Assembly: GCA_015709675.1 (NCBI GenBank)
Contig: CP054182.1
Location: 661,448-725,447, forward strand
From: Ignavibacteriales bacterium
Lineage (GTDB): Bacteria > Bacteroidota > Ignavibacteria > Ignavibacteriales > Ignavibacteriaceae
Direction of reading: 5' to 3'
Length of the DNA stretch: 64,000 nt
Made by a program: the position numbers and the translations under genes
Notes under the pieces: generated by a model
The model's database searches: none
What the model was told of the DNA's origin: nothing
The model's input: the letters and a program-made list of their open reading frames with translations, nothing else
Shown: in pieces, positions 1 through 64,000 of the stretch
How the letters are laid out: each line of letters opens with the position of its first letter
Numbering within the stretch: the first letter of the stretch is position 1

Positions 1-593
1 AGTGCTATATCTCTGCCGTGCCCCTGCATAATGGCAAGGTTAATCCATGAGAGGGCAAATTTTTCGAGAAGTTCAACTTTGTCCTCTTTGCCGAAATCCC
101 AGCAGGTGCCGAATCCGCAGTCCAGTGCAAGCTGCCGGGCGGTATCTTTTGCCTTCTGGCTGCTGCCGGCCATGAACATATCTATCCCCTCTCCGTTATA
201 TACAGGATTCAGCATGTTCTCGTATCCGGTGGAGTTGAAGCACTTGACCACTTCCGCTTTGGTTTTATCCGAAAGGCAGTGGTAAACCGTTGCGTAAGGT
301 TCCGGGCGCTTCATGACTGCGTTGGTTGAGTCAATTATGATTTTGCCTGAGACATCTCCCATCATCTCCAGCAGATCAAAAATCACCGCGGGGGGTGTTG
401 CGATAAGAATGACTTCCGAGATTTTCACCGCCTCTGCAATCGTATATACACGTGTATTCCGGTTGCCAAGCAGCGCTTTTCCCTTAAAATTGTTTACATC
501 CTTTACTCCAAGATTGATCGTATGGCCTGCCTTAGCCCAGTTTGCGGCAAGCGCTCCGCCGACGTTTCCGGTGCCGATAATTGCGATATTCAT
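1..593 (-). CDS. NADPH-dependent F420 reductase-like oxidoreductase (partial, runs off the left edge)
   Basis: The translation begins MNIAIIGTGNVGGALAANW, a classic N-terminal Rossmann dinucleotide-binding turn (GTGNVGG at residues 7-13). It continues with a segment IIDSTNAV and then KCFNSTGYENM, the pattern of the F420-dependent NADP reductase family (PF03807). Proteins of this family reduce or oxidise a small cofactor with NADP(H); the real substrate here is unknown, and many bacterial members need not use F420. The ATG lies at 591-593. About 197 codons are visible and the C-terminus is outside the window. It sits 35 bp downstream of the potassium-channel gene on the same strand and is probably the last visible gene of that operon. 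Confidence 0.8.
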   Translation of the reverse strand, partial: MNIAIIGTGNVGGALAANWAKAGHTINLGVKDVNNFKGKALLGNRNTRVYTIAEAVKISEVILIATPPAVIFDLLEMMGDVSGKIIIDSTNAVMKRPEPYATVYHCLSDKTKAEVVKCFNSTGYENMLNPVYNGEGIDMFMAGSSQKAKDTARQLALDCGFGTCWDFGKEDKVELLEKFALSWINLAIMQGHGRDIA

Positions 594-628
594 GCTTTTT
601 CTCCGATTGAATAGTGAATAATAAAAAG

Positions 629-1279
629 TTACTTTGCTGAAAATTTAGAAATAATAATACCAACAATTCCAACCATATAAAACTGGCCAGCCACACCCCA
701 GAAAGCGGTGAGGAGCCGGGCGTTATCCGTTAGGGGAAGAATATCCCCGAACCCGATGGAGGTGAGGGTAATCATGCTGAAATAGGAAATCTGATAGTAA
801 ATCTCCGGTATGATGCTTCCTTCAATCCCCGTAAACGAGCCCGGTGCCAGATGGTTTTGCAGAAGGAACATAAATGATGCGATAATAACCAGCAGCAGAT
901 ATCCGCTCAGGGAGCCGTATATAATGCTCTCGGTTACCTCGGTTTTCCGGGTAATCTGCCTGAGCACATCATAAAACAGGAAGCTGTAAAACACGATGTA
1001 TACCAGAAGTGCCGCAATACTGAGTTCCCGGCTCCGGAAAATCATCTGCGGAGTAAGCGGTACAGCAAGCACCGGCAGCAGAAGGAAAAACGCCGGCGTG
1101 AAGATGAATTTCTTTTCACTGAGCAGCACCGCGGAAGCAAGCCCCAGCAGAAGCATATTCAGCGGCCATATATATGTGCTGAAAAATGAAGAGGAACTGA
1201 AAAACAACCGGTTAAAGATAACCATCATCAGGGCAAAAAGGAGCAGCTCAAACCGGTATTTGCTCAGCAGATACTTCAT
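629..1279 (-). CDS. Potassium channel family protein (two-pore-helix type, ion_trans_2)
   Basis: A 216-residue integral membrane protein with about six hydrophobic segments. A pore loop carries the selectivity-filter signature TSIGFGD at residues 173-179, followed by a final transmembrane helix, which is the arrangement of the Ion_trans_2 K+ channel domain. The upstream segments (roughly residues 8-27, 35-53, 57-75, 85-107, 118-141) form an extra membrane domain of unknown sensor role. No RCK/TrkA-N regulatory domain follows, so gating is not evident. The start codon shares its A with the stop codon of the bestrophin gene (TGATG), so translation of the two channels is probably coupled. Confidence 0.82.
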   Translation of the reverse strand: MKYLLSKYRFELLLFALMMVIFNRLFFSSSSFFSTYIWPLNMLLLGLASAVLLSEKKFIFTPAFFLLLPVLAVPLTPQMIFRSRELSIAALLVYIVFYSFLFYDVLRQITRKTEVTESIIYGSLSGYLLLVIIASFMFLLQNHLAPGSFTGIEGSIIPEIYYQISYFSMITLTSIGFGDILPLTDNARLLTAFWGVAGQFYMVGIVGIIISKFSAK

Positions 1280-2214
1280 CAGCGCAGAATGCCCTCAGCG
1301 GGGGTTATGGCCGGTGGAAGATTGGTTTCTCCGAGCATCTCGCGCAGATCCCGTTCAATATTGGTGCAGATGTAGAGCAGGGGTACATCGGTAATCCTGT
1401 TTTCAAACGGATCCTCATTTACCTCCCCCACTTTTCCGATAATGGAAAATACAAAAGCAATAATCACCGAAACAGGAGCCATCAGGGCAGCAATATTCAT
1501 TTTGCTGAAATCACCAATCAGCGCAAAGGGAAGCACCAGGATGAATACATATAAAAACACCCGCGTGAAATAGTGATACTGCCTGAGAAGCGGAGTGCTT
1601 TTAATGCGCTCGCAGTTCCCTTGCGCGTTTGCAAGAGCAAGAAGCTGCCCCTCCAGCTGAAAACTGTCAAACCCGCCAAGGGTGCCGTTAGCCATTGCCT
1701 GATAAATCTTCTGCCCGAGAAGCAGATGCAGAAACGAGGGCTTGTTTTGCGCGGCTTCTGTTTTCTGAAAATCACTTTCCGTTAGCAGATGCTTCACCTC
1801 TGAGGTGCTTCCATGCCCGAGGAGCCTGACGCGGAGCAGATGCGCCCATGCAATGAGTGTATATATCAGCTCTTTCTTAAAATTTTCGCTGCGGGCTTTG
1901 TCATAATTCTGCTGATGAGAGTGGCTGTCTGCAAAAGTGATAATCAGTCTGCCGAAAACCTGGCATGCATTAGAGATACCTGACCAGTGAGTTCGGGCCT
2001 CCCACCACCGGGCATAGGAGCTGTTATTGCGGAATGCTATAAAGATAGCCAGCGCGCTGCCGAGAATAGCCGCAACGGAAAAGGGGAGCGCTGCTGTAAG
2101 GATACCGCTGCTGAACAGCCAGTACACCAGAGCTGACGAGGCAACCGAAAGAAGCAGTTCCGTTCTGACATACTGGACCACTTTTAATGGATTAAAATTT
2201 CTTTTTACTATCAT
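1279..2214 (-). CDS. Bestrophin family anion channel (UPF0187/YneE-like)
   Basis: A 311-residue inner-membrane protein with hydrophobic segments near residues 18-55 and 215-260. It carries the bestrophin-family signatures SSYARWWEAR in the N-terminal part and DPFENRITDVPL near the C-terminus. Family members form pentameric channels conducting anions, or cations in some bacterial homologues. It lies 9 bp downstream of a DUF481 outer-membrane gene and overlaps the following K+ channel gene by one base, so the three very likely form one transcript. The pairing suggests a role in ion or osmotic balance, which is an inference from context. Confidence 0.85.
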   Translation of the reverse strand: MIVKRNFNPLKVVQYVRTELLLSVASSALVYWLFSSGILTAALPFSVAAILGSALAIFIAFRNNSSYARWWEARTHWSGISNACQVFGRLIITFADSHSHQQNYDKARSENFKKELIYTLIAWAHLLRVRLLGHGSTSEVKHLLTESDFQKTEAAQNKPSFLHLLLGQKIYQAMANGTLGGFDSFQLEGQLLALANAQGNCERIKSTPLLRQYHYFTRVFLYVFILVLPFALIGDFSKMNIAALMAPVSVIIAFVFSIIGKVGEVNEDPFENRITDVPLLYICTNIERDLREMLGETNLPPAITPAEGILR

Positions 2215-2223
2215 GGTGCTGCA

Positions 2224-3006
2224 TTATTGAGTGAATTGATAACTAAAACCGAAAGTGAGAAGATGATCCTGCTGCTGAACGCGGACGGGAGTTATCTCCT
2301 CATGGCTGAATGTATATACAGCCTGCATATTTAGTCCCCGCCAGAGGGGAAGAGAAAGGCTGATATCCGCCTGAAAGCGTTTATTGGGAATCTCATCTTG
2401 CCCCGGCTGCCAGTAGGCGGAATAGTTTATCCGCAGAGCGCTTTCAGGAAACCTTATCCAGCCGGATGTATATACCGTACCGCGCCACAGACGGATATCG
2501 TTCCTGCCGTCATAATATTCTTGGGTGAATTGTGATGAGAGAAACTGTGTCTCCTCTCTTACCATCGCGGCAGAGAGTTTAAGAACAGCATAATCATTTT
2601 GCAGAAACTGCCAGGTTGCACCGGCTCCGGCAAACCAGCGGAAGTCAATCTTCCGGCGGATATTGGTCTGCAGGAAGATCATCGCAAAGGGATAGACGGT
2701 TTCCCCGGGCTCCCAATACAGAAAATTACGGCTGTATATATCATTATCAGCTTTACGCGCGGAAAACTCCTGATAGAGCGTGGTATTCTGGCTTTTGAAT
2801 ACCAGGGCTTCACGGCCGCTGGTAACCAGTTCAATCCGTCCTCTCAGGGAAAGAAGTTCAACGTTCCCCTGCTGCCAGGCGCCCGAGAGTCCTGCCTGCA
2901 GCCGGAATCCCGCGGTGTCGCTTTCATTTATCTGCCCGTATATACCGCCGCCAGAAAGGAGAAGCAGAACAAAAGATATTCGGATAATTTGAAAATGAAG
3001 AGTCAT
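2224..3006 (-). CDS. DUF481 family outer-membrane beta-barrel protein
   Basis: About 260 residues with an N-terminal signal peptide (hydrophobic stretch ISFVLLLLSGGGIYGQ). The body alternates hydrophobic and polar residues and ends in an aromatic YQFTQ, typical of an outer-membrane barrel. The pattern GLSGAWQQGNVELLSLRGRIEL followed by the YSRNFLYWEPGE region resembles DUF481 (YdiY, salt-induced outer-membrane protein). I chose ATG at 3006; a GTG three codons upstream at 3015 is equally possible and neither has a strong Shine-Dalgarno sequence. It is the first gene of the bestrophin/K+ channel operon. The function is not established. Confidence 0.72.
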   Translation of the reverse strand: MTLHFQIIRISFVLLLLSGGGIYGQINESDTAGFRLQAGLSGAWQQGNVELLSLRGRIELVTSGREALVFKSQNTTLYQEFSARKADNDIYSRNFLYWEPGETVYPFAMIFLQTNIRRKIDFRWFAGAGATWQFLQNDYAVLKLSAAMVREETQFLSSQFTQEYYDGRNDIRLWRGTVYTSGWIRFPESALRINYSAYWQPGQDEIPNKRFQADISLSLPLWRGLNMQAVYTFSHEEITPVRVQQQDHLLTFGFSYQFTQ

Positions 3007-3058
3007 TATTTTCACGGATAAGGTAATTTTCCGGATAACTGCAGGAGATTCCGGCTAT

Positions 3059-3093
3059 GCAGGGACGGACAATAACCCGGCTGCCCGTCCTGC
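3059..3093 (-). terminator. Possible terminator hairpin downstream of the PfpI-family gene
   Basis: An imperfect inverted repeat (GCAGGGACGG and CCGTCCTGC, one bulged base) lies between the convergent or tandem minus-strand genes at 3006 and 3121. There is no clear T-run, so this is a weak call. Confidence 0.3.
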
Positions 3094-3120
3094 ATATATA
3101 ACCGGAACAATCTGCCGTGA

Positions 3121-3882
3121 TTATTTACTGTTTAACTGCTGTACTAACAGCTCTGCTGCTGCCGCACCGGAGTTCTGCTGCTGGCCGGTAATCAGATTGC
3201 CGTCTGCAATAGCATAAGAACTGAATGGAGCTGCAACCTTAAAAGTGGTTCCCTGCAGTTTGCGTGCTTCCTCTTCAATGCGGTAAGGCTGAATCTTTGT
3301 ACCGACAGCCTGGTCAGCAAACTCTTCTTCAGCATCAGCAAATCCGGTCCAGGTTTTGTTCTTAACCAGAAGATCGCCATTGCTCAGTTTTGCTTCAAGC
3401 AGAAGTGTGGTTGAGTGGCACACAGCAGCGCTTGGCTTGCCTGCTTCATAAAATGCGACAAACAGTTTTTCCAGCTCTTTATTGCCTCTGAATGTATACA
3501 TCGGACCCTGACCGCCGACAAGGAATATTGCATCATAATCAGCGGTATTCACTTCGGTAAGCTTTCTGGTGTTTTCAAGCATCGCGGTGAATTCCGGCTT
3601 CTGCAGATATCCGAGCGAAATTACATCGTGGGCTGAGTATCCGCTGGCATCGGCCGGATTTGAATATCCGTCCATCTCAAGTTTACCTCCTTCGGTTGAA
3701 ACCAGCTCAACCTCATAACCTGCTTCCTGAAAAACACGCATCGGGTGGGTGAGCTCGGCAGCCCAGAAGCCAATCGGCCATCCGGTCTGCTTGCTTACTG
3801 AGGGGGAACTTGCCACCATCAGGATTTTTCCCTTAGAGGGAGCTCCGTGAAAATGAACATAACTGCTTACTTCTCTAACCAT
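3121..3882 (-). CDS. DJ-1/PfpI family type 1 glutamine amidotransferase-like protein (Hsp31-like)
   Basis: A 253-residue cytoplasmic protein. The family nucleophile elbow AAVCHSTT places the reactive cysteine at residue 145 followed by His146, and Glu43 in FWAAELTHP matches the conserved acidic partner. Relatives are glyoxalase III/deglycase, chaperone or stress enzymes; the exact activity is not decided by sequence. The ATG at 3882 is chosen because AAGGAAAAAG precedes it. A longer reading frame to 4047 would run through the divergent promoter region. It is transcribed away from an hxlR-type regulator 217 bp off, with a strong palindrome between them, so electrophile-responsive control by that regulator is likely. 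Confidence 0.85.
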   Translation of the reverse strand: MVREVSSYVHFHGAPSKGKILMVASSPSVSKQTGWPIGFWAAELTHPMRVFQEAGYEVELVSTEGGKLEMDGYSNPADASGYSAHDVISLGYLQKPEFTAMLENTRKLTEVNTADYDAIFLVGGQGPMYTFRGNKELEKLFVAFYEAGKPSAAVCHSTTLLLEAKLSNGDLLVKNKTWTGFADAEEEFADQAVGTKIQPYRIEEEARKLQGTTFKVAAPFSSYAIADGNLITGQQQNSGAAAAELLVQQLNSK

Positions 3883-4027
3883 CTTTTTCCTTATTTGTTT
3901 ATTGGTAAAATCTTTGACAAAACAACACATCAAAACGGGTGGGGAGGAGGCATTCCGGAATATATTCCGCTTAAGTGTGGATATATTTTTCAGAACGCTT
4001 TGCGAAACTACAGCGGGATTACTATCT

Positions 4028-4066
4028 TTGACAAGTATATAACCCAAAAGTATGATACATACTTTT
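4028..4066 (+). promoter_or_regulatory. hxlR promoter with a palindromic operator over the -10
   Basis: TTGACA (4028-4033), a 17-bp spacer and TATGAT (4051-4056) form a near-consensus sigma-70 type promoter directed at the HxlR gene. A perfect inverted repeat (arms AAAAGTATG and CATACTTTT around ATA, 4046-4066) covers the -10 element. HxlR-family regulators are known to bind GTAT...ATAC-type palindromes near their own promoters. I infer autorepression and joint control of the divergent PfpI-family gene. Confidence 0.72.
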
Positions 4067-4099
4067 AGGAAAGCATGTGAAAATAAAGGAAAAACGAAG

Positions 4100-4453
4100 A
4101 TGCCGGACTTTATCTATAATGGAAAAGTATATTATAATCCTGTTCAGCTGGTAATGGAGCAGATAGGCGGAGTATGGAAAGCCCCTATCCTCTGGCGGCT
4201 GAGGGAGACATCAAGGCGTTACAGCGAATTGCGGAAGGATATTCCCCACATTACGGACAAGATGCTCACTACACAGCTGCGGGAGCTTGAGTCAGACGGC
4301 TATATCACCCGGAAGGTATATCCCGTAGTTCCACCGAAGACGGAATACTCTCTGACCGATAAAGGCAGGGATATCATGGAGCTTATCGTGATTATCCGCA
4401 ACTACGGACTGAAGATGATTGAGGAGTATAAGAAGAAGAATTCGGAGGGGTGA
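4100..4453 (+). CDS. HxlR family winged-helix transcriptional regulator
   Basis: A 117-residue DNA-binding protein covering a complete HxlR domain: GGVWKAPILWRL, RRYSELRKDIPHITDKMLTTQLRELESDGYITRKVYPVVPPKTEYSLTDKG (recognition helix and wing), then a dimerisation helix. Family members commonly sense electrophiles or quinones, sometimes through an N-terminal Cys; no cysteine occurs in the first residues here, so the signal is unclear. The start at 4100 is chosen for the AAAGGA nine bases upstream. An in-frame ATG at 4052 lies inside the palindromic operator and is unlikely. It is divergent from the PfpI-family gene. Confidence 0.88.
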   Translation: MPDFIYNGKVYYNPVQLVMEQIGGVWKAPILWRLRETSRRYSELRKDIPHITDKMLTTQLRELESDGYITRKVYPVVPPKTEYSLTDKGRDIMELIVIIRNYGLKMIEEYKKKNSEG

Positions 4454-4592
4454 TCCCCCTCGACTCCGCTCGGGGACCACCCTCGACTTCCCATCGACTT
4501 CGCTCGGGGACCAGCTCGGGGGCCAGCTCGGGGTTCCGCTCTCGTTTTCACTCCGGTCTCCGAGCGGAGTCGAGGAGACCAGTTTTGAAACC
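4452..4592. repeat. GC-rich palindromic repeat cluster (CGACTCCGCTCGG family), copy A
   Basis: Several degenerate copies of CCTCGACTCCGCTCGGGGACC follow the hxlR stop codon immediately, including an inverted arrangement GGTCTCC...GGAGACC near 4550-4582. The same word family forms clusters at 34045-34200 and 45121-45352. There is no coding potential; this is a REP-like dispersed repeat. Confidence 0.75.
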
Positions 4593-4684
4593 TAAGGAAC
4601 CCGGTAAATCCTAAAACGTTCTCAGCTCAGTGTCCCCGGAGTCACCACTGTCCCCCGTAAACGGGCCAAAGACACAAACAACCA

Positions 4685-5236
4685 TCACCCGGAAAACAGC
4701 TCTCTCATCTTAACAATCGTATTCCAGTTGCGGGTGGTAACATCTTTGCCAAATATCCTTTCAAGCTCATCCATTCCTTTCGGAGTTTTAGTCACAGCCA
4801 GATCAAGCACACTGAACACACAGCGGTTGTCCGTCATCAGAATTTTAAAGCTGCCATCGGATGAAACTCGCGGCAGCTTCAGCGGGGCAGGGGGAGATTT
4901 TCTGATAAGCGTTACATAGAGGCGGATATCTTTGGTCACTTTTATTTTCTCGAACGGATTCATTTCCGCCATCCGGTATATATCACTGCTTTCGCGCAGC
5001 ATCACGGGAACGGGAAAGCCAAACACTCCGGCAAGGTGCTGCTCAATCTGTTTTTCCAGTTTATCCGTTTTTGATTCCGGATGTGTAAACAAAGCGTTGC
5101 CGGAGTTCAGCAGAGTTTTCACGTCAGAAGCACCAAGTTTTGCCAGCTCAGCGCGCAGCCCCGCCATAGGCAGCTTATGATGTCCGCCAACGTTTATTCC
5201 CCTCAAAAACGCCATATAGCTTTTGGATGATTTCAT
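4685..5236 (-). CDS. DUF1697 domain-containing protein
   Basis: A 183-residue cytoplasmic protein with the full DUF1697 pattern: MAFLRGINVGGHHKLPM at the N-terminus, LAKLGASDVKTLLNSGNALF, then the later conserved segment ending in TTRNWNTIVKM. The family is widespread in bacteria and has no established function. Translation could also begin at the internal Met eight residues in. It precedes, on the same strand, a repeat-rich spacer, and lies 24 bp downstream of a SnoaL-like gene, so the two may be co-transcribed. Confidence 0.85.
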   Translation of the reverse strand: MKSSKSYMAFLRGINVGGHHKLPMAGLRAELAKLGASDVKTLLNSGNALFTHPESKTDKLEKQIEQHLAGVFGFPVPVMLRESSDIYRMAEMNPFEKIKVTKDIRLYVTLIRKSPPAPLKLPRVSSDGSFKILMTDNRCVFSVLDLAVTKTPKGMDELERIFGKDVTTRNWNTIVKMRELFSG

Positions 5237-5260
5237 AAAAGATTTATGCTCTTGTATATA

Positions 5261-5617
5261 TTATTCCGGCAGCGGCAGATTCTGCAGGCGGAGGAATGAG
5301 AGTTTGTCCCAATAACCGCGCTGAAAAACTATCTGATCACCCTGCACGTGGAAAAATCCGCAGCCGCGGAGTCCGTTTGGGTCTTTCCATTCCAGCATTG
5401 CCCACTCCCCGTCCTGAAAGAGATTTTCTTTAATGCAGACCATCTCTGCCTGAGCGAACTCCGCTTCAAACATTTGCCTGATGGCTTCTCTGCCGACTAA
5501 TGGCTCGTTCATCACCTGATGATTCACAGCGTTTTCGGCATAAAGTTTTGCAAGGGCATCGGTATCGGCTCGGTTAAACGCCTCAATCCATTTTAGTACA
5601 ACTTCTTTTGGGGACAT
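5261..5617 (-). CDS. SnoaL-like / NTF2-superfamily protein
   Basis: A 118-residue cone-shaped alpha+beta barrel protein of the nuclear transport factor 2 superfamily. The pattern VLKWIEAFNRADTDALAKLYAENAVNHQ, GREAIRQMFEAEF and CGFFHVQGDQIVFQRGYWD is that of SnoaL-like domains. Such proteins can be small cyclases, isomerases or ligand binders, and the substrate cannot be read from sequence. It stands alone between mnmE and the DUF1697 gene, all on the minus strand. Confidence 0.8.
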   Translation of the reverse strand: MSPKEVVLKWIEAFNRADTDALAKLYAENAVNHQVMNEPLVGREAIRQMFEAEFAQAEMVCIKENLFQDGEWAMLEWKDPNGLRGCGFFHVQGDQIVFQRGYWDKLSFLRLQNLPLPE

Positions 5618-5743
5618 GGGTTACCTGAATAGTTGATGATGGCAAATATAGTAAGATTTTGAAAAGTTTTTAACGCAAAGGGAAGTCTGCCGCGGCGAAT
5701 TTACGCTGAGTCTCGCAGAGGAATAAATTCATAATTCAAAAAA

Positions 5744-7102
5744 TTATTTCCCTATACAAAACTTCGAGAATATATTGTTCAGAATATCATCTTCGGTTAC
5801 ATCGCCGATGATTTCGCCGAGGGAGTCGCTGGCGTTGCGCAGGTCAACGGAGATGAATTCACCGCTCATCCTGCTGCGGACTGAACCGAGCGCAAACTCA
5901 AGCTGCTCTTTTGCTTTGGTGAGCGCGTTATAGTGCCGCTGTGTGGTTATGATGACGGTCTTTTCAGTATATACTGAGCCGCCAATGGCTTTTTCGCGCA
6001 GGGTTTTAAGGAGGTTATCCATCCCCTGGCCGGTTTTGGCTGAAAGGGCAAGAACGATATCGGAAAGGGTGCCGTGGTATATATCAGCTTTGTTAAAAAC
6101 CGTGATTATTTTATCTTCCGTAGTGAGCTGCAGCAGTTCGGCAAAAAGCTCCTGATTAAGACCGAGATTGATGTCATTCATAAAAAGAACCAGATCGGCC
6201 GAGCGGATGGTCTCGCGGCTGCGGGCAACTCCTTCTTTTTCTATAACATCATCAGTCGGACGGATACCGGCAGTGTCATACAGCCGGAAGAGGAATCCGT
6301 CTATAATCATTTCCTCACGGATGACATCACGCGTGGTGCCGGCTATTTCGCTCACAATGGCGCGGCTTTCTTTAAGCAGATAATTCAGCAGCGATGACTT
6401 CCCCACATTCGGCATCCCCACAAGCGCAACATTCACCCCCTCCCGCATAACGCGGCCGAAACTGTATGTGGCAAGCAGGGCTGATATATCATCAATGATT
6501 TCCTGAATGAGACGGATGAGACCGGAGTTATCAATAAATTCAACATCCTCTTCTGCGAAATCAAGCTCAAGTTCAACAAGAGAGGAGGCATTAACTAATT
6601 TAGTTCTCAGCTCGTGCACTTTGGCTGAAAGAAGACCGTCTAGCTGATTGCGTCCCCCGCGCAGCGCGGACTGGCTTCTGGCGTTGATAATCTCAGCAAC
6701 GGCTTCTGCCTGGCTCAGGTCAAGACGTCCGTTAAGGTAAGCACGTTTGGTGAACTCCCCCGGCTCAGCATCTCGCGCGCCGTTAAGCAGAAGGGTGTTA
6801 AGAATAGCGCTTACGATGAGGGGATTTCCGTGGCAACTTATTTCAACGGTATCTTCTCCGGTGTAGGACTTTGGCGCTTTGAATGCAGTAACAAGAACGT
6901 CATCAATAAAATCTTCCGTGCCTGTCTTTATATATCCGTAGTGAACCCTGAAGGGCTTAAGGGTGCGGCTCTTTCCTTTTGGGGAAAAGCATCGCTCCGC
7001 AATGGCAAAGGCATCACTGCCGCTCAGGCGGATGACTGCCAGCGCTCCGGCTCCTGGAGGAGTAGCAAGGGCAGCGATAGTTTGGTCGGTAGGGAGTTTC
7101 AT
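5744..7102 (-). CDS. mnmE: tRNA modification GTPase MnmE
   Basis: With MnmG, this enzyme installs the aminomethyl or carboxymethylaminomethyl group on wobble U34 of several tRNAs. The 452 residues contain the N-terminal tetrahydrofolate-binding domain (TIAALATPPGAGALAVIRLSG), a central helical domain, and an inserted Ras-like G domain with G1 GMPNVGKSS, TTRD, DTAG and NKAD. The extreme C-terminus is the conserved CIGK motif with the catalytic cysteine. I chose ATG at 7102 because the family starts close to this motif; a GTG at 7126 would add eight residues. No partner gene lies next to it. Confidence 0.95.
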   Translation of the reverse strand: MKLPTDQTIAALATPPGAGALAVIRLSGSDAFAIAERCFSPKGKSRTLKPFRVHYGYIKTGTEDFIDDVLVTAFKAPKSYTGEDTVEISCHGNPLIVSAILNTLLLNGARDAEPGEFTKRAYLNGRLDLSQAEAVAEIINARSQSALRGGRNQLDGLLSAKVHELRTKLVNASSLVELELDFAEEDVEFIDNSGLIRLIQEIIDDISALLATYSFGRVMREGVNVALVGMPNVGKSSLLNYLLKESRAIVSEIAGTTRDVIREEMIIDGFLFRLYDTAGIRPTDDVIEKEGVARSRETIRSADLVLFMNDINLGLNQELFAELLQLTTEDKIITVFNKADIYHGTLSDIVLALSAKTGQGMDNLLKTLREKAIGGSVYTEKTVIITTQRHYNALTKAKEQLEFALGSVRSRMSGEFISVDLRNASDSLGEIIGDVTEDDILNNIFSKFCIGK

Positions 7103-7260
7103 GGTAAATGCAGGTTTCTCATGCACAAATATAAATTATAATGGAGAATGGATAATGGACAGTGGATAATTTAGGACCTCGCGCTAAACCGAAACGGTTT
7201 CCCGCAGATTTCGCAGATAAACGCAGAAATTCTTAAACCCAACCAACTCAAACTCTTAAA

Positions 7261-7354
7261 CCCCCTCTTTCCAATACAGATTAATTTTAAAAAAAATCAG
7301 ATACTCAATAATGCCTCAACTTAAGAAAAATTTGAGCTGTCAGGAGAGAGGGGG
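7261..7354. repeat. MITE-like element, copy 1
   Basis: A 94-bp segment opens with CCCCCTCTTTCC and ends with GGAGAGAGGGGG, which are inverted copies of each other, followed outside by AGTTGGG...GGGTGAGTCC. The same ends and spacing recur at 7538, 12494 and 49865. There is no transposase nearby. Confidence 0.6.
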
Positions 7355-7537
7355 AGTTGGGCAATTGCTCCGACTTGTCGGAGGGTGAGTCCTGTAAGCA
7401 ACAAAAACGAAAGAGCTATATCATAGCGCTATAAATCACCATTGTCCCAGCCCTCGCACAAAGCCGCAAAGAACTTTCCCGCAGATTTCGCAGATTAACG
7501 CAGAAATTTTATAACCCAACAAACTGCACTTCTTAAG

Positions 7538-7636
7538 CCCCCTCTTTTTCCGAACAGATTTGAACTGAATAAAAATCATCACTATTATTAAAACTTTCAA
7601 TAACACAAAACTTGCCTTTAACGGAAAGAGAGGGGG
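7538..7636. repeat. MITE-like element, copy 2
   Basis: A 99-bp segment with ends CCCCCTCTTTTTCC and GGAAAGAGAGGGGG and a diverged interior. It is followed by TAGGAGGGTGAGTCC, the same right flank as copies 1 and 3. Confidence 0.6.
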
Positions 7637-7835
7637 TAGGAGGGTGAGTCCAGAAGTCAGCAAACAAAGAAGACTTTAACCCAGCATCACCATCATCCCC
7701 TGCCCTCTCACAAAACCGCCAGTCCTTAAAGCGGATTATTTTTGCAGCGGGTGACTCAAAGCGTTCAAACACAGCGGTTTTGCCCGTTAAGATAGTAAAT
7801 CATACTTCATTCTTCATCATTCATAATTGTTTCGT

Positions 7836-7857
7836 TTCTTTGTAACTTTACAAAGAA
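7836..7857 (+). promoter_or_regulatory. Perfect 22-bp palindrome upstream of the multi-PAS kinase gene
   Basis: Arms TTCTTTGTAA and TTACAAAGAA are separated by CT, 39 bp before the kinase start at 7897. The position and symmetry suggest an operator or promoter-embedded regulatory site; the binding protein is unknown. Confidence 0.5.
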
Positions 7858-7896
7858 GAGATTCCGCATTAACAAAGCAAAGGGTCCGGGCAGGTA

Positions 7897-8244
7897 ATGC
7901 CGGTTAAAAAGTTAACGATATTTCTTATAATCGTCAGTATTGCTGTGATTGCAGCAGTTCTGGGAATATTTTATTACCAGAACGAAAAAGCAGTAGTTTT
8001 AAGCGAACATAGTGAAAAACTTCAGGCAATTTCTGAACTGAAAGCCAGCCAGATAGAAACCTGGCATACCGAAAGAATAGCCGATGCTAAAGTACTAACC
8101 AGAGATAAGAGTTTTATCCGTCTGGTTAAAAGCTGGGTGGAAAATCCCCAAAATCCCCAGTTACTCAGACAGATATCAGACCGGCTTGAGCTTCCCCTCA
8201 GAGAATACGGTTATCTTGCTATAAAAATCGCCTCCCCCGAATGA
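7897..8244 (+). pseudogene. N-terminal fragment of a multi-PAS sensor histidine kinase, cut by an in-frame TGA
   Basis: 115 residues containing the first transmembrane helix (about residues 6-26) and the start of the extracytoplasmic sensor domain. The TGA at 8242-8244 is followed in the same frame by 25 sense codons (KILYSTRDQGKV...) that lead directly into the ORF beginning at 8320. The whole gene would therefore be 7897-12327, 1476 codons. The context ...IASPE-stop-KILYSTR fits a single GGA to TGA change (Gly in a turn). There is no frameshift. This is either a nonsense allele, a readthrough site or a sequencing error. Confidence 0.78.
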
Positions 8245-8319
8245 AAAATTCTCTATTCCACCCGGGATCAGGGTAAGGTACTTTCCCCTGCTTCCCTTGA
8301 AGCATTACGGCTTTCGGTT

Positions 8320-11300
8320 ATGAATTCTACGGTCGAGGCCTCAGATTTTTATGATGATTCGGGCCAGCAGTATATTGGTTATGATGTTACTGCTCCGCTC
8401 AGTCTTAATGGTCAGAAACCCTTCGCAGTACTTCTTCTTCGTATTAATACGGATGTTCTGATTCACCCGGTGCTTAACTGGTGGCCGGAGGCAAGCCCGA
8501 CATCGGAGACCATTCTTGGCACCGTAACCGGAGACAGCGTTTTTCTGGTCAGCCGTCTGCGCAAACAGAATGAGGACCCGGGCGGATTATATATATCACG
8601 CAGTGATACAGCGGTTCTGATGGTGCAGGCCTCGTTTGGACGGCGCGGAAGCGTTTACGGCATAGATTATCAGGGAACCCCGGTTTATGGATATATAGCA
8701 TCACCGGGAAAAAACAACTGGTTTCTTATTACCAAGACCGATACTGACGAAATACTTGCTGGCATGCATTTGCGGGTATTTCTCCTCAGCCTGATCTCCG
8801 CCCTGATGCTCATGTTTCTCACTGCTCTGGGGCTTTATATATACAGCCGCCGCCAGCGGAACATCTACCGGGATCTCTGGCAGGCAGAGCAGGAGTTCCG
8901 CACCACGCTTTACAGCATCGGGGACGCGGTTATTACTACTGATATACGCGGCCGCGTGAAGCATATGAACCCGGTCGCGGAGATTCTGACCGGATGGAAA
9001 GAAAAGGAAGCATACGGCAAACCCTCTGAAGAAGTGTTTAAGATTATCAATGAAGAAACCCGTCAGCCCGTAGAAAGCCCTGTTCACAGGGTTCTCCGTG
9101 AGGGATTTACTGTCGGGTTAGCAAATCATACTCTGCTGATTTCAAAAAACGGAAAAGAGTATCCTATAGCCGACAGCGGGGCCCCGATTAAAAATACCAA
9201 AAGCAGCCTTACCGGTGTTGTCCTGGTTTTCCGTGATCAGACTGCTGAACGCGCGGCCCGCATTGCTCTGGAAACAAGTGAACAGCGCTACTCACGCACG
9301 CTCAGTCTGGTAGATGATGCTGTCTGGGAATGGGATATTCCGACCGGAAACGTTTACGCTTCTGATAACCTCTTTAAAATGCTTGGCTACTATGACCGGC
9401 CAAACCTGAAGTTTGATGACTGGATAGCGCTTGTTCAGCCGGATGACCGTAATCAGTTACTGGAAAACCTGAATAATGCCATTAACCGCTCAAGGAGTTT
9501 CATCATGGATGTGCGGGTGCGCAATAATTCAGGTGAGTATATATGGCTTGAGATTCGTTCAGCCGTGGCAGAAACAACTTCCGCGGGGAGAGTAACACGT
9601 CTGGCCGGAACCGTTATTAATGTTCATGAACGGAAAGAAGCAGAATATAAAGTTCTGCTGCTTAATCAGCGGCTTGAACGTGCCGAACTGAGCGCCGGAC
9701 TGGGAAGCTGGGAGTTTAACCTGGAGTCCGGAACCGGATACTGGTCTCCCATGATGTTCCGCCTGTTTGATCTTGCGCCGGCGGTAAATCCTCCGTCAAA
9801 TGAAGAGTATTATTCACTTATCCATCCTGAAGACCGGCATATGGTGGAAACCGCCATGTCAGCGCTGATGAGCGGCGGTACTCCGGTAATTCAGGCTTAC
9901 CGGACCAATCCGGAAAAGTGCAGACTCCGTTATCTGATGCCTACCTGGAGGTTTGTTGCAGGCAGTGAAGGAAAAATCATCCGCTTTGAAGGTACACTGC
10001 AGGATATTACCAACCTACGTCTTGCCCAGAAGAATTATGAAAAACTTTTCTCTGAAATGACCGAGGGCTTTTCGCTCCATAAAATTATCAGAGACGAGCA
10101 TGGAACACCGGTTAACTTTACTACTGAATCCATAAACCCTGCTTTTGAAAAGATGACCGGAGTTAAACCTGCTGATATTATCGGCAAACCGATTACCGAG
10201 GTTATGCCGGGCATTGCACCTCTCAGAGTTAAGCAGTTGTGTGATGTGGCTGTGACGGGAAATCCAGCCTCCATTGAAGATTTTAACATTCAGCAGCAGC
10301 GCTATTTCCTCCTCTCCGCGTTCAAGCCGTTTGATGAGCACTTCGCGATAATCATAAACGATATAACCGAAGAAAAAACCGCTGATACCATCAAAAAAAT
10401 ACAGCTTCTGATTGCCAACGATGCTCTTATATCCAAAAGTACCCGCGAGATGGTTGAGCGGCTGCGCGAAGACCTGAGTCAGTATATAGACACTGATAAT
10501 TTCCTCTTTGCCGAGTATAACGAAGAGCAGTCGCGTTTTACGGCTGTTTACTACAAAGATGAATTTGATACGTATACAACCTGGCGCGGCGAGGGGTCTT
10601 TATCCGGACATGTGCTCAGGCAGGATAAAATCTGCATATTCGGCCAGAAAGAAATTATGAAACTTGGCGGCATAGGGCTGATCAAACTCAGCGGACGGCT
10701 GGCCATGCAGTGGGTAGGGGTGCCCCTCAAAGCAGGAAAAAACAAACTGGGCATCCTTATTCTGCAGAGTTATCACAGCGAAGAGCTGTACTCTCCACAG
10801 CAAAGAATACTGCTCGAGGTTATCGGGAGAGAACTGAGCATCTACCTTGAACGGAAGGAGTATGAACAGAAAATTCTGGAAAGCGAAATGCACTTCCGGC
10901 AGATGTTTGAGAACCATACGGCCATCAAGTTTTTTATACACTCCGAAACGGGAAGTATTCTTGATGCGAATAAAGCAGCCATCAATTTTTACGGATATAC
11001 AATTGACGAACTGAAGAAGATGAAAATCACCCATCTTAACGCAGCAACGGGTCCGGTAATAAAAGACAGGATGAAACTGGTGCGCGAGGGAAAGATGAAC
11101 AGGTTTGAAGCCAGTCACCGTCTCCGATCAGGCGAGATTCGTGATGTGGAGGTTTTCAGCACGCCGATTAAACAGGGAGAGAGAGTTTTTCTCTACTCCA
11201 TTATTCATGATATAACCGAACGGAAAAAAGCCGAAGAACAGAATAAGCTGCTGATTGAATCCATCGAACACAGTCCGGTGAGCGTGGTAATTACCGACCC

Positions 11301-12327
11301 TGCCGGCTCAATTGCCTATGTCAATAATAAATTCACACAGGTTACCGGATATACAAAGGAAGAAGCGCTGGGGAATAATCCGCGCATTCTTAAATCCGGC
11401 CGGCAGACAAAAGAAGTATATCAGGAAATGTGGGACAAAATCCTTAGCGGCCAGAGCTGGCGCGGGGAACTCCAGAACAAACGGAAAAACGGAGAGCTTT
11501 ACTGGGAAGATGCTATTATCACTCCGCTGATGAATGAAGAAGGCAGGGTTACTCACTTTGTGGCGGTAAAGGAAGATATTACCGAAAAGAAACGGATGCT
11601 GGAAGAGCTGATAAAAGCAAAAGAAGAAGCAGAGGAGATGAACAAGATAAAATCCAACTTCTTTGCCAATATGAGCCATGAGCTCCGCACTCCTCTGATC
11701 GGGATTCTCGGTTTCTCAGAAATTCTTCAGGCAGAACTTGAGGATAATCCCGAACTGGTATATATGGCAGAGACCATCAACAAGGGGGGCAACCGGCTGC
11801 TTGAAACGCTCAACCTGATTCTCGGACTTTCCAAACTCGAAGCCGGCAAGCTGGAATACCATAACAAGAAAACCGATATAGTTCCGGTTATCGGAGAGAC
11901 CTGTGCACTATTCCGTCCGGCCGCATTAGCCAAGGGGCTGGAGATGCACTTTAAGGCTGATCCGGATATAATATACTGCTCACTGGATAAAATACTACTC
12001 GGCAACGTTCTGAATAATCTTATTAACAACGCAGTGAAGTTTACCGAAAAAGGGGAGATTAACGTAAAAGCAGAAGCAAAAAACGGCAGCGCGGTAATCA
12101 GCATCGCGGATACCGGCATCGGCATTGCTGATGAGCAGAAAGGCATCGTCTGGGAAGAGTTCCGTCAGGGCAGTGAGGGTTTAAGCCGCAGCTATGAAGG
12201 GACCGGACTCGGGCTTACCATCGCGAAAAAATATACCGAGATTATGGGGGGCAGCATTACCATGCAGAGCGAAAAAGGAAAGGGAACAACGTTTACGATT
12301 ATGTTTGGGTTAATGAAAAATGAATAA
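8320..12327 (+). CDS. Multi-PAS/GAF sensor histidine kinase (downstream part of the interrupted gene)
   Basis: 1335 residues. In order: the remainder of the periplasmic sensor domain (1-150), a transmembrane helix (about 152-175), PAS domains near 190-305, 325-445, 455-570 and 575-685, a GAF domain (about 690-840), PAS domains near 850-970 and 975-1095, then HisKA and HATPase_c. The phospho-acceptor is His1120 in FANMSHELRTP. The ATP-binding motifs are DTGIGI and GTGLGLTIAKKY. There is no receiver domain and no adjacent response regulator, so the output partner lies elsewhere. Because of the TGA at 8242 this part lacks the first membrane helix unless the stop is read through. The last codons run into an ATGAATAATGAA-type simple repeat. 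Confidence 0.85.
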   Translation: MNSTVEASDFYDDSGQQYIGYDVTAPLSLNGQKPFAVLLLRINTDVLIHPVLNWWPEASPTSETILGTVTGDSVFLVSRLRKQNEDPGGLYISRSDTAVLMVQASFGRRGSVYGIDYQGTPVYGYIASPGKNNWFLITKTDTDEILAGMHLRVFLLSLISALMLMFLTALGLYIYSRRQRNIYRDLWQAEQEFRTTLYSIGDAVITTDIRGRVKHMNPVAEILTGWKEKEAYGKPSEEVFKIINEETRQPVESPVHRVLREGFTVGLANHTLLISKNGKEYPIADSGAPIKNTKSSLTGVVLVFRDQTAERAARIALETSEQRYSRTLSLVDDAVWEWDIPTGNVYASDNLFKMLGYYDRPNLKFDDWIALVQPDDRNQLLENLNNAINRSRSFIMDVRVRNNSGEYIWLEIRSAVAETTSAGRVTRLAGTVINVHERKEAEYKVLLLNQRLERAELSAGLGSWEFNLESGTGYWSPMMFRLFDLAPAVNPPSNEEYYSLIHPEDRHMVETAMSALMSGGTPVIQAYRTNPEKCRLRYLMPTWRFVAGSEGKIIRFEGTLQDITNLRLAQKNYEKLFSEMTEGFSLHKIIRDEHGTPVNFTTESINPAFEKMTGVKPADIIGKPITEVMPGIAPLRVKQLCDVAVTGNPASIEDFNIQQQRYFLLSAFKPFDEHFAIIINDITEEKTADTIKKIQLLIANDALISKSTREMVERLREDLSQYIDTDNFLFAEYNEEQSRFTAVYYKDEFDTYTTWRGEGSLSGHVLRQDKICIFGQKEIMKLGGIGLIKLSGRLAMQWVGVPLKAGKNKLGILILQSYHSEELYSPQQRILLEVIGRELSIYLERKEYEQKILESEMHFRQMFENHTAIKFFIHSETGSILDANKAAINFYGYTIDELKKMKITHLNAATGPVIKDRMKLVREGKMNRFEASHRLRSGEIRDVEVFSTPIKQGERVFLYSIIHDITERKKAEEQNKLLIESIEHSPVSVVITDPAGSIAYVNNKFTQVTGYTKEEALGNNPRILKSGRQTKEVYQEMWDKILSGQSWRGELQNKRKNGELYWEDAIITPLMNEEGRVTHFVAVKEDITEKKRMLEELIKAKEEAEEMNKIKSNFFANMSHELRTPLIGILGFSEILQAELEDNPELVYMAETINKGGNRLLETLNLILGLSKLEAGKLEYHNKKTDIVPVIGETCALFRPAALAKGLEMHFKADPDIIYCSLDKILLGNVLNNLINNAVKFTEKGEINVKAEAKNGSAVISIADTGIGIADEQKGIVWEEFRQGSEGLSRSYEGTGLGLTIAKKYTEIMGGSITMQSEKGKGTTFTIMFGLMKNE

Positions 12328-12802
12328 TGAATAATGAAGAATGAAAAAGAGGAGCTATATATAATTCTTCCGGCTTGCACAAATTAGCAGGCATTATCTT
12401 CTTCTGAAATTCTAAAGAGAGGGGGAATTGGGCTTGCTACGGCGTGCAGGAGGGTGATACAAACGAACAAAGTATTATGCTCAATTCCGAAAGCCCCCTC
12501 TTTCCAATACAGATACAGCTAAACACCAAAATTGTTCTCTGTATAAACTTTTACGAAGAAAAATCATGGATTGTCAGGAGAGAGGGGGTTGGGGGTGAGT
12601 CCAAAAGCCCCCGCTTTTTTCACAGACCGGGTTTATCTGAATCCGGATTTTTACAGATCACTGATATGGTGTGTGTTTAGCTTTGTGATGGAAAGAAGGG
12701 GCAGAAAAAACTGGTATATATAGAAATCTATATATACCAATCATCGCAGGCGGCAAGTATCGGTCTGGTAATTACCAACTACCAACCACTAATTACTAAT
12801 TT
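12328..12802. other. Gene-free repeat-rich spacer
   Basis: It holds simple words of the AATGAATAATGAAGAATG type at 12320-12345, a right-end-only MITE fragment (AGAGAGGGGGAATTGGG, about 12413-12431), a complete MITE-like copy (12494-12588), and at 12713-12738 an AT-rich inverted repeat TGGTATATATAG...CTATATATACCA. No gene is recognised. Confidence 0.6.
12494..12588. repeat. MITE-like element, copy 3
   Basis: A 95-bp segment with CCCCCTCTTTCCAATACAGAT at the left end (nearly identical to copy 1) and TGTCAGGAGAGAGGGGG at the right end, followed by TTGGGGGTGAGTCC. Confidence 0.6.
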
Positions 12803-13201
12803 TTACTTCCAGGCCCCAAGGATACTCCCCATAAGCGTAAGGCTGATTACCTGATAACCGGCATGGATGAGCATATATTTCCATGACCTTCTTTCAAAAA
12901 GGGAGAGAATAAAGGTTGACATGGCAACCCAGCCGAAGCCAGTGAGGAATCCGTAAAAAGCACCCATCGCCAGGTCAATGGAGGGGTCGGCAGTGAAGTA
13001 AGCCAGATTAACTGCCATAACGAGGGAATAAACAAAGGTAAGCCCGAAGATTTTGGCCATGTTGGCATCCTTCAGGTCTTCCTCTTTAAGACCGGCTTCT
13101 TTCATCCACACTCCGGCAAAAAGCAGCTGTGAATACCACAATCCCCCGACAAGAAACGATGAGAGCGCTGCCACAATAACAGCAATCCAGTTGATTTCCA
13201 T
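12803..13201 (-). CDS. DUF1761 family membrane protein
   Basis: A 132-residue protein with four predicted transmembrane helices and the DUF1761 pattern: INWIAVIVAALSSFLVGGLWYS, then FGLTFVYSLVMAVNLAYF, a glycine-rich FYGFLTGFGW and a final YMLIHAGYQVISL helix. The function of the family is unknown. CAGGAG lies a few bases before the ATG. Upstream is a small GTGCT...AGCAC inverted repeat. It stands alone. Confidence 0.85.
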   Translation of the reverse strand: MEINWIAVIVAALSSFLVGGLWYSQLLFAGVWMKEAGLKEEDLKDANMAKIFGLTFVYSLVMAVNLAYFTADPSIDLAMGAFYGFLTGFGWVAMSTFILSLFERRSWKYMLIHAGYQVISLTLMGSILGAWK

Positions 13202-14207
13202 TCCATTACTCCTGTAATGATTAATGATGTTGTTGGTTTATTGATGTGCTAAAATAAGCACAGGGGCGGCAGCGGTGTGAGTTACCATGCCGGCCTGAAC
13301 AGAAATTGTGCGTGAAGATGGTGCGATTTACCACAATTTTCGAAAGAAAGCAAATAAAAAATAGCGATGGGGGATTGTGGTCTTCCCTATACCGGAGTGG
13401 TGTTCTCCCCCGCCATTGAATATATATCTGCCCTTTATGAACAAGCCCGTGAAGTATCCTGTTGGGCCACAGGCATTACGGCAGGTATTTTATTGGACAG
13501 GCCGCGGGCTCTCCCTGCTGGAGTTTCGTTTGCTAACGGATAACCAGTTTCTTCATAGCTCTAACGCTCCTGCTGCTGCTGCTCTGTGCCGTATGCGTAA
13601 GAAGTATATACCAGAGGATAAGCCGGAATCACCAGTGTTAAGCCGGCTGATATGGCAGCATGCCTCAGGCAAAGTATTCATAAATGTTAGAATCTTTTTA
13701 CCGGTAAAGTAATAAAGTTTAAGGGTAATCAATGCTTCATCCGGCAAGCCGGATTTGATGGTGGTCTCAGGATGAAAAGGATTAGGGAGGTTCAGGAAAA
13801 GCATTAAACCGGAAGGGAGAACATCTGCAGTCACCTTAACCGGATCTGAACAGCAGAACGCATCGTAAGTATCCAGCTGTTTCAGAAGGCAGTTCCGGCT
13901 CCGCGCGCATATGCCTGACTGACAGCAGAATTTTACGCATCACACCTGCAGCTTCAGCTAAAACATAATAAGCCATCAGCCATTTTCCTTGGTCTGTTCA
14001 GCCGGGATGATATGGTTAAGACAATCCTGATAAAGGATTTCTGAAAGTCTTCCGGACTCAGAAGCAGTTTACGAACATCAACCCTTCACGTACAAACCGG
14101 TTGTGACACAGATCCGCAGGTTAAATTACCGTTTGGGTAATAGCATATAAATAAATACTTTAAGTGCATCACAAATATTTTTTTTACAGGTAATTAAGAA
14201 AAATCTT
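13202..14207. other. 1-kb stretch without an intact gene
   Basis: The only recognisable content is a decayed T9SS sorting-tail fragment on the minus strand (13553-13834). Open frames on the plus strand across 13377-13712 have no protein-like pattern and are shadows. The rest (13840-14150) gives no convincing translation in any frame and looks like old pseudogene sequence. Confidence 0.6.
13553..13834 (-). pseudogene. Remnant of a T9SS-secreted protein (type A C-terminal sorting domain)
   Basis: The minus-strand translation reads LNLPNPFHPETTIKSGLP, LKLYYFTGKKILTF and LSSGIYFLRI. This matches the Por secretion-system C-terminal sorting tail (YPNPFNPSTTIxFxLP, LxVYDxxGxxV, LxSGxYFxRI) in the right order and spacing. 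Nothing upstream resembles a mature secreted domain, the frame opens with GTG only, and the tail is extended by a low-complexity RHRAAAAGALEL. I read this as a dead fragment; it implies the lineage has or had a type IX secretion system. Confidence 0.7.
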
Positions 14208-15041
14208 ATGAAACAACTGTTTACCATTTTTATACTAAGCACCATTATGATGACCGGGCAGGATAGTATTCCCCCCTCATGGAATTATTCCGCGGTCACA
14301 TCACTGAATATCAATCAGGTCTCGCTTACCAACTGGGCTCAGGGGGGTGATAATACCTTTGCGTGGACCGTTATCGGCAACTTTGGCGCCGAATATAAGG
14401 GGAGCCAGTGGAGCAGCCGCAACAGTCTGAAACTCGCTTTCGGCCGGACCAAGCAGGGAGAATCTGATTTCAGAACCAACGACAATGAGTTCTATCTGGA
14501 AAATCTGATTGCGTACAATGTGGGGTGGAAGATTGACCCGTTCTTCTCAAATACCGTGAGGACTTCTCTGACCGATGGTTTTGATTATAAAAATCCGCTG
14601 GCCCCGCGCATAGCCGGATTTTTTGACCCCGGATATATAACACAGTCACTCGGATTTGCCTATAATCCGAACGGCGGTTTTGATACCCGTCTTGGAGTGG
14701 CGTTTCAGGAGGTGTTCACCAACAAGTTCAGAAACTATTCTGACGACCCTCTCACTACTGATAAGACGGAAGCATTCAGATTTGATACCGGTCTTGAATC
14801 AGTAACCAATGCCAAGTATAATCTGGATGAAAACCTGCTGCTGGACAGCAAGCTGCGCCTGTTCACCCGCTTTAAGTCGCTTGATGTGTGGGATATCCGC
14901 TGGGATAACACCATCACCGCGAAAGTGAGCAAATATATCAACGTGAACCTGAATGTGCTGCTGCTGTACGAAAAGAACATCTCACCCAAAACCCAGCTGA
15001 AGCAGGCGCTGCAGCTCGGCATTACCTATGCATTTATTTAA
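14208..15041 (+). CDS. DUF3078 domain-containing protein
   Basis: 277 residues with a short N-terminal signal sequence (KQLFTIFILSTIMMTG). The DUF3078 hallmark SLNINQVSLTNWAQGGDNTFAW occurs near residues 32-53, followed by a repetitive beta-rich body ending in an aromatic-rich strand. The family occurs mainly in Bacteroidota and relatives and is predicted to be an outer-membrane or surface barrel; no function is established. It is 20 bp upstream of mscL on the same strand and may be co-transcribed with it. Confidence 0.88.
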   Translation: MKQLFTIFILSTIMMTGQDSIPPSWNYSAVTSLNINQVSLTNWAQGGDNTFAWTVIGNFGAEYKGSQWSSRNSLKLAFGRTKQGESDFRTNDNEFYLENLIAYNVGWKIDPFFSNTVRTSLTDGFDYKNPLAPRIAGFFDPGYITQSLGFAYNPNGGFDTRLGVAFQEVFTNKFRNYSDDPLTTDKTEAFRFDTGLESVTNAKYNLDENLLLDSKLRLFTRFKSLDVWDIRWDNTITAKVSKYINVNLNVLLLYEKNISPKTQLKQALQLGITYAFI

Positions 15042-15061
15042 TTTAACGGAGTATATATACC

Positions 15062-15460
15062 ATGAGTCTTCTGAAAGAATTTAAGGAGTTTGCCAACCGG
15101 GGAAGCATTGTTGATCTTGCAACGGGCGTTATCATCGGCGGAGCGTTCGGCAAAATAGTCAGCTCACTGGTGAACGATATCATTATGCCCCCGATCGGGC
15201 TGCTGCTGGGTGACCTGCCGCTTAAGGATCTGAAGTTCGTCCTGAAGCAGGGCGCCGAAGCAAATCCCGTCACACTGAACTATGGAAACTTTCTCCTTGC
15301 AACGGTGGATTTCCTCATCATAGCGTGGGTTATTTTCCTGATGCTTAAAGGACTCAATAAGCTGAAACGGAAAGAAGAGGAAAAACCTGCTGCACCTCCA
15401 CCGGTTCCTGAAGATGTGGTGCTGCTCAGGGAAATACGCGATCTTCTGAAAAAGCAGTAA
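15062..15460 (+). CDS. mscL: Large-conductance mechanosensitive channel MscL
   Basis: 132 residues, the normal length. The N-terminal amphipathic helix MSLLKEFKEFANRGSIVDLA leads into the TM1 pore helix GVIIGGAFGKIVSSLVNDIIMPPIG, a periplasmic loop, TM2 (FLLATVDFLIIAWVIFLML) and a charged cytoplasmic bundle EDVVLLREIRDLLKK. It opens under membrane tension to release solutes after hypo-osmotic shock. It follows the DUF3078 gene by 20 bp. Confidence 0.97.
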   Translation: MSLLKEFKEFANRGSIVDLATGVIIGGAFGKIVSSLVNDIIMPPIGLLLGDLPLKDLKFVLKQGAEANPVTLNYGNFLLATVDFLIIAWVIFLMLKGLNKLKRKEEEKPAAPPPVPEDVVLLREIRDLLKKQ

Positions 15461-15535
15461 CAGTTATAGAACAAGCAGTGAATCCGGTTAATACATACCA
15501 AACGGTTTACTTTATTACAAAACTGAGAGGTTTAT

Positions 15536-15868
15536 ATGTCTGATGAGAATAAAAACGGACCAGCCAGAAAATCAAACGAGGAACTGGTGACTGCGGTCTG
15601 CCATGCTCTGCGTGATCTGAGAAAAGGGCAGGGCATCTCACAGGAGGAACTTTCACGCCGTTCCGGGGTGGACAGGGTTACCATCAGCCGTACCGAAAAG
15701 GGAAGACCGGCTTCACTGCTTACTATAATTCAGCTCCTCAGAGGTCTGGAACGCCTTGATATGCTTAATATGCTGTTGTTCCATGACAAAATTACGCCTG
15801 AAACGGCAAGCCCGCATCAGGTTAATGAAAAGATTGAACCGCCCAAAACTGAATATCCGGACTGGTAG
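15536..15868 (+). CDS. XRE-family helix-turn-helix regulator
   Basis: A 110-residue protein with a Cro/CI-type HTH at about residues 20-72 (LRKGQGISQEELSRRSGVDRVTISRTEKGRPASLLTIIQLLRGL), a short basic N-terminus and a charged C-terminal tail. GAGAGG precedes the ATG. It has no toxin-like neighbour; the next gene is a GroES-like co-chaperone 82 bp downstream. The target is unknown. Confidence 0.85.
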   Translation: MSDENKNGPARKSNEELVTAVCHALRDLRKGQGISQEELSRRSGVDRVTISRTEKGRPASLLTIIQLLRGLERLDMLNMLLFHDKITPETASPHQVNEKIEPPKTEYPDW

Positions 15869-15950
15869 CCCCTGCGGAATAATTGAAATTAGCGGAACAA
15901 AAAGCTACATTTGAACAGTTGATTCTATGATTTACTAACAGCAGATTTTT

Positions 15951-16313
15951 GTGAAGGACACCAAGAAACTAATCGTCGTTGGCGACCGGGTACTGATACG
16001 GCCCGGAGAGCAGAATGAAAAAACCGCAAGCGGGCTTTATCTCCCCCCCGGTGTTGCCGAGAAGGAAAAGATTCAGACCGGATATGTCATCAAGGCAGGA
16101 CCTGGTTACCCTATTCCCGCAGTGGTGGAAGATGAGCCATGGAAAGAGACCAAGGATGCGGTGAAGTATATTCCGCTTCAGGCAAAGGAAGGGGATTTTG
16201 CAATATTCCTCCGCAAGGACGCTTTTGAGATTGAATACGACGGAGAGAAGTATCTCATCCTCTCCCAGTCATCCATCCTTCTGCTTATACGGGAAGACTA
16301 CCTGGATTTTTAA
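15951..16313 (+). CDS. GroES-like (Cpn10) co-chaperonin paralogue
   Basis: 120 residues against about 95-100 for ordinary GroES. The Cpn10 pattern is clear: VVGDRVLIRPGEQNEKTASGLYLPPGVAEKEKIQTGYVIKAGPG with the mobile-loop region, then the closing GDFAIFLRKDAFEIEYDGEKYLILSQSSILLLI. An extra segment (about residues 56-80, PAVVEDEPWKETKDAVKYIP) lengthens the middle. The start is GTG. There is no groEL beside it, so this is a stand-alone paralogue whose chaperonin partner, if any, is encoded elsewhere. Confidence 0.85.
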   Translation: MKDTKKLIVVGDRVLIRPGEQNEKTASGLYLPPGVAEKEKIQTGYVIKAGPGYPIPAVVEDEPWKETKDAVKYIPLQAKEGDFAIFLRKDAFEIEYDGEKYLILSQSSILLLIREDYLDF

Positions 16314-16551
16314 TTAGGAATTAGTAATGAGTAATTAGTAATGTTTGTTTCAGGCAGAAAACAAAAAGATAAAGCTCATTTTTAAGTATTACAACCAATT
16401 CCGATCCGTAAAAATCCGCGTCGCCCCGGCATCCGTAAAATCAGCGTCCCATTACCGGACCGCTTCTTAGTTGTCACTGAAAGAACCTTATATATATCTC
16501 CGCAATTAGCACAACAGATTACTAATTAATAATTACTAACTGCTAATTGTT

Positions 16552-17994
16552 TTATTCCATTGTCTCAAACTTCATCCAGTTAAGGCGGCTCTTTTCTGAG
16601 TAGGGCGCTGCCGCGGTAAAGATTACCAGATCACCTTTTTTCACATGACCGCTTTCAAGCAGGAGCCGTTTGGCGGTTTCGATCGCCGCACTCTCCTTTT
16701 TGATATCCGAACTGAATATGGAAGTAACTCCCCACTTTAAGCAGAGATTATTCATCGTTTCAAAACTGTCTGAGACGGCAATAATGCGCGCCTTAGGTTT
16801 GAACTTTGAAAGGGAACGGGCAGTGCGCCCATGATGCGTGAAGACAACAATTGCCGCAGCGTGGATCTGCTCTGATACCTGCACAATCGAACGGTTAACA
16901 GCATCAAACACATTGGATTCAACAGACTCCGGTATATCATAGTCCACCTTTCTCAGCGGGGGACCATCAGTCTCGGCTTTCTTCAGAATATTATTCATGA
17001 TCTCAACCGCTCGTACCGGGAACTTACCCACCGAAGTCTCACCGCTAAGCATCACCACATCGGTTCCGTCCCAGACTGCATTGGCAACATCTGAGGCTTC
17101 CGCCCGGGTGGGAACAGGATTGCTGATCATACTTTCAAGCATCTGAGTTGCAGTGATAACCATCTTGCCAGCTTCATTGCAGCGGCGGATAATCATTTTT
17201 TGCACAACGGGAACATCCTGCGGCTCCATCTCAACTCCGAGGTCACCGCGGGCAACCATGATGCCGTCTGATGCTGCCAGAATTTCCTCAAAATTTGCAA
17301 CCGCTTCCGGTTTTTCAATTTTCGCGATAATGGGAAGATCCGAGTTCTTTGATCTGAGCCAGTTCCGGAGATCTGATATATCCTTTGCGTCACGGACAAA
17401 TGAGAGCGCCACAAAATCAATCTTGAACTTAATTGCGAATTCCAGATCGCGCAGATCTTTTTCCGTCATTGCAGGAGTGGAAAGTTTCATCCCCGGCAGA
17501 TTCATCCCCTTCTTCGGTTTCAGAATTCCGCCGTTTATAATCAGACATCTGACAGAATTTGGTGTTTTTGACTCAATTTTTAATTTTAACAGACCATCAT
17601 CAATCAGAATAATATCACCAATCTGTGCATCCTGCGGAAGAGGGGTATAAGAGGTAGAGACTTTTTCTCTGGTTCCCTTCATTTTTTCGGTGGTTATTTC
17701 AAGGTAATCACCGTTTTTGATTTCAAAAGAGGGTTCTTCCAGTTCACCAATGCGGATTTTTGGTCCCTGCAGGTCAAGCAGAACACCGAGCGGTGCATTC
17801 TGTTTCACCCGGGTTTCGTGGATGGTGGAGAATATCTTTTCGTAAAACTCATAGTCACCGTGCGAGAAGTTCAGCCGTACGCCGTCAATTCCCGCATCCA
17901 TAAGTTGCCGGATAGTTTCAATTGATGAAGTTGCCGGGCCGAGGGTGGCAAGGATTTTGGTCTTAGCAAATATTCTGCTGTCTTCCTGGTACAT
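16552..17994 (-). CDS. pyk: Pyruvate kinase
   Basis: 480 residues, the length of a bacterial enzyme without the extra PEP-utilising domain. It catalyses phosphoenolpyruvate + ADP to pyruvate + ATP, the last step of glycolysis. Visible motifs are ILATLGPATSS, VRLNFSHG, the catalytic lysine region IIAKIEKPEAV, MVARGDLGVE and TATQMLESM, followed by the C-terminal allosteric domain. A Shine-Dalgarno-like AGAGGA lies about ten bases before the ATG. It is monocistronic in appearance, flanked on both sides by simple TAATTAGTAATTAG-type repeats. Confidence 0.96.
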   Translation of the reverse strand: MYQEDSRIFAKTKILATLGPATSSIETIRQLMDAGIDGVRLNFSHGDYEFYEKIFSTIHETRVKQNAPLGVLLDLQGPKIRIGELEEPSFEIKNGDYLEITTEKMKGTREKVSTSYTPLPQDAQIGDIILIDDGLLKLKIESKTPNSVRCLIINGGILKPKKGMNLPGMKLSTPAMTEKDLRDLEFAIKFKIDFVALSFVRDAKDISDLRNWLRSKNSDLPIIAKIEKPEAVANFEEILAASDGIMVARGDLGVEMEPQDVPVVQKMIIRRCNEAGKMVITATQMLESMISNPVPTRAEASDVANAVWDGTDVVMLSGETSVGKFPVRAVEIMNNILKKAETDGPPLRKVDYDIPESVESNVFDAVNRSIVQVSEQIHAAAIVVFTHHGRTARSLSKFKPKARIIAVSDSFETMNNLCLKWGVTSIFSSDIKKESAAIETAKRLLLESGHVKKGDLVIFTAAAPYSEKSRLNWMKFETME

Positions 17995-18176
17995 GGGGAG
18001 CTTGTCCTCTTTTGAATGAATGAATTGCCCAAAAATAGGGAAAAGAATGATGAGTTGTGAAATATGAAATGAGAATTGATGAATGAGAATTGTGAAGGAT
18101 AACTAAAAATTAATCCTTCAATCAGATGATTGAATTAACAGTCAGCAGCCGCCCCGGGCATGAGGGGATGTTTACT

Positions 18177-18833
18177 TCAGCTGTTATGTGATGGTAAGGT
18201 GATTGTTTGTTTGGTTTCAGATTCAGGAATGCTCTGCAAAGCATCAAGGTGGTAGCCCTGAAGCATCTTTACTGCAGTCAGCCCCATTAGTTTCCAGTCA
18301 AAAAGGATGCTTCTTTTAGAGGCATAATCAAGATCATACGTATGAAGCTCATCATAACTGACAGCGCTGCTTCGTTTAAGCTGCCAGAGTCCTGAAATGC
18401 CGGGGAGACATTTCATTTTGCTCCTGTGCTCCATCAGTCCGGGATATTTTTCAGCAATCATGGCAATATCATCCAGCATGAGAGGGCGCGGCCCGATGAT
18501 GCTCATCTTTCCGGAAAGAACCAGTAAAAGCTGCGGGAGTTCGTCCACTCCGGTGCGGCGGAGGATTCTGCCCAGCGGGAGGAAATCTGAACTTGAAACA
18601 AGACGTGAGTCACGGAATTTAAATACTTCCGCCCCGGGCTTAAGCGTGCGTATTTTCATAATGCTGAAAGAGCCGCCTCTGAGACCAACTGCACGTTCCT
18701 GGATAAAAAAGGGATTAGTTTTCCAGAAGAGCAGAACTGCCAGAGAATAGATCAATACAAACGGCAGAGTTGCCGCAAGCAGAATAGCGGAAAGCGTTAC
18801 ATCAGAAATGCGTTTTAAAATGCGATAGAGCAT
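18177..18833 (-). CDS. Bacterial sugar transferase (undecaprenyl-phosphate sugar phosphotransferase type)
   Basis: 218 residues. One N-terminal transmembrane helix (about 13-36) precedes a cytoplasmic catalytic domain of PF02397 with KIRTLKPGAE, DELPQLLLVLSGKMSIIGPRP and the PGISGLWQ segment. These enzymes load the first sugar-1-phosphate onto undecaprenyl phosphate for exopolysaccharide or O-antigen synthesis. No other polysaccharide genes are adjacent, so the product is not known. Confidence 0.9.
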   Translation of the reverse strand: MLYRILKRISDVTLSAILLAATLPFVLIYSLAVLLFWKTNPFFIQERAVGLRGGSFSIMKIRTLKPGAEVFKFRDSRLVSSSDFLPLGRILRRTGVDELPQLLLVLSGKMSIIGPRPLMLDDIAMIAEKYPGLMEHRSKMKCLPGISGLWQLKRSSAVSYDELHTYDLDYASKRSILFDWKLMGLTAVKMLQGYHLDALQSIPESETKQTITLPSHNS

Positions 18834-19040
18834 CGGCTTCGGGACGACTTTTTTTTAGCGATTTATAGTGATAGCTATTAGCGCCCCCGAAATCCGGCTC
18901 GTTTACAACCTCTCTGAGCGGATCATCTGACAGACTTACAAATTTACGAATTAAAAATAGAGACTAAGGGTGTAACAGGCAAGTTAAAAAATAATGATTA
19001 AGCCCCGGCAGAGAAAATGCCCTGCTTCCTGAGAATTGTT

Positions 19041-19077
19041 CCGCCGGAAAAGATTATGGTACCTTCTCTTCCGGCGG
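19041..19077 (-). terminator. Hairpin downstream of the carbonic anhydrase/DUF4199 pair
   Basis: Perfect arms CCGCCGGAA (19041-19049) and TTCCGGCGG (19069-19077) lie 30 bp beyond the DUF4199 stop. There is no clear U-tract, so a factor-dependent or weak terminator is possible. Confidence 0.5.
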
Positions 19078-19106
19078 TGTAACAACAAAAACTGAGGTAA
19101 ATGATA

Positions 19107-19604
19107 TCAGGCCGAATGATCGGGCGGAGGATTTTTCCTGACAAAAAATGCAACGATAAGGGTGGTTATAAGCCCCATCAGCGGAGTGGCAATTACCACC
19201 TGCATCAGATAGCTTTTCAGGTTGAAATACTCTTCTGCCTGCTGCTGCGTCATCATTCCTGATTCAACCGAGTGGCGGATAACGTTAGAAAAATACTCAG
19301 GAGAGATTACCTCGGAGGTAAGATATTGTGTAAGCGGGCTTAGCAGCGTAACCACGAGCGTTATGAACAATCCCGAGATAAAACCCTGCCTGAAGGTCAT
19401 ATAACCGCCGTAGAATGACCTCCGTTTATCCAGCAGGGCAAACACATACACCGCGATGGCGGGGATGGCTACAAAGTTGCTGTATATATGATGCTGGGCT
19501 ATATGGACGTCATGCAGACCGGCAAGCCGTTCGGCGATCATCCAGGCAAGCTGCATCAGGACAAACAGAATTCCCCACTTGATTTCAATGGAATACGTAC
19601 TCAT
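19107..19604 (-). CDS. DUF4199 domain-containing membrane protein
   Basis: 165 residues with about four transmembrane helices (near 8-24, 44-58, 72-90 and 128-155). It carries the DUF4199 pattern: a first helix followed by a short loop, SFYGGYMTFRQGFISGLFITLV, a soluble helix with EYFSNVIRHSVESGMMTQQQAEEY, and a last helix. The function is unknown. It lies 38 bp downstream of a carbonic anhydrase gene on the same strand and is probably in its operon. Confidence 0.82.
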   Translation of the reverse strand: MSTYSIEIKWGILFVLMQLAWMIAERLAGLHDVHIAQHHIYSNFVAIPAIAVYVFALLDKRRSFYGGYMTFRQGFISGLFITLVVTLLSPLTQYLTSEVISPEYFSNVIRHSVESGMMTQQQAEEYFNLKSYLMQVVIATPLMGLITTLIVAFFVRKNPPPDHSA

Positions 19605-19642
19605 GTTGGCCTCTTTTTTTTATGATGTGGCTGATTAGGTAA

Positions 19643-20287
19643 TTATTGACTGAGCAGGGGCCTCAGGTCATATATACTTTTTACGTCACGGAAGATTTTT
19701 TTCATGTCCAGCCCAAGATCTTTCAGCCGTCCGGTTCTCACGTCAAAGACCCAGCCGTGAATATGCGGGAATCCGGAGGTGTACCATGCGCGCTGCACAT
19801 GGTCAATTTTTATAATGTTTATGCACTGTTCCCTCACGTTAAGCTCAACCAGCCGGTCATACCGTTCAACCTCATCTTCGATGGCATCAAGCTGTTCCCG
19901 GTGAAAGCGGTAAACATCCCTCAGACTCTGAAGCCAGCTGTTTAGCTGCCCGAGATCCCGGGGATTCATTGCTGCCTTCACGCCGCCGCACTCATAATGC
20001 CCGCAGACGATAATATGCTTCACTTTAAGCTCATTAACCGCATACTGCATAACCGCGTTCAGGTTATTATCGGTGCTGATGACCAGGTTCGCCACATTCC
20101 GGTGTACAAACACTTCACCGGGCTTTGCTCCCATAAGTTCTTCTGCCGTAACACGGCTGTCAGAACAGCCGATGTAGAGTATTTCAGGGTTCTGGCCTTT
20201 GGCCATATTTTTGAAGAAATCCGGGTCGGCAGCCAGCTTGGAAGCTACCCACTCCTGATTATTCCGGAAAATTGTCTTAAAATCCAT
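19643..20287 (-). CDS. can: Beta-class carbonic anhydrase
   Basis: 214 residues. Reversible CO2 hydration is indicated by the zinc ligands Cys41, His97 and Cys100 (in CSDSR and CGHYECGG) and by the Asp43-Arg45 dyad that gates the zinc. HRNVANLV follows, as is standard. It is likely cytoplasmic and supplies bicarbonate for carboxylations or pH control. It is the first gene of a pair with the DUF4199 membrane protein. Confidence 0.95.
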   Translation of the reverse strand: MDFKTIFRNNQEWVASKLAADPDFFKNMAKGQNPEILYIGCSDSRVTAEELMGAKPGEVFVHRNVANLVISTDNNLNAVMQYAVNELKVKHIIVCGHYECGGVKAAMNPRDLGQLNSWLQSLRDVYRFHREQLDAIEDEVERYDRLVELNVREQCINIIKIDHVQRAWYTSGFPHIHGWVFDVRTGRLKDLGLDMKKIFRDVKSIYDLRPLLSQ

Positions 20288-20657
20288 TCATCTCTTGATT
20301 GGTTGAGCTGAGAATAATGCCCCGCAAAATACGATAAGAATTATGAATTATGAAAGATGAAGTAAGAACTGATAATTGATAATTGATAATTGAGAATTGA
20401 GAATGGAGAATAGTGCCTTTCTCGAAGTAAAGGATTCTCAGTTTTCCTAAGGATGCGGTCAAGCGGGGTTCTGGCAGAGCAGGGTTCCCGGAGTCTGATC
20501 AGAAAACCGGATCGTTATAAATCAGTGCATGGAACTATGTGTATTACCGACAACAGGCACAGAGAGAGAAAATTACAAAATCAGAACCCCTTACACCATA
20601 TGACTAACTAATATATATAATTATCCCTTATGACTTCCAATTACTAATTACTAACTC
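20288..20657. other. Gene-free spacer with simple repeats
   Basis: It contains GATAATTGATAATTGAGAATTGAGAATGG-type simple repeats (20370-20410) and TAATTACTAATTACTAAC words (20638-20665) that abut the 3' end of the next gene. No gene or RNA is recognised. Confidence 0.5.
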
Positions 20658-21578
20658 CTAATTACTAATTAACAAAACCGCGTTTCCTTTTTTACGCCCG
20701 GTATCAACATAACGGTGGGCAGAAACGATATCCTCCAGAGAAAAGACTTTATCAATCACCGCCTGATAACTTCCTTCCTCGAACAGCTTTTTGAGGAAGA
20801 GAAGCTGTTCGCGGCTTTCCTTAGCGTAATTCATGCCGCCGACGGTAGTATATATACCGCCTGAGGAAAGCAGGCGGGAGCAGAGTTTTTCCGGAGCTTT
20901 ATCCACCGCGTCAAAGATAATATCGAACCGTTCTCCGGATTTTGTAAAATCCTCTTTGTCATACGGAATAACTTTTTCTGCTCCCAGATTATGTGCCAGA
21001 GCTGCTCCCGCTGATGAACAGACAGCAGTTACCCGGGCGTTGTAATATCTGGCTATCTGCACTGCGGCTGAACCAACAGAGCCCGTTGCTCCGATGATCA
21101 GAACGGAGGGACTTTTCATTTGTTCAATGCCGGCTTTGTGAAGAAAAAAATGAGCGGTCTGACCGCCGAATAAAATAGCGGCAGATTCAGCAAACGAAGC
21201 ATTTACGGGCTTTTTTACCACAATGCTTTTTGCGGGAACGGATATATATTCCGCGTGACCGCCGAACCGGAATCCGGTCAGTCCGTACACATGATCACCG
21301 GGTTTGAACTCAGTGACCTTCGCGCCGGTTTCTTCAACCGTTCCGGCAAAAACCACCCCGAGAACCGGTTTACGAGGTCTGGTAAAACCAACGGCCAGGT
21401 GCATTATTATCCGGAGAAAACCGGTGACGGCAAGTCCCCGTACACGCACATCGCCTGAGTTAACCGCGGAGGCGGCAACCTTAACCAGGATATCTCCTCC
21501 TCCCGGAACCGGTTTGGAAATATCTTTTATGACTACAACTTCCGGCGGACCGTAAGCAGTGCAGACAGCAGCTTTCAT
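20658..21578 (-). CDS. NAD(P)H-quinone-oxidoreductase-like zinc-independent MDR dehydrogenase
   Basis: A 306-residue medium-chain dehydrogenase/reductase. The N-terminal GroES-like fold (MKAAVCTAYGPPEVVVIKDISKP, GDVRVRG, GDHVYGLTGFRFGGHAEY) is followed by a Rossmann domain with GATGSVGSAAVQIARYYNARVTAVCSS. Structural and catalytic zinc cysteines are absent, as in quinone oxidoreductase and enoyl-reductase branches. The substrate is unknown. A perfect 12-bp palindrome ATGTCATGACAT (21598-21609) lies about 20 bp upstream of the ATG and could be an operator. Confidence 0.88.
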   Translation of the reverse strand: MKAAVCTAYGPPEVVVIKDISKPVPGGGDILVKVAASAVNSGDVRVRGLAVTGFLRIIMHLAVGFTRPRKPVLGVVFAGTVEETGAKVTEFKPGDHVYGLTGFRFGGHAEYISVPAKSIVVKKPVNASFAESAAILFGGQTAHFFLHKAGIEQMKSPSVLIIGATGSVGSAAVQIARYYNARVTAVCSSAGAALAHNLGAEKVIPYDKEDFTKSGERFDIIFDAVDKAPEKLCSRLLSSGGIYTTVGGMNYAKESREQLLFLKKLFEEGSYQAVIDKVFSLEDIVSAHRYVDTGRKKGNAVLLISN

Positions 21579-21597
21579 AATTGCATCTCTCTAATGA

Positions 21598-21609
21598 ATG
21601 TCATGACAT
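21598..21609 (-). promoter_or_regulatory. 12-bp perfect palindrome upstream of the MDR gene
   Basis: ATGTCATGACAT lies between the MDR start codon (21578) and its presumed promoter. It is short, so this is only a candidate operator. Confidence 0.3.
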
Positions 21610-21710
21610 AAACCTCAAATCTATAGAAAACGCTGATTAATAAAACTTATGATTATATGAGCGGTTTTGGCGGGCGGGTGAAAGGTAATAATCGGCCAAA
21701 AGAACACGAT

Positions 21711-22040
21711 TTAAGGATGTACAGGATTGACAGGATTATTGTGAGGGGATCCCTCCGTACATTTTACATTGTTCATCGTGCATTGAATTTCCGATCCGTG
21801 TTCATCAGCGTTGTTTTGACAGCCGTTTAAAATCCGCCGGCAAATGGGGAGAACATGATTAAAGGATGTACAGGATTAACAGGATTATTGTGAGGGGATC
21901 CCTCCGTACATTTTACATTGTTCATCCTACATTGAATTTCCGATCCGTGTTCATCAGCGTTGTTTTGACATCTGTTTAAAATTCGCGTGCAAACGGGGAG
22001 AACATTATTAAAGGATGTACAGGATTGACAGGATTATGGT
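21711..22040. repeat. 149-bp tandem repeat, about 2.2 copies
   Basis: Each unit starts AAGGATGTACAGGATT (21713, 21862, 22011), continues through GAGGGGATCCCTCCGTACA and ATCCGTGTTCATCAGCG, and ends with GGGGAGAACAT. The copies are over 90% alike by eye. The unit is non-coding and lies between the MDR gene and the ligase homologue. Confidence 0.85.
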
Positions 22041-22069
22041 GCGAGAACCAGTAAAAATTTTTTACTTCT

Positions 22070-23584
22070 TCATTTTTCATTATTCATTAACGCAACTTTG
22101 CTAATGCCCCTGAGCACAACTCCTGCTTTATGCCGCTTTGAAACCTCTTTTCGCTCATAGGTAATATCAGCCCAGATTTCAGGGGGGACTGCGGCTGCCG
22201 GGCCGAATTTCTCCGTCCGTTTCTCCTTAACAAATTGGTCAATTCGTAAAATTTCATCTTCGGTCAGTCCCTCATTGGAGCGCGCAATAACCACGGTCTC
22301 CTCACCTTGCCTGATTCCCCAGCTGTATTCAGAATAGATTCCGGTAAAACGTCCCGTGCCCTGCTGTGCATAGACCAGAACGGCTTTAATAATCCGGGGT
22401 CCGGGCCTGAGAAGAAAACCGCCGCCATATATACTTCCCGAATTTTGCAGGAGCACACCATAAGGAAACGAAGCAAAGAGGGAACCGGGATTTGTGGCAG
22501 AGTCTTTAATATCTGCGAGTGGTTTCCTTTCGGCAAAACCGATGAGATCACCCGGAGATGAGAGCGCAGCATTATGAGCATAGGTAAGACGCTCTGAAAG
22601 CGGCAGGTTCATCAGCCCGGCAGTGTTATATATAAGGCAGTCCCTTGCAAGAAAGCGCACGCGGTATTCAGAAATAGTTTTGGTATCGGGTTTCCTTTTA
22701 TTAATACGTTTTTCAAGAATGGAAGCAGATTCTTTTTCAGGAAATCCTGTCAGCTCACCTTCAAGAAGAGTAAACGGAGGCAGATCATAACCGGCCGATA
22801 CGATTTCGGGGAAATGAGAATTCATCAGGCGCCAATCTTCAGCCCAGAGGAATACACCGTCATCATTTGATTCAAGCAAAACGCGGAGTCCGCTGCCAAA
22901 GCCGCAGAGAAGCCAGCTGTTATCACCGGATGGTAATTCATTGATATCTGTTATGATTTCAGGAGCGAATAGCGGGAATTCATCCGTAAAATTTTCCCGG
23001 TTAAGTGCCGGCGTAAAGAGATCCGCGCTCAGCAGATCTTTTTCAGTGTGGTGACTGCTCAGGAGTATATATACCTGCCTAACCGGAATGCGGTAATATT
23101 CCGCGAGAGCTTTTACTACCGTATGCTCATCTGCGGGGGAGCGGAATTTACCGGTAAGAAAGCGGTTTAAAAGCATTCTCTCATCTGAGGGAAGTGATCT
23201 CCACAGACGGAATAGCTTTTCCTGAATAATTTCCGGTGCTGCCTGTTTCAATGCGGGAAGAATGTTATTCAGCAGATCATGGAGAGAAAAAGAAGCATCA
23301 GAATCCGAATTGCCGGTAATCAGCGAAACCGTCTCTGTAAGATCTCCTGTTATCGCCTGAGATTCCTCAAACAGATAGTCAGGATAACCCGTATATATCA
23401 GTGCTAATTCTTTGAGCTTTTCAGGAGTGAGAAGTTTAGTGGGTTTATAACCAAGCAGAAGACTTACACCGGCGAGTGCATCCTGTTTAGGAGAACTCCT
23501 GAGCCAGTGAAGAATGGCATCAATAATTACGGGAGTATTTTTATTCCCCTCAATTTCACCTGAAAGTTTTGCAAAATTTTTCAA
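22070..23584 (-). CDS. ATP-dependent DNA ligase homologue lacking the catalytic lysine (probable pseudoenzyme)
   Basis: 504 residues matching the bacterial ATP-dependent ligase fold from end to end. The N-terminal DNA-binding domain includes YPDYLFEESQAITGDLTETVSLI (67-89), the nucleotidyltransferase core has VFLWAEDW and HFPEI, and the OB domain has KAVLVYAQQGTGR, GLTEDEILRIDQFV and SKRHKAGVVLR. The motif I region, normally K-x-D-G-x-R, reads F-G-S-G-L-R, so Phe229 sits where the AMP-accepting lysine belongs. Motif III is LEGE (275-277), motif IV ends in LLR and the WKWK-type motif V is gone. It should be unable to adenylylate itself. The start is TTG. An intact long frame argues that the protein is still used, possibly for DNA binding. 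Confidence 0.78.
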   Translation of the reverse strand: MKNFAKLSGEIEGNKNTPVIIDAILHWLRSSPKQDALAGVSLLLGYKPTKLLTPEKLKELALIYTGYPDYLFEESQAITGDLTETVSLITGNSDSDASFSLHDLLNNILPALKQAAPEIIQEKLFRLWRSLPSDERMLLNRFLTGKFRSPADEHTVVKALAEYYRIPVRQVYILLSSHHTEKDLLSADLFTPALNRENFTDEFPLFAPEIITDINELPSGDNSWLLCGFGSGLRVLLESNDDGVFLWAEDWRLMNSHFPEIVSAGYDLPPFTLLEGELTGFPEKESASILEKRINKRKPDTKTISEYRVRFLARDCLIYNTAGLMNLPLSERLTYAHNAALSSPGDLIGFAERKPLADIKDSATNPGSLFASFPYGVLLQNSGSIYGGGFLLRPGPRIIKAVLVYAQQGTGRFTGIYSEYSWGIRQGEETVVIARSNEGLTEDEILRIDQFVKEKRTEKFGPAAAVPPEIWADITYERKEVSKRHKAGVVLRGISKVALMNNEK

Positions 23585-23643
23585 AGATGGCTGGGTTCTT
23601 AGTTCTTGGTGGTTAGTTCTTAGTTTTGAGCTACTTTTACCTT

Positions 23644-24087
23644 TTAATTATTACCTGTTAACTTAAATCTCAGCCGCATCACACCATCCTCAAACGAAGA
23701 GCTGATAATTTTAAATCCGCCAATTTCTCTTGTATTACTTACATGCTGGCCGATGCAGGGGCAGGCATCATAGTCACCGACTTTAATAATTCGGATTTCA
23801 TCACCGGCATATTCGGGAAGACGTTCCAGCTTATAGAGCCGCTCTGCTTCCGCTCTGGGGATGAACTCTTCCGTTACATCAAGTTCTGAGGTGATGACAG
23901 CATTCACACGGCTTTCAAGTTCGGATCTTTCATCGGGAGTGAGATCGCGGTCAAAGCGGTAGTCGCACTTGCTTTTCTTCTTTTCGATGTGTGCAGAAAA
24001 TGACCTGCCGCGGCCAAACATCTTAACCATCGTGCCGTTCAGAATATGCTCCGCCGTATGCATCTCAGGAGGATAGGATTTGTTCAT
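23644..24087 (-). CDS. Alanyl-tRNA editing protein (AlaX-type, SAD domain)
   Basis: A 147-residue stand-alone editing domain of the threonyl/alanyl-tRNA synthetase second additional domain. It has the zinc site H10-x3-H14 (HTAEH) plus C111-x3-H115 (CPCIGQH). Such proteins hydrolyse mischarged Ser- or Gly-tRNA(Ala) in trans. The distance between the two half-sites and the closing GGFKI segment are normal. It lies 59 bp upstream of the ligase homologue on the same strand; no functional link is known. Confidence 0.88.
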   Translation of the reverse strand: MNKSYPPEMHTAEHILNGTMVKMFGRGRSFSAHIEKKKSKCDYRFDRDLTPDERSELESRVNAVITSELDVTEEFIPRAEAERLYKLERLPEYAGDEIRIIKVGDYDACPCIGQHVSNTREIGGFKIISSSFEDGVMRLRFKLTGNN

Positions 24088-24122
24088 AGAGAATTCTCTT
24101 TTGTTAGGGAATCAGGAAAAGT

Positions 24123-24827
24123 TCACTTCTGCTCTCCGCTTACCGGGAGCTGTTCGTAGATGATCTGGCTGTTGTTGTTTATGACCCGTGCATCAAAGGT
24201 GTAAAGATCGTCCCGGCTGATAGCGGTGAAGCTGATGCTGGTATCGTTCAGGCCGGAAATCATGATTTTATCCAGCGCTGCGAATGATGCATTACCGAGT
24301 ATCTTTTTAAGCAGTCCGGTTTCTTTTCCTGCGTAAACGGAGAAATTTTTTCCGATGCCTCCCAGTGAATCAGGCAGAAGCATTTTCTCCCGGGTGAGAA
24401 AGCAGACTTCGTTCAGTTCAAGCAGCAGAACATCCCGCATGACCGACTGCTGCATTTTCTCCCGGGTCTGCTGATGCTCTGTTATCATCGCCGCGGCAGA
24501 GGAGGACTGCCAGAGGAACAGGAAAATTATATATATACTCAGCAGCATTGACCAGGTGCTGACCGAGAGGGCATATGCTGAGGTTTTAGCACCCGCATGC
24601 CTGAGCCGCAGCAATCCGCGCAGGGAGACAGCAAAAAGCACGGGGAGAAGGATTCCGTAAAACAGCACCGGAAGAAGATGCACCGGTCTGCCTGCTTCCG
24701 CAGTATATATATCACCGCTCCAGGGGAGCATGGTTAGTCCCCTCAGCCGCTCCAGACCGGCAAACTCACCGGTAATAAGGAGCAGGGTCACAAGCATGAT
24801 AACAAGCAGCTGCCGTTCTGTAGTCAC
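24123..24827 (-). CDS. Hypothetical membrane protein with an extracytoplasmic C-terminal domain
   Basis: I do not recognise the family. 234 residues, three hydrophobic helices (about 7-25, 50-72 and 86-107), then a roughly 120-residue soluble tail. The start is GTG at 24827; an ATG ten codons later is possible. It begins 4 bp after the stop of the gene at 24832, which has the same three-helix-plus-soluble-tail layout, so the pair may be an old duplication or two subunits of one membrane complex. Confidence 0.6.
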   Translation of the reverse strand: MTTERQLLVIMLVTLLLITGEFAGLERLRGLTMLPWSGDIYTAEAGRPVHLLPVLFYGILLPVLFAVSLRGLLRLRHAGAKTSAYALSVSTWSMLLSIYIIFLFLWQSSSAAAMITEHQQTREKMQQSVMRDVLLLELNEVCFLTREKMLLPDSLGGIGKNFSVYAGKETGLLKKILGNASFAALDKIMISGLNDTSISFTAISRDDLYTFDARVINNNSQIIYEQLPVSGEQK

Positions 24828-24831
24828 GAGG

Positions 24832-25452
24832 TTAATTCACCCTTTCTACCGAGATCCCTGCCGGGGTAAGCCGTGCACGGAACTCCAGGCATCCGGTATA
24901 TCCGCCTGAATTGACGAACTCCGGATTCTTTCCCCCGATTCTTGAAGAAAGTCCGCTGATGACCATGGACTCCTCCCCCGCATATTCAAGGAACAGATAT
25001 ATACCGGTTCCGTTATAGGGGGTCTCAATGCTTTTTCCGATAAGGGCATATCCGTTCACGGTATCCTGCGCCTCGGGGATCAGGAGACTATCCGCTCCGG
25101 AGGAGTGGCGCTCCAGCGATCTGAGGCTGACTGTATAAAGTGCATCCTTAATCATTCCGGAGGTGATCATCAGCTCATTTTCTGCCCGGAGGGAGTCATC
25201 CCGCGCCGGATCGGTTGTCTGAGCATACCAGCCAAGCGCCCCCACTCCGGTCATAAACAGAAACAGCGGAATAATAATCAGCGTAATCAGATACCGGTCC
25301 TGCCGTTCCGCAAGAGTAAGCTGGCTCAGGAGTGAATAGGCACCCGCGGCCAGAACCGTAATCCCAAGCCGGAAGGCCGGATTGGCAGGGGAGAGGAGAA
25401 AATAGACCACCAACACGGCAAGAGCGCCTGTTACGATCTGCAGAAGAATCAT
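24832..25452 (-). CDS. Hypothetical membrane protein, partner of the following gene
   Basis: I do not recognise the family. 206 residues with three hydrophobic helices (about 4-22, 27-45 and 55-74) and a soluble C-terminal domain of about 125 residues that includes NGYALIGKSIETPYNGTGIYLFLEYAGEE. It is the first gene of a two-gene unit (4-bp spacing). The shared layout with its neighbour suggests related proteins acting together at the membrane, an inference without a known pathway. Confidence 0.6.
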   Translation of the reverse strand: MILLQIVTGALAVLVVYFLLSPANPAFRLGITVLAAGAYSLLSQLTLAERQDRYLITLIIIPLFLFMTGVGALGWYAQTTDPARDDSLRAENELMITSGMIKDALYTVSLRSLERHSSGADSLLIPEAQDTVNGYALIGKSIETPYNGTGIYLFLEYAGEESMVISGLSSRIGGKNPEFVNSGGYTGCLEFRARLTPAGISVERVN

Positions 25453-25534
25453 AATTCTCCGCCGGACTGACTGATGAGAGAACAGCTAAACATGGCGTAA
25501 ATATACGAAAGCGGGGGATATTTGCAGGAAAACC

Positions 25535-25633
25535 GGAATTGTTCATTCAGAATGAACAATTTTACAGGAAATTGTGCATTTAGAATGAACGATTTTAGCG
25601 GAAATTGTGCATTCAGAATGAACGATTTTCTTA
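25535..25633 (+). repeat. Three 33-bp palindromic repeats upstream of the AAA/DUF4143 ATPase gene
   Basis: Three tandem units, each GGAAATTGTGCATTCAGAAT followed by GAACGATTTT with variations. The first contains a perfect inverted repeat (arms AATTGTTCATTC and GAATGAACAATT around one A); units two and three keep the symmetry with two or three mismatches. The last ends about 40 bp before the likely start codon at 25669. The 33-bp length preserves frame, so an upstream in-frame ATG would read it as three 11-residue repeats. I favour an operator array. Confidence 0.72.
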
Positions 25634-25668
25634 TATTGATCTATCAAAAACCAATTTGCTTTCAAAGT

Positions 25669-26946
25669 ATGAGCTTAACCGACCGTAATTCAATAGCCTC
25701 TGTCCTCCTTGAGCAGAGGACCTCTTTTTTAAGAAAATCCGGAGGTGTTACCAGAACTGTTCTGCAAAAAGTAGAACGCTATAAGCCATTGCCGCATACG
25801 GTTGTAATTACTGGTCTGCGGCGTACCGGCAAATCAACCTTACTCCGTCAGATCGCATCCGCTTATTATCATAATGAGGATTTCCACTACATAAATTTTG
25901 AAGATGAACGCCTGATAGGTTTTCCGGCAGAGCGATTCAATGAACTTTATGAGATTTTAACAGGCCAGTTTGGTCAGAGGAGAACCTTTCTGATTGATGA
26001 GATTCAGAACGTTCCGGGATTTGAACGTTTTGTCAGAAGATTTCTGGATGACGGATATAAATTCTATATAACCGGTTCAAGCGCAAATCTGCTCAGCCGT
26101 GAAATTGGCACAAAACTTACCGGACGCCACGCAGATGTAACTGTTTACCCGTTTTCCTTTCCGGAATATCTGAAATTTTCCGGTATCAGTGAAGGCATGG
26201 GCACTGTATATACAACAAAGGAAAGGGCCGTGCTGAAATCAGCCTTTGACAGTTATCTGACGGAAGGAGGCATGCCGGAATTTATGACATATAAAGAGTA
26301 TGATATTCTCACCCGGACTTATGAGGATGTTGTTATTAAGGATATCGCCCTCAGATACGGACTTTCGAATCCGATGGAGCTTCGGGAGCTCTTTCAGTAT
26401 TTGATTACCAATTTTGGAAGCCGTTTCAGTTATACAAGATTAAAAAACTCTCTGGGCTTCGGAAGCGTGAATACCGTTAAATCCTATATACACTCACTCA
26501 CCGAAACCTACTTTGCGGCGGTCATTAGCAAATTCGATTACAGCATCAGGAAGCAGATCAGCAACGAAAAGAAACTCTATGTTGCAGACAATGGATTTAT
26601 CCCCCGTATATCTCTTAAAGTAACCAGGGATTACGGACGGCTTCTTGAAAATCTTGTTCATAATGAACTGGCAAGAAGGGGCAGCGTATATTATTTTGCA
26701 GATGGAAAAAGTGAATGCGACTTTATTCTTCAGCAGGAGGGGAGTATAAACGGATGTTTTCAGGTAAGCTGGAATATTACTCCGGACAATCAGGAACGGG
26801 AATATAACGGACTAATCAATGCGCTTGAGTTTTTTGGACACTCAGAGGGAACAATACTTACTTCTGATCAGGAGTACGAATACAGTCAGAATGGAAAAAC
26901 GATACATGTTTATCCGGTTTGGAAATGGCTGCTGAGTGAACGATGA
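25669..26946 (+). CDS. AAA-family ATPase with DUF4143 C-terminal domain
   Basis: 425 residues from the ATG at 25669. A P-loop GLRRTGKST lies near residue 46 and Walker B LIDEIQNV near 103. The ITGSSANLLSREIGTKLTGR sensor segment and FPFSFPEYL-type linker follow, then the DUF4143 domain with ADNGFIPRISL, LLENLVHNELARRG and the nuclease-like pattern YYFADGKSECDFIL. The family is widespread in mobile or accessory DNA and has no proven role. An in-frame upstream ATG at 25522 would add 49 residues made mostly of the palindromic repeat, so I reject it. It converges on the mrr remnant. Confidence 0.85.
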   Translation: MSLTDRNSIASVLLEQRTSFLRKSGGVTRTVLQKVERYKPLPHTVVITGLRRTGKSTLLRQIASAYYHNEDFHYINFEDERLIGFPAERFNELYEILTGQFGQRRTFLIDEIQNVPGFERFVRRFLDDGYKFYITGSSANLLSREIGTKLTGRHADVTVYPFSFPEYLKFSGISEGMGTVYTTKERAVLKSAFDSYLTEGGMPEFMTYKEYDILTRTYEDVVIKDIALRYGLSNPMELRELFQYLITNFGSRFSYTRLKNSLGFGSVNTVKSYIHSLTETYFAAVISKFDYSIRKQISNEKKLYVADNGFIPRISLKVTRDYGRLLENLVHNELARRGSVYYFADGKSECDFILQQEGSINGCFQVSWNITPDNQEREYNGLINALEFFGHSEGTILTSDQEYEYSQNGKTIHVYPVWKWLLSER

Positions 26947-27007
26947 AGATTTAATCAGCTGATACGAAAGTCAGATGAATTACTTTTAGAAAGTTACCTT
27001 TCTATAA

Positions 27008-27592
27008 TTATTCCTCTTCGAAATAGTCATTATCAATTTTCTTTAGTTCAAAAGTTCTCTCTACTGAGCATCCGATATTGTAGTCAATCATTAGTTGTGA
27101 AAGCTTCTCCCCGTCAATAAGAACGATCTTGGTCTCATTTTTAGGGTTATAATCAACAGCATCTTTTGAGAATTGAGAGGTTGTAATGAATATGCCCTTC
27201 TTCGCGCCCTGACCCGCAAGAGCTCCAACGAACTTTTGAATTTCTGGTCTTCCGACTACTGTGCCCGGCTTCCAGCGTTTTGCCTGAATATATATAATGT
27301 CGAGTCCGAGTTTATCTTCTTTTATGATGCCGTCAATGCCTTCGTCACCGCTCTTGCCTACTGCTTTCCCCGCATCGGTAATCGAACCGCCATAGCCCAT
27401 GGCCACAAGTAAATCAATAACCAGTCTTTCAAAAAACTGAGGGGAAAGACTTAAAACTTTTTCGAGAAGTTCTTCCGCAAGGGCTGATCTTAGTGAGCCA
27501 TAAGCAGATTCAAGGTCTTCTTCCGGAGTACTTTGGTTATTCTCAGTTGGTTCTCCGGCAGGGGGTTTAACGATATGGCTGCTCTTTTGAAA
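27008..27592 (-). pseudogene. mrr: Mrr-type restriction endonuclease, catalytic C-terminal part (after an in-frame stop)
   Basis: This carries the Mrr_cat nuclease core: GDEGIDGIIKEDKLG...IYIQAKRW, the D-x(n)-Q-x-K variant of the PD-(D/E)XK site, then VGALAGQGAKKGIFITTSQFSKDA. Reading the same frame upstream to the TAA at 27593-27595 gives a continuous linker (FQKSSHIVKPPAGEPTENN..., then LEKVLSLSPQFFERLVIDLLVAMGYGG), so only the stop separates it from the N-terminal part. The first internal start in this part is GTG/ATG near 27406-27412. Family members cut modified (methylated) DNA. Confidence 0.8.
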
Positions 27593-27937
27593 TTATCGAA
27601 ACGATGGATAATTTTTCAAGAATGCGATATCAATTTTTTCAGGATTCGACTTTAGAGCAGTCATGCCTTCTTCAGTAATAACAAAAAATGCCCGTTTAGG
27701 GGAAGAAATCAAACCTGCTTTTTTTAGATAGGTAGTCGCCCAACCCACTCGATTTTTAAAGACTTCCTGAGTCCCGCTCGGAAGCATTTCACTTTTTTCT
27801 TCTTCAGTAAGTTTGAAATCATTAGCAAGTGTTTCAATTATCTGCTTAAGGCTGTGCTCTTTTTTATTAGAGAGCAACATCAAAATGGGTAACATAAATG
27901 ACTGAAAACCGGGAATCATATTCTCACCATTTGACAA
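27593..27937 (-). pseudogene. mrr: Mrr-type restriction endonuclease, N-terminal winged-helix part
   Basis: 114 residues forming the Mrr_N DNA-recognition domain (IPGFQSFMLPILMLLSNKKEHSLKQIIETLANDFKLTEEEKSEMLPSG, KNRVGWATTYLKKAGLISSPKRAFFVITEEG). The frame ends SFR-TAA, where intact relatives continue with a Glu-Phe-x-x-R segment, so a GAA to TAA nonsense change is the simplest explanation. The intact gene would be 27008-27937, 309 residues. Type IV restriction of modified DNA is presumably lost unless the stop is suppressed. Confidence 0.78.
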
Positions 27938-28265
27938 AATTTATACTGTTTAGTGTAAATATAAAATTTTCTGTTAAGCAATCATACTGTTACCGGGTTG
28001 CTGAGAGAAGTTAATCCCAGATTCTTGGGACCGGTTTATTATACCCTTTGTGCTGAGTTCACCCTTTAAGCCTTAACTGGTCTTCGCCGGGGGACAATAA
28101 GGACACTTCGGACGATGGCGTTAATTTGACAAACCAATATTAGCTTAAATTACTGCTCGCATCTTAACGCCAGATTCGCTGGAGACTCAGGGGTTAACCC
28201 GATAATATTACTCTGCGTTTAGAGTTATTTACAAAAAACAATTATCCACTCTCCATTTTCCATTA
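27938..28265. other. Gene-free spacer
   Basis: No gene seen. There is a distant inverted repeat TGGCGTTAA (28116-28124) and TTAACGCCA (28164-28172), and simple-repeat words next to the following stop codon. Nothing is assigned. Confidence 0.4.
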
Positions 28266-28919
28266 TCAATTTAAATTGTTTTTCCCGAACTTTGCCTGGT
28301 GTGCCTTTAACTGCCCGTCCAGTTTTTCATATGCTGTTCTTGCCTCTGGAAGCAGGGTAAAGCAGTCGCCGCGGACTCCGCCATACATTTCACTCTGGCT
28401 GAACATAAGGTTTGCTGCCTTGCGGAGATTTGAGTTGTTAATTCGCTGCAGTGTTTCATCGGTATTTTGCATCGCAACAGCATTTCGGCTTGCGCCGTCT
28501 GTAAAATAAAAGTAGATAGTGCCCGATTTATCAGAATTCTCACGCAGCGCTATATCAACAAATTTTGCGTACTCGTATGAAAAAAACTTCTTTCTTAGCT
28601 GCTTATAGGTTATAATAACACGGCGGTTTGTGATGGCATATATAGCCGAAGCCCGGGTCCGGTTATCAAAGTAAAATTTACCAAAGATGAGGTAAAGTCC
28701 CACCAGAAGGAAAGGAAGTCCGAACATGGCAAACCAGATTGCCGCTTCCGATGCTGCATATATCCATCCGACAACTCCAGAGGTCCATATCAGCCCGAAA
28801 ATGACAGCCCAGAGATCAAATGCGGAAAACATCATCCCCTGCTTTGGCTGTCCGGTCCAGATGATCTTTTCACCGGCTTCAAGGTATTGTTCTATTTCTC
28901 TGTCTAAGTTAAAATACAT
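28266..28919 (-). CDS. PH-like domain membrane protein
   Basis: 217 residues. The N-terminal EYLEAGEKIIWTGQPKQG is typical of bacterial PH (bPH2-like) membrane proteins. Two transmembrane helices follow (about 33-55 and 60-83), then the beta-rich domain beginning SAIYAITNRRVIITYKQLRKKFFSYEYAKFVDI. The role is unknown. It is isolated on the minus strand, with simple repeats at both ends. Confidence 0.68.
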   Translation of the reverse strand: MYFNLDREIEQYLEAGEKIIWTGQPKQGMMFSAFDLWAVIFGLIWTSGVVGWIYAASEAAIWFAMFGLPFLLVGLYLIFGKFYFDNRTRASAIYAITNRRVIITYKQLRKKFFSYEYAKFVDIALRENSDKSGTIYFYFTDGASRNAVAMQNTDETLQRINNSNLRKAANLMFSQSEMYGGVRGDCFTLLPEARTAYEKLDGQLKAHQAKFGKNNLN

Positions 28920-29076
28920 GTTTCTGAATTATGAGTTATTAATTATGAAGTATGAATTTAATTGCTAAGTATCACGTTCTACGCAATGGGCCGGGGATTT
29001 TAACGGATGCTAAAGCAGCAAGGATTAAGACGGATCGGAATATCAATGTACAATGAACAATGTAAAATGTACAGTC

Positions 29077-29367
29077 TCAAGTATCAACTCTCAATTCCTT
29101 TAGTATCTCTTCTGCTTCCTCGTCAAGTCCTCCGGCAAAGGGCTTCACTCCGGCTCTGCGGTACCAGTATTCCGCATTCCACTGATCCCCCTCTTTCCGG
29201 TGAAGATACGCGTGAACTCTCGCTGCCGTCTTTCCTTCTATTTCCTGGGTGATGGTATGCGCGCGATCCCAGTTTCCGTTCAGGTCGTACCACATCGCTC
29301 TCAGCAGAGGGTTTGAGATTCCGGATACATCCTTCTCACTCAAAGAAAGCAGTTTCTCTATATTCAT
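29077..29367 (-). CDS. Conserved small protein of unknown function
   Basis: 96 residues. The segment LRAMWYDLNGNWDRAHTITQEIEGKTAARVHAYLHRKEGDQWNAEYWYRRAGV is a pattern I recognise as a conserved hypothetical found across many bacteria, where histidine, tryptophan and tyrosine are invariant. It has no membrane segment or signal. No function can be assigned. Confidence 0.75.
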   Translation of the reverse strand: MNIEKLLSLSEKDVSGISNPLLRAMWYDLNGNWDRAHTITQEIEGKTAARVHAYLHRKEGDQWNAEYWYRRAGVKPFAGGLDEEAEEILKELRVDT

Positions 29368-29573
29368 TATAATTTCTGCATAAGAAAAAGTTCCGGTGCG
29401 TAAGTTACGGGTTCTTTTTTGATGGGCAAGTTCCTATCCGGTTTTACTTCTTCAAAAGTCAGGAAAACGGAAACGGTAAAAAGAGTATAGAGACCGGTAC
29501 CCTTTCATAAGATATCAGGGTAATACTTCAGACTACTTTTATCTATTTTAGTAATTAAAAACCGCGATTTTAT

Positions 29574-31037
29574 ATGATTCCTGAAGCATTTTCCGCATTT
29601 CTTGGTCCGCAGGCAGAGAACGCCGCATCGTTTACCGATCTGGTAAACCGTGTCCTAAAACATCACATAGAAAAAAGGCAGAAGACCTTTAATGAAGACT
29701 CCTCTATGTATCCCTCAAGCCTCAACAGCAATACCCTCGAAAGGGAACTTGAGGCTTTTTTGCTGCGGGTTGAGGGGAATCCACCCTATTTTCACCCCCG
29801 GTACAGTGCTCAGATGCTTAAAGACCCTGCGCTTACCGTTCCGCTCGGGTATCTGGCTTTTATACTGAGCAATCCGAACAATCATGCTTATGAGGGGGGT
29901 CCGGTCACCACAGAGATGGAAATGGAAGTCACTGATCTGCTCCTGAAAATGTGCGGATTCAAAACCGGGTGGGGACATCTTGCCTCCGGCGGTTCTCTCG
30001 CGAATCTTGAGGCGCTCTGGGCTGTACGCGATACATACCCGGATGGCGGCTCGGTGCTCTTCAGCGAGGTTTCGCACTACTCCTGGAAGCGCATCTGCCA
30101 GATTCTCGGGATAAAGAACTTTGCTGAGATTCCGGTGGATACCGCCTTCAGGATGAATCTGAACGCTCTTGAAGACCGGCTGAAAGAAGAGAAAGTGCTC
30201 TGTGTGGTTGCCAATATCGGTTCAACAGGAACGGGAAGCATTGATGATATCGGCGCTATCCTTAAACTCCGCGACCGCTACGGATTCCACCTTCACATAG
30301 ATGCTGCTTACGGAGGATTCTTCCGGTCGGTGATTCTGGATGATATATATAATCCGCACCCGTTTGAGGAAACAGCAGGCATTTCAGAATATGTGTATAA
30401 TGCTCTGAGGGATATGCAGGAAGCAGACTCCATTACTATTGACCCTCATAAACAGGGTTCAGTCTCCTATGGCGCCGGTGCGGTGGTATATAAGGATGAA
30501 AAACTGCGCGAGGCAATACTTAATACTGCGCCTTATACGTATCATATAACCGATAAGCCGAATATAGGAATGTTCGCGCTTGAGGGCTCGCGTCCCGGTG
30601 CGATGGCGGCTGCCTGCTATCTGACCTACAAAGTGCTGCCCCCACACTCCGGCGGACTCGGTTCCCTGCTGCAATCCACGCTGGACTCCGCCCAATATTT
30701 CTGGCGGAAGATTGAAAAGAGCAGCAAATACCAGAACCTGACCAACCCCGATCTTGATATATGCTGCTTCTGGAAAACCGCAGGCAGTGGAACCGCGGCA
30801 GAGGTAAGCAGTGCCTCACTCCGGGTCTATCATGAAAACTCCCTTGAGGCTCAGGAGCCGGAGTTCATCCTGTCAAAGTTTATCGTACCCCCCTCGGTTA
30901 CGAGGAAAATCTTTACCGGGGCTGAAGAGGGGACTTCTCTGGTAACTCTGCGCTCCGTTTTTATGAAGCACTGGTATTCGCTTCATGATTTTCACTATAT
31001 TAATGCCCTGCTAAAAAAATTAGAATCATATGATTGA
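29574..31037 (+). CDS. PLP-dependent group II decarboxylase (aspartate/glutamate/tyrosine decarboxylase type)
   Basis: 487 residues. The pyridoxal-phosphate lysine lies in DPHKQG, with the preceding HIDAAYGGF and HLASGGSLANLEALWAVRD segments that bind the cofactor. This is the group II decarboxylase fold (PF00282). The substrate cannot be fixed from sequence; aromatic amino acids, glutamate, aspartate or diaminobutyrate are all options. Its last eight bases overlap the start of an ABC ATPase gene, so the two are translated together. Confidence 0.88.
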   Translation: MIPEAFSAFLGPQAENAASFTDLVNRVLKHHIEKRQKTFNEDSSMYPSSLNSNTLERELEAFLLRVEGNPPYFHPRYSAQMLKDPALTVPLGYLAFILSNPNNHAYEGGPVTTEMEMEVTDLLLKMCGFKTGWGHLASGGSLANLEALWAVRDTYPDGGSVLFSEVSHYSWKRICQILGIKNFAEIPVDTAFRMNLNALEDRLKEEKVLCVVANIGSTGTGSIDDIGAILKLRDRYGFHLHIDAAYGGFFRSVILDDIYNPHPFEETAGISEYVYNALRDMQEADSITIDPHKQGSVSYGAGAVVYKDEKLREAILNTAPYTYHITDKPNIGMFALEGSRPGAMAAACYLTYKVLPPHSGGLGSLLQSTLDSAQYFWRKIEKSSKYQNLTNPDLDICCFWKTAGSGTAAEVSSASLRVYHENSLEAQEPEFILSKFIVPPSVTRKIFTGAEEGTSLVTLRSVFMKHWYSLHDFHYINALLKKLESYD

Positions 31038-31764
31038 AATTAAAGGACTCAAAAAAGCGTTCGGCTCAAAACAGGTGCTCACCGGTGTTGATCTGACCAT
31101 ACCGGATAACGAAACGCTCGTGATAGTTGGCCGGAGCGGCTGCGGTAAAAGTGTAATGCTCAAGCATATTGTCGGACTCCTTACTCCGGATGAGGGGGAT
31201 GTGTTTGTGCAGGGTAAACTTATCCGTGAGCTAAAGGAAAAAGAGCTGTATGGGATACGCAAGATGTTTGGCTTTCTTTTTCAGGGAGCGGCTCTGTTTG
31301 ACTCGATGACGGTGGAAGAAAATGTGATGCTGCCGATTGTGGAATCCGGCGAGAAGTTCAGCAAAACCGAGATGGATAAAGCGGTTGCTGAAAAGCTGGA
31401 GATGGTCGGGCTTCCGGGAATTCAGAAGAATAAACCGAGCGAACTTTCCGGCGGTATGAGAAAACGTGTAGGCCTCGCCCGCGCCCTTATTACCAATCCA
31501 CAGTATATACTCTATGATGAACCGACAACAGGGCTTGACCCGATCATGTCTGACAATATTGACGACCTGATTAAAGAGCTTGCCGGCCGCCTTAAAGTAA
31601 CCTCCGTTGTTGTTACGCACGATATGTTCAGCGTGAAAAATGTTGCCGACCGTGTTGCCATGATGCACGAGGGGAAAGTCTATTTCACCGGCACGCCGGA
31701 TGAACTGCTGAACTCCAAAGATCAGACGATTTATGACTTCATCAAAAGAACGGAGACGATATAG
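31030..31764 (+). CDS. MlaF-like ABC transporter ATP-binding protein
   Basis: 244 residues with a complete ABC nucleotide-binding domain: Walker A GRSGCGKSV, Q-loop LFQGAALFDSMTVEENV, signature LSGGMRKRVGLARAL, Walker B ILYDEPTTGLDP and H-switch VVTHD. The AALFDSMTV and LSGGMRKR forms are those of the MlaF/Ttg2A group that powers phospholipid transport across the envelope. No MlaE permease or MCE-domain gene is adjacent, so it must work with a permease encoded elsewhere. It overlaps the decarboxylase gene by 8 bp. Confidence 0.88.
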   Translation: MIEIKGLKKAFGSKQVLTGVDLTIPDNETLVIVGRSGCGKSVMLKHIVGLLTPDEGDVFVQGKLIRELKEKELYGIRKMFGFLFQGAALFDSMTVEENVMLPIVESGEKFSKTEMDKAVAEKLEMVGLPGIQKNKPSELSGGMRKRVGLARALITNPQYILYDEPTTGLDPIMSDNIDDLIKELAGRLKVTSVVVTHDMFSVKNVADRVAMMHEGKVYFTGTPDELLNSKDQTIYDFIKRTETI

Positions 31765-31904
31765 GGGAATTAGTAGTTAGGAATTAGTAATTTGTAATGG
31801 GGAAAATGTACAATGTACAATTAACAATGCACCCGAGTGGTTTGTAATATATACTGCTGTAACACATCTGTTGACTCTATCACAATATATAAGGATTCAA
31901 TAGC

Positions 31905-32366
31905 ATGAAAAATCTTGTTCCCTGTCTCTGGTTTGAGAACAATGCCGAAGAGGCGGTTAATTTTTATACGTCGGTATTTAAAGACGGACGGATTTTGCAG
32001 ACCACCCGGTACGATAAAACAGGCCCGCTTGAAGAAGGTACCGTGCTTACCATATCATTTATCATAAACGGAACTGAGTTCCTCGCTCTTAACGGCGGTC
32101 CCCATTTCACGTTTAATCCCGCTGTATCATTTATCGTAAACTGCAAAGACCAGAATGAAATTGATTACTACTGGGATAAACTCTCTTCCTCTTCCGCTGA
32201 TGAACAGTGCGGCTGGCTGAAGGATAAATTCGGACTCTCCTGGCAGATAGTGCCGCATAATATAAGCGAACTGCTGCATAACCCCGATCCGGCAAAATCA
32301 GCCCGGGCAATGAAGGCGCTTCTTGCCATGAAGAAAATTGAGATTGATAAGCTGGTTACGGCGTGA
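31905..32366 (+). CDS. VOC family protein (PhnB / 3-demethylubiquinone methyltransferase-like domain)
   Basis: 153 residues with the vicinal-oxygen-chelate betaalphabetabetabeta pattern: VPCLWFENNAEEAVNFYTSVF, VLTISFIINGTEFLALNGGP, FIVNCKDQNEIDYYWDKL and CGWLKDKFGLSWQIVP. Proteins annotated this way are often small metalloenzymes or binding proteins, and the old name does not imply a methyltransferase. It is a single gene, convergent with hipT. Confidence 0.87.
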   Translation: MKNLVPCLWFENNAEEAVNFYTSVFKDGRILQTTRYDKTGPLEEGTVLTISFIINGTEFLALNGGPHFTFNPAVSFIVNCKDQNEIDYYWDKLSSSSADEQCGWLKDKFGLSWQIVPHNISELLHNPDPAKSARAMKALLAMKKIEIDKLVTA

Positions 32367-32422
32367 TGATTGTACTGCTCTGCCCGTGAAAACTCTCCCG
32401 TGCTGCCGTCCGGATAACAGCG

Positions 32423-33403
32423 TTACATGAACCGGCGTACTTTTTCGTTATAGAGTGAGATATACTGTTTCTTCAATTCAGCGGGAAGGAAAGATTTTTC
32501 CGTAAGATCTTTCAGATCTTCTGATTTGTGTATATAATCGTTAATAATCGTCTGAACACTATCTTCATGCAGACCGAGCCGCCTTCCCAGTTCTTCAAAA
32601 TCCTCCCGAAGATATTTTGAGCCCGCTTTGTATCCTTCGCTTTCATAACCGTCAGCGAACAGATCAAGCGCGGTATCGGATTCATTAGGCAGATGAAGCC
32701 GGGTGCAGAGAAGGTCGTAAGCCGGCGAAAGCAGATAATCACCGAACTCATCGTTGCGCAAAAGAGAGAAGTTTTTCAAATGAGCATCGCCGTTGCTAAT
32801 CAGATAGTTGAAGAGAACCAGCCGGAAAAACTTTTCCAGCTCGAGCTCCGGAGCCGAGACATATTTCCTGATCAGGTTGCCGATCTCCTCATAACTGCTG
32901 TTGTATTTGAAATCCGGACCGCCTGTTTCGCTGCTCTTCCCGGCAATCTGCGCAAAGTCTTCGACGGGGAGAGGAGTCCCTGTACTGGTCCGGTCAAAGC
33001 GCTTTGTTATATATGCGGGGGAGTTGTCCGAGAGGAGCATGAAAGCATTCGGGGCTGTCTTGAGATCGAACACCTGAGAAGCCGCCTGCATGGTAAGATG
33101 TTCGTTTGCGGCTAATAATTCAGGAAAGAGAAAACTTCCCGAACCTGCGGGTTTGAGTATATATCCTCCTCCGGAGGCGGCAAGCTCAAACCGGTTCTTC
33201 TGCAGGCGCAGCAGATGTTTGATCTGCACGCCGGAAACGGAAATGCGGCTTCCGGACTGCAGTTTTGCTTCCATAAATCCGTTTCTGCTGAAAGGAAGAA
33301 TGTGGCTTACCATCCTCCCGTTAAAAAGAAGTCTTCTGCATGATCGGCAGAAAGAATCAACGCACTCCTTCAGACAACTGTGGCAGCGGTTCTCTCCGGT
33401 CAT
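32423..33403 (-). CDS. hipT: HipT-type serine/threonine kinase toxin (HipA C-terminal domain)
   Basis: 326 residues. The N-terminus carries a zinc-ribbon-like CHSC...CRSC motif (residues 7-22). A Gly-rich-loop SVSGVQ motif follows, matching the S-x-S sites of HipT rather than the single Ser of HipA. The kinase catalytic segment is NGDAHLKNFSLL and the metal-binding DLL follows. The HipA N-subdomain-1 is absent and is encoded separately as hipS, the hallmark of tripartite HipBST. In the E. coli system HipT phosphorylates tryptophanyl-tRNA synthetase; the target here is unproven. The start overlaps hipS by four bases (ATGA). Confidence 0.88.
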   Translation of the reverse strand: MTGENRCHSCLKECVDSFCRSCRRLLFNGRMVSHILPFSRNGFMEAKLQSGSRISVSGVQIKHLLRLQKNRFELAASGGGYILKPAGSGSFLFPELLAANEHLTMQAASQVFDLKTAPNAFMLLSDNSPAYITKRFDRTSTGTPLPVEDFAQIAGKSSETGGPDFKYNSSYEEIGNLIRKYVSAPELELEKFFRLVLFNYLISNGDAHLKNFSLLRNDEFGDYLLSPAYDLLCTRLHLPNESDTALDLFADGYESEGYKAGSKYLREDFEELGRRLGLHEDSVQTIINDYIHKSEDLKDLTEKSFLPAELKKQYISLYNEKVRRFM

Positions 33404-33729
33404 GATATACTTCTCACGGTGACTGCTCCGATAGATTCTTTATACGCTGAGGAAAGAAGAATCGCCAGATAATCTTCCGGATCAATCTTCTGTGTCCGGC
33501 AGAGAATTGCTTTGTTTTCCCCTTCCGGAAGCATGCCAAAAAAGAAAGGAAATAGCTGCGGAGAAGAGAACTCTTCTTTCTGCCGGGGGAGCGAAAGACT
33601 CACCGGCGGAAGATCTCTGCCAGCAAGATAGCTTTCATAATATCTGAAAATATATCCCTCTGCGGTTTTTATCAGCTCACCGGCCGGTATATCTCTTACC
33701 AGCACCTCCGCTTTATATATATTGCTCAT
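33400..33729 (-). CDS. hipS: HipS-like antitoxin (free-standing HipA N-terminal subdomain 1)
   Basis: 109 residues matching only the Couple_hipA / N-subdomain 1 of HipA: AEVLVRDIPAGELIKTAEGYIFRYYESYLAGRDLPPVSLSLP, then FPFFFGMLPEGENKAIL. In characterised HipBST systems this small protein, not HipB, neutralises the kinase. It overlaps hipB by four bases upstream and hipT by four downstream, consistent with strict co-translation and a fixed ratio. Confidence 0.87.
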   Translation of the reverse strand: MSNIYKAEVLVRDIPAGELIKTAEGYIFRYYESYLAGRDLPPVSLSLPRQKEEFSSPQLFPFFFGMLPEGENKAILCRTQKIDPEDYLAILLSSAYKESIGAVTVRSIS

Positions 33730-33929
33730 CTGATGACCGCATGCAGTTTCATGCCGAGCAGATTAAGGATTCTGGTCAGCAGCAGAAAGGAGGGGTTCCC
33801 TTCTGCCGACTCAACGGACTTTAGACTTCTGAGAGAGACCCCGGCCCTGAGAGCAAGTGCCTGCTGCGTTAAGCCGAGGAACTTCCTCCGCCTGACAATG
33901 AGATCGGAAATTTGTTTGTAATCTTCCAT
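33726..33929 (-). CDS. hipB: HipB-like XRE transcriptional regulator
   Basis: 67 residues, essentially one HTH domain (IVRRRKFLGLTQQALALRAGVSLRSLKSVESAEGNPSFLLLTRILNLLGMKL). It is the first gene of the hipBST operon and presumably binds the two flanking AAGTGC/GCACTT operators to repress it. Confidence 0.9.
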   Translation of the reverse strand: MEDYKQISDLIVRRRKFLGLTQQALALRAGVSLRSLKSVESAEGNPSFLLLTRILNLLGMKLHAVIR

Positions 33930-33931
33930 AA

Positions 33932-34012
33932 AAGTGCAGTAAAATGCATTAATGGCTGCTAAATTAAAGAAAAATCAGTTAAAGGTCAATAGAAGTGCGG
34001 TATAATGCACTT
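33932..34012 (-). promoter_or_regulatory. hipBST promoter with two operators
   Basis: On the minus strand, TTGACC (33984-33989), a 17-bp spacer and TAATTT (33961-33966) form a promoter. One operator-like repeat lies on each side: 33932-33951 (AAGTGC...GCATTA) and 33993-34012 (AAGTGC...GCACTT, perfect 6-bp arms). They share AAGTGC(A/G)GTA(A/T)AATGCA in the same orientation and are 61 bp apart, about six helical turns, suitable for cooperative HipB binding or looping. Confidence 0.7.
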
Positions 34013-34044
34013 TTATGTGTCGCGGCTGCTTCGCCTCGCACTGG

Positions 34045-34200
34045 TCTGCTCGGCTCCCTCTCGACTCCGCTCGAGGACAACTCGGACACTGGTGGTCCTC
34101 GACTCCGCTCGGACACCGGGTGGTCCCCGAGCCGTTCCCCGAGCGAAGTCGAGGGGAAGTCGAAGGGCGGTCCTCGCTCCGACTTGTCGGAGGAGGGGGG
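34045..34200. repeat. GC-rich palindromic repeat cluster, copy B (left flank of the type I R-M operon)
   Basis: It contains CTCGACTCCGCTCGAGGAC, GGTCCCCGAGCCGTTCCCCG and CTCCGACTTGTCGGAG. Positions 34060-34145 match 45169-45253 in direct orientation with about five substitutions and one inserted base. The open frames across it are compositional artefacts. From 34201 to 34456 no gene is seen; a small TACAG/CTGTA inverted repeat (34406-34421) precedes hsdM. Confidence 0.8.
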
Positions 34201-34456
34201 ATGTAACTTCAGTTTCTTTTCTTATTTTTGTATGAAATGATATGGTAGTAATTAATGATTGTTTGCCTTTGAGAATCAATGTTTGGGAAAGAATGCTGAT
34301 GCCCGGATGTAGCAGTTTTGTTTACAACCTAAATCCCCGAAATTGCTGAATAATGGACAACATACAGAATTACATTCCTATTTAAGGAACCGGAAAATTT
34401 TGAACTACAGGTAAAACTGTAAAAACTTACAACTGGGAAAGAAAAACACATAACCT

Positions 34457-36241
34457 ATGGCACTAAATACTCAATCACTTCAGCCAATAATCAACTTTTT
34501 GTGGACTGTGGCAGATGATGTTCTGGTAAATACTTATCAAAAGGGTAAATACAAAGATGTTATCCTGCCAATGATTGTCATCCGGCGGCTGGATTTACTT
34601 CTGGAGCCCACCAAAGACCGGGTTCTTAAAACATTCTCCGAGTATAAGAAGAAACTGAATAATCTGGACTCCCTGCTCACCAGCAGCAAACATGGTTCCG
34701 GACTGGCTTTTTATAACACCTCACCATTCACACTTAAAAAGCTGATGCAGGACCCCAAAAATCTGCGGTCTAATTTTGAAAACTATCTCAACGGATTTTC
34801 TGATAATGTTCAGGATATTATAAAGCAGTTCAAATTCCGTAATGAAATTGAAACCCTGGATGAAGCTCAGATATTGTTTGCCCTGATTGAAAAATTCTGC
34901 TCTCCGAAAGTTGAACTGCACCCTGATAAACTGCCTCCTTTGGCGATGGGGTATGTGTATGAAGATTTAGTCCGCCGCTTTAATGAAGAAAATAATGAAG
35001 AGGCAGGGGAACACTTCACGCCAAGGGAAATTATTGACTTAATGACCCATCTTGTTTTCATTCCCGTAAAAGATAAAATTAAACAGGGAACCTATCTTGT
35101 TTATGACCCCTGTGTCGGCTCAGGCGGTATGCTCACCATTGCAAAAAAATTTATCCTGAATCCTGAAGGCCCTGTGCAAAGTAATGCAACCGTTCACTTA
35201 TACGGGCAGGAAAGCACGCCCTTTATATACGCAACCTGCAAAAGTGATATGCTCATTAAAGGTGAAGACCCGAACAAGATTGCGTTCGGCAGCACCCTGA
35301 GCGCTTACGGATTTCCTCCAGAGCTAAAATTTGACTTTATGCTAACCAACCCTCCATATGGTAAGACGTGGGCAGCAGACAAAAAAGCCCTTGGGGTAGG
35401 AGAAAAAGGAAAGATCCTTGACAAGCGGTTCATACTTAATAACGGATATAAGAGCGAAGCAGTAACAAGCCGTGTAAACGATGGTCAGCTGATGTTTGTT
35501 CTGCACATGCTCAGCAAAATGAAAAACACAGAACTTGGCAGCCGTATTGCTTCCATTCATAATGGTTCAGCGCTTTTTACCGGTGATGCCGGCCAGGGTG
35601 AGAGCGAAATAAGAAAGCATATTATTTCAAATGACCTGCTTGAAGCCATTATTGCTCTCCCAAATGATATGTTTTATAATACCGGAATTCCAACCTATAT
35701 TTTTCTGATGACCAACCGTAAAGCAGAGCACAGGAGAGGAAAAGTCCAGTTAATAAACGCTACATCAGAAAAGTTTTATACCAAGATGCGCAAGCCGCTT
35801 GGTAAAAAAAGAGTTGAATTTTCTGAAAGCCATATTCCCGTTATTGAAAAAATGTATCTGGAGTTTGAAGAAAATGAATACAGCAAAATATTTGACAATG
35901 ATGACTTTGGCTATACGCAGATAATTGTGAACAGACCAGAGCGGGATGAAAACGGAAATATTCTCTATGCCGCCAAAGGAAAACCCAAAGCAGATATCAA
36001 ACTGAAAGACACAGAGAATATTCCTCTGAAAGAAAATATACAGGAGTTTTTTGAGCGTGAAGTGCTCCCTTTTACCCCCGATGCCTGGTGGGATGAAAAG
36101 GAAAGTAAAATCGGTTACGAAATTAATTTCGCAAAATATTTTTATAAACACCAGCCGCCGCGGCCATTGACTGAAATAGCAAAAGATATTTTAGCCATTG
36201 AGCAGGAAACTGAGGGGCTGCTCAAAGAAATTATTGCGTGA
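34457..36241 (+). CDS. hsdM: Type I restriction-modification system DNA methyltransferase subunit HsdM
   Basis: 594 residues. The N-terminal helical HsdM_N domain (INFLWTVADDVLVNTYQKGKYKDVILPMIVIRRLD) is followed by an N6-adenine methyltransferase core with the SAM-binding DPCVGSGG (about 217-224) and catalytic NPPYG (N298). A long C-terminal extension reaches well beyond 500 residues. It modifies the strand target chosen by HsdS and is required for both methylation and cleavage. The stop overlaps the next start (TGATG). It is the first gene of a six-gene overlapping operon. Confidence 0.95.
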   Translation: MALNTQSLQPIINFLWTVADDVLVNTYQKGKYKDVILPMIVIRRLDLLLEPTKDRVLKTFSEYKKKLNNLDSLLTSSKHGSGLAFYNTSPFTLKKLMQDPKNLRSNFENYLNGFSDNVQDIIKQFKFRNEIETLDEAQILFALIEKFCSPKVELHPDKLPPLAMGYVYEDLVRRFNEENNEEAGEHFTPREIIDLMTHLVFIPVKDKIKQGTYLVYDPCVGSGGMLTIAKKFILNPEGPVQSNATVHLYGQESTPFIYATCKSDMLIKGEDPNKIAFGSTLSAYGFPPELKFDFMLTNPPYGKTWAADKKALGVGEKGKILDKRFILNNGYKSEAVTSRVNDGQLMFVLHMLSKMKNTELGSRIASIHNGSALFTGDAGQGESEIRKHIISNDLLEAIIALPNDMFYNTGIPTYIFLMTNRKAEHRRGKVQLINATSEKFYTKMRKPLGKKRVEFSESHIPVIEKMYLEFEENEYSKIFDNDDFGYTQIIVNRPERDENGNILYAAKGKPKADIKLKDTENIPLKENIQEFFEREVLPFTPDAWWDEKESKIGYEINFAKYFYKHQPPRPLTEIAKDILAIEQETEGLLKEIIA

Positions 36242-38103
36242 TGGAATCAGTCCGAGAACTTTTGGACAAACTAAATCTTAGCGATGAATGTTCAAATACG
36301 GAAGCTAAAAGAGGAACACAGATTGACCGTTCAATTATGGAAACGGTCTGTGCATTTTCCAATGAACCGGGGTTAGGAGGAGGCACCCTTCTGCTTGGTG
36401 TTGATCAGAATGAACTTCCTGCATCTCCCGCTTACCGGGTCTTTGGTGTTGAAAATCCCGACAAACTCCAGCTTGACTTCAGCACAAAATGTGCATCTAT
36501 GTTCAATCACACCGTGCGGCCAGAAATAGCAACAGAAATAATTAATGGCAGGGTTGTGCTGATGATATATATACCCGAGCTTCCGCAGTCCCGGAAACCT
36601 CTTTATTTCAAATCGGAAGGATTACCAAGAGGTGCATTCAGGCGGATTGGCTCAAGTGATCAGCGCTGCACTGATGATGATTTATTTGTTTTTTACAATA
36701 AAGAAGATTCTCTTGACGGAAGTATTATTAAAGATACTGGTTTAGAGGACATCAGCGAAGAAGCCGTTAATCTTTACCGCGGTCTGAGAACCAAAGCAAA
36801 TCCTTATGCAGAAGAACTTCAGTATAATGACACTGATCTTCTTAAGTCACTTGGCTGTATAAAAATGGAACAAGACTCCTGGCGGCTTACCTATGCCGGA
36901 TTGTTGATTTTTGGAAAACGCCAGTCACTCCGGCGACTGCTTCCGATGGTGAGGGTTGATTATATACGGGTGCCGGGTAATGAGTGGATTTCTGATCCTG
37001 AAAACAGATTCACTACCATTGATATGCGCGGCCCGCTTATTGAACTGGTACAAAGAACGTTCAGCGCGATTGCCGATGACCTGCCAAAGGGGTTTCTGCT
37101 GCCTGAGGGTAAAATTCAGGCCGATAGTATCGGTTTACCTTCCCGCGTACTTCGTGAAGCCCTCGTTAACGCATTTATTCACAGAACATATCGCGAAAAT
37201 CAGCCCATTCAGGTTATACGGTATGGAAACCGTCTGGAAATAAAGAACCCTGGTTTTTCACTTAAACCTGAGGAACAGCTTGGTGAACCGGGCTCACGAA
37301 ACCGGAATCCTTTTATTGCCGCCATTTTTCATGACACAAATCTTGCTGAGACCAAGGGCAGCGGCATCAGAACAATGCGGAACCTGATGGAGCAGGCAGC
37401 TCTTATGCCGCCAACTTTTGAAAGCGACCATAGCAACAATCTGTTTACTGCCCGGCTGCTATTGCACCACTTCCTGAATGAAGATGATGTAAAATGGCTG
37501 GCAAAGATTAATCATTATAATCTTGGAGATAACCAAAAAAGAGCATTAATTTTTGTAAAAGAGGTCGGGGCCATTGATAATGCCGCTTACCGACAGCTCA
37601 ACGGAATGGATACTCTGCACGCGAGTGCTGATTTGAGGGGGCTAAGAGACAAAGACATTCTTCTTCAGAAAGGAAAAGGACGCAACACCTACTATACCCC
37701 AAGTCGGGTTTTCCCATTTTGGACGGATACCCCGGCTGATGCTGAAACTGCACCGGTTCAGGACCCTAATGCACCAGTGGAAGACCTTAGTGCACCAGTT
37801 GAAGACCTTAGTGCACCAGTTAACACGAGCTTAGTGCACCAGCTTCCCCCTGCCCTTAAGTCAGCGGTGGAAAAGTTACCTTTGCGAATTGCAGATCCGG
37901 CAGTGCTGGAAGCCGTAGTTCTGGAATTATGTGCTTGGAGGACATTGAAATCCTCAGAATTAAGCGGGATATTGGGAAGAAGTGAAAAATATTTGTTAAG
38001 AAATTTCCTCACCCCTCTGCGGGAGTCCGGCAAACTTGCGTATGGTTTTCCGGAAATGCCCAACCACCCGCAGCAGGCATATAAAACGGTAATTAATGAA
38101 TAA
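36241..38103 (+). CDS. AlbA_2 (Schlafen-like) DNA-binding domain / HATPase_c_4 protein inside the type I R-M operon
   Basis: 620 residues from ATG 36241 (a GTG one codon upstream is possible). The N-terminal AlbA_2 domain is seen as NTEAKRG, CAFSNEPGLGGGTLLLGV and LPRGAFRRIGSSDQRCTDDDL. It is followed by a RecG-like/HATPase_c_4 region (PSRVLREALVNAFIHRTY, NRLEIKNPGF, ETKGSGIRTM). A 21-bp tandem repeat (37753-37830) encodes an APVEDLS-rich linker ahead of a C-terminal winged-helix-like part. Such proteins commonly sit between hsdM and hsdS, with no settled role. Overlaps on both sides (1 and 8 bp) tie it to the operon. Confidence 0.87.
   Translation: MESVRELLDKLNLSDECSNTEAKRGTQIDRSIMETVCAFSNEPGLGGGTLLLGVDQNELPASPAYRVFGVENPDKLQLDFSTKCASMFNHTVRPEIATEIINGRVVLMIYIPELPQSRKPLYFKSEGLPRGAFRRIGSSDQRCTDDDLFVFYNKEDSLDGSIIKDTGLEDISEEAVNLYRGLRTKANPYAEELQYNDTDLLKSLGCIKMEQDSWRLTYAGLLIFGKRQSLRRLLPMVRVDYIRVPGNEWISDPENRFTTIDMRGPLIELVQRTFSAIADDLPKGFLLPEGKIQADSIGLPSRVLREALVNAFIHRTYRENQPIQVIRYGNRLEIKNPGFSLKPEEQLGEPGSRNRNPFIAAIFHDTNLAETKGSGIRTMRNLMEQAALMPPTFESDHSNNLFTARLLLHHFLNEDDVKWLAKINHYNLGDNQKRALIFVKEVGAIDNAAYRQLNGMDTLHASADLRGLRDKDILLQKGKGRNTYYTPSRVFPFWTDTPADAETAPVQDPNAPVEDLSAPVEDLSAPVNTSLVHQLPPALKSAVEKLPLRIADPAVLEAVVLELCAWRTLKSSELSGILGRSEKYLLRNFLTPLRESGKLAYGFPEMPNHPQQAYKTVINE
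37753..37830 (+). repeat. In-frame 21-bp tandem repeat in the AlbA_2 gene
   Basis: About three copies of GCACCAGTGGAAGACCTTAGT encode repeated APVEDLS. The copy number could vary by slippage without breaking frame. Confidence 0.7.
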
Positions 38104-39349
38104 AATGACAACCGCCGAAGAAACCAATAAAACCGCATGGCTGGGTGAGTTCCCTCCTCACTGGCAGGTGCTCCGTATTAAAAACCTGTTCCGGGAAATT
38201 GATAACCGGAGCGAATCAGGCGCAGAAGAACTGCTCTCCGTTTCCCATTACACCGGAGTTACCTTAAAGCGTGAAAGTCTTGAAAACGAAGACGACCATT
38301 TAACCAATGCAGAAAGTCTTGAGGGTTATAAACTGGTTGAGCCAGGGGACCTTGTTGTGAACATTATGCTTGCATGGAACGGCAGTATGGGTATATCACC
38401 ATACAAAGGCATCACTAGTCCGGCATATTGTGTTTACCGTATAAGGGAGGGCAACAACCCTGAATATTTTGGTTACTTGTTTACAACAGCTTTATTTAAA
38501 GCTGAATTTCGCAGAAACAGCACAGGCATTATTGACAGCCGGCTTCGTTTATACTCTGATAAATTCTTCAGTATTTTTACTGTTGTGCCCCCAAAAGAAG
38601 AACAGGACAAAATAGTTGAATTCATTAAAGCTAAAGAAGAAAAGATAAACCTGTTCATCGAAAAGAAGAAGCGGTTAATTGAGCTGCTGAAGGAGCAGAG
38701 GCAGCGAGTTATTGATGAATTATTGAAAATTAACGCAGAGACAATAAGATTAAAATTTTGTGTCACAAAAGTAGGTAGTGGAATCACTCCAAGAGGAGGT
38801 GCAGAGGTTTATCAGGATGAGGGTGTGATTTTCCTTCGAAGTCAAAACATACATAATGAAGGACTTCGATTAGAGAGCGTTTCTTTCATATCTGAAGAAA
38901 TAAACGCTGACATGGAAAACTCGCAAGTAAGATTCAATGATGTTTTAATAAATCTTACAGGAGCTTCAATAGGAAGATGCCAAATTTATAACTTTGATGC
39001 ACCGGCAAATGTCAACCAACATGTTTGCATTATTCGGCCGATCCCGGATGTTATTAATTCTGAATTTTTAATGCTTCAAATTCAATCCGATAGGATTCAG
39101 ACCTTAATAAACACCGTTGAAGGGGCGTCAAGAGAGGGATTAACTATTGATGAGATAAAGAACTTTGTTCTATTTATACCCCCAATAGACGAACAAAAAA
39201 TAATAATATCACTAATAAAAAACGAAACCACCTCCATTGATATTACCATAGCAAAAGCCGAACGGGAAATAGAACTTGTTCGGGAGTACAAAGAAGCAAT
39301 GATAGTAGAAGCGGTGATGGGGAAAGGGAAAGAAATAAAATGGACATAA
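38096..39349 (+). CDS. hsdS: Type I restriction system specificity subunit HsdS
   Basis: 417 residues with the usual two-fold layout. Target-recognition domain 1 (starting WLGEFPPHWQVLRIKNLF) ends in the first conserved coiled-coil segment PPKEEQDKIVEFIKAKEEKINLFIEKKKRLIELLKEQRQRVIDELL (about 163-210). Then come TRD2 (VGSGITPRGGAEVYQDEGVIFLRSQNI) and a second helix IPPIDEQKIIISLIKNETTSIDI. It sets the bipartite DNA target. TRD2 is clearly more AT-rich than TRD1 and its codon use matches the following SIR2 gene, suggesting that half was replaced. It overlaps neighbours by 8 and 10 bp. Confidence 0.95.
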   Translation: MNKMTTAEETNKTAWLGEFPPHWQVLRIKNLFREIDNRSESGAEELLSVSHYTGVTLKRESLENEDDHLTNAESLEGYKLVEPGDLVVNIMLAWNGSMGISPYKGITSPAYCVYRIREGNNPEYFGYLFTTALFKAEFRRNSTGIIDSRLRLYSDKFFSIFTVVPPKEEQDKIVEFIKAKEEKINLFIEKKKRLIELLKEQRQRVIDELLKINAETIRLKFCVTKVGSGITPRGGAEVYQDEGVIFLRSQNIHNEGLRLESVSFISEEINADMENSQVRFNDVLINLTGASIGRCQIYNFDAPANVNQHVCIIRPIPDVINSEFLMLQIQSDRIQTLINTVEGASREGLTIDEIKNFVLFIPPIDEQKIIISLIKNETTSIDITIAKAEREIELVREYKEAMIVEAVMGKGKEIKWT

Positions 39350-40374
39350 CTCTTTCAGAACTATTTCCCAATTCAAACATGGGGCTTAGTCAAATTGGTT
39401 TCTTTTTTGGTGCGGGCTCATCTTTTGCTGCTGGGTATCCTCTTACTTCTAAATTGACGACCCATGTCTTAAAGAAACTATCTTCGCCAGAAATTGAATT
39501 AATTGAAAAGATTTTAAAGAAGAAGGGACAAATACTCGATGTTGAGAAAGGAGAGCCCGATATTGAAATTCTCTCTGATTTTATCAATCGTGCAAGTACA
39601 ACTGGAGGATACAAAGATATTGATTCACTGACCGATTCGATTAGAAAGTATATTGTAGATGTAATAAATGAAGTAGCAGCTCCTAATCTTGAGTATCATA
39701 TCAAATTCCTAAAAGGTTTAAAAAGTCGCTTGCAGAATAGGAATGAACCCATTTGGATATTCACAACCAACTATGATTTATGCTTTGAAATGGCAGCGGC
39801 AAAAGCACATATTCCTGTACACAATGGTTTTGAAGGAATTGCAAATAGATATTTTGACATCGAAAGATTAGATCTGAAATATGGAAAAGTCGATTATCAT
39901 ACAAGGAAATTTGAACCTTTTAAAGAACCGCATATTATACTTGTGAAACTTCACGGTTCTATTTCATGGTTCAAAGATGATGTAAACACTTTCGAATCCT
40001 TTTTAAGTGAAAATGCACCAAATAGATGCATGATTCTTCCCAGACGAACTAAAGTCATAGAAACACTTGAAGCGCCATACGACAAATTATTCCGATACGC
40101 TTCATCTATAATTGGAAATCAATGCAAGTTTATTGTATCCTGTGGATATAGTTACCGTGATGAGCATATTAATGATATTTTGTTTGTTCCCAAACTAAAC
40201 AATAGATCTCTTAGACTCTTTGCTTTGTCAAAAGATGAAACTCCCGAAATGTCAAATTTGAAAGAACATCCAAGTTTTCATTACCTGGTTAACGATAAAG
40301 TTTATTACAACAAGAATGAACAAAGCGCAAGTTTTAATCTCTGGGATTTTAAAAAGTTTGCAGACTTATTTTAA
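39340..40374 (+). CDS. SIR2-family NADase-like protein of a SIR2-HerA module
   Basis: 344 residues with the SIR2 fold motifs FFFGAGSSFAAGYP (24-34), IFTTNYD (Asn144), KLHGS (His205) and CGYSYRDEHIN. Asn and His are the catalytic pair used for NAD+ hydrolysis in defence sirtuins. In characterised SIR2-HerA systems this subunit assembles with a HerA hexamer and depletes NAD+ during phage infection; by family I infer the same here. It starts ten bases inside hsdS and ends 18 bp before the HerA gene. It is AT-rich and contains no TATATA, unlike flanking genes. Confidence 0.88.
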   Translation: MDITLSELFPNSNMGLSQIGFFFGAGSSFAAGYPLTSKLTTHVLKKLSSPEIELIEKILKKKGQILDVEKGEPDIEILSDFINRASTTGGYKDIDSLTDSIRKYIVDVINEVAAPNLEYHIKFLKGLKSRLQNRNEPIWIFTTNYDLCFEMAAAKAHIPVHNGFEGIANRYFDIERLDLKYGKVDYHTRKFEPFKEPHIILVKLHGSISWFKDDVNTFESFLSENAPNRCMILPRRTKVIETLEAPYDKLFRYASSIIGNQCKFIVSCGYSYRDEHINDILFVPKLNNRSLRLFALSKDETPEMSNLKEHPSFHYLVNDKVYYNKNEQSASFNLWDFKKFADLF

Positions 40375-40392
40375 CTAATCAGATAGGAAAAA

Positions 40393-42114
40393 ATGATGGA
40401 TTACAAAATTGGAAAAGTATTATCGGTATCAGGAGAGGAAATAAATATTTCACTCTTTGATTATTCTTCTACTGGAGAAGTCATTTATGGTGTCCAAGAG
40501 AATATGAGTGTAACTATAAATACACATGAGGGTCCGATTCCGGTTTTAGTTGGTCAGCCTGGTACTTTTGTACTGATTGCAATTCCAAATGGAAAGCTGT
40601 TGGCAATGATTTCAGATATCTCTATGAGAGATACACCTGTTTCCAGCGGTGAGATAAAGAAACTCCAAATTACAGATCAATACATAATAAGTAGTTCAAT
40701 TAGAATTTTATCAGTAATTCCGGTTGGAACAATTGATGCTTCTGGAAATTTCGAGAGAGGAACCGATATTTTACCGACAGTAAACAATGACGTCTTTGCT
40801 GTTTTACCGAATGTTATTGACAGAATTTATGAATCGTTTGCTGAAGGAAATTTTTCAATCGGGGAACTTTCCTTAATTAGGGATCAAGAGGCAAAAATTA
40901 ATTTTGATGCTTTTCTATCACGACATGCTGCGATTTTAGGGCAAACGGGTGGCGGAAAATCCTGGACAGTAGCTTCACTGCTGCAAAACATTTCACGATT
41001 CCCTAAATCAACGGTTGTTCTTTTTGATTTACATGGGGAATACAAACAAAGCGTTGATGGCACAAGTGTATTTGGCGATGATGCTGAATACATCAATGCG
41101 GGTGATTTGGAGTTCCCTTACTGGCTTATGAAAAGCGATGAACTTCTAGGTTTGATGGTTGATAGAACTGAGGCGGCAGCACCTAATCAAATTGCAAAAT
41201 TTAAGGAACTATTACAAGCTGCTAAAGTAAGTCATTCAGAGAATCAATCATTAGGTATTCCCAAAATTACTATAGATACACCTGTGTATTTCAATTTCGA
41301 TTCTATTATTACCGAGTTTCGTCGACTTGATGTTGAAATGGTACAAGGCTCTACAAAACTAGTTAAAGGTCCATTAAATGGTGATTTCACAAGACTTTTA
41401 ATGCGAATTGATTCAAGATTAAACGACAAACGTTATGATTTAATCTTCAATCCAACAACATACAACAGTTCCGCATCAATGGAAGAATTATTTCGAAAGA
41501 TATTAGGTGAGGAATCTAATCCCAAAAAATTAGTAATTGTTGACATGAGTGCGATTCCATTCGATGTTCGCAATTCCGTTATTTCTCTTTTGTTACGCTG
41601 CCTTTTTGATTTCTCCTATTGGTATAAAAAGGTGAACTCGACATCATATCCTATTTCTGTATTTTGTGATGAAGCACATATTTACTTCAACGAGAAAGAC
41701 CTTAATTCGGAGGCGGCAAGATTATCAGCCGAAAGAATTGCAAAAGAAGGACGCAAGTATGGAATAAGTTTAACCGTAATCAGTCAAAGACCACGAGAGG
41801 TTTCTGCAACTATTTTATCGCAATGTAACTCATTTCTTTGTTTAAGAATTTCTAATCCCGAAGACCAGTCATACGTTAAAAGTTTGTTGCCAGATTCAAT
41901 ACGAGGAATAGTAAGTATGTTTTCCAATCTCAGGCGTGGTGAGTGTATTTTGCTTGGTGATTCTGTCATGATGCCAACAAGGATTAAAATTCGCAGACCA
42001 GAACCTGCACCAAATAGTGCAGATACTTCATTCTATAAAGAATGGAATAAACCACATGAAGAAATCCAGTTTGCACCAGTTCTGGACGCTTGGCGTAAAC
42101 AGCAAGTAAGTTAA
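40393..42114 (+). CDS. herA: HerA-like DNA translocase ATPase (DUF87/HAS-barrel) of a SIR2-HerA module
   Basis: 573 residues. An N-terminal HAS-barrel (about 1-110) precedes a FtsK-HerA type ATPase with Walker A GQTGGGKS (about 183-190), DLHGEY, Walker B VFCDEAH (Asp426/Glu427) and the arginine-finger region SQRPREVSATILSQCNSF. It forms hexamers. In SIR2-HerA defence it is the structural and ATPase partner of the sirtuin. The stop overlaps the hsdR start by one base (TAATG), so it is translated within the restriction operon. Like the SIR2 gene it is AT-rich and lacks TATATA. Confidence 0.9.
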   Translation: MMDYKIGKVLSVSGEEINISLFDYSSTGEVIYGVQENMSVTINTHEGPIPVLVGQPGTFVLIAIPNGKLLAMISDISMRDTPVSSGEIKKLQITDQYIISSSIRILSVIPVGTIDASGNFERGTDILPTVNNDVFAVLPNVIDRIYESFAEGNFSIGELSLIRDQEAKINFDAFLSRHAAILGQTGGGKSWTVASLLQNISRFPKSTVVLFDLHGEYKQSVDGTSVFGDDAEYINAGDLEFPYWLMKSDELLGLMVDRTEAAAPNQIAKFKELLQAAKVSHSENQSLGIPKITIDTPVYFNFDSIITEFRRLDVEMVQGSTKLVKGPLNGDFTRLLMRIDSRLNDKRYDLIFNPTTYNSSASMEELFRKILGEESNPKKLVIVDMSAIPFDVRNSVISLLLRCLFDFSYWYKKVNSTSYPISVFCDEAHIYFNEKDLNSEAARLSAERIAKEGRKYGISLTVISQRPREVSATILSQCNSFLCLRISNPEDQSYVKSLLPDSIRGIVSMFSNLRRGECILLGDSVMMPTRIKIRRPEPAPNSADTSFYKEWNKPHEEIQFAPVLDAWRKQQVS

Positions 42115-45100
42115 TGACAACCGACACCTCAGAAAAGGGATTTGAAGCGCACATCACGCAGCACCTGTGTCTGGTGAATGCTTTTGAGGAGAGGCATTTC
42201 AGCCAGTATAACCGGGCGGAGTGTGCGGATGAGGATCTGCTTTTCCGGTTTCTTGAGAGCACGCAGGAAAAAGAGATTGCCAAACTAAAGACGGTTCACG
42301 GAAGTAATTTCAGGAGCAAACTGCTTTACCGTATTAACAGCCAGATAAAAACTTTCGGCATTATTGAGGTATTGCGAAAAGGCATTACCGACAACAATGT
42401 AAAGCTGAAACTGTTTTATGATAAGCCCGTCTCCTCTCTGAATGAAAAGGATGTGGCACTTTATAACAAAAATATTTTTTCTGTTACCCGTCAGGTGCAT
42501 TACAGCATGCAGAATGAAAACAGTCTTGATATGGTTGTTTTCATTAACGGGCTTCCAATTATAACATTTGAACTGAAAAATGAGCTGACCAAGCAGACCG
42601 TTAAAGATGCCATAAAGCAATATAAAACCAACCGTGACAGCCGTGAGGAGCTCTTCCGCCTTGGCAGGTGCATGGTTCATTTTGCCGTTGATACCGAACA
42701 GGTTTGGATGACAACGCATCTGCGCAACGGCAGCACCCAGTTTCTTCCTTTTAATAGGGGCTATAACAACGGGGCTGGTAACCCTCCAAGCCCGGAGGGA
42801 ATTAAGACAGATTATCTCTGGAGGGAAGTTCTTACCAAAGATTCCCTAACCAACATAATTTTTAATTATGTTCAGTTGTTCGAAGATGATACCGAAAGAA
42901 TATTGCCTGATGGCACGGTTAAAAAAGAGAAGGTAAAAAAACTTATATTTCCCCGTTATCATCAGTTAAGCGCGGTAACATCGCTCCTGCAGGATGCAAA
43001 GCAAAATGGTCCCGGACGCCGGTACCTGATTCAGCACTCTGCCGGCTCAGGCAAAAGTAATTCCATAAGCTGGCTGGCTCATCAGTTAGTGGGGCTCTTT
43101 GACCATACAAACACCACAGCGGTATTTGATTCTGTAATTGTTGTTACCGACCGGAAAGTGCTTGATGCCCAGATACGGAGAAACATCAAAAATTTTGAAC
43201 AGGTGCGCGGAGTTGTGGAAGCAATTACCGAAGGGTCTAAACAGTTAAAAACCGCGCTTGAAGAGGGAAAGAAAATAATCATAACTACCATTCAAAAGTT
43301 TCCCTACATCGTAAACGAGATTGGAGAACTCCCCGGCAGTAAATTTGCTATCATCATAGACGAAGCCCACAGCAGCCAGAGCGGCAACATGGGGGGCAAG
43401 CTGAATGAAACTTTGGCACAGGATTTTGAAAAAGTGCGGGTTGACGGTAATGAATATATATTTGTTGATAAAGACCAGTATGATGAGTTAACATCCGAAG
43501 ACCTGGTGGCGGATATTGTAAGGGGAAGAAAAATGCTCCCCAATGCAAGTTACTTTGCATTCACTGCAACACCAAAGAATAAAACCCTTGAGCTCTTCGG
43601 TGAAAAATTCATGGACGGCGATAAAGAAAAATTCCGGGCATTTCATCTTTATTCGATGAAACAGGCGATTGAAGAAGGATTTATCCGTAATGTTCTGGAA
43701 AATTATACTACCTATCAGAGTTTTTACAGTCTGCACAAACGGATTCAGGACGATCCCCTGTTTGATAAGGTTAAAGCCCGGAAAAAACTGCGCGTCTATG
43801 TAGAGAGCCATCATCTTTCCATTCAAAAAAAGACCGCGATTATTATTGAGCATTTTATGAATGCGGTTATTAAACAGAAAAAGATCAACGGACTTGCAAA
43901 AGCCATGCTGGTCACAAGCAGCAGGAAGAATGCCGTAAAGTATAAACGGGCATTTGATTCTTATCTTTCGTCTGCAGGCATTCCATTTAAAGCAATCGTT
44001 GCGTTTTCTGGTGAAATGGAAGGCGAATCCGAATCATCCCTAAACGGATTTTCCAGTTCTGCAATAGCCGATGAGTTCAAAAAATCTGAATACCGTTTTC
44101 TGATCGCGGCAAATAAATTCCAGACCGGTTTTGATCAGCCCCTGCTTCACACCATGTATGTTGATAAGAAACTCGGCGGTGTTAATGCCGTGCAGACCCT
44201 TTCCCGGCTCAATAGAACTCTGGCTGGTAAAACAGATACCTTTGTGATGGACTTTGCCAATAAAGCAGATGACATAAAAAAATCATTTGAACCCTTTTAC
44301 GAAACCACCATATTAGGTGAGGCAACCGACCCGAATAAACTGTTTGATCTGCAGTCTGCTCTTGATGCGTTTCAGGTATATACCCGGGAACAGGTTGAGG
44401 ATTTTTCGCAGAGGCTTATCACAGATACGCCTGTTGACCAATTGCACAGCATTCTTGACTCAGCCGCTGCAGTTTTCAGAACCGAACTTAATGAGGAACA
44501 GAGGGAGGATTTCAGGGTTAAATGCAAATCGTATGTCAGGTTATATGTTTTTCTTGCGCAGATAGTACCTTTTGTTAACACCTATCTGGAAAGATTATAT
44601 CTCTTCTTAAATCATCTTCAGAATAAACTTGGGCGCCGGCAGGAAGTAGATCTGGCTCAGGGAATACTGGACAGTATTGATATTGAAAGTCTCCGTTATC
44701 AGTTAGAAGGCACTTCCGATATTCCGCTTGAACAGGGGAAGGAACTGAAACCCATACCAGGTGAAATGGGAGGCGGTTTAACTGAACCGCAAATGGATTA
44801 TCTTTCAAATATCGTAAAAGAATTTAACGAACACTTTGGCACCACATTCACCAACGAAGACAAAGTAAGAAAGATGACTGAAGATTTAATGCAGGATGTG
44901 GCTAATGATGATGAATTTGTAAGTGCATTCAGGCATTCTGATATGCAAAATGCCAGAATTACCTTTGAAGAGGTACTTTCAAGAAAACTTACCGACCACA
45001 TTGAAAACAACTTTGAGGTTTATAAAGAGTTTCAGGACAACAAAGAGTTCCGTGATTTCTTTACCGGAACCATGTTTCAGATAATGCAGAGAGATTTTAG

Positions 45101-45122
45101 GAAACTAACAGCTAATCAGTAG
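42114..45122 (+). CDS. hsdR: Type I restriction endonuclease subunit HsdR
   Basis: 1002 residues. The N-terminal nuclease domain has the D...E-x-K pattern (DMVVFINGLPIITFELKN, about 140-156). It is followed by SF2 translocase motifs: Walker A AGSGKSN (about 308-315), IIDEAHSSQSG (about 413), TATPKN, and later TGFDQPLLHTMYVDK with QTLSRLNRT. A helical C-terminal domain docks on HsdM/HsdS. With HsdM and HsdS it translocates and cuts unmodified DNA. It is separated from hsdM and hsdS by the AlbA_2, SIR2 and HerA genes but translationally coupled to them. The downstream flank is repeat cluster C. Confidence 0.96.
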   Translation: MTTDTSEKGFEAHITQHLCLVNAFEERHFSQYNRAECADEDLLFRFLESTQEKEIAKLKTVHGSNFRSKLLYRINSQIKTFGIIEVLRKGITDNNVKLKLFYDKPVSSLNEKDVALYNKNIFSVTRQVHYSMQNENSLDMVVFINGLPIITFELKNELTKQTVKDAIKQYKTNRDSREELFRLGRCMVHFAVDTEQVWMTTHLRNGSTQFLPFNRGYNNGAGNPPSPEGIKTDYLWREVLTKDSLTNIIFNYVQLFEDDTERILPDGTVKKEKVKKLIFPRYHQLSAVTSLLQDAKQNGPGRRYLIQHSAGSGKSNSISWLAHQLVGLFDHTNTTAVFDSVIVVTDRKVLDAQIRRNIKNFEQVRGVVEAITEGSKQLKTALEEGKKIIITTIQKFPYIVNEIGELPGSKFAIIIDEAHSSQSGNMGGKLNETLAQDFEKVRVDGNEYIFVDKDQYDELTSEDLVADIVRGRKMLPNASYFAFTATPKNKTLELFGEKFMDGDKEKFRAFHLYSMKQAIEEGFIRNVLENYTTYQSFYSLHKRIQDDPLFDKVKARKKLRVYVESHHLSIQKKTAIIIEHFMNAVIKQKKINGLAKAMLVTSSRKNAVKYKRAFDSYLSSAGIPFKAIVAFSGEMEGESESSLNGFSSSAIADEFKKSEYRFLIAANKFQTGFDQPLLHTMYVDKKLGGVNAVQTLSRLNRTLAGKTDTFVMDFANKADDIKKSFEPFYETTILGEATDPNKLFDLQSALDAFQVYTREQVEDFSQRLITDTPVDQLHSILDSAAAVFRTELNEEQREDFRVKCKSYVRLYVFLAQIVPFVNTYLERLYLFLNHLQNKLGRRQEVDLAQGILDSIDIESLRYQLEGTSDIPLEQGKELKPIPGEMGGGLTEPQMDYLSNIVKEFNEHFGTTFTNEDKVRKMTEDLMQDVANDDEFVSAFRHSDMQNARITFEEVLSRKLTDHIENNFEVYKEFQDNKEFRDFFTGTMFQIMQRDFRKLTANQ

Positions 45123-45352
45123 GACAGCTCGGACACCGGATAGTGTCGAGGGCGGTCCCTGAGCGGTCCTCGACTCCGCTTGAGGACAACTCGGACGCCG
45201 GTGGTCCTCGGCTACGCTCGGACACCGGTGGTCCCCGAGCCGTTCCCCGAGCGGTCCTCGACTACGCTCGGACACCGGTTGGTCCCCGAGCCGTTCCCCG
45301 AGCTGTCCTCGACTACGCTCGGACACCGCTGGTCCCCGAGCGGAGCCGAGGG
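45121..45352. repeat. GC-rich palindromic repeat cluster, copy C (right flank of the type I R-M operon)
   Basis: A tandem set of units of the form GCTCGGACACCGGTGGTCCC then CGAGCCGTTCCCCGAGC, in three to four copies starting at the hsdR stop codon. Positions 45169-45253 are a direct copy of 34060-34145. The open frames here are artefacts of the repeat. Simple repeats (CATACTTCATAATTCATAC) follow before fumC. Confidence 0.82.
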
Positions 45353-45439
45353 GGGGAATTCATACTTCATAATTCATACTTCGTACTTCTTTTCTTAGTT
45401 TTGTGGAAGTATTTCTAAACTATTTCAGGCTAAAACACT

Positions 45440-46834
<1,395 letters not shown>

Positions 46835-46851
46835 GAAAGGAACGGATATAT

Positions 46852-47088
46852 ATGGAAAAGCCGGAATCCCCGCAAAAGGAGCCTTACGAGGTAACCGTTG
46901 AACCGGGTACATACCGCTGGTGTTCATGCGGACTCTCCATGACGCAGCCCTTTTGCGATGACGCACACATCGGCACTGATTTTCAGCCGGTGATTGTCAC
47001 CTTCGAAAAGGAGGAAACGGTGTGGTTTTGCGGATGCAAACATACCTCAACACAGCCGTTTTGCGACAGCACCCACAGAAAACTCTGA
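46852..47088 (+). CDS. Dual CDGSH iron-sulphur domain protein
   Basis: 78 residues with two CDGSH-type 2Fe-2S motifs: CSCGLSMTQPFCDDAH and CGCKHTSTQPFCDSTH, each giving the 3-Cys 1-His ligand set. These small proteins are thought to act in redox or Fe-S transfer; the precise role is unknown. It is probably in the fumC transcript. A large hairpin (47119-47181) lies just downstream. Confidence 0.92.
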   Translation: MEKPESPQKEPYEVTVEPGTYRWCSCGLSMTQPFCDDAHIGTDFQPVIVTFEKEETVWFCGCKHTSTQPFCDSTHRKL

Positions 47089-47118
47089 TATACAGACATC
47101 TTTATTTCTGATAAAGAA

Positions 47119-47181
47119 CGATGAGCAGAGATGATGAATCCCGGTGATGCCGGGAAAAGGGCATCATCTCTGCCTGCATCG
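47119..47181 (+). terminator. Multi-stem hairpin after the fumC-CDGSH unit
   Basis: Nested inverted repeats: CGATG/CATCG outside, GCAGAGATGATG (47125-47136) with CATCATCTCTGC (47162-47173), and a small CCCGG/CCGGG stem in the loop. The strong stem suggests a terminator or a stable 3' end, but there is no U-tract. Confidence 0.5.
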
Positions 47182-47249
47182 GTTTTGCGGGAACTATGGT
47201 TGTAGTCCTGCTTAAGCACTCTGGTTATATTTTAGCAACCTTTATTTTG

Positions 47250-47296
47250 AATTACGGAAAAGCAGAACCTTATAAAAAAGGAAAGCCTCCGTAATT
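47250..47296 (+). promoter_or_regulatory. Inverted repeat in the leader of a TonB receptor gene
   Basis: AATTACGGA (47250-47258) and TCCGTAATT (47288-47296) are separated by 29 bp, upstream of the gene at 47362. It could be a leader-RNA stem or operator. No known riboswitch consensus is visible. Confidence 0.3.
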
Positions 47297-47361
47297 GCAT
47301 CACCACTCCTGGTACATCCGCACGAAACAGCGGTATTGCTAATAACCACTGAGCATAATTT

Positions 47362-49533
47362 ATGAAAACAGTATTACTGGCTGCAATTATTATAACATAT
47401 TCAGCCATTACCTTTGCGCAAAACAGTTTTACCGCGGTTATAAGGGACAGTGAAAGCGGAGAACCCCTTGCCGCGGCTACGGTGCTGATACAGGGAACCA
47501 CAATCGGGGGAACAACCGATGACGCTGGTTTTGTTGAAATTAAAAACATTCCGGACGGAACGCATACTATTCTTTTCCGTTATATCGGCTTCGCGGATTT
47601 TGAGAAGACGTATATATTCCCGCTGCGGCAGACTGAACCGGAAGAAGTGTATCTCTCGCACGAAGAAGAGGAGATTGAAGAAGTGATTGTAACGGCAACA
47701 CGCTCCGGCCGGACGATTGCCGATCTGCCTACCCGCGTTGAGGCTATCTCGGGGGAAGAACTTGAAGAAAAGGGAAATATGAAACCGGGGGATATAAGGA
47801 TGCTGCTGAATGAAAGCACGGGAATTCAGACTCAGCAGACCTCCGCAACTTCCTATAACTCAAGTATCCGCATTCAGGGGCTGGACGGTAAATATACCCA
47901 GATTCTGCGTGACGGATATCCCCTTTATTCTGGATTTTCCGGCGGACTTGGCCTGCTGCAGATTGTGCCTCTTGATCTTAAGCAGGCGGAGGTGATAAAA
48001 GGAGCTTCATCAACACTGTATGGCGGGGGAGCTATTGCCGGTTTGGTAAATCTTGTTTCTAAGAAGCCGGGGGATGAAAGGGAGCTGAGTTTTCTGCTGA
48101 ATGGTACTTCGGCCGCGGGTCTGGATATAAGCGGATATTATGGAGAAAAATATGAAAAGACTGGAGCAACAGTATTTGCTTCGTACAATGCCGGAGCCCC
48201 GTATGACCCATCTGATATCGGATTCACCGCAATACCCCGGTTCAGCCGCTTTACGCTGAATCCGTCGTTGTTTATATATATCAGTCCCGGAACCACACTC
48301 GAAGCGGGGCTGATGGGAACCACGGAAGAAAGAACCGGAGGGGATATACGGTATATTGAGGGAAACGGAGACAGCACTCACTCCTACTATGAAAAGAATC
48401 TTACCGGCAGATTTAGTACGCGACTTGGTCTGATTCATAAGGCAGGTGAAGATGCAGAGTTCAGAGTGAAGAACAGCTTTGGTTATTATGACAGATCAGT
48501 TGAAATTCCAGGTTACCGTTTTTCGGGAGAGCAGTTTTCCTCCTTTACTGAAGCAACCTATGCCGCGGAGCAAAATGATCAGGAGTGGATTTTTGGCGTG
48601 AATCTCTGGACGGAAAAATTCAGTCAGGAGAAAACCGACACTGCCCGGCTTGTGGATTACAGTCACGTAACAGCCGGTGCGTTTATTCAGAATACGTGGA
48701 AAATTTCAGAACTGATCGCGCTTGAAACAGGTCTCCGCGGAGATTATCAGAATATATACGGCTTTCATCTGCTCCCAAGGATTTCAGTGCTGTTTAAGTT
48801 TAACAGTCATCTTACGGCACGCCTTGGGGGAGGCCTCGGTTATAAATCCCCCACGGTATTCACTGAAGATGCTGAAAGGATTCATTTTAAGAGTGTTTTA
48901 CCGATTGATGAAGACAGGGCAAAATCAGAACGCTCCGCCGGAGGCAATCTGGATATTAATTTCCGCGCGGCTTTTGCGCATGAGTTAACGCTGAGCATGA
49001 ATGTGTTATTATTTTACACACAGATCACTGACCCGCTCCTGCTCACTCCTCTTTCAGGGGGATACTATGAATATCAGCAGCCCGGCGGAAGCATTGATAC
49101 CCGCGGAACGGAAGTAAACATAAAACTTACCTATGATCATCTGAAGCTTTTTACCGGATATACCATTGCCGATGTTCATCAGTCGCTGAACGGAATAACC
49201 TCGGAACTTCCGCTTGTTGCCCGTCACCGGGTAAATAATGTTCTGATGTATGAAATTCATGATGAACTGAAGATCGGCTTTGAAGCATATTACTACAGTC
49301 CGCAGAAACTGCAGGATGGCAGCATGGCCAGAGATTTCTGGATTTGCGGCCTTATGGCGGAAAAAATCTGGGAGGGCTACTCCGTATTTATCAATTTCGA
49401 AAATCTGCTCGATACACGGCAGACCAGGTTCGGCAGTATATACAGCGGTCCGGTCTCTGATCCGGTGTTTGCCGATATCTATGCACCCGTGGACGGTTTT
49501 GTAATAAACGGCGGGGTTAAGATCAGCTTGTAG
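47362..49533 (+). CDS. TonB-dependent outer-membrane receptor with carboxypeptidase-regulatory-like domain
   Basis: 723 residues. A signal peptide (about 1-19) is followed by a CarboxypepD_reg-like domain (FTAVIRDSESGEPLAAATVLIQGTTIGGTTDDAGFVEIKNIPDGTH), a plug domain (TATRSGRTIADLPTRVEAISGEEL, RIQGLDGKYTQILRDGYPLYSG, GASSTLYGGGAIAGLVNLVSKKP) and a 22-strand barrel ending in an aromatic-rich strand. It imports a siderophore, cofactor or oligomer using TonB energy; the ligand is unknown and no cognate periplasmic genes are adjacent. The N-terminal domain is typical of Bacteroidota and relatives. Confidence 0.92.
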   Translation: MKTVLLAAIIITYSAITFAQNSFTAVIRDSESGEPLAAATVLIQGTTIGGTTDDAGFVEIKNIPDGTHTILFRYIGFADFEKTYIFPLRQTEPEEVYLSHEEEEIEEVIVTATRSGRTIADLPTRVEAISGEELEEKGNMKPGDIRMLLNESTGIQTQQTSATSYNSSIRIQGLDGKYTQILRDGYPLYSGFSGGLGLLQIVPLDLKQAEVIKGASSTLYGGGAIAGLVNLVSKKPGDERELSFLLNGTSAAGLDISGYYGEKYEKTGATVFASYNAGAPYDPSDIGFTAIPRFSRFTLNPSLFIYISPGTTLEAGLMGTTEERTGGDIRYIEGNGDSTHSYYEKNLTGRFSTRLGLIHKAGEDAEFRVKNSFGYYDRSVEIPGYRFSGEQFSSFTEATYAAEQNDQEWIFGVNLWTEKFSQEKTDTARLVDYSHVTAGAFIQNTWKISELIALETGLRGDYQNIYGFHLLPRISVLFKFNSHLTARLGGGLGYKSPTVFTEDAERIHFKSVLPIDEDRAKSERSAGGNLDINFRAAFAHELTLSMNVLLFYTQITDPLLLTPLSGGYYEYQQPGGSIDTRGTEVNIKLTYDHLKLFTGYTIADVHQSLNGITSELPLVARHRVNNVLMYEIHDELKIGFEAYYYSPQKLQDGSMARDFWICGLMAEKIWEGYSVFINFENLLDTRQTRFGSIYSGPVSDPVFADIYAPVDGFVINGGVKISL

Positions 49534-49864
49534 GAAGAAATACTGCCGGAAGTATCCGGTTAACCCGGTCTATGAAAATTAGTACAACACTATTTTCTGC
49601 TGAAATTCTAAAATTGACTCAGACCCCGGGGGAGATCAGCAGCATTAGTTAAACGCCAGACCAGGAACCAGTTCCTCTATAATAACTTTCCTGATCGCTT
49701 ATGTAACACTGGTTCTTTTTCTGATTGAACCACCGGTTGTTCATTTCAGGTTCCTGCTCATCATGAGGCGCTTACAGTAAAGATATTACTGATTTAGTGT
49801 TTTGTTACTAATTGCAGCGTTCAAAAACTATAATGAACGATGCACAATGTTCAATTCCGGAAGT

Positions 49865-49955
49865 CCCCTCTTTCCTGACGGACTGAATTTAACTGAATCG
49901 GGATTTTGCTGAACGAGGGTATGGTTTTTATTTAGCTTTGATTGAAAAGAGGGGG
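49865..49955. repeat. MITE-like element, copy 4
   Basis: A 91-bp segment with ends CCCCTCTTTCC and GAAAAGAGGGGG. The interior differs from the other copies, which argues for an old family in which only the ends are conserved. Confidence 0.5.
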
Positions 49956-50005
49956 CTTTGTTTTTGTAATTTTTTTCTGGTTTTGGCGCCCGATCTGAAC
50001 TTTTA

Positions 50006-50034
50006 TTGACAATTATATGTTGCTACATATAATT
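50006..50034 (+). promoter_or_regulatory. Nitroreductase promoter containing a perfect palindromic operator
   Basis: TTGACA (50006-50011), a 16-bp spacer and TATAAT (50028-50033) form a consensus promoter 20 bp before the gene. A perfect inverted repeat (arms AATTATATGT and ACATATAATT around TGCT, 50011-50034) fills the space from -35 to -10. A bound repressor would block RNA polymerase. A MarR- or HxlR-type regulator is plausible; none is adjacent. Confidence 0.75.
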
Positions 50035-50053
50035 AAACAAGAACCAAACACTT

Positions 50054-50677
50054 ATGTATTACGACACGAAAGATCATATTTCAGAAGATTTTCTGAAAGC
50101 AGATGAAATTAAAACAGGGGAAACATCCACGGAAGTAATTGAGCCGATAAGAAAACGGTGGAGCATCCGGGCGTTTTCTGATGAAATGATAGCAAATGAC
50201 ACCCTTGAGACGCTTTTTGAGGCGGCTTCATGGTCACCCAGCAGTATGAATGAGCAGCCCTGGCGCTACATCTGTGCCAAAAAGGGGTCAGAGGAGTTTG
50301 ACATGCTTGCCTCCACTCTGGCACCTTCAAACAAAATGTGGGCAGAGCAGGCACCGGTTCTGGTCCTCAGTATTGCCGAAAAGAACTTTGCTGCCAATGG
50401 CAGGGAAAACCATTATGCTTTGTATGATACAGGAGCGGCAAACTACGGACTGCTGCTGCAGGCACAAAGCATGAATATCTACGGACATATTATGGGTGGA
50501 TTTGACAGATCAGCGGCTGCACGTCTGCTTGGACTCAGCGATCAGCAGGTTCCGGTTGTGGTTATTGCGCTTGGATATCCGGGTTCACCGGATGAACTGC
50601 CTGAACAGTTAAAAATAAGAGAATACACGCCCCGCAAAAGAAAACCGGTCTCAGAGATTGTAAAAATAACCGGCTGA
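50054..50677 (+). CDS. Nitroreductase family flavoprotein
   Basis: 207 residues of the FMN-dependent nitroreductase fold. IRKRWSIRAFSDEMI binds the flavin phosphate, SWSPSSMNEQPWRYI is the second conserved segment, and NYGLLLQAQSMNIYGHIMGGF and ALGYPG close the domain. It probably reduces quinones, nitro compounds or other electrophiles with NAD(P)H. A promoter with an embedded palindrome precedes it, implying induction by a small molecule. Its stop codon lies in the stem of a bidirectional terminator. Confidence 0.92.
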   Translation: MYYDTKDHISEDFLKADEIKTGETSTEVIEPIRKRWSIRAFSDEMIANDTLETLFEAASWSPSSMNEQPWRYICAKKGSEEFDMLASTLAPSNKMWAEQAPVLVLSIAEKNFAANGRENHYALYDTGAANYGLLLQAQSMNIYGHIMGGFDRSAAARLLGLSDQQVPVVVIALGYPGSPDELPEQLKIREYTPRKRKPVSEIVKITG

Positions 50678-50692
50678 CCAGTTCAGCCGGTT
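50668..50692. terminator. Bidirectional terminator between convergent genes
   Basis: Perfect arms AACCGGCTGA (50668-50677) and TCAGCCGGTT (50683-50692) around CCAGT. The nitroreductase stop codon is part of the left arm. The convergent gene on the minus strand ends at 50698. Confidence 0.7.
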
Positions 50693-50697
50693 TGCGG

Positions 50698-51237
50698 TTA
50701 AAAATTATAGAAGAAGTACGCTCCCACACCCATCCCGATATTGGTGCCGGAGTTGTTGAAATAGATAGCCGGGTAGTAAAGGGTTAGCCCAACGGTCATA
50801 TTTCTAAATATAGATGAACCAAGGAATGGATATTCAAACCCAACCCCAACGCCCAGGTGGAAGTCTGTATCCATACTGGTAACCGGCTCCGGCGAGAACC
50901 CGTCGTAAACCTCATCTTCAGTATAATAAAGCCCGCCTCCAATTGCCAGATAGTACCGGAGGTCTTCCCGTTCAGAAATTTCGTACTGATATTCGGCACC
51001 AAGAGAAGCGGCAACCCAGTCATTAGATGAAACAATGCCTCCTGACAGCATAACCAGATTAGGCCCTACTGCATGATACCGGTAGGAAAGCCCCAGCCCT
51101 GATACTGAACTTGCATTAAACCCGAAAGAGTTGAACTTCTGCCATTTGTAGATTTCCAATGAATCTCCGTTACCTGCCAAAGCGCCTGAGAAAAGCATCA
51201 GGCAAAACAAAACAACATACCTCATCACGCGTTCCAT
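50698..51237 (-). CDS. Outer-membrane beta-barrel protein, function unknown
   Basis: 179 residues with a signal peptide (MRYVVLFCLMLFSGALAG). The remainder alternates aromatic and glycine-rich strands (FGFNASSVSGLGLSYRYHAVGP, ASLGAEYQYEI, LGVGVGFEYPF) and ends in YFFYNF, a barrel-type C-terminus. ATG 51237 is chosen because GAGG lies about nine bases upstream. A reading frame further up to 51261 has no such site. No specific family is recognised. Confidence 0.7.
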   Translation of the reverse strand: MERVMRYVVLFCLMLFSGALAGNGDSLEIYKWQKFNSFGFNASSVSGLGLSYRYHAVGPNLVMLSGGIVSSNDWVAASLGAEYQYEISEREDLRYYLAIGGGLYYTEDEVYDGFSPEPVTSMDTDFHLGVGVGFEYPFLGSSIFRNMTVGLTLYYPAIYFNNSGTNIGMGVGAYFFYNF

Positions 51238-51606
51238 AGTGGTAAACCTCAAAAATAACACTTGAAAGATAGCGAAAAAGGGGATTTCCGGAAGTTCAAT
51301 TAATAGTGAATATACCCGGAGGATAAGGGTTAACCATACCTTTGCTCTTCAAGTGTTTCTGCCGGAGTCAGGGAATGAAAAAAGAGAGCTATATCAACTT
51401 AAACCGCCGAATTTTACGGAATAAAAAGGGTTATTTTGGCAAATGAAATGAAAAATATGTAATTTTCCATAGTAAAAGCAAAAAGACTAGTCAGGGTCAC
51501 TATTGCTTTTCCAGTATAGCTAACTACCCGTGCCCTATATGACCGTTAGCAGAAATATGGTTTTACGGTCAGGCCGGGATCATTTTTAATTTTATGAGGT
51601 ATTACG
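51238..51606 (+). other. Divergent intergenic region with a possible structured leader of the OmpA gene
   Basis: There is no gene. Two inverted repeats precede the OmpA start: AAAAGCAA (51474-51481) with TTGCTTTT (51503-51510), and GACCGT (51541-51546) with ACGGTC (51565-51570). A long untranslated leader with stems is plausible, as is common for abundant outer-membrane proteins. Confidence 0.35.
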
Positions 51607-52746
51607 ATGGGTAAGCACACACAACTTTTTGCTTTTCTCTTCCTTATTGCGTTCACTTTACAGGCTCAGAACTATGAAAACGGCTGGTCACTTGGCGGCG
51701 GTATGACATCACCAAGATATATGTCAGACGTTACAACAGAATTCTGGGATTTTGGCGGACATATATTTGTACAGCGGGATTTTGATCCCACCAACTCTCT
51801 CCGCTTCGTCGTTGAATTCATTGAATTCAGAGCTCAGGATAGTCCTGTAGAAAACTTTTCAACATTCTTCGGTTTTGAATATCTGTTCAGATTTAAAACT
51901 TCCGATAAATTCGGCGTATATGCCGGTGTGGGCGGTTACGGATATGTGCAGGATATGAAAGGTTCGGCCATCAAGAAAGACGGTATATCCTATATGGATG
52001 TAAGCGCTTCCTTCCTTATCGGCGGACAGTATTTTCTGAATGATGAATTCGAAATTCATGCTCAGGTAAAGCAGTCAACTCTTTCAACCGACAAGTTTGA
52101 CGGAGTGAAGGGTCCCGTAGGAGGATTCTTTGGCGGCACGCTTGATTCATATATATCAACCGCAATCGGCATTAACTATTACTGGGAAAGAGGCAAGCCG
52201 GTTGTTCCGCAGCTGCCTTCAGGACTGGTAAAAGCTGAAATTGATTATGAAAAAATTCAGAAAATGATTGACGCGGCCCAAAAACCGGGTACCGAAGTAG
52301 ACTACAGCAAATTTAATGTTGATTACGACCGCATTGAGGAAATGGTTGACCGCAAGCTTAAAGGCATGAAGAATGACCCGACGGTTATCTATCAGTCTGG
52401 TGATAATGCTCCGAAGCAGCTGGTGAGCATCAACTTTGATTCCAACAGCTCAACTCTCCGTTCCGATGCATACGTTCTGCTCGCACAGAACGCGCTGGTG
52501 CTTCTCAGCAATCCTGATATGAAGGTTGAAATCGGCGGATATACCGACGGCCGCGGCAATTCCGGCTCGAATTCAAAACTCTCTCAGGAACGTGCTGATG
52601 CAGTAAAGAAATACCTGGTATCCAAAGGTATCAGCGCTTCACGCCTGACCGTTAAAGCATACGGTTCAGCAAATCCGATTTCAGACAATGATACTGAAAG
52701 CGGCAGAGCTCTTAACAGAAGAGTTGAACTGAAGATTATTAAATAA
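51607..52746 (+). CDS. OmpA family protein
   Basis: 379 residues. A signal peptide (about 1-20) is followed by an eight-strand-type N-terminal barrel (about 21-195), a linker with helical stretches (IDYEKIQKMIDAAQ, YDRIEEMVDRKL) and a C-terminal OmpA peptidoglycan-binding domain. That domain reads SINFDSNSSTLRSDAYVLL, VEIGGYTDGRGNSGSNSKLSQERADAVKKYLVSKG and YGSANPISDNDTESGRALNRRVEL. It anchors the outer membrane to the wall. A strong terminator follows. It is a single gene with a long leader. Confidence 0.93.
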   Translation: MGKHTQLFAFLFLIAFTLQAQNYENGWSLGGGMTSPRYMSDVTTEFWDFGGHIFVQRDFDPTNSLRFVVEFIEFRAQDSPVENFSTFFGFEYLFRFKTSDKFGVYAGVGGYGYVQDMKGSAIKKDGISYMDVSASFLIGGQYFLNDEFEIHAQVKQSTLSTDKFDGVKGPVGGFFGGTLDSYISTAIGINYYWERGKPVVPQLPSGLVKAEIDYEKIQKMIDAAQKPGTEVDYSKFNVDYDRIEEMVDRKLKGMKNDPTVIYQSGDNAPKQLVSINFDSNSSTLRSDAYVLLAQNALVLLSNPDMKVEIGGYTDGRGNSGSNSKLSQERADAVKKYLVSKGISASRLTVKAYGSANPISDNDTESGRALNRRVELKIIK

Positions 52747-52767
52747 ACAGCAGTTTTTATAACTTTT

Positions 52768-52819
52768 GCAAAGCCATGCAATCCGCCTGAAAAAGGCGGA
52801 GCGCATGGCTTTTGCATTT
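52768..52819 (+). terminator. Strong terminator after the OmpA gene
   Basis: AAAGCCATGC (52770-52779) and GCATGGCTTT (52803-52812) form the outer stem, TCCGCC/GGCGGA the inner stem around TGAAAAA, followed by ATTTT. It is a typical intrinsic terminator. Confidence 0.85.
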
Positions 52820-53160
52820 TAAACCAAACAGGGGAAGGATTTTAACGCAAAGGATACAAAGTTCACGCGAAGCACCGCAGAGGTTTATACCTGACGTAAT
52901 CGAAATATCCAGCGCAAAGACGCTAAGGCGCAAAAAGAAATTAAACCATCGCGGGCGGGGTCGAGACCTCTTCTTATGAATGCCGGTTGTTTACCCCAAA
53001 AACTCATCCGGAAGATGTAACGCAAAGGAAGAAACGTTCACGTGAAGTAACGCAGGGTTTAATACCTGACGCACTCCAAAGAACCGCACAAAGGGGACAA
53101 GCAATATATACTGCGGGAGGTAAAGAGAGTATGGTATATATAGTTTCGTGCCGGCAGGTA
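52820..53160. repeat. Degenerate CGCAAAG-type repeats
   Basis: Several decayed copies of the pattern AACGCAAAGG...GTTCACG(C/T)GAAG(C/T)(A)ACGCAG (52845, 52915, 53018). A related scrap follows the SnoaL gene near 5668. Non-coding; the open frame across 52987-53217 looks spurious. Confidence 0.55.
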
Positions 53161-53170
53161 TTTAAAATGA

Positions 53171-53209
53171 AAAAGGTCATGTGCCCAAATGGCAGGCGCA
53201 TGACCTTTT
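53171..53209. terminator. Bidirectional terminator-like hairpin
   Basis: AAAAGGTCATGTGCC (53171-53185) and GGCGCATGACCTTTT (53195-53209) pair with one G-U. A-run and T-run on either side make it usable in both directions. Confidence 0.65.
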
Positions 53210-53223
53210 TTATGTAATGGGTT

Positions 53224-53253
53224 CCGGGTCTTTGCTCGTTCATAAAGACCCGG
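53224..53253 (-). terminator. Hairpin downstream of the response-regulator gene
   Basis: Perfect arms CCGGGTCTTT (53224-53233) and AAAGACCCGG (53244-53253), 76 bp beyond the stop codon of the two-component operon. Confidence 0.5.
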
Positions 53254-53328
53254 ATGAGCACCGGTTATTGGCGTTCCGGCACCCGTAACTTTTATTAAAA
53301 CCTTTTCAGGCTCAGAAAAATCTGCCGG

Positions 53329-54021
53329 CTATTTTATCTCCCCTATCTTTCGCAAAAGATAATCATTTGAACGTGCAAGATATAATAATTCCTGGACATT
53401 TTTACAACCATATTTGGTAAGAAGATTGGTCCGGTAAACTTCAATGGTTCTGGGGCTCAGGTTCATCTCATTAGCTGCTTCTTCTATAGTCCGTCCCAGA
53501 TATAACTTATAAAACACTTCCCGCTCCCTGTTCGTGAGGATAACTCTTTCAAGCATGAGAGTCTCCTTATATTCTTCATCATAGTTTGCGATAAAGGAGC
53601 GGAGTGATTCGCGGTTCATATTCTTTACATAAAATTCAATACCGCCAAGAATAGCATACAGGGCTTTTTCAAGTTCTTCTTTGTCTGAAGATTTATGCAG
53701 AAAGCCTGAAGCGCCGGCTTTATAACAGCGGTAAATATATTCTTCCTCATCGTGTATGGTCAGAACCAGGATATGCCCGCTGTAGCCGGTATCGCGGAGC
53801 TGCTGAATAAGTTCGGTGCCAAGGGTGTCAGGAAGACTGATATCCACAAAGAGAAAATCGGGTTTAAATTCCGAAACAAGTTTCAGGGTTTCAGCTCCGT
53901 TTGATGCTTCCCGGTATTCACTAAACAGATTCAGATCCTGAATCAGACTCCACATACCTTTGCGCACCATCAGGTGGTCATCAACAATAAGAAGTTTTCT
54001 TTTGTTTACAGTACTGCTCAT
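53329..54021 (-). CDS. NarL/FixJ-type response regulator with LuxR HTH
   Basis: 230 residues. The receiver domain has the acidic pair Asp14-Asp15, phospho-acceptor Asp60 (FVDISLPDT) and Lys in LHKSSDKEE. The C-terminal LuxR-type HTH (LTNREREVFYKLYLGRTIEEAANEMNLSPRTIEVYRTNLLTKYG) binds DNA. It is encoded directly after its presumed kinase with a 4-bp overlap (ATGA). The regulon is unknown. Confidence 0.93.
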   Translation of the reverse strand: MSSTVNKRKLLIVDDHLMVRKGMWSLIQDLNLFSEYREASNGAETLKLVSEFKPDFLFVDISLPDTLGTELIQQLRDTGYSGHILVLTIHDEEEYIYRCYKAGASGFLHKSSDKEELEKALYAILGGIEFYVKNMNRESLRSFIANYDEEYKETLMLERVILTNREREVFYKLYLGRTIEEAANEMNLSPRTIEVYRTNLLTKYGCKNVQELLYLARSNDYLLRKIGEIK

Positions 54022-55166
54022 TTGATTTGTTCAAGTAGTTCAATAATAACATCGGTTCCATCTCCGTGAGAAGAAATAACCTCAAGCCGTCCGTTAAAAA
54101 AGGTAACCTGCTCCTTCAGGTTAAAAAGTCCAAATCCGCGCAGGGATGATGAATTTTTGTAGGATGTGTAATCAAACCCAATGCCGTCATCGGAAACCAG
54201 AAGAATAACGCGGTTGCTTTTTCTGCTGATCTGAACGGAAAAACTTTTTGCTTTTGCATGTTTAACAATATTATTCAGCAGCTCCTGAGTCATCCGGTAA
54301 AGAGTTGATTCAAGTTTCCAGTCAAGGCGTGTTTCAAGACCGAGTGACTGGTACTCCCCTTCCATGCCCGAAGCAAGGGAAACTCTTTTTACCAGAGAGC
54401 GGAGTGTGGCATCAAGACCAAACTCATTAAGCATTTTCGGCCGCAGGTTCAGCGCGATATCCTTAAGGCTGACAATGGTGAGATCAAGCTCCTTGGTCAG
54501 TTCATCAAAAACCGGAGTAAGCCGGGGGGAATCTTTAGCGGCGGAAATCTGCGCGGCAAGCATTTTGGCTGAGGTAAGGGACTGGCTGAGGCCGTCATGC
54601 AGTTCCCGCGAAATACGTTCCCGCTCATGTTCCTGCAAAAAACTCATATGCTCGGTGAGTTCCTTTACTTTCAGCTCGTTTGTTTTAAGCGCGTGAATAT
54701 TGTTAAAATAAATCTGAAGCAGATTAAGCCTCGCAAGCCCGCGGAAATACACCAGGTAATACTCGCCGTAAATATTCAGCTCCATTGCCTCATTGCGGTT
54801 TTCTTGTATATACTGGCTCACGTCAATACGCGGAATTTCAGGGAGCAGGTCAAAGAGCAGCCCCCCCTGTTCAGCGGGCAGCCGGAGCACCTCCTGGGCG
54901 CGCTGATTGCTTAAAAGTATATATCCCGCCGGATCAAGCTGCACCACGGGATTGGGATCCAGGTCGCTGAAGAGTGAGCGGAGTTCGTCTTTTTCACGCT
55001 CAAGCTGTTTTTTTTCTTCCGCGTGTTTTTGTTCAAGCGGAATAAGCCCCCGCTTGATGGTAACGTAAAACGTACCGTAAATGACAGCTACCAGCAGAAT
55101 AGAATACGTGACCGGGCTGAAAATAAGATCAACTAAAGTCAGCGTGAATTCTGCATCATCATACAT
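54018..55166 (-). CDS. NarX/DesK-type sensor histidine kinase (HisKA_3) with PAS domain
   Basis: 382 residues. One N-terminal transmembrane helix (about 10-32), a coiled-coil (EEKKQLEREKDELRSLF), and a PAS domain (about 70-170, DPNPVVQLDPAGYILLSNQRAQEVLRL) are followed by HisKA_3 with the phospho-His in RISRELHDGLSQSL and HATPase_c with SDDGIGF and GFGLFNLKEQV. It partners the LuxR-type regulator that follows. It overlaps the upstream membrane-protein gene by one base, so the three genes act together. The short periplasmic part suggests sensing within the membrane or cytoplasm. Confidence 0.93.
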   Translation of the reverse strand: MYDDAEFTLTLVDLIFSPVTYSILLVAVIYGTFYVTIKRGLIPLEQKHAEEKKQLEREKDELRSLFSDLDPNPVVQLDPAGYILLSNQRAQEVLRLPAEQGGLLFDLLPEIPRIDVSQYIQENRNEAMELNIYGEYYLVYFRGLARLNLLQIYFNNIHALKTNELKVKELTEHMSFLQEHERERISRELHDGLSQSLTSAKMLAAQISAAKDSPRLTPVFDELTKELDLTIVSLKDIALNLRPKMLNEFGLDATLRSLVKRVSLASGMEGEYQSLGLETRLDWKLESTLYRMTQELLNNIVKHAKAKSFSVQISRKSNRVILLVSDDGIGFDYTSYKNSSSLRGFGLFNLKEQVTFFNGRLEVISSHGDGTDVIIELLEQIK

Positions 55167-55732
55167 CAGATCTTAAATCCGAGCTTTGGCCTGTCGTACC
55201 GGAAAATGGTGAACCAGAGGGCAATGGCCGTTCCTGCCATAACCTGCAATTGAGAAACGTCGCTCAGCACGCCCGATGAAAAACGCAGACTCAGGTACAT
55301 AAAAATGAAATTAATTTCATTCAGCAACATAAACACATAAAACAAATTTATCTCCATCGAGTTTTGCATATCGGCAAAAGCATCCCTGAGCAGGATGATA
55401 AAAATGACCGCGTGCTGAAAAACAATAAGAGAAAAACCGGCCCGTAAATCAGGAAGAAGCAGAAGTGAAACAAGCGAGGTGACAAGGAGTACTACTCCGG
55501 GGGATTTAAGACTGCTGTTCCGGCTGGTTATCAGGATAAAAATGGCCGCAAACCCAAGGGATGCGGTAAGCAGATAATCATAACGGTTAAGCACAAAATA
55601 CCCGACCAGCTGAACCAGTTCAATTACCGCGTAGGTAATGAACAGATAATTATAACGCCCGTTCAACTGACGCAGTGAAACAACAACCCACACAAATACG
55701 TTAACGCTAAAAAGAAAAACCGAAAGAGGCAT
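55166..55732 (-). CDS. Multi-pass membrane protein upstream of the kinase, probable co-sensor
   Basis: 188 residues, almost entirely hydrophobic, with about six to seven transmembrane helices and no recognised domain. The ATG at 55732 is chosen because AAGGGAG lies about nine bases upstream; the longer frame to 55768 would need a TTG start. As the first gene of the kinase/regulator operon, with one-base overlap, it may act as a membrane sensor for the kinase, whose own input domain is small. This is inference from context only. Confidence 0.65.
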   Translation of the reverse strand: MPLSVFLFSVNVFVWVVVSLRQLNGRYNYLFITYAVIELVQLVGYFVLNRYDYLLTASLGFAAIFILITSRNSSLKSPGVVLLVTSLVSLLLLPDLRAGFSLIVFQHAVIFIILLRDAFADMQNSMEINLFYVFMLLNEINFIFMYLSLRFSSGVLSDVSQLQVMAGTAIALWFTIFRYDRPKLGFKI

Positions 55733-56138
55733 AACGGACTCCCTTCTGAATAAAGTGCAGGCGGACAAAAAAATTAAACTCAGGGAGTCTCAAACCCAGA
55801 CACAGACGAATACTACCCCGCTACTCTGTCTGTGTAAATTTTTGTGCCCGCCAGGATGTAAGTAATATGAACGCCACCCCCTGAATAAACAGGTTCCGGG
55901 CGGAGTTCTTTTCGGCATAACGGCAGAACTACTATTCCGTTTCCGCTTCCTGAGTTGAAGGACTGATCTGACAGTTCCGGTCTTAACCAGGATACGCAGC
56001 CAGAGAGTTACCTGCTCCCTTACGGGTAAACTAAAGCTGTGATTCAGAGAAAACCAGCGAAAACGGTATCCGCATACCGGTCATCCGGAAAATTCCGGTT
56101 AACGATTGTAAAATTACGGGATTAGAACAGTGTGCGAA

Positions 56139-56250
56139 ATCCGTGTAAACACGTAAAATTCGGACAAAACTACGTGTTTTCCGCAGAAATGGGGGGTGAA
56201 CTACGTGTTTTCCGCAGTTTAGAGAGGCGGACTGCGTGTTTTTTGAAGCG
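56139..56250. repeat. 31-bp tandem repeat, three to four degenerate copies
   Basis: CTACGTGTTTTCCGCAG occurs at 56170 and 56201, then CTGCGTGTTTTTTGAAG at 56232, exactly 31 bp apart. A weaker copy (CCGTGTAAACACG) precedes. The spacing is close to three helical turns. The intervening sequence is less conserved. Confidence 0.75.
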
Positions 56251-56263
56251 GACACGTACAAAA

Positions 56264-56295
56264 AACCCCGGCAGAAAAGCTTTTCCGCCGGGGTT
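56264..56295 (-). terminator. Strong terminator after the second TonB receptor gene
   Basis: Arms 56264-56279 (AACCCCGGC, A, GAAAAG) and 56280-56295 (CTTTTC, C, GCCGGGGTT) pair with one mismatch. A-rich sequence on the plus strand gives a T-run on the minus strand. Confidence 0.8.
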
Positions 56296-56322
56296 AAAGG
56301 GTATTCTGACTAATAAATGGAA

Positions 56323-58494
56323 TCAGAGAGTGGTTTCAATGCCGGCGGTAATCATTCGCGGAATGCCGGCTTTGATGCCCTGAGGTCTTCTGCCCGCAAT
56401 GTATCTCAGGTCGCCTGCGTTTTTAACGGAGACATAGATGCTGCCGAGTGAAGCGACAGAGTAACGAGCGGTGAAATCAAGAAGCGTATAAGCGGGAATG
56501 AGACCCGTTTCACCGGTGGGATCGGGAGCGGATGAATTCAGCTCATCTGCGTACTGTTCACCGGTATAGACAATACCCGCGTTAAGGAGGAGGCCGTTTC
56601 TGAACTGGAAGCCGATATTAAGATTTCCGATAACCTCCGGGGAATAGGGAAGGCGGTTGCCGTTAACGTTATATACGGTTCCGCCGCTGGTAACAAAACG
56701 GTCAGAGCTGTAAAGCGCGCTGCTGTAAAGCGCATTAAGGGTAGTAGTAATGCTGAATAAATTACCAAGCAGATAAGGGGAACGGTGGGAGAGACTGAAC
56801 TCCACACCCGAGTGCTCGGTTTTTCCGCCGTTTACAAATCCGGTGCCTGCTCCGCCCGATGACTGTGAAACCGGGATAACCTGATTAGAGAAATCAAGCA
56901 GATAATAGGTAAGTTCAATATCAAGAGAAGCTGACTGCCAGCGCATACCAGCTTCAGAATTGATGCTTTCCTCGGCATCAAGTTTAAGAGAGGTGCCGGA
57001 GTTAGAAATTGCGTCTTTTACGCGGGGCGGGGCATAACCTTTATGCACACCGGCAAAGAAAGACACCGCGTCATTCAGGCGGTAATTTGCACCGATGCCG
57101 GGAATAATGGTGACCAGATTATCCTCACCTTTAAGCGAGGTATCTTTTGAACTGATGCGGTATATATCTCGGATGAAGGAAAATGTTTCAAGCCTTGCAC
57201 CGGGGGTAACGGTAAGATTCTGTGAAACATGAAAACGGTTCTGAAGAAAAACGCTGAAGGCACGGCCGGTACGGATTTCATCCTCAGCGAGATCGCCCGA
57301 AACCGCGTTAAATTTCTTTCCGTTAATGCGCTGTTCATAGGCTTTTTCCCAGAGGAAGCGGACTCCCGCATCAAGATCATTGCTGATGCCGGCAAACTGA
57401 TAAACTGTGCTGAAACGGCTTTCAGCGCCGAGGACTTCAAACTGCCGGTCGCGGTTGCCGGTGCTGTTGCGCATATATACTGCTCCGCCGCTCACGGTTG
57501 TATCGCCAAAGACAGCGACCGGATTGGAGATTTTATTCCGGCTGAAATCCTGCCTCAGCCAGTTGCGTGACGTGGTATATGCGTAAACATTGGTTCTGAT
57601 AAATGAAGAACCGCTGAGAATATAGTTATGGCTGATGCTTCCGGCATAACGGCGGACTTTCAGTTTATCATTCGGGGCCATGATGGTATAATACTCACCT
57701 GCGTCATACATGGACTGGGTAAGCCCGAGATAGGTGGAGTTTGATACTTCATCGTAAAAGCTCAGTTTTACGCCGAGCTGTGATTTATCATCCAGGCGGA
57801 ATTTCAGCTTTGCGGTAATATCATCCACGTTAATGCTGGTGGTTCCGATGCGGTCTGCCTGTTTGTGCAGAATACCCAGCTGCATGCCGGCGCCTTCAAA
57901 CTGGGTTCCGTATGAGCCGTATATACTGAAAAGACCGGAGCCGCCGCCGCGGAGATTAATATATGATGAAGGTTCCACCGGTGGATCTGCGGTTTTATAG
58001 TTAAGAACGCCGCCGATGGTCTGGGGTCCCCAGAGAATAGATCCGCTGCCTTTGAGCAGTTCTAGACCGGTCATCCGTTCGATTGCGGGAGTGTAATAGA
58101 GTTCGGGTTCACCATAAGGAGCAAGGGCAACTGGTATGCCGTCTTCGAGGACCAGGAGTGTGCGTGAGCGGTCGGGGTCCAGCCCTCTCACACCCATATT
58201 CAGACGGAGACCGGTACCCTCTTCATCTACCACATTAACACCAGCCATGGTGCGGATGATTTCGTTACCGGAAAGGGGCTGGAAGGCAAGCATGGTTTCG
58301 TTAGAGACCAGGGCTGCCGAGCCGGGAATTTTACTGGTTAAGCGTTCTTTTACACCGATTACGTCAAGCTGGGGGAAGTCGAAATGAAGCGAAACAGAAT
58401 CCTGAGCCTGCTTGCCGGAAGTGTTCTTATTATCATTTTCCTTAGCCGCCGCGGTAGAAAAGGCAGCCAGAAGAAGCAAAAGGAAGATTTTCAT
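56323..58494 (-). CDS. TonB-dependent receptor, FecA/siderophore-receptor type
   Basis: 723 residues. A signal peptide (about 1-17) leads into a plug with LSGNEIIRTMAGVNVVDEEGTGLRLNMGVRGLDPDRSRTLLVLEDGIPVALAPYG and LLKGSGSILWGPQTIGGVLNYKT, then a 22-strand barrel ending ITAGIETTL. The plug resembles ferric-citrate and ferric-siderophore receptors more than the carboxypeptidase-regulatory type at 47362. A 25-bp imperfect palindrome of iron-regulator character lies about 50 bp upstream. Import of a ferric chelate is therefore likely, though not proven. It is a single gene with its own terminator. Confidence 0.9.
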   Translation of the reverse strand: MKIFLLLLLAAFSTAAAKENDNKNTSGKQAQDSVSLHFDFPQLDVIGVKERLTSKIPGSAALVSNETMLAFQPLSGNEIIRTMAGVNVVDEEGTGLRLNMGVRGLDPDRSRTLLVLEDGIPVALAPYGEPELYYTPAIERMTGLELLKGSGSILWGPQTIGGVLNYKTADPPVEPSSYINLRGGGSGLFSIYGSYGTQFEGAGMQLGILHKQADRIGTTSINVDDITAKLKFRLDDKSQLGVKLSFYDEVSNSTYLGLTQSMYDAGEYYTIMAPNDKLKVRRYAGSISHNYILSGSSFIRTNVYAYTTSRNWLRQDFSRNKISNPVAVFGDTTVSGGAVYMRNSTGNRDRQFEVLGAESRFSTVYQFAGISNDLDAGVRFLWEKAYEQRINGKKFNAVSGDLAEDEIRTGRAFSVFLQNRFHVSQNLTVTPGARLETFSFIRDIYRISSKDTSLKGEDNLVTIIPGIGANYRLNDAVSFFAGVHKGYAPPRVKDAISNSGTSLKLDAEESINSEAGMRWQSASLDIELTYYLLDFSNQVIPVSQSSGGAGTGFVNGGKTEHSGVEFSLSHRSPYLLGNLFSITTTLNALYSSALYSSDRFVTSGGTVYNVNGNRLPYSPEVIGNLNIGFQFRNGLLLNAGIVYTGEQYADELNSSAPDPTGETGLIPAYTLLDFTARYSVASLGSIYVSVKNAGDLRYIAGRRPQGIKAGIPRMITAGIETTL

Positions 58495-59028
58495 GTAAGT
58501 AAGTGTCCGTATTATTAAGATGAGTGCTATTTAAGAAAACTATAACTTATTAAGACTAAATCTAAATAAGAATAACATAAAAAGCAAGAAATAATTGAGA
58601 ATGGAGAGTGGAAAATTGAGAACTGAGAATTGAAAAGGAGTGAGCGGGGGTCAATAGCGGTTTTTCTGCATGACGGGTCACGTTTTTCGGCGGAGACAAA
58701 TGAACATCTGTAAACCGGAAACGGTGAGGACTGCTTTAATGGGAATTCTTCAATGTGTTTCGGGTTTCGAAGGTTCCGCAGCAGATGAATGCCCCGCTCC
58801 GGGTACCAGTCACAGCTTCATTGCGGGGATATCCAGCCGCGGTTTTAGCTCAATTGAGAATGTTTTCCTGATAAGAATCCGCAGAATGGAAGGGCGGCTG
58901 ATCCCTGAAAACTATCAGCTATGCCGGTTAAGGCAGAATACTGCCGGAGCATAAATAAAGAAATTTCTTAAGAGAGTATGGGATTTACGTGATCACAGCA
59001 GCCGTCATTATATATTGAACATTACACA
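58495..59028. other. Intergenic region upstream of the FecA-type receptor
   Basis: It holds the metal-box-like palindrome (58546-58570) and AATTGAGAATGGAGAGTGG-type simple repeats (58593-58636). An open frame at 58670-58954 on the plus strand has no protein-like pattern, so no gene is called. Confidence 0.5.
58546..58570 (-). promoter_or_regulatory. Candidate iron/manganese regulator box before the FecA-type receptor
   Basis: CTTATTAAGA (58546-58555) and TCTAAATAAG (58561-58570) are inverted around CTAAA with one mismatch. AT-rich TTATTTAGA...TCTAAATAA palindromes of this sort are typical of Fur- or DtxR-family sites. Its position 52 bp before the start codon fits repression under metal-replete conditions. 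The regulator is inferred. Confidence 0.55.
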
Positions 59029-59532
59029 TCACCTCTGCAGCAGAGTATAAATCTCCTCTTCTACTACCTCCCCCTGCAGATCGATTATGAAAGGGAGAAA
59101 ACGGCCCTTGAGCCGGAGCGATATATACGGGGCAACAATATGGAATTTTCCGTTATAATATTCACCGCTATCCTCGCGCCAGCCCTTGATATCCTGATAG
59201 CTGAAGGAATGCACACGGCGGCCAATGAGCGATTCTGTGGCGAGGGTGAAAAGACCAGTGGTTTTGTCCTGCCGAAGGCTGGTTACATAGCAGTCCTGAT
59301 AAACAAGAATTCCCGCGGCAATGGCGGCTGACATCATCATAAAAAGCGTTCCCCAGAAATACTGATGCGCCGGGGATGACTGCTCCTGCACGTTGTAAAC
59401 ATAGGGATCGCCTATGACCAGTGTGCCGGCCCAGAAAAGCACGGGGGCAAGCAGCAGTAATCCATAGACCACAAACCGGACCTTTATGACCTGCCTGCCG
59501 GCAGAAAAGATGGTTTTTGACTCAGAATCCAT
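59029..59532 (-). CDS. Hypothetical membrane protein with two helices and a beta-rich C-terminal domain
   Basis: 167 residues, two transmembrane helices (about 18-38 and 58-80) and a soluble C-terminal part (LATESLIGRRVHSFSYQDIKGWREDSGEYYNGKFHIVAPYISLRLKGR) that looks like a PH-type domain similar in style to the protein at 28266. No family is assigned with confidence. It is divergent from the DUF4097 gene. Confidence 0.6.
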   Translation of the reverse strand: MDSESKTIFSAGRQVIKVRFVVYGLLLLAPVLFWAGTLVIGDPYVYNVQEQSSPAHQYFWGTLFMMMSAAIAAGILVYQDCYVTSLRQDKTTGLFTLATESLIGRRVHSFSYQDIKGWREDSGEYYNGKFHIVAPYISLRLKGRFLPFIIDLQGEVVEEEIYTLLQR

Positions 59533-59653
59533 AAAAATCCCCTGAAAACCAACCTTTAAGCCCGAAAATTAACCGCTTGTACAAATGAGCGTGCCTTTGT
59601 TTGTTTATGTTCTTAAAATAGGGCAGAAAATTAAGAAAGATAAGGAGAATAAC

Positions 59654-60565
59654 ATGACTGCATTACAAAACCGGCTTTCATTACTGCTGATGGCAGGACT
59701 GCTTTTTGCTTTTTCCGGTCTGGCGATGGCTGATGACCTTCGTCTTATCACAGAAAAAAGTTTTGCCGTAAGTAAAGGGGAAAAACTGAAAGCAGAATCG
59801 TATTCAGGAGATATAAAAGTATCTGCCTGGGAGAAAGATGAAGTAGCTGTTAAAATCTATGGTGATGAAAGAGCCGAAAAAATCATGGAATTCTACATCG
59901 AAAAATCAAATGGCGGGGTGATGGTTAAGATTAAGAAGGAAGGAAAATCCAATAACTGGTTTGGAAAAACCGGAACCATACGGGTTGAGATACGCGTACC
60001 CGCTTCTTTTGATGTTACGGCCACCACCGCGGGGGGAGATATCAGCATCAACGGAGTATCAGGCGAACTGCGTCTTAATACTGCCGGCGGCGATATCAAG
60101 ACTACCGGAGGCACCGGCGAACTGAAGGCCAATACTGCCGGAGGAGATATCATCGTGAAGGAGTTTAACGGCGATGTAAAAATGAGCACCGCGGGAGGTG
60201 ATATACGCAGCGAAAAAGTACGGGGAGATGTTGATGCTTCAACCGCGGGGGGAGATATTAATCTCCAGTGCGCTGACGGCAAAGTAAACGCAAGCACTTC
60301 AGGCGGAGATATCCGGATTGACTTTTCAGGCAATTACTACGGAATAAAAGCCAGTACTACCGGAGGCGATGTAGCTGTGCGGGTACCCAAAAGCATCAGG
60401 GCTGATATATATGCTTCAACATTCTCAGGCGATATTGACTGTGAATTTGATATCAGCAACACCAATAAATACGGAAACGCTAAAGCTGAAGGCTCCGTTA
60501 ACGGCGGAGGCGAGAAACTGAAATGCACCACTACCGGCGGTGATATCAAAATTGCGGTGAAGTAA
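59654..60565 (+). CDS. DUF4097 family secreted beta-solenoid protein
   Basis: 303 residues from the ATG at 59654, chosen for AAGGAG seven bases upstream and because it begins a clean signal peptide (MTALQNRLSLLLMAGLLFAFSGLAMA). The body contains about eight repeats of 18-20 residues, each built around N/S-T-A/S-G-G-D-I (TTAGGDI, NTAGGDI, STAGGDI, STSGGDI, STTGGDV), which predicts a beta-helix. The family (putative adhesin domain) is common and of unknown function. The extracytoplasmic location is inferred. A hairpin follows. Confidence 0.88.
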   Translation: MTALQNRLSLLLMAGLLFAFSGLAMADDLRLITEKSFAVSKGEKLKAESYSGDIKVSAWEKDEVAVKIYGDERAEKIMEFYIEKSNGGVMVKIKKEGKSNNWFGKTGTIRVEIRVPASFDVTATTAGGDISINGVSGELRLNTAGGDIKTTGGTGELKANTAGGDIIVKEFNGDVKMSTAGGDIRSEKVRGDVDASTAGGDINLQCADGKVNASTSGGDIRIDFSGNYYGIKASTTGGDVAVRVPKSIRADIYASTFSGDIDCEFDISNTNKYGNAKAEGSVNGGGEKLKCTTTGGDIKIAVK

Positions 60566-60595
60566 GTTTTTGCAAACCGCAGTGAAGATGAATTT

Positions 60596-60643
60596 GTAGA
60601 GACGATCCTCTGTAGAGACGATGCACGCCGATTGCATCGTCTC
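60596..60643. terminator. Bidirectional hairpin between convergent genes, with a repeat motif
   Basis: GAGACGATGCA (60615-60625) and TGCATCGTCTC (60633-60643) form a perfect 11-bp stem. A partial direct copy TGTAGAGACGATCC precedes it at 60595. It separates the DUF4097 gene from the convergent gene ending at 60660. Confidence 0.6.
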
Positions 60644-60659
60644 TGCAGATATTAATACA

Positions 60660-60998
60660 TTATTTTAACAAATCGGAATTCTTGTCTATATAGCCGTCAC
60701 GCACCAGTGATTCATATGACCGGTAGGTAACAACGGTCACTTCCTCACCTTCAGAAAATCCCTTTGCTTCAATTTTTACACCGCCGATCTCCTTGCTGAT
60801 TTTCACTTCCGCAAGAAGCCGGTCTGTTTCAATAAGTTTATATTCATCCCTGCTCCGTTTTTCTTTCAGATTCGAAAGGCCATACTGCAGTCCCTTCTTT
60901 GCGTTGGCATAGGCCTTATCCAGCTGCTCCGTACCGGAAGCAGAAAGGGTAAATGAAATGAGAATAACGAGAAAAAGGGATAAGATTATATGTTTCAT
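60660..60998 (-). CDS. Small secreted protein of unknown function
   Basis: 112 residues with a signal peptide (MKHIILSLFLVILISFTLSASG). The mature part is charged and partly helical (LDKAYANAKKGLQYGLSNLKEKRSRDEYKLIETDRLLAEVKISKEIGG). No family is recognised. It is the last gene of the lysA-glycosyltransferase-META unit (29 bp after the META gene). Confidence 0.6.
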   Translation of the reverse strand: MKHIILSLFLVILISFTLSASGTEQLDKAYANAKKGLQYGLSNLKEKRSRDEYKLIETDRLLAEVKISKEIGGVKIEAKGFSEGEEVTVVTYRSYESLVRDGYIDKNSDLLK

Positions 60999-61027
60999 GG
61001 TTCCGCCCGCCTGAAGTTAAATGAAAG

Positions 61028-61447
61028 TTAATCTTTTTTCCGGAATACACCGATCAGTGTGGATTTATAGTAGAGATATAATTTCTCTTCCCTGATCTCC
61101 CAGAAAAAAGCTGATTTAAGCATATGGACAAGCTTTTGCTCCGTTTCAAAAGACCCTTCGCAGAAATCAACCGGCTGGCTGAAATTATTAAAGAAAATCT
61201 TATTGCCGGTTATGCGGTAGTCCCCTGTGATATCATTGCAGCCGCCGGTAGCATAGAATTTATCGTTAGTGCGGTCCATGCGCAGACTCGGGGGAGCAGC
61301 AGCTTTGGAATAATCCACCGTATATACGGTATCGGCAAGCCATTCGTAGCGGGTGAGCGCATCAAGAGAATCAACCGGCTCGCGGTCACATGCCTGCAGC
61401 AGCATTACTACGGAAAGCAGTGTAAAAAGATATCTGAGTGAAATCAT
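61028..61447 (-). CDS. META domain lipoprotein
   Basis: 139 residues. A lipobox VVMLLQAC gives a lipid-anchored cysteine at about residue 20. The META-domain signature is YATGGCNDITGDYRITGNKIFF, with the second half QKLVHMLKSAFFWEIREEKLYLYY. Relatives (HslJ type) are linked to heat or antibiotic tolerance in some bacteria; the role here is unknown. It is 16 bp downstream of the glycosyltransferase gene. Confidence 0.83.
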   Translation of the reverse strand: MISLRYLFTLLSVVMLLQACDREPVDSLDALTRYEWLADTVYTVDYSKAAAPPSLRMDRTNDKFYATGGCNDITGDYRITGNKIFFNNFSQPVDFCEGSFETEQKLVHMLKSAFFWEIREEKLYLYYKSTLIGVFRKKD

Positions 61448-61463
61448 CCGGGAAACTTTATCC

Positions 61464-62576
61464 TTACTTTTTTACGTCTTTGTTATAAAAATCAATTACT
61501 CTGCCGGTTAGTACGCTAAGATCAAAATGTGTAACTGCCCGGGCGCGCGAAGCTGTGCTCATACGGCTCCGCAGTTCTTTGTCATCAACAAGCCGGCTGA
61601 TTTTAGCGGCAAGATCATCACCATCCTTCACCTGGAAAAGGAGAGAGGTTTCTCCATCAACTGCTATATCAAGAATACCGTCGCTGTTAGAACAGACCGA
61701 GGGTACGCCCATTGAAAGCGCCTCAGCAAGAGCGATGCCGAATGCTTCGTTATGTGAAGGAAAGACGAATATATCCAGCGCTGCCAGTACGGTGCGCACA
61801 TCTTTCCGGAAGCCGGTGAATATCATATTCTGAAGCTCAGCATCACGGGCAAGTTTTTTAATTCCTTCAGCGTAATCATCCTCTCCTTTGCTTGCTTCTC
61901 CTACAATGAGATATTTTATGCCGCGGTGTTTTTTATTCAGAATGCCGGCAGCGTGTATCATCTCTTCATGTCCCTTGCCCTTGCTGAACCGTGCTAACAT
62001 GCCGATGAGAATTTCATCATCGGCGATGCTGAACTCTTTACGCAGCAGAGAGCGGTCGGCTTTTGCCGGATCAAAATGAGCAGTATCAATTGCATTATGA
62101 AGCAGATCAATCCGTTCCGGATTAACCGGAGTGGTATCAGCCAGATTTTTTTCAATCACCCTGCTGATAGCAAAAGCACGGGTTACCCGGCTGTAAATCC
62201 AGCGGTGAAGCGCATCCTTTTTTACAATAAAGGAGCCAACCTGTTTGGTAAGATACAGAGGGGAAGAAATTCCGGCAATGCGTAAAGCAGGTACCAGTAC
62301 CCAAAGGTCTTTTGAGGCCTGGGTATGCAGAAGATCATAGCGGTTCTTTTTAAGAAGCCGGGTGAGTTTAAAGATTTCAGCGGGATGAAAATAACCGGAT
62401 GCTTTAACGGGATAGACGGAAAGTTTCTGTTGCCCGGCTTCATGAAAAAGTTTGGAATCAGGATACGCCAGCAGATCAACCTGATGACCGCGTGCTATAA
62501 GCTGATGCATACAGGTAAGGGTGTACATTTCCATCCCTCCCCAGCTTCGCGACAGGCATGAATAGAGGATTCTCAT
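61464..62576 (-). CDS. Glycosyltransferase family 4 protein
   Basis: 370 residues of GT-B fold. The N-terminal acceptor domain starts MRILYSCLSRSWGGMEMYTL and the donor domain carries LIGMLARFSKGKGHEEMIHA and the E-x7-E motif FVFPSHNEAFGIALAEALSMGVPSVCSNSDGI. It transfers a sugar from a nucleotide donor to an envelope glycan or lipid; the acceptor is unknown. It lies 3 bp after lysA, so it is probably translated from the same message. Confidence 0.93.
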   Translation of the reverse strand: MRILYSCLSRSWGGMEMYTLTCMHQLIARGHQVDLLAYPDSKLFHEAGQQKLSVYPVKASGYFHPAEIFKLTRLLKKNRYDLLHTQASKDLWVLVPALRIAGISSPLYLTKQVGSFIVKKDALHRWIYSRVTRAFAISRVIEKNLADTTPVNPERIDLLHNAIDTAHFDPAKADRSLLRKEFSIADDEILIGMLARFSKGKGHEEMIHAAGILNKKHRGIKYLIVGEASKGEDDYAEGIKKLARDAELQNMIFTGFRKDVRTVLAALDIFVFPSHNEAFGIALAEALSMGVPSVCSNSDGILDIAVDGETSLLFQVKDGDDLAAKISRLVDDKELRSRMSTASRARAVTHFDLSVLTGRVIDFYNKDVKK

Positions 62577-62579
62577 CGG

Positions 62580-63860
62580 TTACGGGCTGTTTTTTTCCAG
62601 CAGTTCCGCTTCATCATACAACAGATGATCATACGTCTCACGGCTGCGGATGAGGCGGAAGGAGTTTCCCTCAACAATCACTTCGGGGACTCTCCTGCGG
62701 GCGTTATAGTTTGAGGACATAACCATGCCATAGGCACCGGCAGACATTACCGCAAGCAGATCATCGTGTTCGGGTGACTGCAATGCCCGGCGGCGGGTGA
62801 AGAAGTCACCGCTCTCACAGACCGGACCGACCACATCAGTAACCACTTCGGGAATATCCTCACGAAGGATAAGGGGCTGCACATGGTGATAGGCATCGTA
62901 TATACTGGGGCGCAGCAGGTCATTCATCGCGCCGTCGGTAACAATAAAGTGTTTGTCGTCAGCTTCTTTGATATATAATACCTTTACCACAAGAATACCG
63001 CCGTTGCCGGTGAGGTAGCGGCCGGGTTCAAAGAAGATATCACAATCAAGCTCCTTAAGTGCCGGGCTGATAACGGATGCCAGTTCATCGGGGGTGAACG
63101 GAGTTTCATCTTCATAGCGGATGCCGATGCCGCCGCCAATGTCAAAATGCTCCAGATGAAGACCGCTTCTCTTTACTTCAAAATAAACTTCAGCGAGTTT
63201 TTCAACCGCTTCCTTAAAGGGTGCGGTGGTGGTAATCTGCGAGCCTATGTGCATATCAATGCCGGTAAAACGGACGTGCGGGAACTCAGCGGGATTTTTA
63301 TATATATTTAAAGCCAGCGGTTTGCTGATGCCGAATTTGTTTTCGCTTAAGCCGGTGGATATATAGGGATGCGTCTGCGGATTAACATCGGGGTTGACGC
63401 GGACTGCCACGGGTGCGGTTATGCCCATCTCACCGGCGATGCGGTTAATGAGAGCGATTTCATCCTTTGACTCCGCCTTAATCATGATGACCCCCTGCTC
63501 AAGTCCGGCACGGATTTCAGCGGCGGTTTTGCCGACTCCGGTCAGAATCATCTCGCTTCCCTTAACTCCTGCTTTCATGGCACGGAGCATCTCTCCTTCG
63601 GAGTTGACATCCATTCCCGCGCCCAGTTTGTGAAATTCTCTGATTACCGACAGGTTGGCATTGGACTTCACCGCATAGAAAATCCGGTGCCTGACATCCT
63701 TGAATGCGCGGGCGAAAGAGGTGTACTGATCGCGGAAGTGAGCCGCGCTGTAAATATAAACCGGGGTGCCATACCGATTCGCGATATCCTCAACACAAAC
63801 ATCACCGCAGAAAAGTTTCTGACCGCGGTAATGAAAATCACCGAAAGACTCCTGAGACAT
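62580..63860 (-). CDS. lysA: Diaminopimelate decarboxylase
   Basis: 426 residues. This PLP enzyme makes L-lysine from meso-diaminopimelate. The PLP lysine lies in FYAVKSNANLSVI, HIGSQI and GGGIGIRY contact the phosphate, EPGRYLTGNGG is the conserved loop and GPVCESGDFF carries the active-site cysteine. MSAGAYGMVMSSNYN closes the domain. It is the first gene of a four-gene minus-strand unit. Linking lysine/peptidoglycan precursor metabolism with a glycosyltransferase hints at an envelope role for the operon, which is inference. Confidence 0.96.
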   Translation of the reverse strand: MSQESFGDFHYRGQKLFCGDVCVEDIANRYGTPVYIYSAAHFRDQYTSFARAFKDVRHRIFYAVKSNANLSVIREFHKLGAGMDVNSEGEMLRAMKAGVKGSEMILTGVGKTAAEIRAGLEQGVIMIKAESKDEIALINRIAGEMGITAPVAVRVNPDVNPQTHPYISTGLSENKFGISKPLALNIYKNPAEFPHVRFTGIDMHIGSQITTTAPFKEAVEKLAEVYFEVKRSGLHLEHFDIGGGIGIRYEDETPFTPDELASVISPALKELDCDIFFEPGRYLTGNGGILVVKVLYIKEADDKHFIVTDGAMNDLLRPSIYDAYHHVQPLILREDIPEVVTDVVGPVCESGDFFTRRRALQSPEHDDLLAVMSAGAYGMVMSSNYNARRRVPEVIVEGNSFRLIRSRETYDHLLYDEAELLEKNSP

Positions 63861-64000
63861 GAGCTGCTTAGTTACTGAAAGAAAGGGTGCAATTTACGAA
63901 AAAATAACAGGTTCTTTTCCTCAAATGTATTGCGGGGAAATAACCGGAGCGGAATCACTATTCTTGAGGCTGATCAGATAATTCCTGCCAATACCCAAAG

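Follow-up and report, generated by a model that had tools for sequence, protein, structure and literature searches.

The window, by which we mean the whole 64,000-nucleotide stretch of DNA analysed here, probably holds a type I restriction-modification (R-M) operon in which a complete SIR2-HerA (Nezha-type) module rides as co-expressed cargo just downstream of hsdS. The pair is most likely a self-contained NADase module, a function predicted from sequence, and on the simplest account SIR2-HerA entered the slot behind hsdS several times, as one of many self-contained systems that appear to lodge there.

A SIR2-HerA pair within a type I R-M operon

The six genes of the operon all lie on one strand and are joined, from hsdM to hsdR in order, by -4, -8, -10, +18 and -1 bp, with first possible start codons used for all ORF coordinates (Table 1). 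The AlbA_2/HATPase gene shares 4 bp with hsdM and 8 bp with hsdS, and the last base of the HerA TAA stop is also the first base of the hsdR ATG. Since the joints are this tight, co-expression is likely, and we infer one transcript with coupled translation across all six genes. The first-pass annotation had named these genes, their common strand, their joints and the nesting of SIR2-HerA among them, all of which is borne out by the ORFs, the Pfam and PADLOC matches and the joint lengths.

Table 1. Genes of the operon and the direct repeats at its borders, with third-position GC content (GC3) and profile matches.
Feature	Position	Strand	GC3	Pfam, PADLOC or repeat match	NCBIfam bits/cut-off
Direct repeat, upstream copy	34060-34145	+		93% over 86 bp to 45169-45253	
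hsdM, N6-adenine methyltransferase subunit	34457-36241	+	0.42	Pfam HsdM_N/N6_Mtase; PADLOC MTase_I 776 bits	TIGR00497, 89.1/242.75, not reached
AlbA_2/HATPase gene, accessory, hsdM-hsdS slot	36238-38103	+	0.41	GTG start; Pfam HATPase_c_4 (RecG C-terminal-like)/SLFN_AlbA_2	no match
hsdS, specificity subunit	38096-39349	+	0.37	Pfam Methylase_S (second half); PADLOC Specificity_I over 14-207 and 215-410; best PADLOC profile 278 bits	
SIR2 NADase subunit, predicted	39340-40374	+	0.27	Pfam SIR2_2 42.7 bits (cut-off 24.5); PADLOC PDLC04081 388 bits over 1-344	NF042942, 114.9/500, equivalog not reached
HerA translocase subunit, predicted	40393-42114	+	0.27	Pfam DUF87; PADLOC PDLC04105 552 bits	NF042944, 347.3/850, equivalog not reached
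hsdR, restriction/translocation subunit	42114-45122	+	0.45	Pfam HSDR_N, SWI2_SNF2, T1R_D3-like; best PADLOC profile 144.5 bits	TIGR00348, 215.7/284.55, not reached
Direct repeat, downstream array	45169-45345	+		same repeat as 34060-34145	

The operon has the parts of a type I R-M system, namely HsdM, an HsdS of two target-recognition halves and an HsdR with HSDR_N and a SWI2/SNF2 motor, which stand together in one operon and pass the Pfam cut-offs. The SIR2-HerA pair lies as an embedded defence system does, between hsd genes, on the same strand and with tight joints. It also has the gene features of Nezha, that is, a catalytic Asn and His in SIR2 and a DUF87 ATPase with Walker A and Walker B motifs, encoded across the 18-bp gap. 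Every one of 60 aligned SIR2s, nested or not, keeps N144 and H205, and every one of 60 aligned HerAs, again nested or not, keeps Walker A K189; the Walker residues K189, S190, D426 and E427 are all present in the window HerA, with D or E at position 426 across the family. Because none of the six proteins reaches an NCBIfam cut-off, they are divergent family members. By these scores SIR2 and HerA are related to the NCBIfam equivalogs rather than identical with them, and the PADLOC subfamily models fit. Relatives of solved structure are 2kyy and 3lmm for the AlbA_2/HATPase protein and 8yhx, 8w9l and 8j4u for SIR2, where chain names read SIR2-like or SIR2 family, and those of the window HerA include chains named HerA. 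When the six operon proteins were scanned with Pfam and PADLOC, no PrrC/RloC anticodon-nuclease family was among the matches listed, which for hsdS and SIR2 are the best 25 PADLOC rows. A promoter/terminator scan (30 versus 25.9, sd 4.4, and 18 versus 11.8, sd 4.2) was set aside.

The pair differs in composition from the operon around it. GC3 is 0.505 (sd 0.057) in 30 other window genes, and the codon-usage distance is 0.167 for SIR2, 0.182 for HerA and 0.130 for hsdS, as opposed to 0.074 for hsdM, 0.058 for hsdR and at most 0.105 across 20 other window genes. SIR2 and HerA are thus unlike hsdM and hsdR, and the pair looks inserted, although composition alone does not date the insertion because the GC3 of hsdS is low too (Table 1). 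Likewise, the GC3 of hsdS, SIR2 and HerA falls below that of hsdM in all five of the other loci with type I genes. The operon as a whole is bracketed by direct repeats, which suggests that it may move, or disappear, in one piece with its cargo. An exact 23-base core of the repeat occurs three times in the genome, each time at an operon end, and versions with one or two mismatches occupy 14 further sites elsewhere. In a search of five relatives for an empty site, the operon's two flanking genes were located by coordinate and proved to be on separate contigs or distant from each other; the genome of the same genus lacked a close fumC match.

SIR2-HerA pairs in other type I operons

No strong SIR2 orthologue appeared in 164 genomes of the order or in samples of the class (391 genomes) and the phylum (395), sets that overlap and in which scores reached about 120 bits at most compared with 388 bits for the window's own copy, and a single-protein SIR2 scan of genome contigs returned one distant locus (L002, 28%). 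Viral contigs gave no match to the window SIR2 or the window HerA in single-protein scans. The highest-scoring HerAs of the phylum sample (about 40%, up to 403 bits) have no SIR2 partner, the best SIR2-linked HerA there scoring 316 bits, and the host genome, a single 4.21-Mb contig, has one match to the window HerA.

We surveyed 61 SIR2 or HerA loci, drawn from HerA matches and the stronger SIR2 matches, and kept the 57 with an intact adjacent pair (L148, L182, L197 and L201 were dropped). The hsd genes were detected with iterated profiles of our own making, so that divergent subunits may have escaped. Five of the 57 pairs lie with type I genes, or three of the 27 flanked by 4 kb or more on each side. 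For another 51, the stretch examined contains no hsd match above 50 bits, and one more (L169) has a weak one (62 bits, hsdM-like, within a long protein) that we did not count as type I; nor did we count L201, where a partial methylase is joined to SIR2 at a contig end. As a control, none of 20 loci of HerA relatives without a SIR2 partner (L052-L071) has an hsd match above 50 bits, the HerA gene itself not being recovered at L052. Beyond the phylum, none of 17 plasmid loci with HerA relatives, taken as top matches and not as a random draw, lies within a type I operon. Not all of these have a SIR2 partner (L254 has DUF4297 instead), and other methylase or restriction-like genes stand nearby on the same strand at L089, L090 and L247. 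The E. coli pair L093 is present in one of 5426 E. coli genomes.

The check on whether relatives share the gene order, proposed in the first-pass annotation, gave a divided answer. The exact six-gene order with AlbA_2 was seen only in the window among the surveyed loci, whereas a distant genome of the phylum (L076) has hsdM-RhuM-hsdS-SIR2-HerA-hsdR, which is the same order with another gene between hsdM and hsdS. The remaining placements are hsdR-x-hsdS-SIR2-HerA-RhuM-hsdM (L156), hsdS-SIR2-HerA-hsdM with the contig ending in hsdS (L160), hsdM-hsdS-x-SIR2-HerA with the contig ending in HerA (L191) and hsdM-x-hsdS-SIR2-HerA with hsdR 5.4 kb on, past a 1.1-kb gap (L194). The pair is downstream of hsdS in all five and directly so in four, and since the next hsd gene in L156 and L160 is hsdM, the slot is better described as behind hsdS than as before hsdR. 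In weighing the cargo reading, we counted against it that two of the five type I cases (L160, L191) are cut by a contig end and that L194 is loose.

A tree of 59 pairs and the window, from which L191 was omitted because a contig end cuts its HerA, places nested pairs in four positions, namely the window, L076, L156 with L160, and L194. The tree neighbours of L076 are plasmid pairs outside type I operons (L091, L090 and L092), and L203 is too short to tell. L191 and L194 share 71% identity in hsdM and just 29% in SIR2 and 26% in HerA, whereas L191 and L156 share 55% in SIR2, 69% in HerA and 33% in hsdM; L156 and L160 are alike throughout (hsdM 75%, SIR2 77%, HerA 88%). Judged from these identities, cargo and chassis are exchanged between type I operons, and such a swap between unrelated chassis argues against a specific dependence of SIR2-HerA on the R-M system.

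The slot behind hsdS

We also took a census of 40 hsdR loci of the phylum, hand-picked from the upper part of a score-ranked hsdR listing and not random, of which 31 have hsdS upstream in the same run; the nine without hsdS were left out. One to five genes of at least 90 aa occupy the hsdS-hsdR slot in 24 of the 31 operons and none in seven, as against four of 24 for the hsdM-hsdS slot. From the last cargo gene to hsdR the distance is at most 21 bp, overlaps included, in 19 of the 24 cargo operons, by first-possible starts. The HerA-hsdR overlap, which the first-pass annotation had proposed to test for conservation, is ruled out as a special signature by this common tightness.

The identity of the cargo was followed in 21 of the 24 operons (all but L216, L242 and L243), with 40 of the 53 cargo proteins of at least 140 aa scanned with Pfam and seven of these also with PADLOC. 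The matches include Hachiman (L209), GmrSD (L211, L212, L225, L228), McrBC (L237), a III-A retron (L229), SIR2-pAgo (L217), an OLD-like protein (L220), Fic (L211, L219), a zeta toxin (L215), an IetS-like protein with an AAA protein (L212) and PDC-M11A (L235, and L238 by the same Pfam pair). Cargo of no clear defence role was seen in L207, L208, L221, L222, L224, L226, L239 and L240, with one cargo protein scanned in each of L226 and L240. Among relatives of the window hsdR, hsdS stands directly before hsdR in L081, L082, L084 and L086, DUF433-PIN genes lie between the two in L079 and L080, and a SoFic-like gene does so in L083; in L077 (AAA_21 and RloB-like) and L078 (Fic), cargo sits immediately before hsdR and no hsdS is in view. 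Two further type I operons of the host genome itself have cargo in the hsdS-hsdR slot, a TIR-STAND protein (L204) and an uncharacterised 151-aa protein (L205). Taken together, the census suggests that the slot is a docking place for many defence systems and not one specific to SIR2-HerA.

Cargo, guard or accident

How might such an operon work? One promoter upstream of hsdM would drive all six genes, with the methylase and specificity subunits made first, the cargo next and HsdR last. HsdRMS would cut unmodified phage DNA, and the SIR2-HerA complex would independently sense infection by its own route, deplete NAD+ and stop phage that escape restriction. The slot would then offer co-transfer and co-expression, not a molecular handshake. 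Some interplay in the window is possible, since the TgvAB pair alone is described as giving 10-100 fold less protection than its five-gene cluster against several phages (PMC11411939). The two-tier defence imagined in the first-pass annotation fits in its weak form, as two co-expressed defences that act separately. Its strong form, in which failed restriction or ends made by HsdR would set off SIR2-HerA, would need the specific dependence against which the exchange of cargo between unrelated chassis speaks.

It is unlikely, in our estimate, that the R-M complex restrains or triggers SIR2-HerA as EcoprrI does PrrC, so that anti-restriction proteins or HsdR-made ends would switch on NAD+ loss. 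Such a link would suit the activities of the parts, HerA being a DNA translocase and HsdR a maker of DNA ends, and on the tree type I operons gained SIR2-HerA at four or more points. Moreover, the pair stands in line with the operon in five of the six survey loci with clear type I genes, the sixth (L148) having a type I operon beside a broken SIR2-HerA pair, and embedding in a type I operon is what PrrC shows as well (PMC3874165, PMC12707154). However, the great majority of surveyed pairs lack an hsd match, though just 27 of the 57 have 4 kb or more on each side, and nested and other pairs share the same residues. The exchange of cargo and chassis and the many unrelated systems in the same slot also speak against a guard. 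A PrrC-like link is nevertheless possible because type I genes accompany the pair in each of the three closest nested relatives (L156, L160 and L191, with HerAs 67-88% alike). Two hsdM lineages are represented among them, which could point to a lasting tie with type I operons. The three may form an R-M-specialised SIR2-HerA clade; no further member of it was found in the class of G223 (one of 244 genomes, G223 itself), L258, at 45% HerA identity to the clade, is outside a type I operon, and the viral contigs L256 and L257, cut off on their upstream side, show no hsd gene downstream. If a guard link were true, type I enzymes would be sensors for abortive immunity well beyond PrrC.

A broader version of this idea, to which we give slightly less credence, is that abortive effectors use the 3' end of hsdS as a general docking site and the type I complex as their brake or sensor, with SIR2-HerA captured repeatedly because HerA can read HsdR action or inhibition. 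Type I operons would then be modular immune receptors with exchangeable effectors such as SIR2-HerA, TIR-STAND, SIR2-pAgo, the retron and Hachiman. Least probable is that the two systems are accidental neighbours through the ordinary process of defence-island insertion, with neither an expression advantage nor selection for place, for while the strong composition difference of SIR2-HerA, the lack of a close SIR2 in relatives (order, class and phylum samples) and the suggested mobility of the repeat-flanked operon would all agree with it, the overlaps at both ends of the pair, its recurrence in unrelated operons and the filling of the hsdS-hsdR slot well above the hsdM-hsdS slot do not.

A single odd operon leads to a testable rule, namely that in most sampled type I operons of the phylum other genes follow hsdS directly, and many of these are defence systems. 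There are probable NAD-depleting effectors among this cargo. Unknown defence genes may be sought in the slot, and the window offers one construct in which restriction may be separated from abortive NAD+ loss.

Comparison with known systems

The embedding of defences in type I operons is itself established, with PrrC, TgvAB and DarTG2 already published, and embedded defence candidates, that is, defence genes inside other defence operons, are, according to papers that cite it, a subject of the Payne et al. 2024 preprint. Among titles and abstract openings, a coverage outside which that preprint falls, we found no publication on SIR2-HerA as cargo of a type I operon. PrrC is described as an abortive effector embedded in the type IC operon EcoprrI (PMC3874165, PMC12707154); it resembles the window pair in this embedding and differs in being an anticodon nuclease silenced by the R-M enzyme. 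TgvAB, a two-gene defence within the type I operon of VPI-2 in V. cholerae and reported to be independent of HsdR activity, is like the window pair in its two genes and its place but is a type IV restriction pair and not an NADase (PMC11411939). DarTG2 sits between hsdS and hsdR, the same slot as in the window, at a site its authors term a potential recombination hotspot and where another gene pair is found in four genomes; unlike the window pair it is a toxin-antitoxin system, and its island has the repressor RptR (PMC12255303).

SIR2-HerA has itself been placed between or downstream of R/M systems in S. thermophilus (PMC11514479) and in a 25-kb island in V. cholerae (PMC11559045). For other members of the family a 12:6 complex, NAD+ depletion on infection and phage protection are reported, and in V. 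cholerae immunity was abolished by changing two SIR2 residues (PMC11559045), which by our own reading of the motif would match N144 and H205 of the window. The window thus resembles SIR2-HerA elsewhere (Nezha; GAO_19) in having two adjacent genes, for a SIR2_2 protein with Asn and His and for a HerA ATPase, and differs from it in that the pair lies within a type I operon.

Cargo between hsdS and hsdR

The interval between hsdS and hsdR, which holds SIR2 and HerA in the window operon, is occupied by other genes in two further type I operons of the same genome (L204 and L205) and in one from another genome of the phylum (L217; see table). It is possible that the L204 protein, which combines TIR and STAND-like parts, represents a second NAD-acting effector in this position within the same genome. 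The slot protein of L205 drew no match in Pfam and PADLOC scans, and the hsdM-hsdS interval of that operon holds an ORF6N protein. The window operon itself is bracketed by direct repeats that share an exact 23-base core, and genome-wide this core is confined to these two places.

Features of the window operon and of comparison loci
Feature	Locus	Coordinates	Strand	Position or remark
HTH, HipA N-terminal and HipA C-terminal genes	window	32423-33929	-	just upstream of operon
GC-rich direct repeat	window	34060-34145		one side of operon
GC-rich direct repeat	window	45169-45345		other side of operon
TIR + STAND-like protein, 850 aa	L204	10308-12860		between hsdS and hsdR
151-aa protein	L205	5471-5926		between hsdS and hsdR
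SIR2-pAgo-like single protein	L217	4503-7691		between hsdS and hsdR; PADLOC pAgo, 1392 bits
SIR2-HerA in same-strand run with RapA-like helicase, methyltransferase and type III res-like gene	L090	4741-16914		Planctomycetes plasmid

HerA in other settings

Perhaps the SIR2-HerA pair of L090 likewise lies inside a further R-M-like cluster. Among the 17 plasmid loci, chosen as the top HerA-relative matches outside the phylum rather than at random, five (L093, L248, L249, L250 and L253) carry a small KTSC-domain gene after HerA, and in Natrinema there are ADP-ribosylglycohydrolase genes as well.

The control loci L053-L071, from other genomes of the class, encode HerA proteins about 40% identical to that of the window and lacking a SIR2 partner. 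No hsd genes occur in their sequence stretches, and their genomes have several HerA copies each. A SpoIIE-phosphatase-like protein of about 410 aa lies close to HerA in nine of the 19 (the Pfam check covered L054), and three encode a protein of 717-725 aa, whose L054 copy ends in a C-terminal Pycsar-cyclase-like domain. These loci may constitute a HerA module distinct from those described so far.
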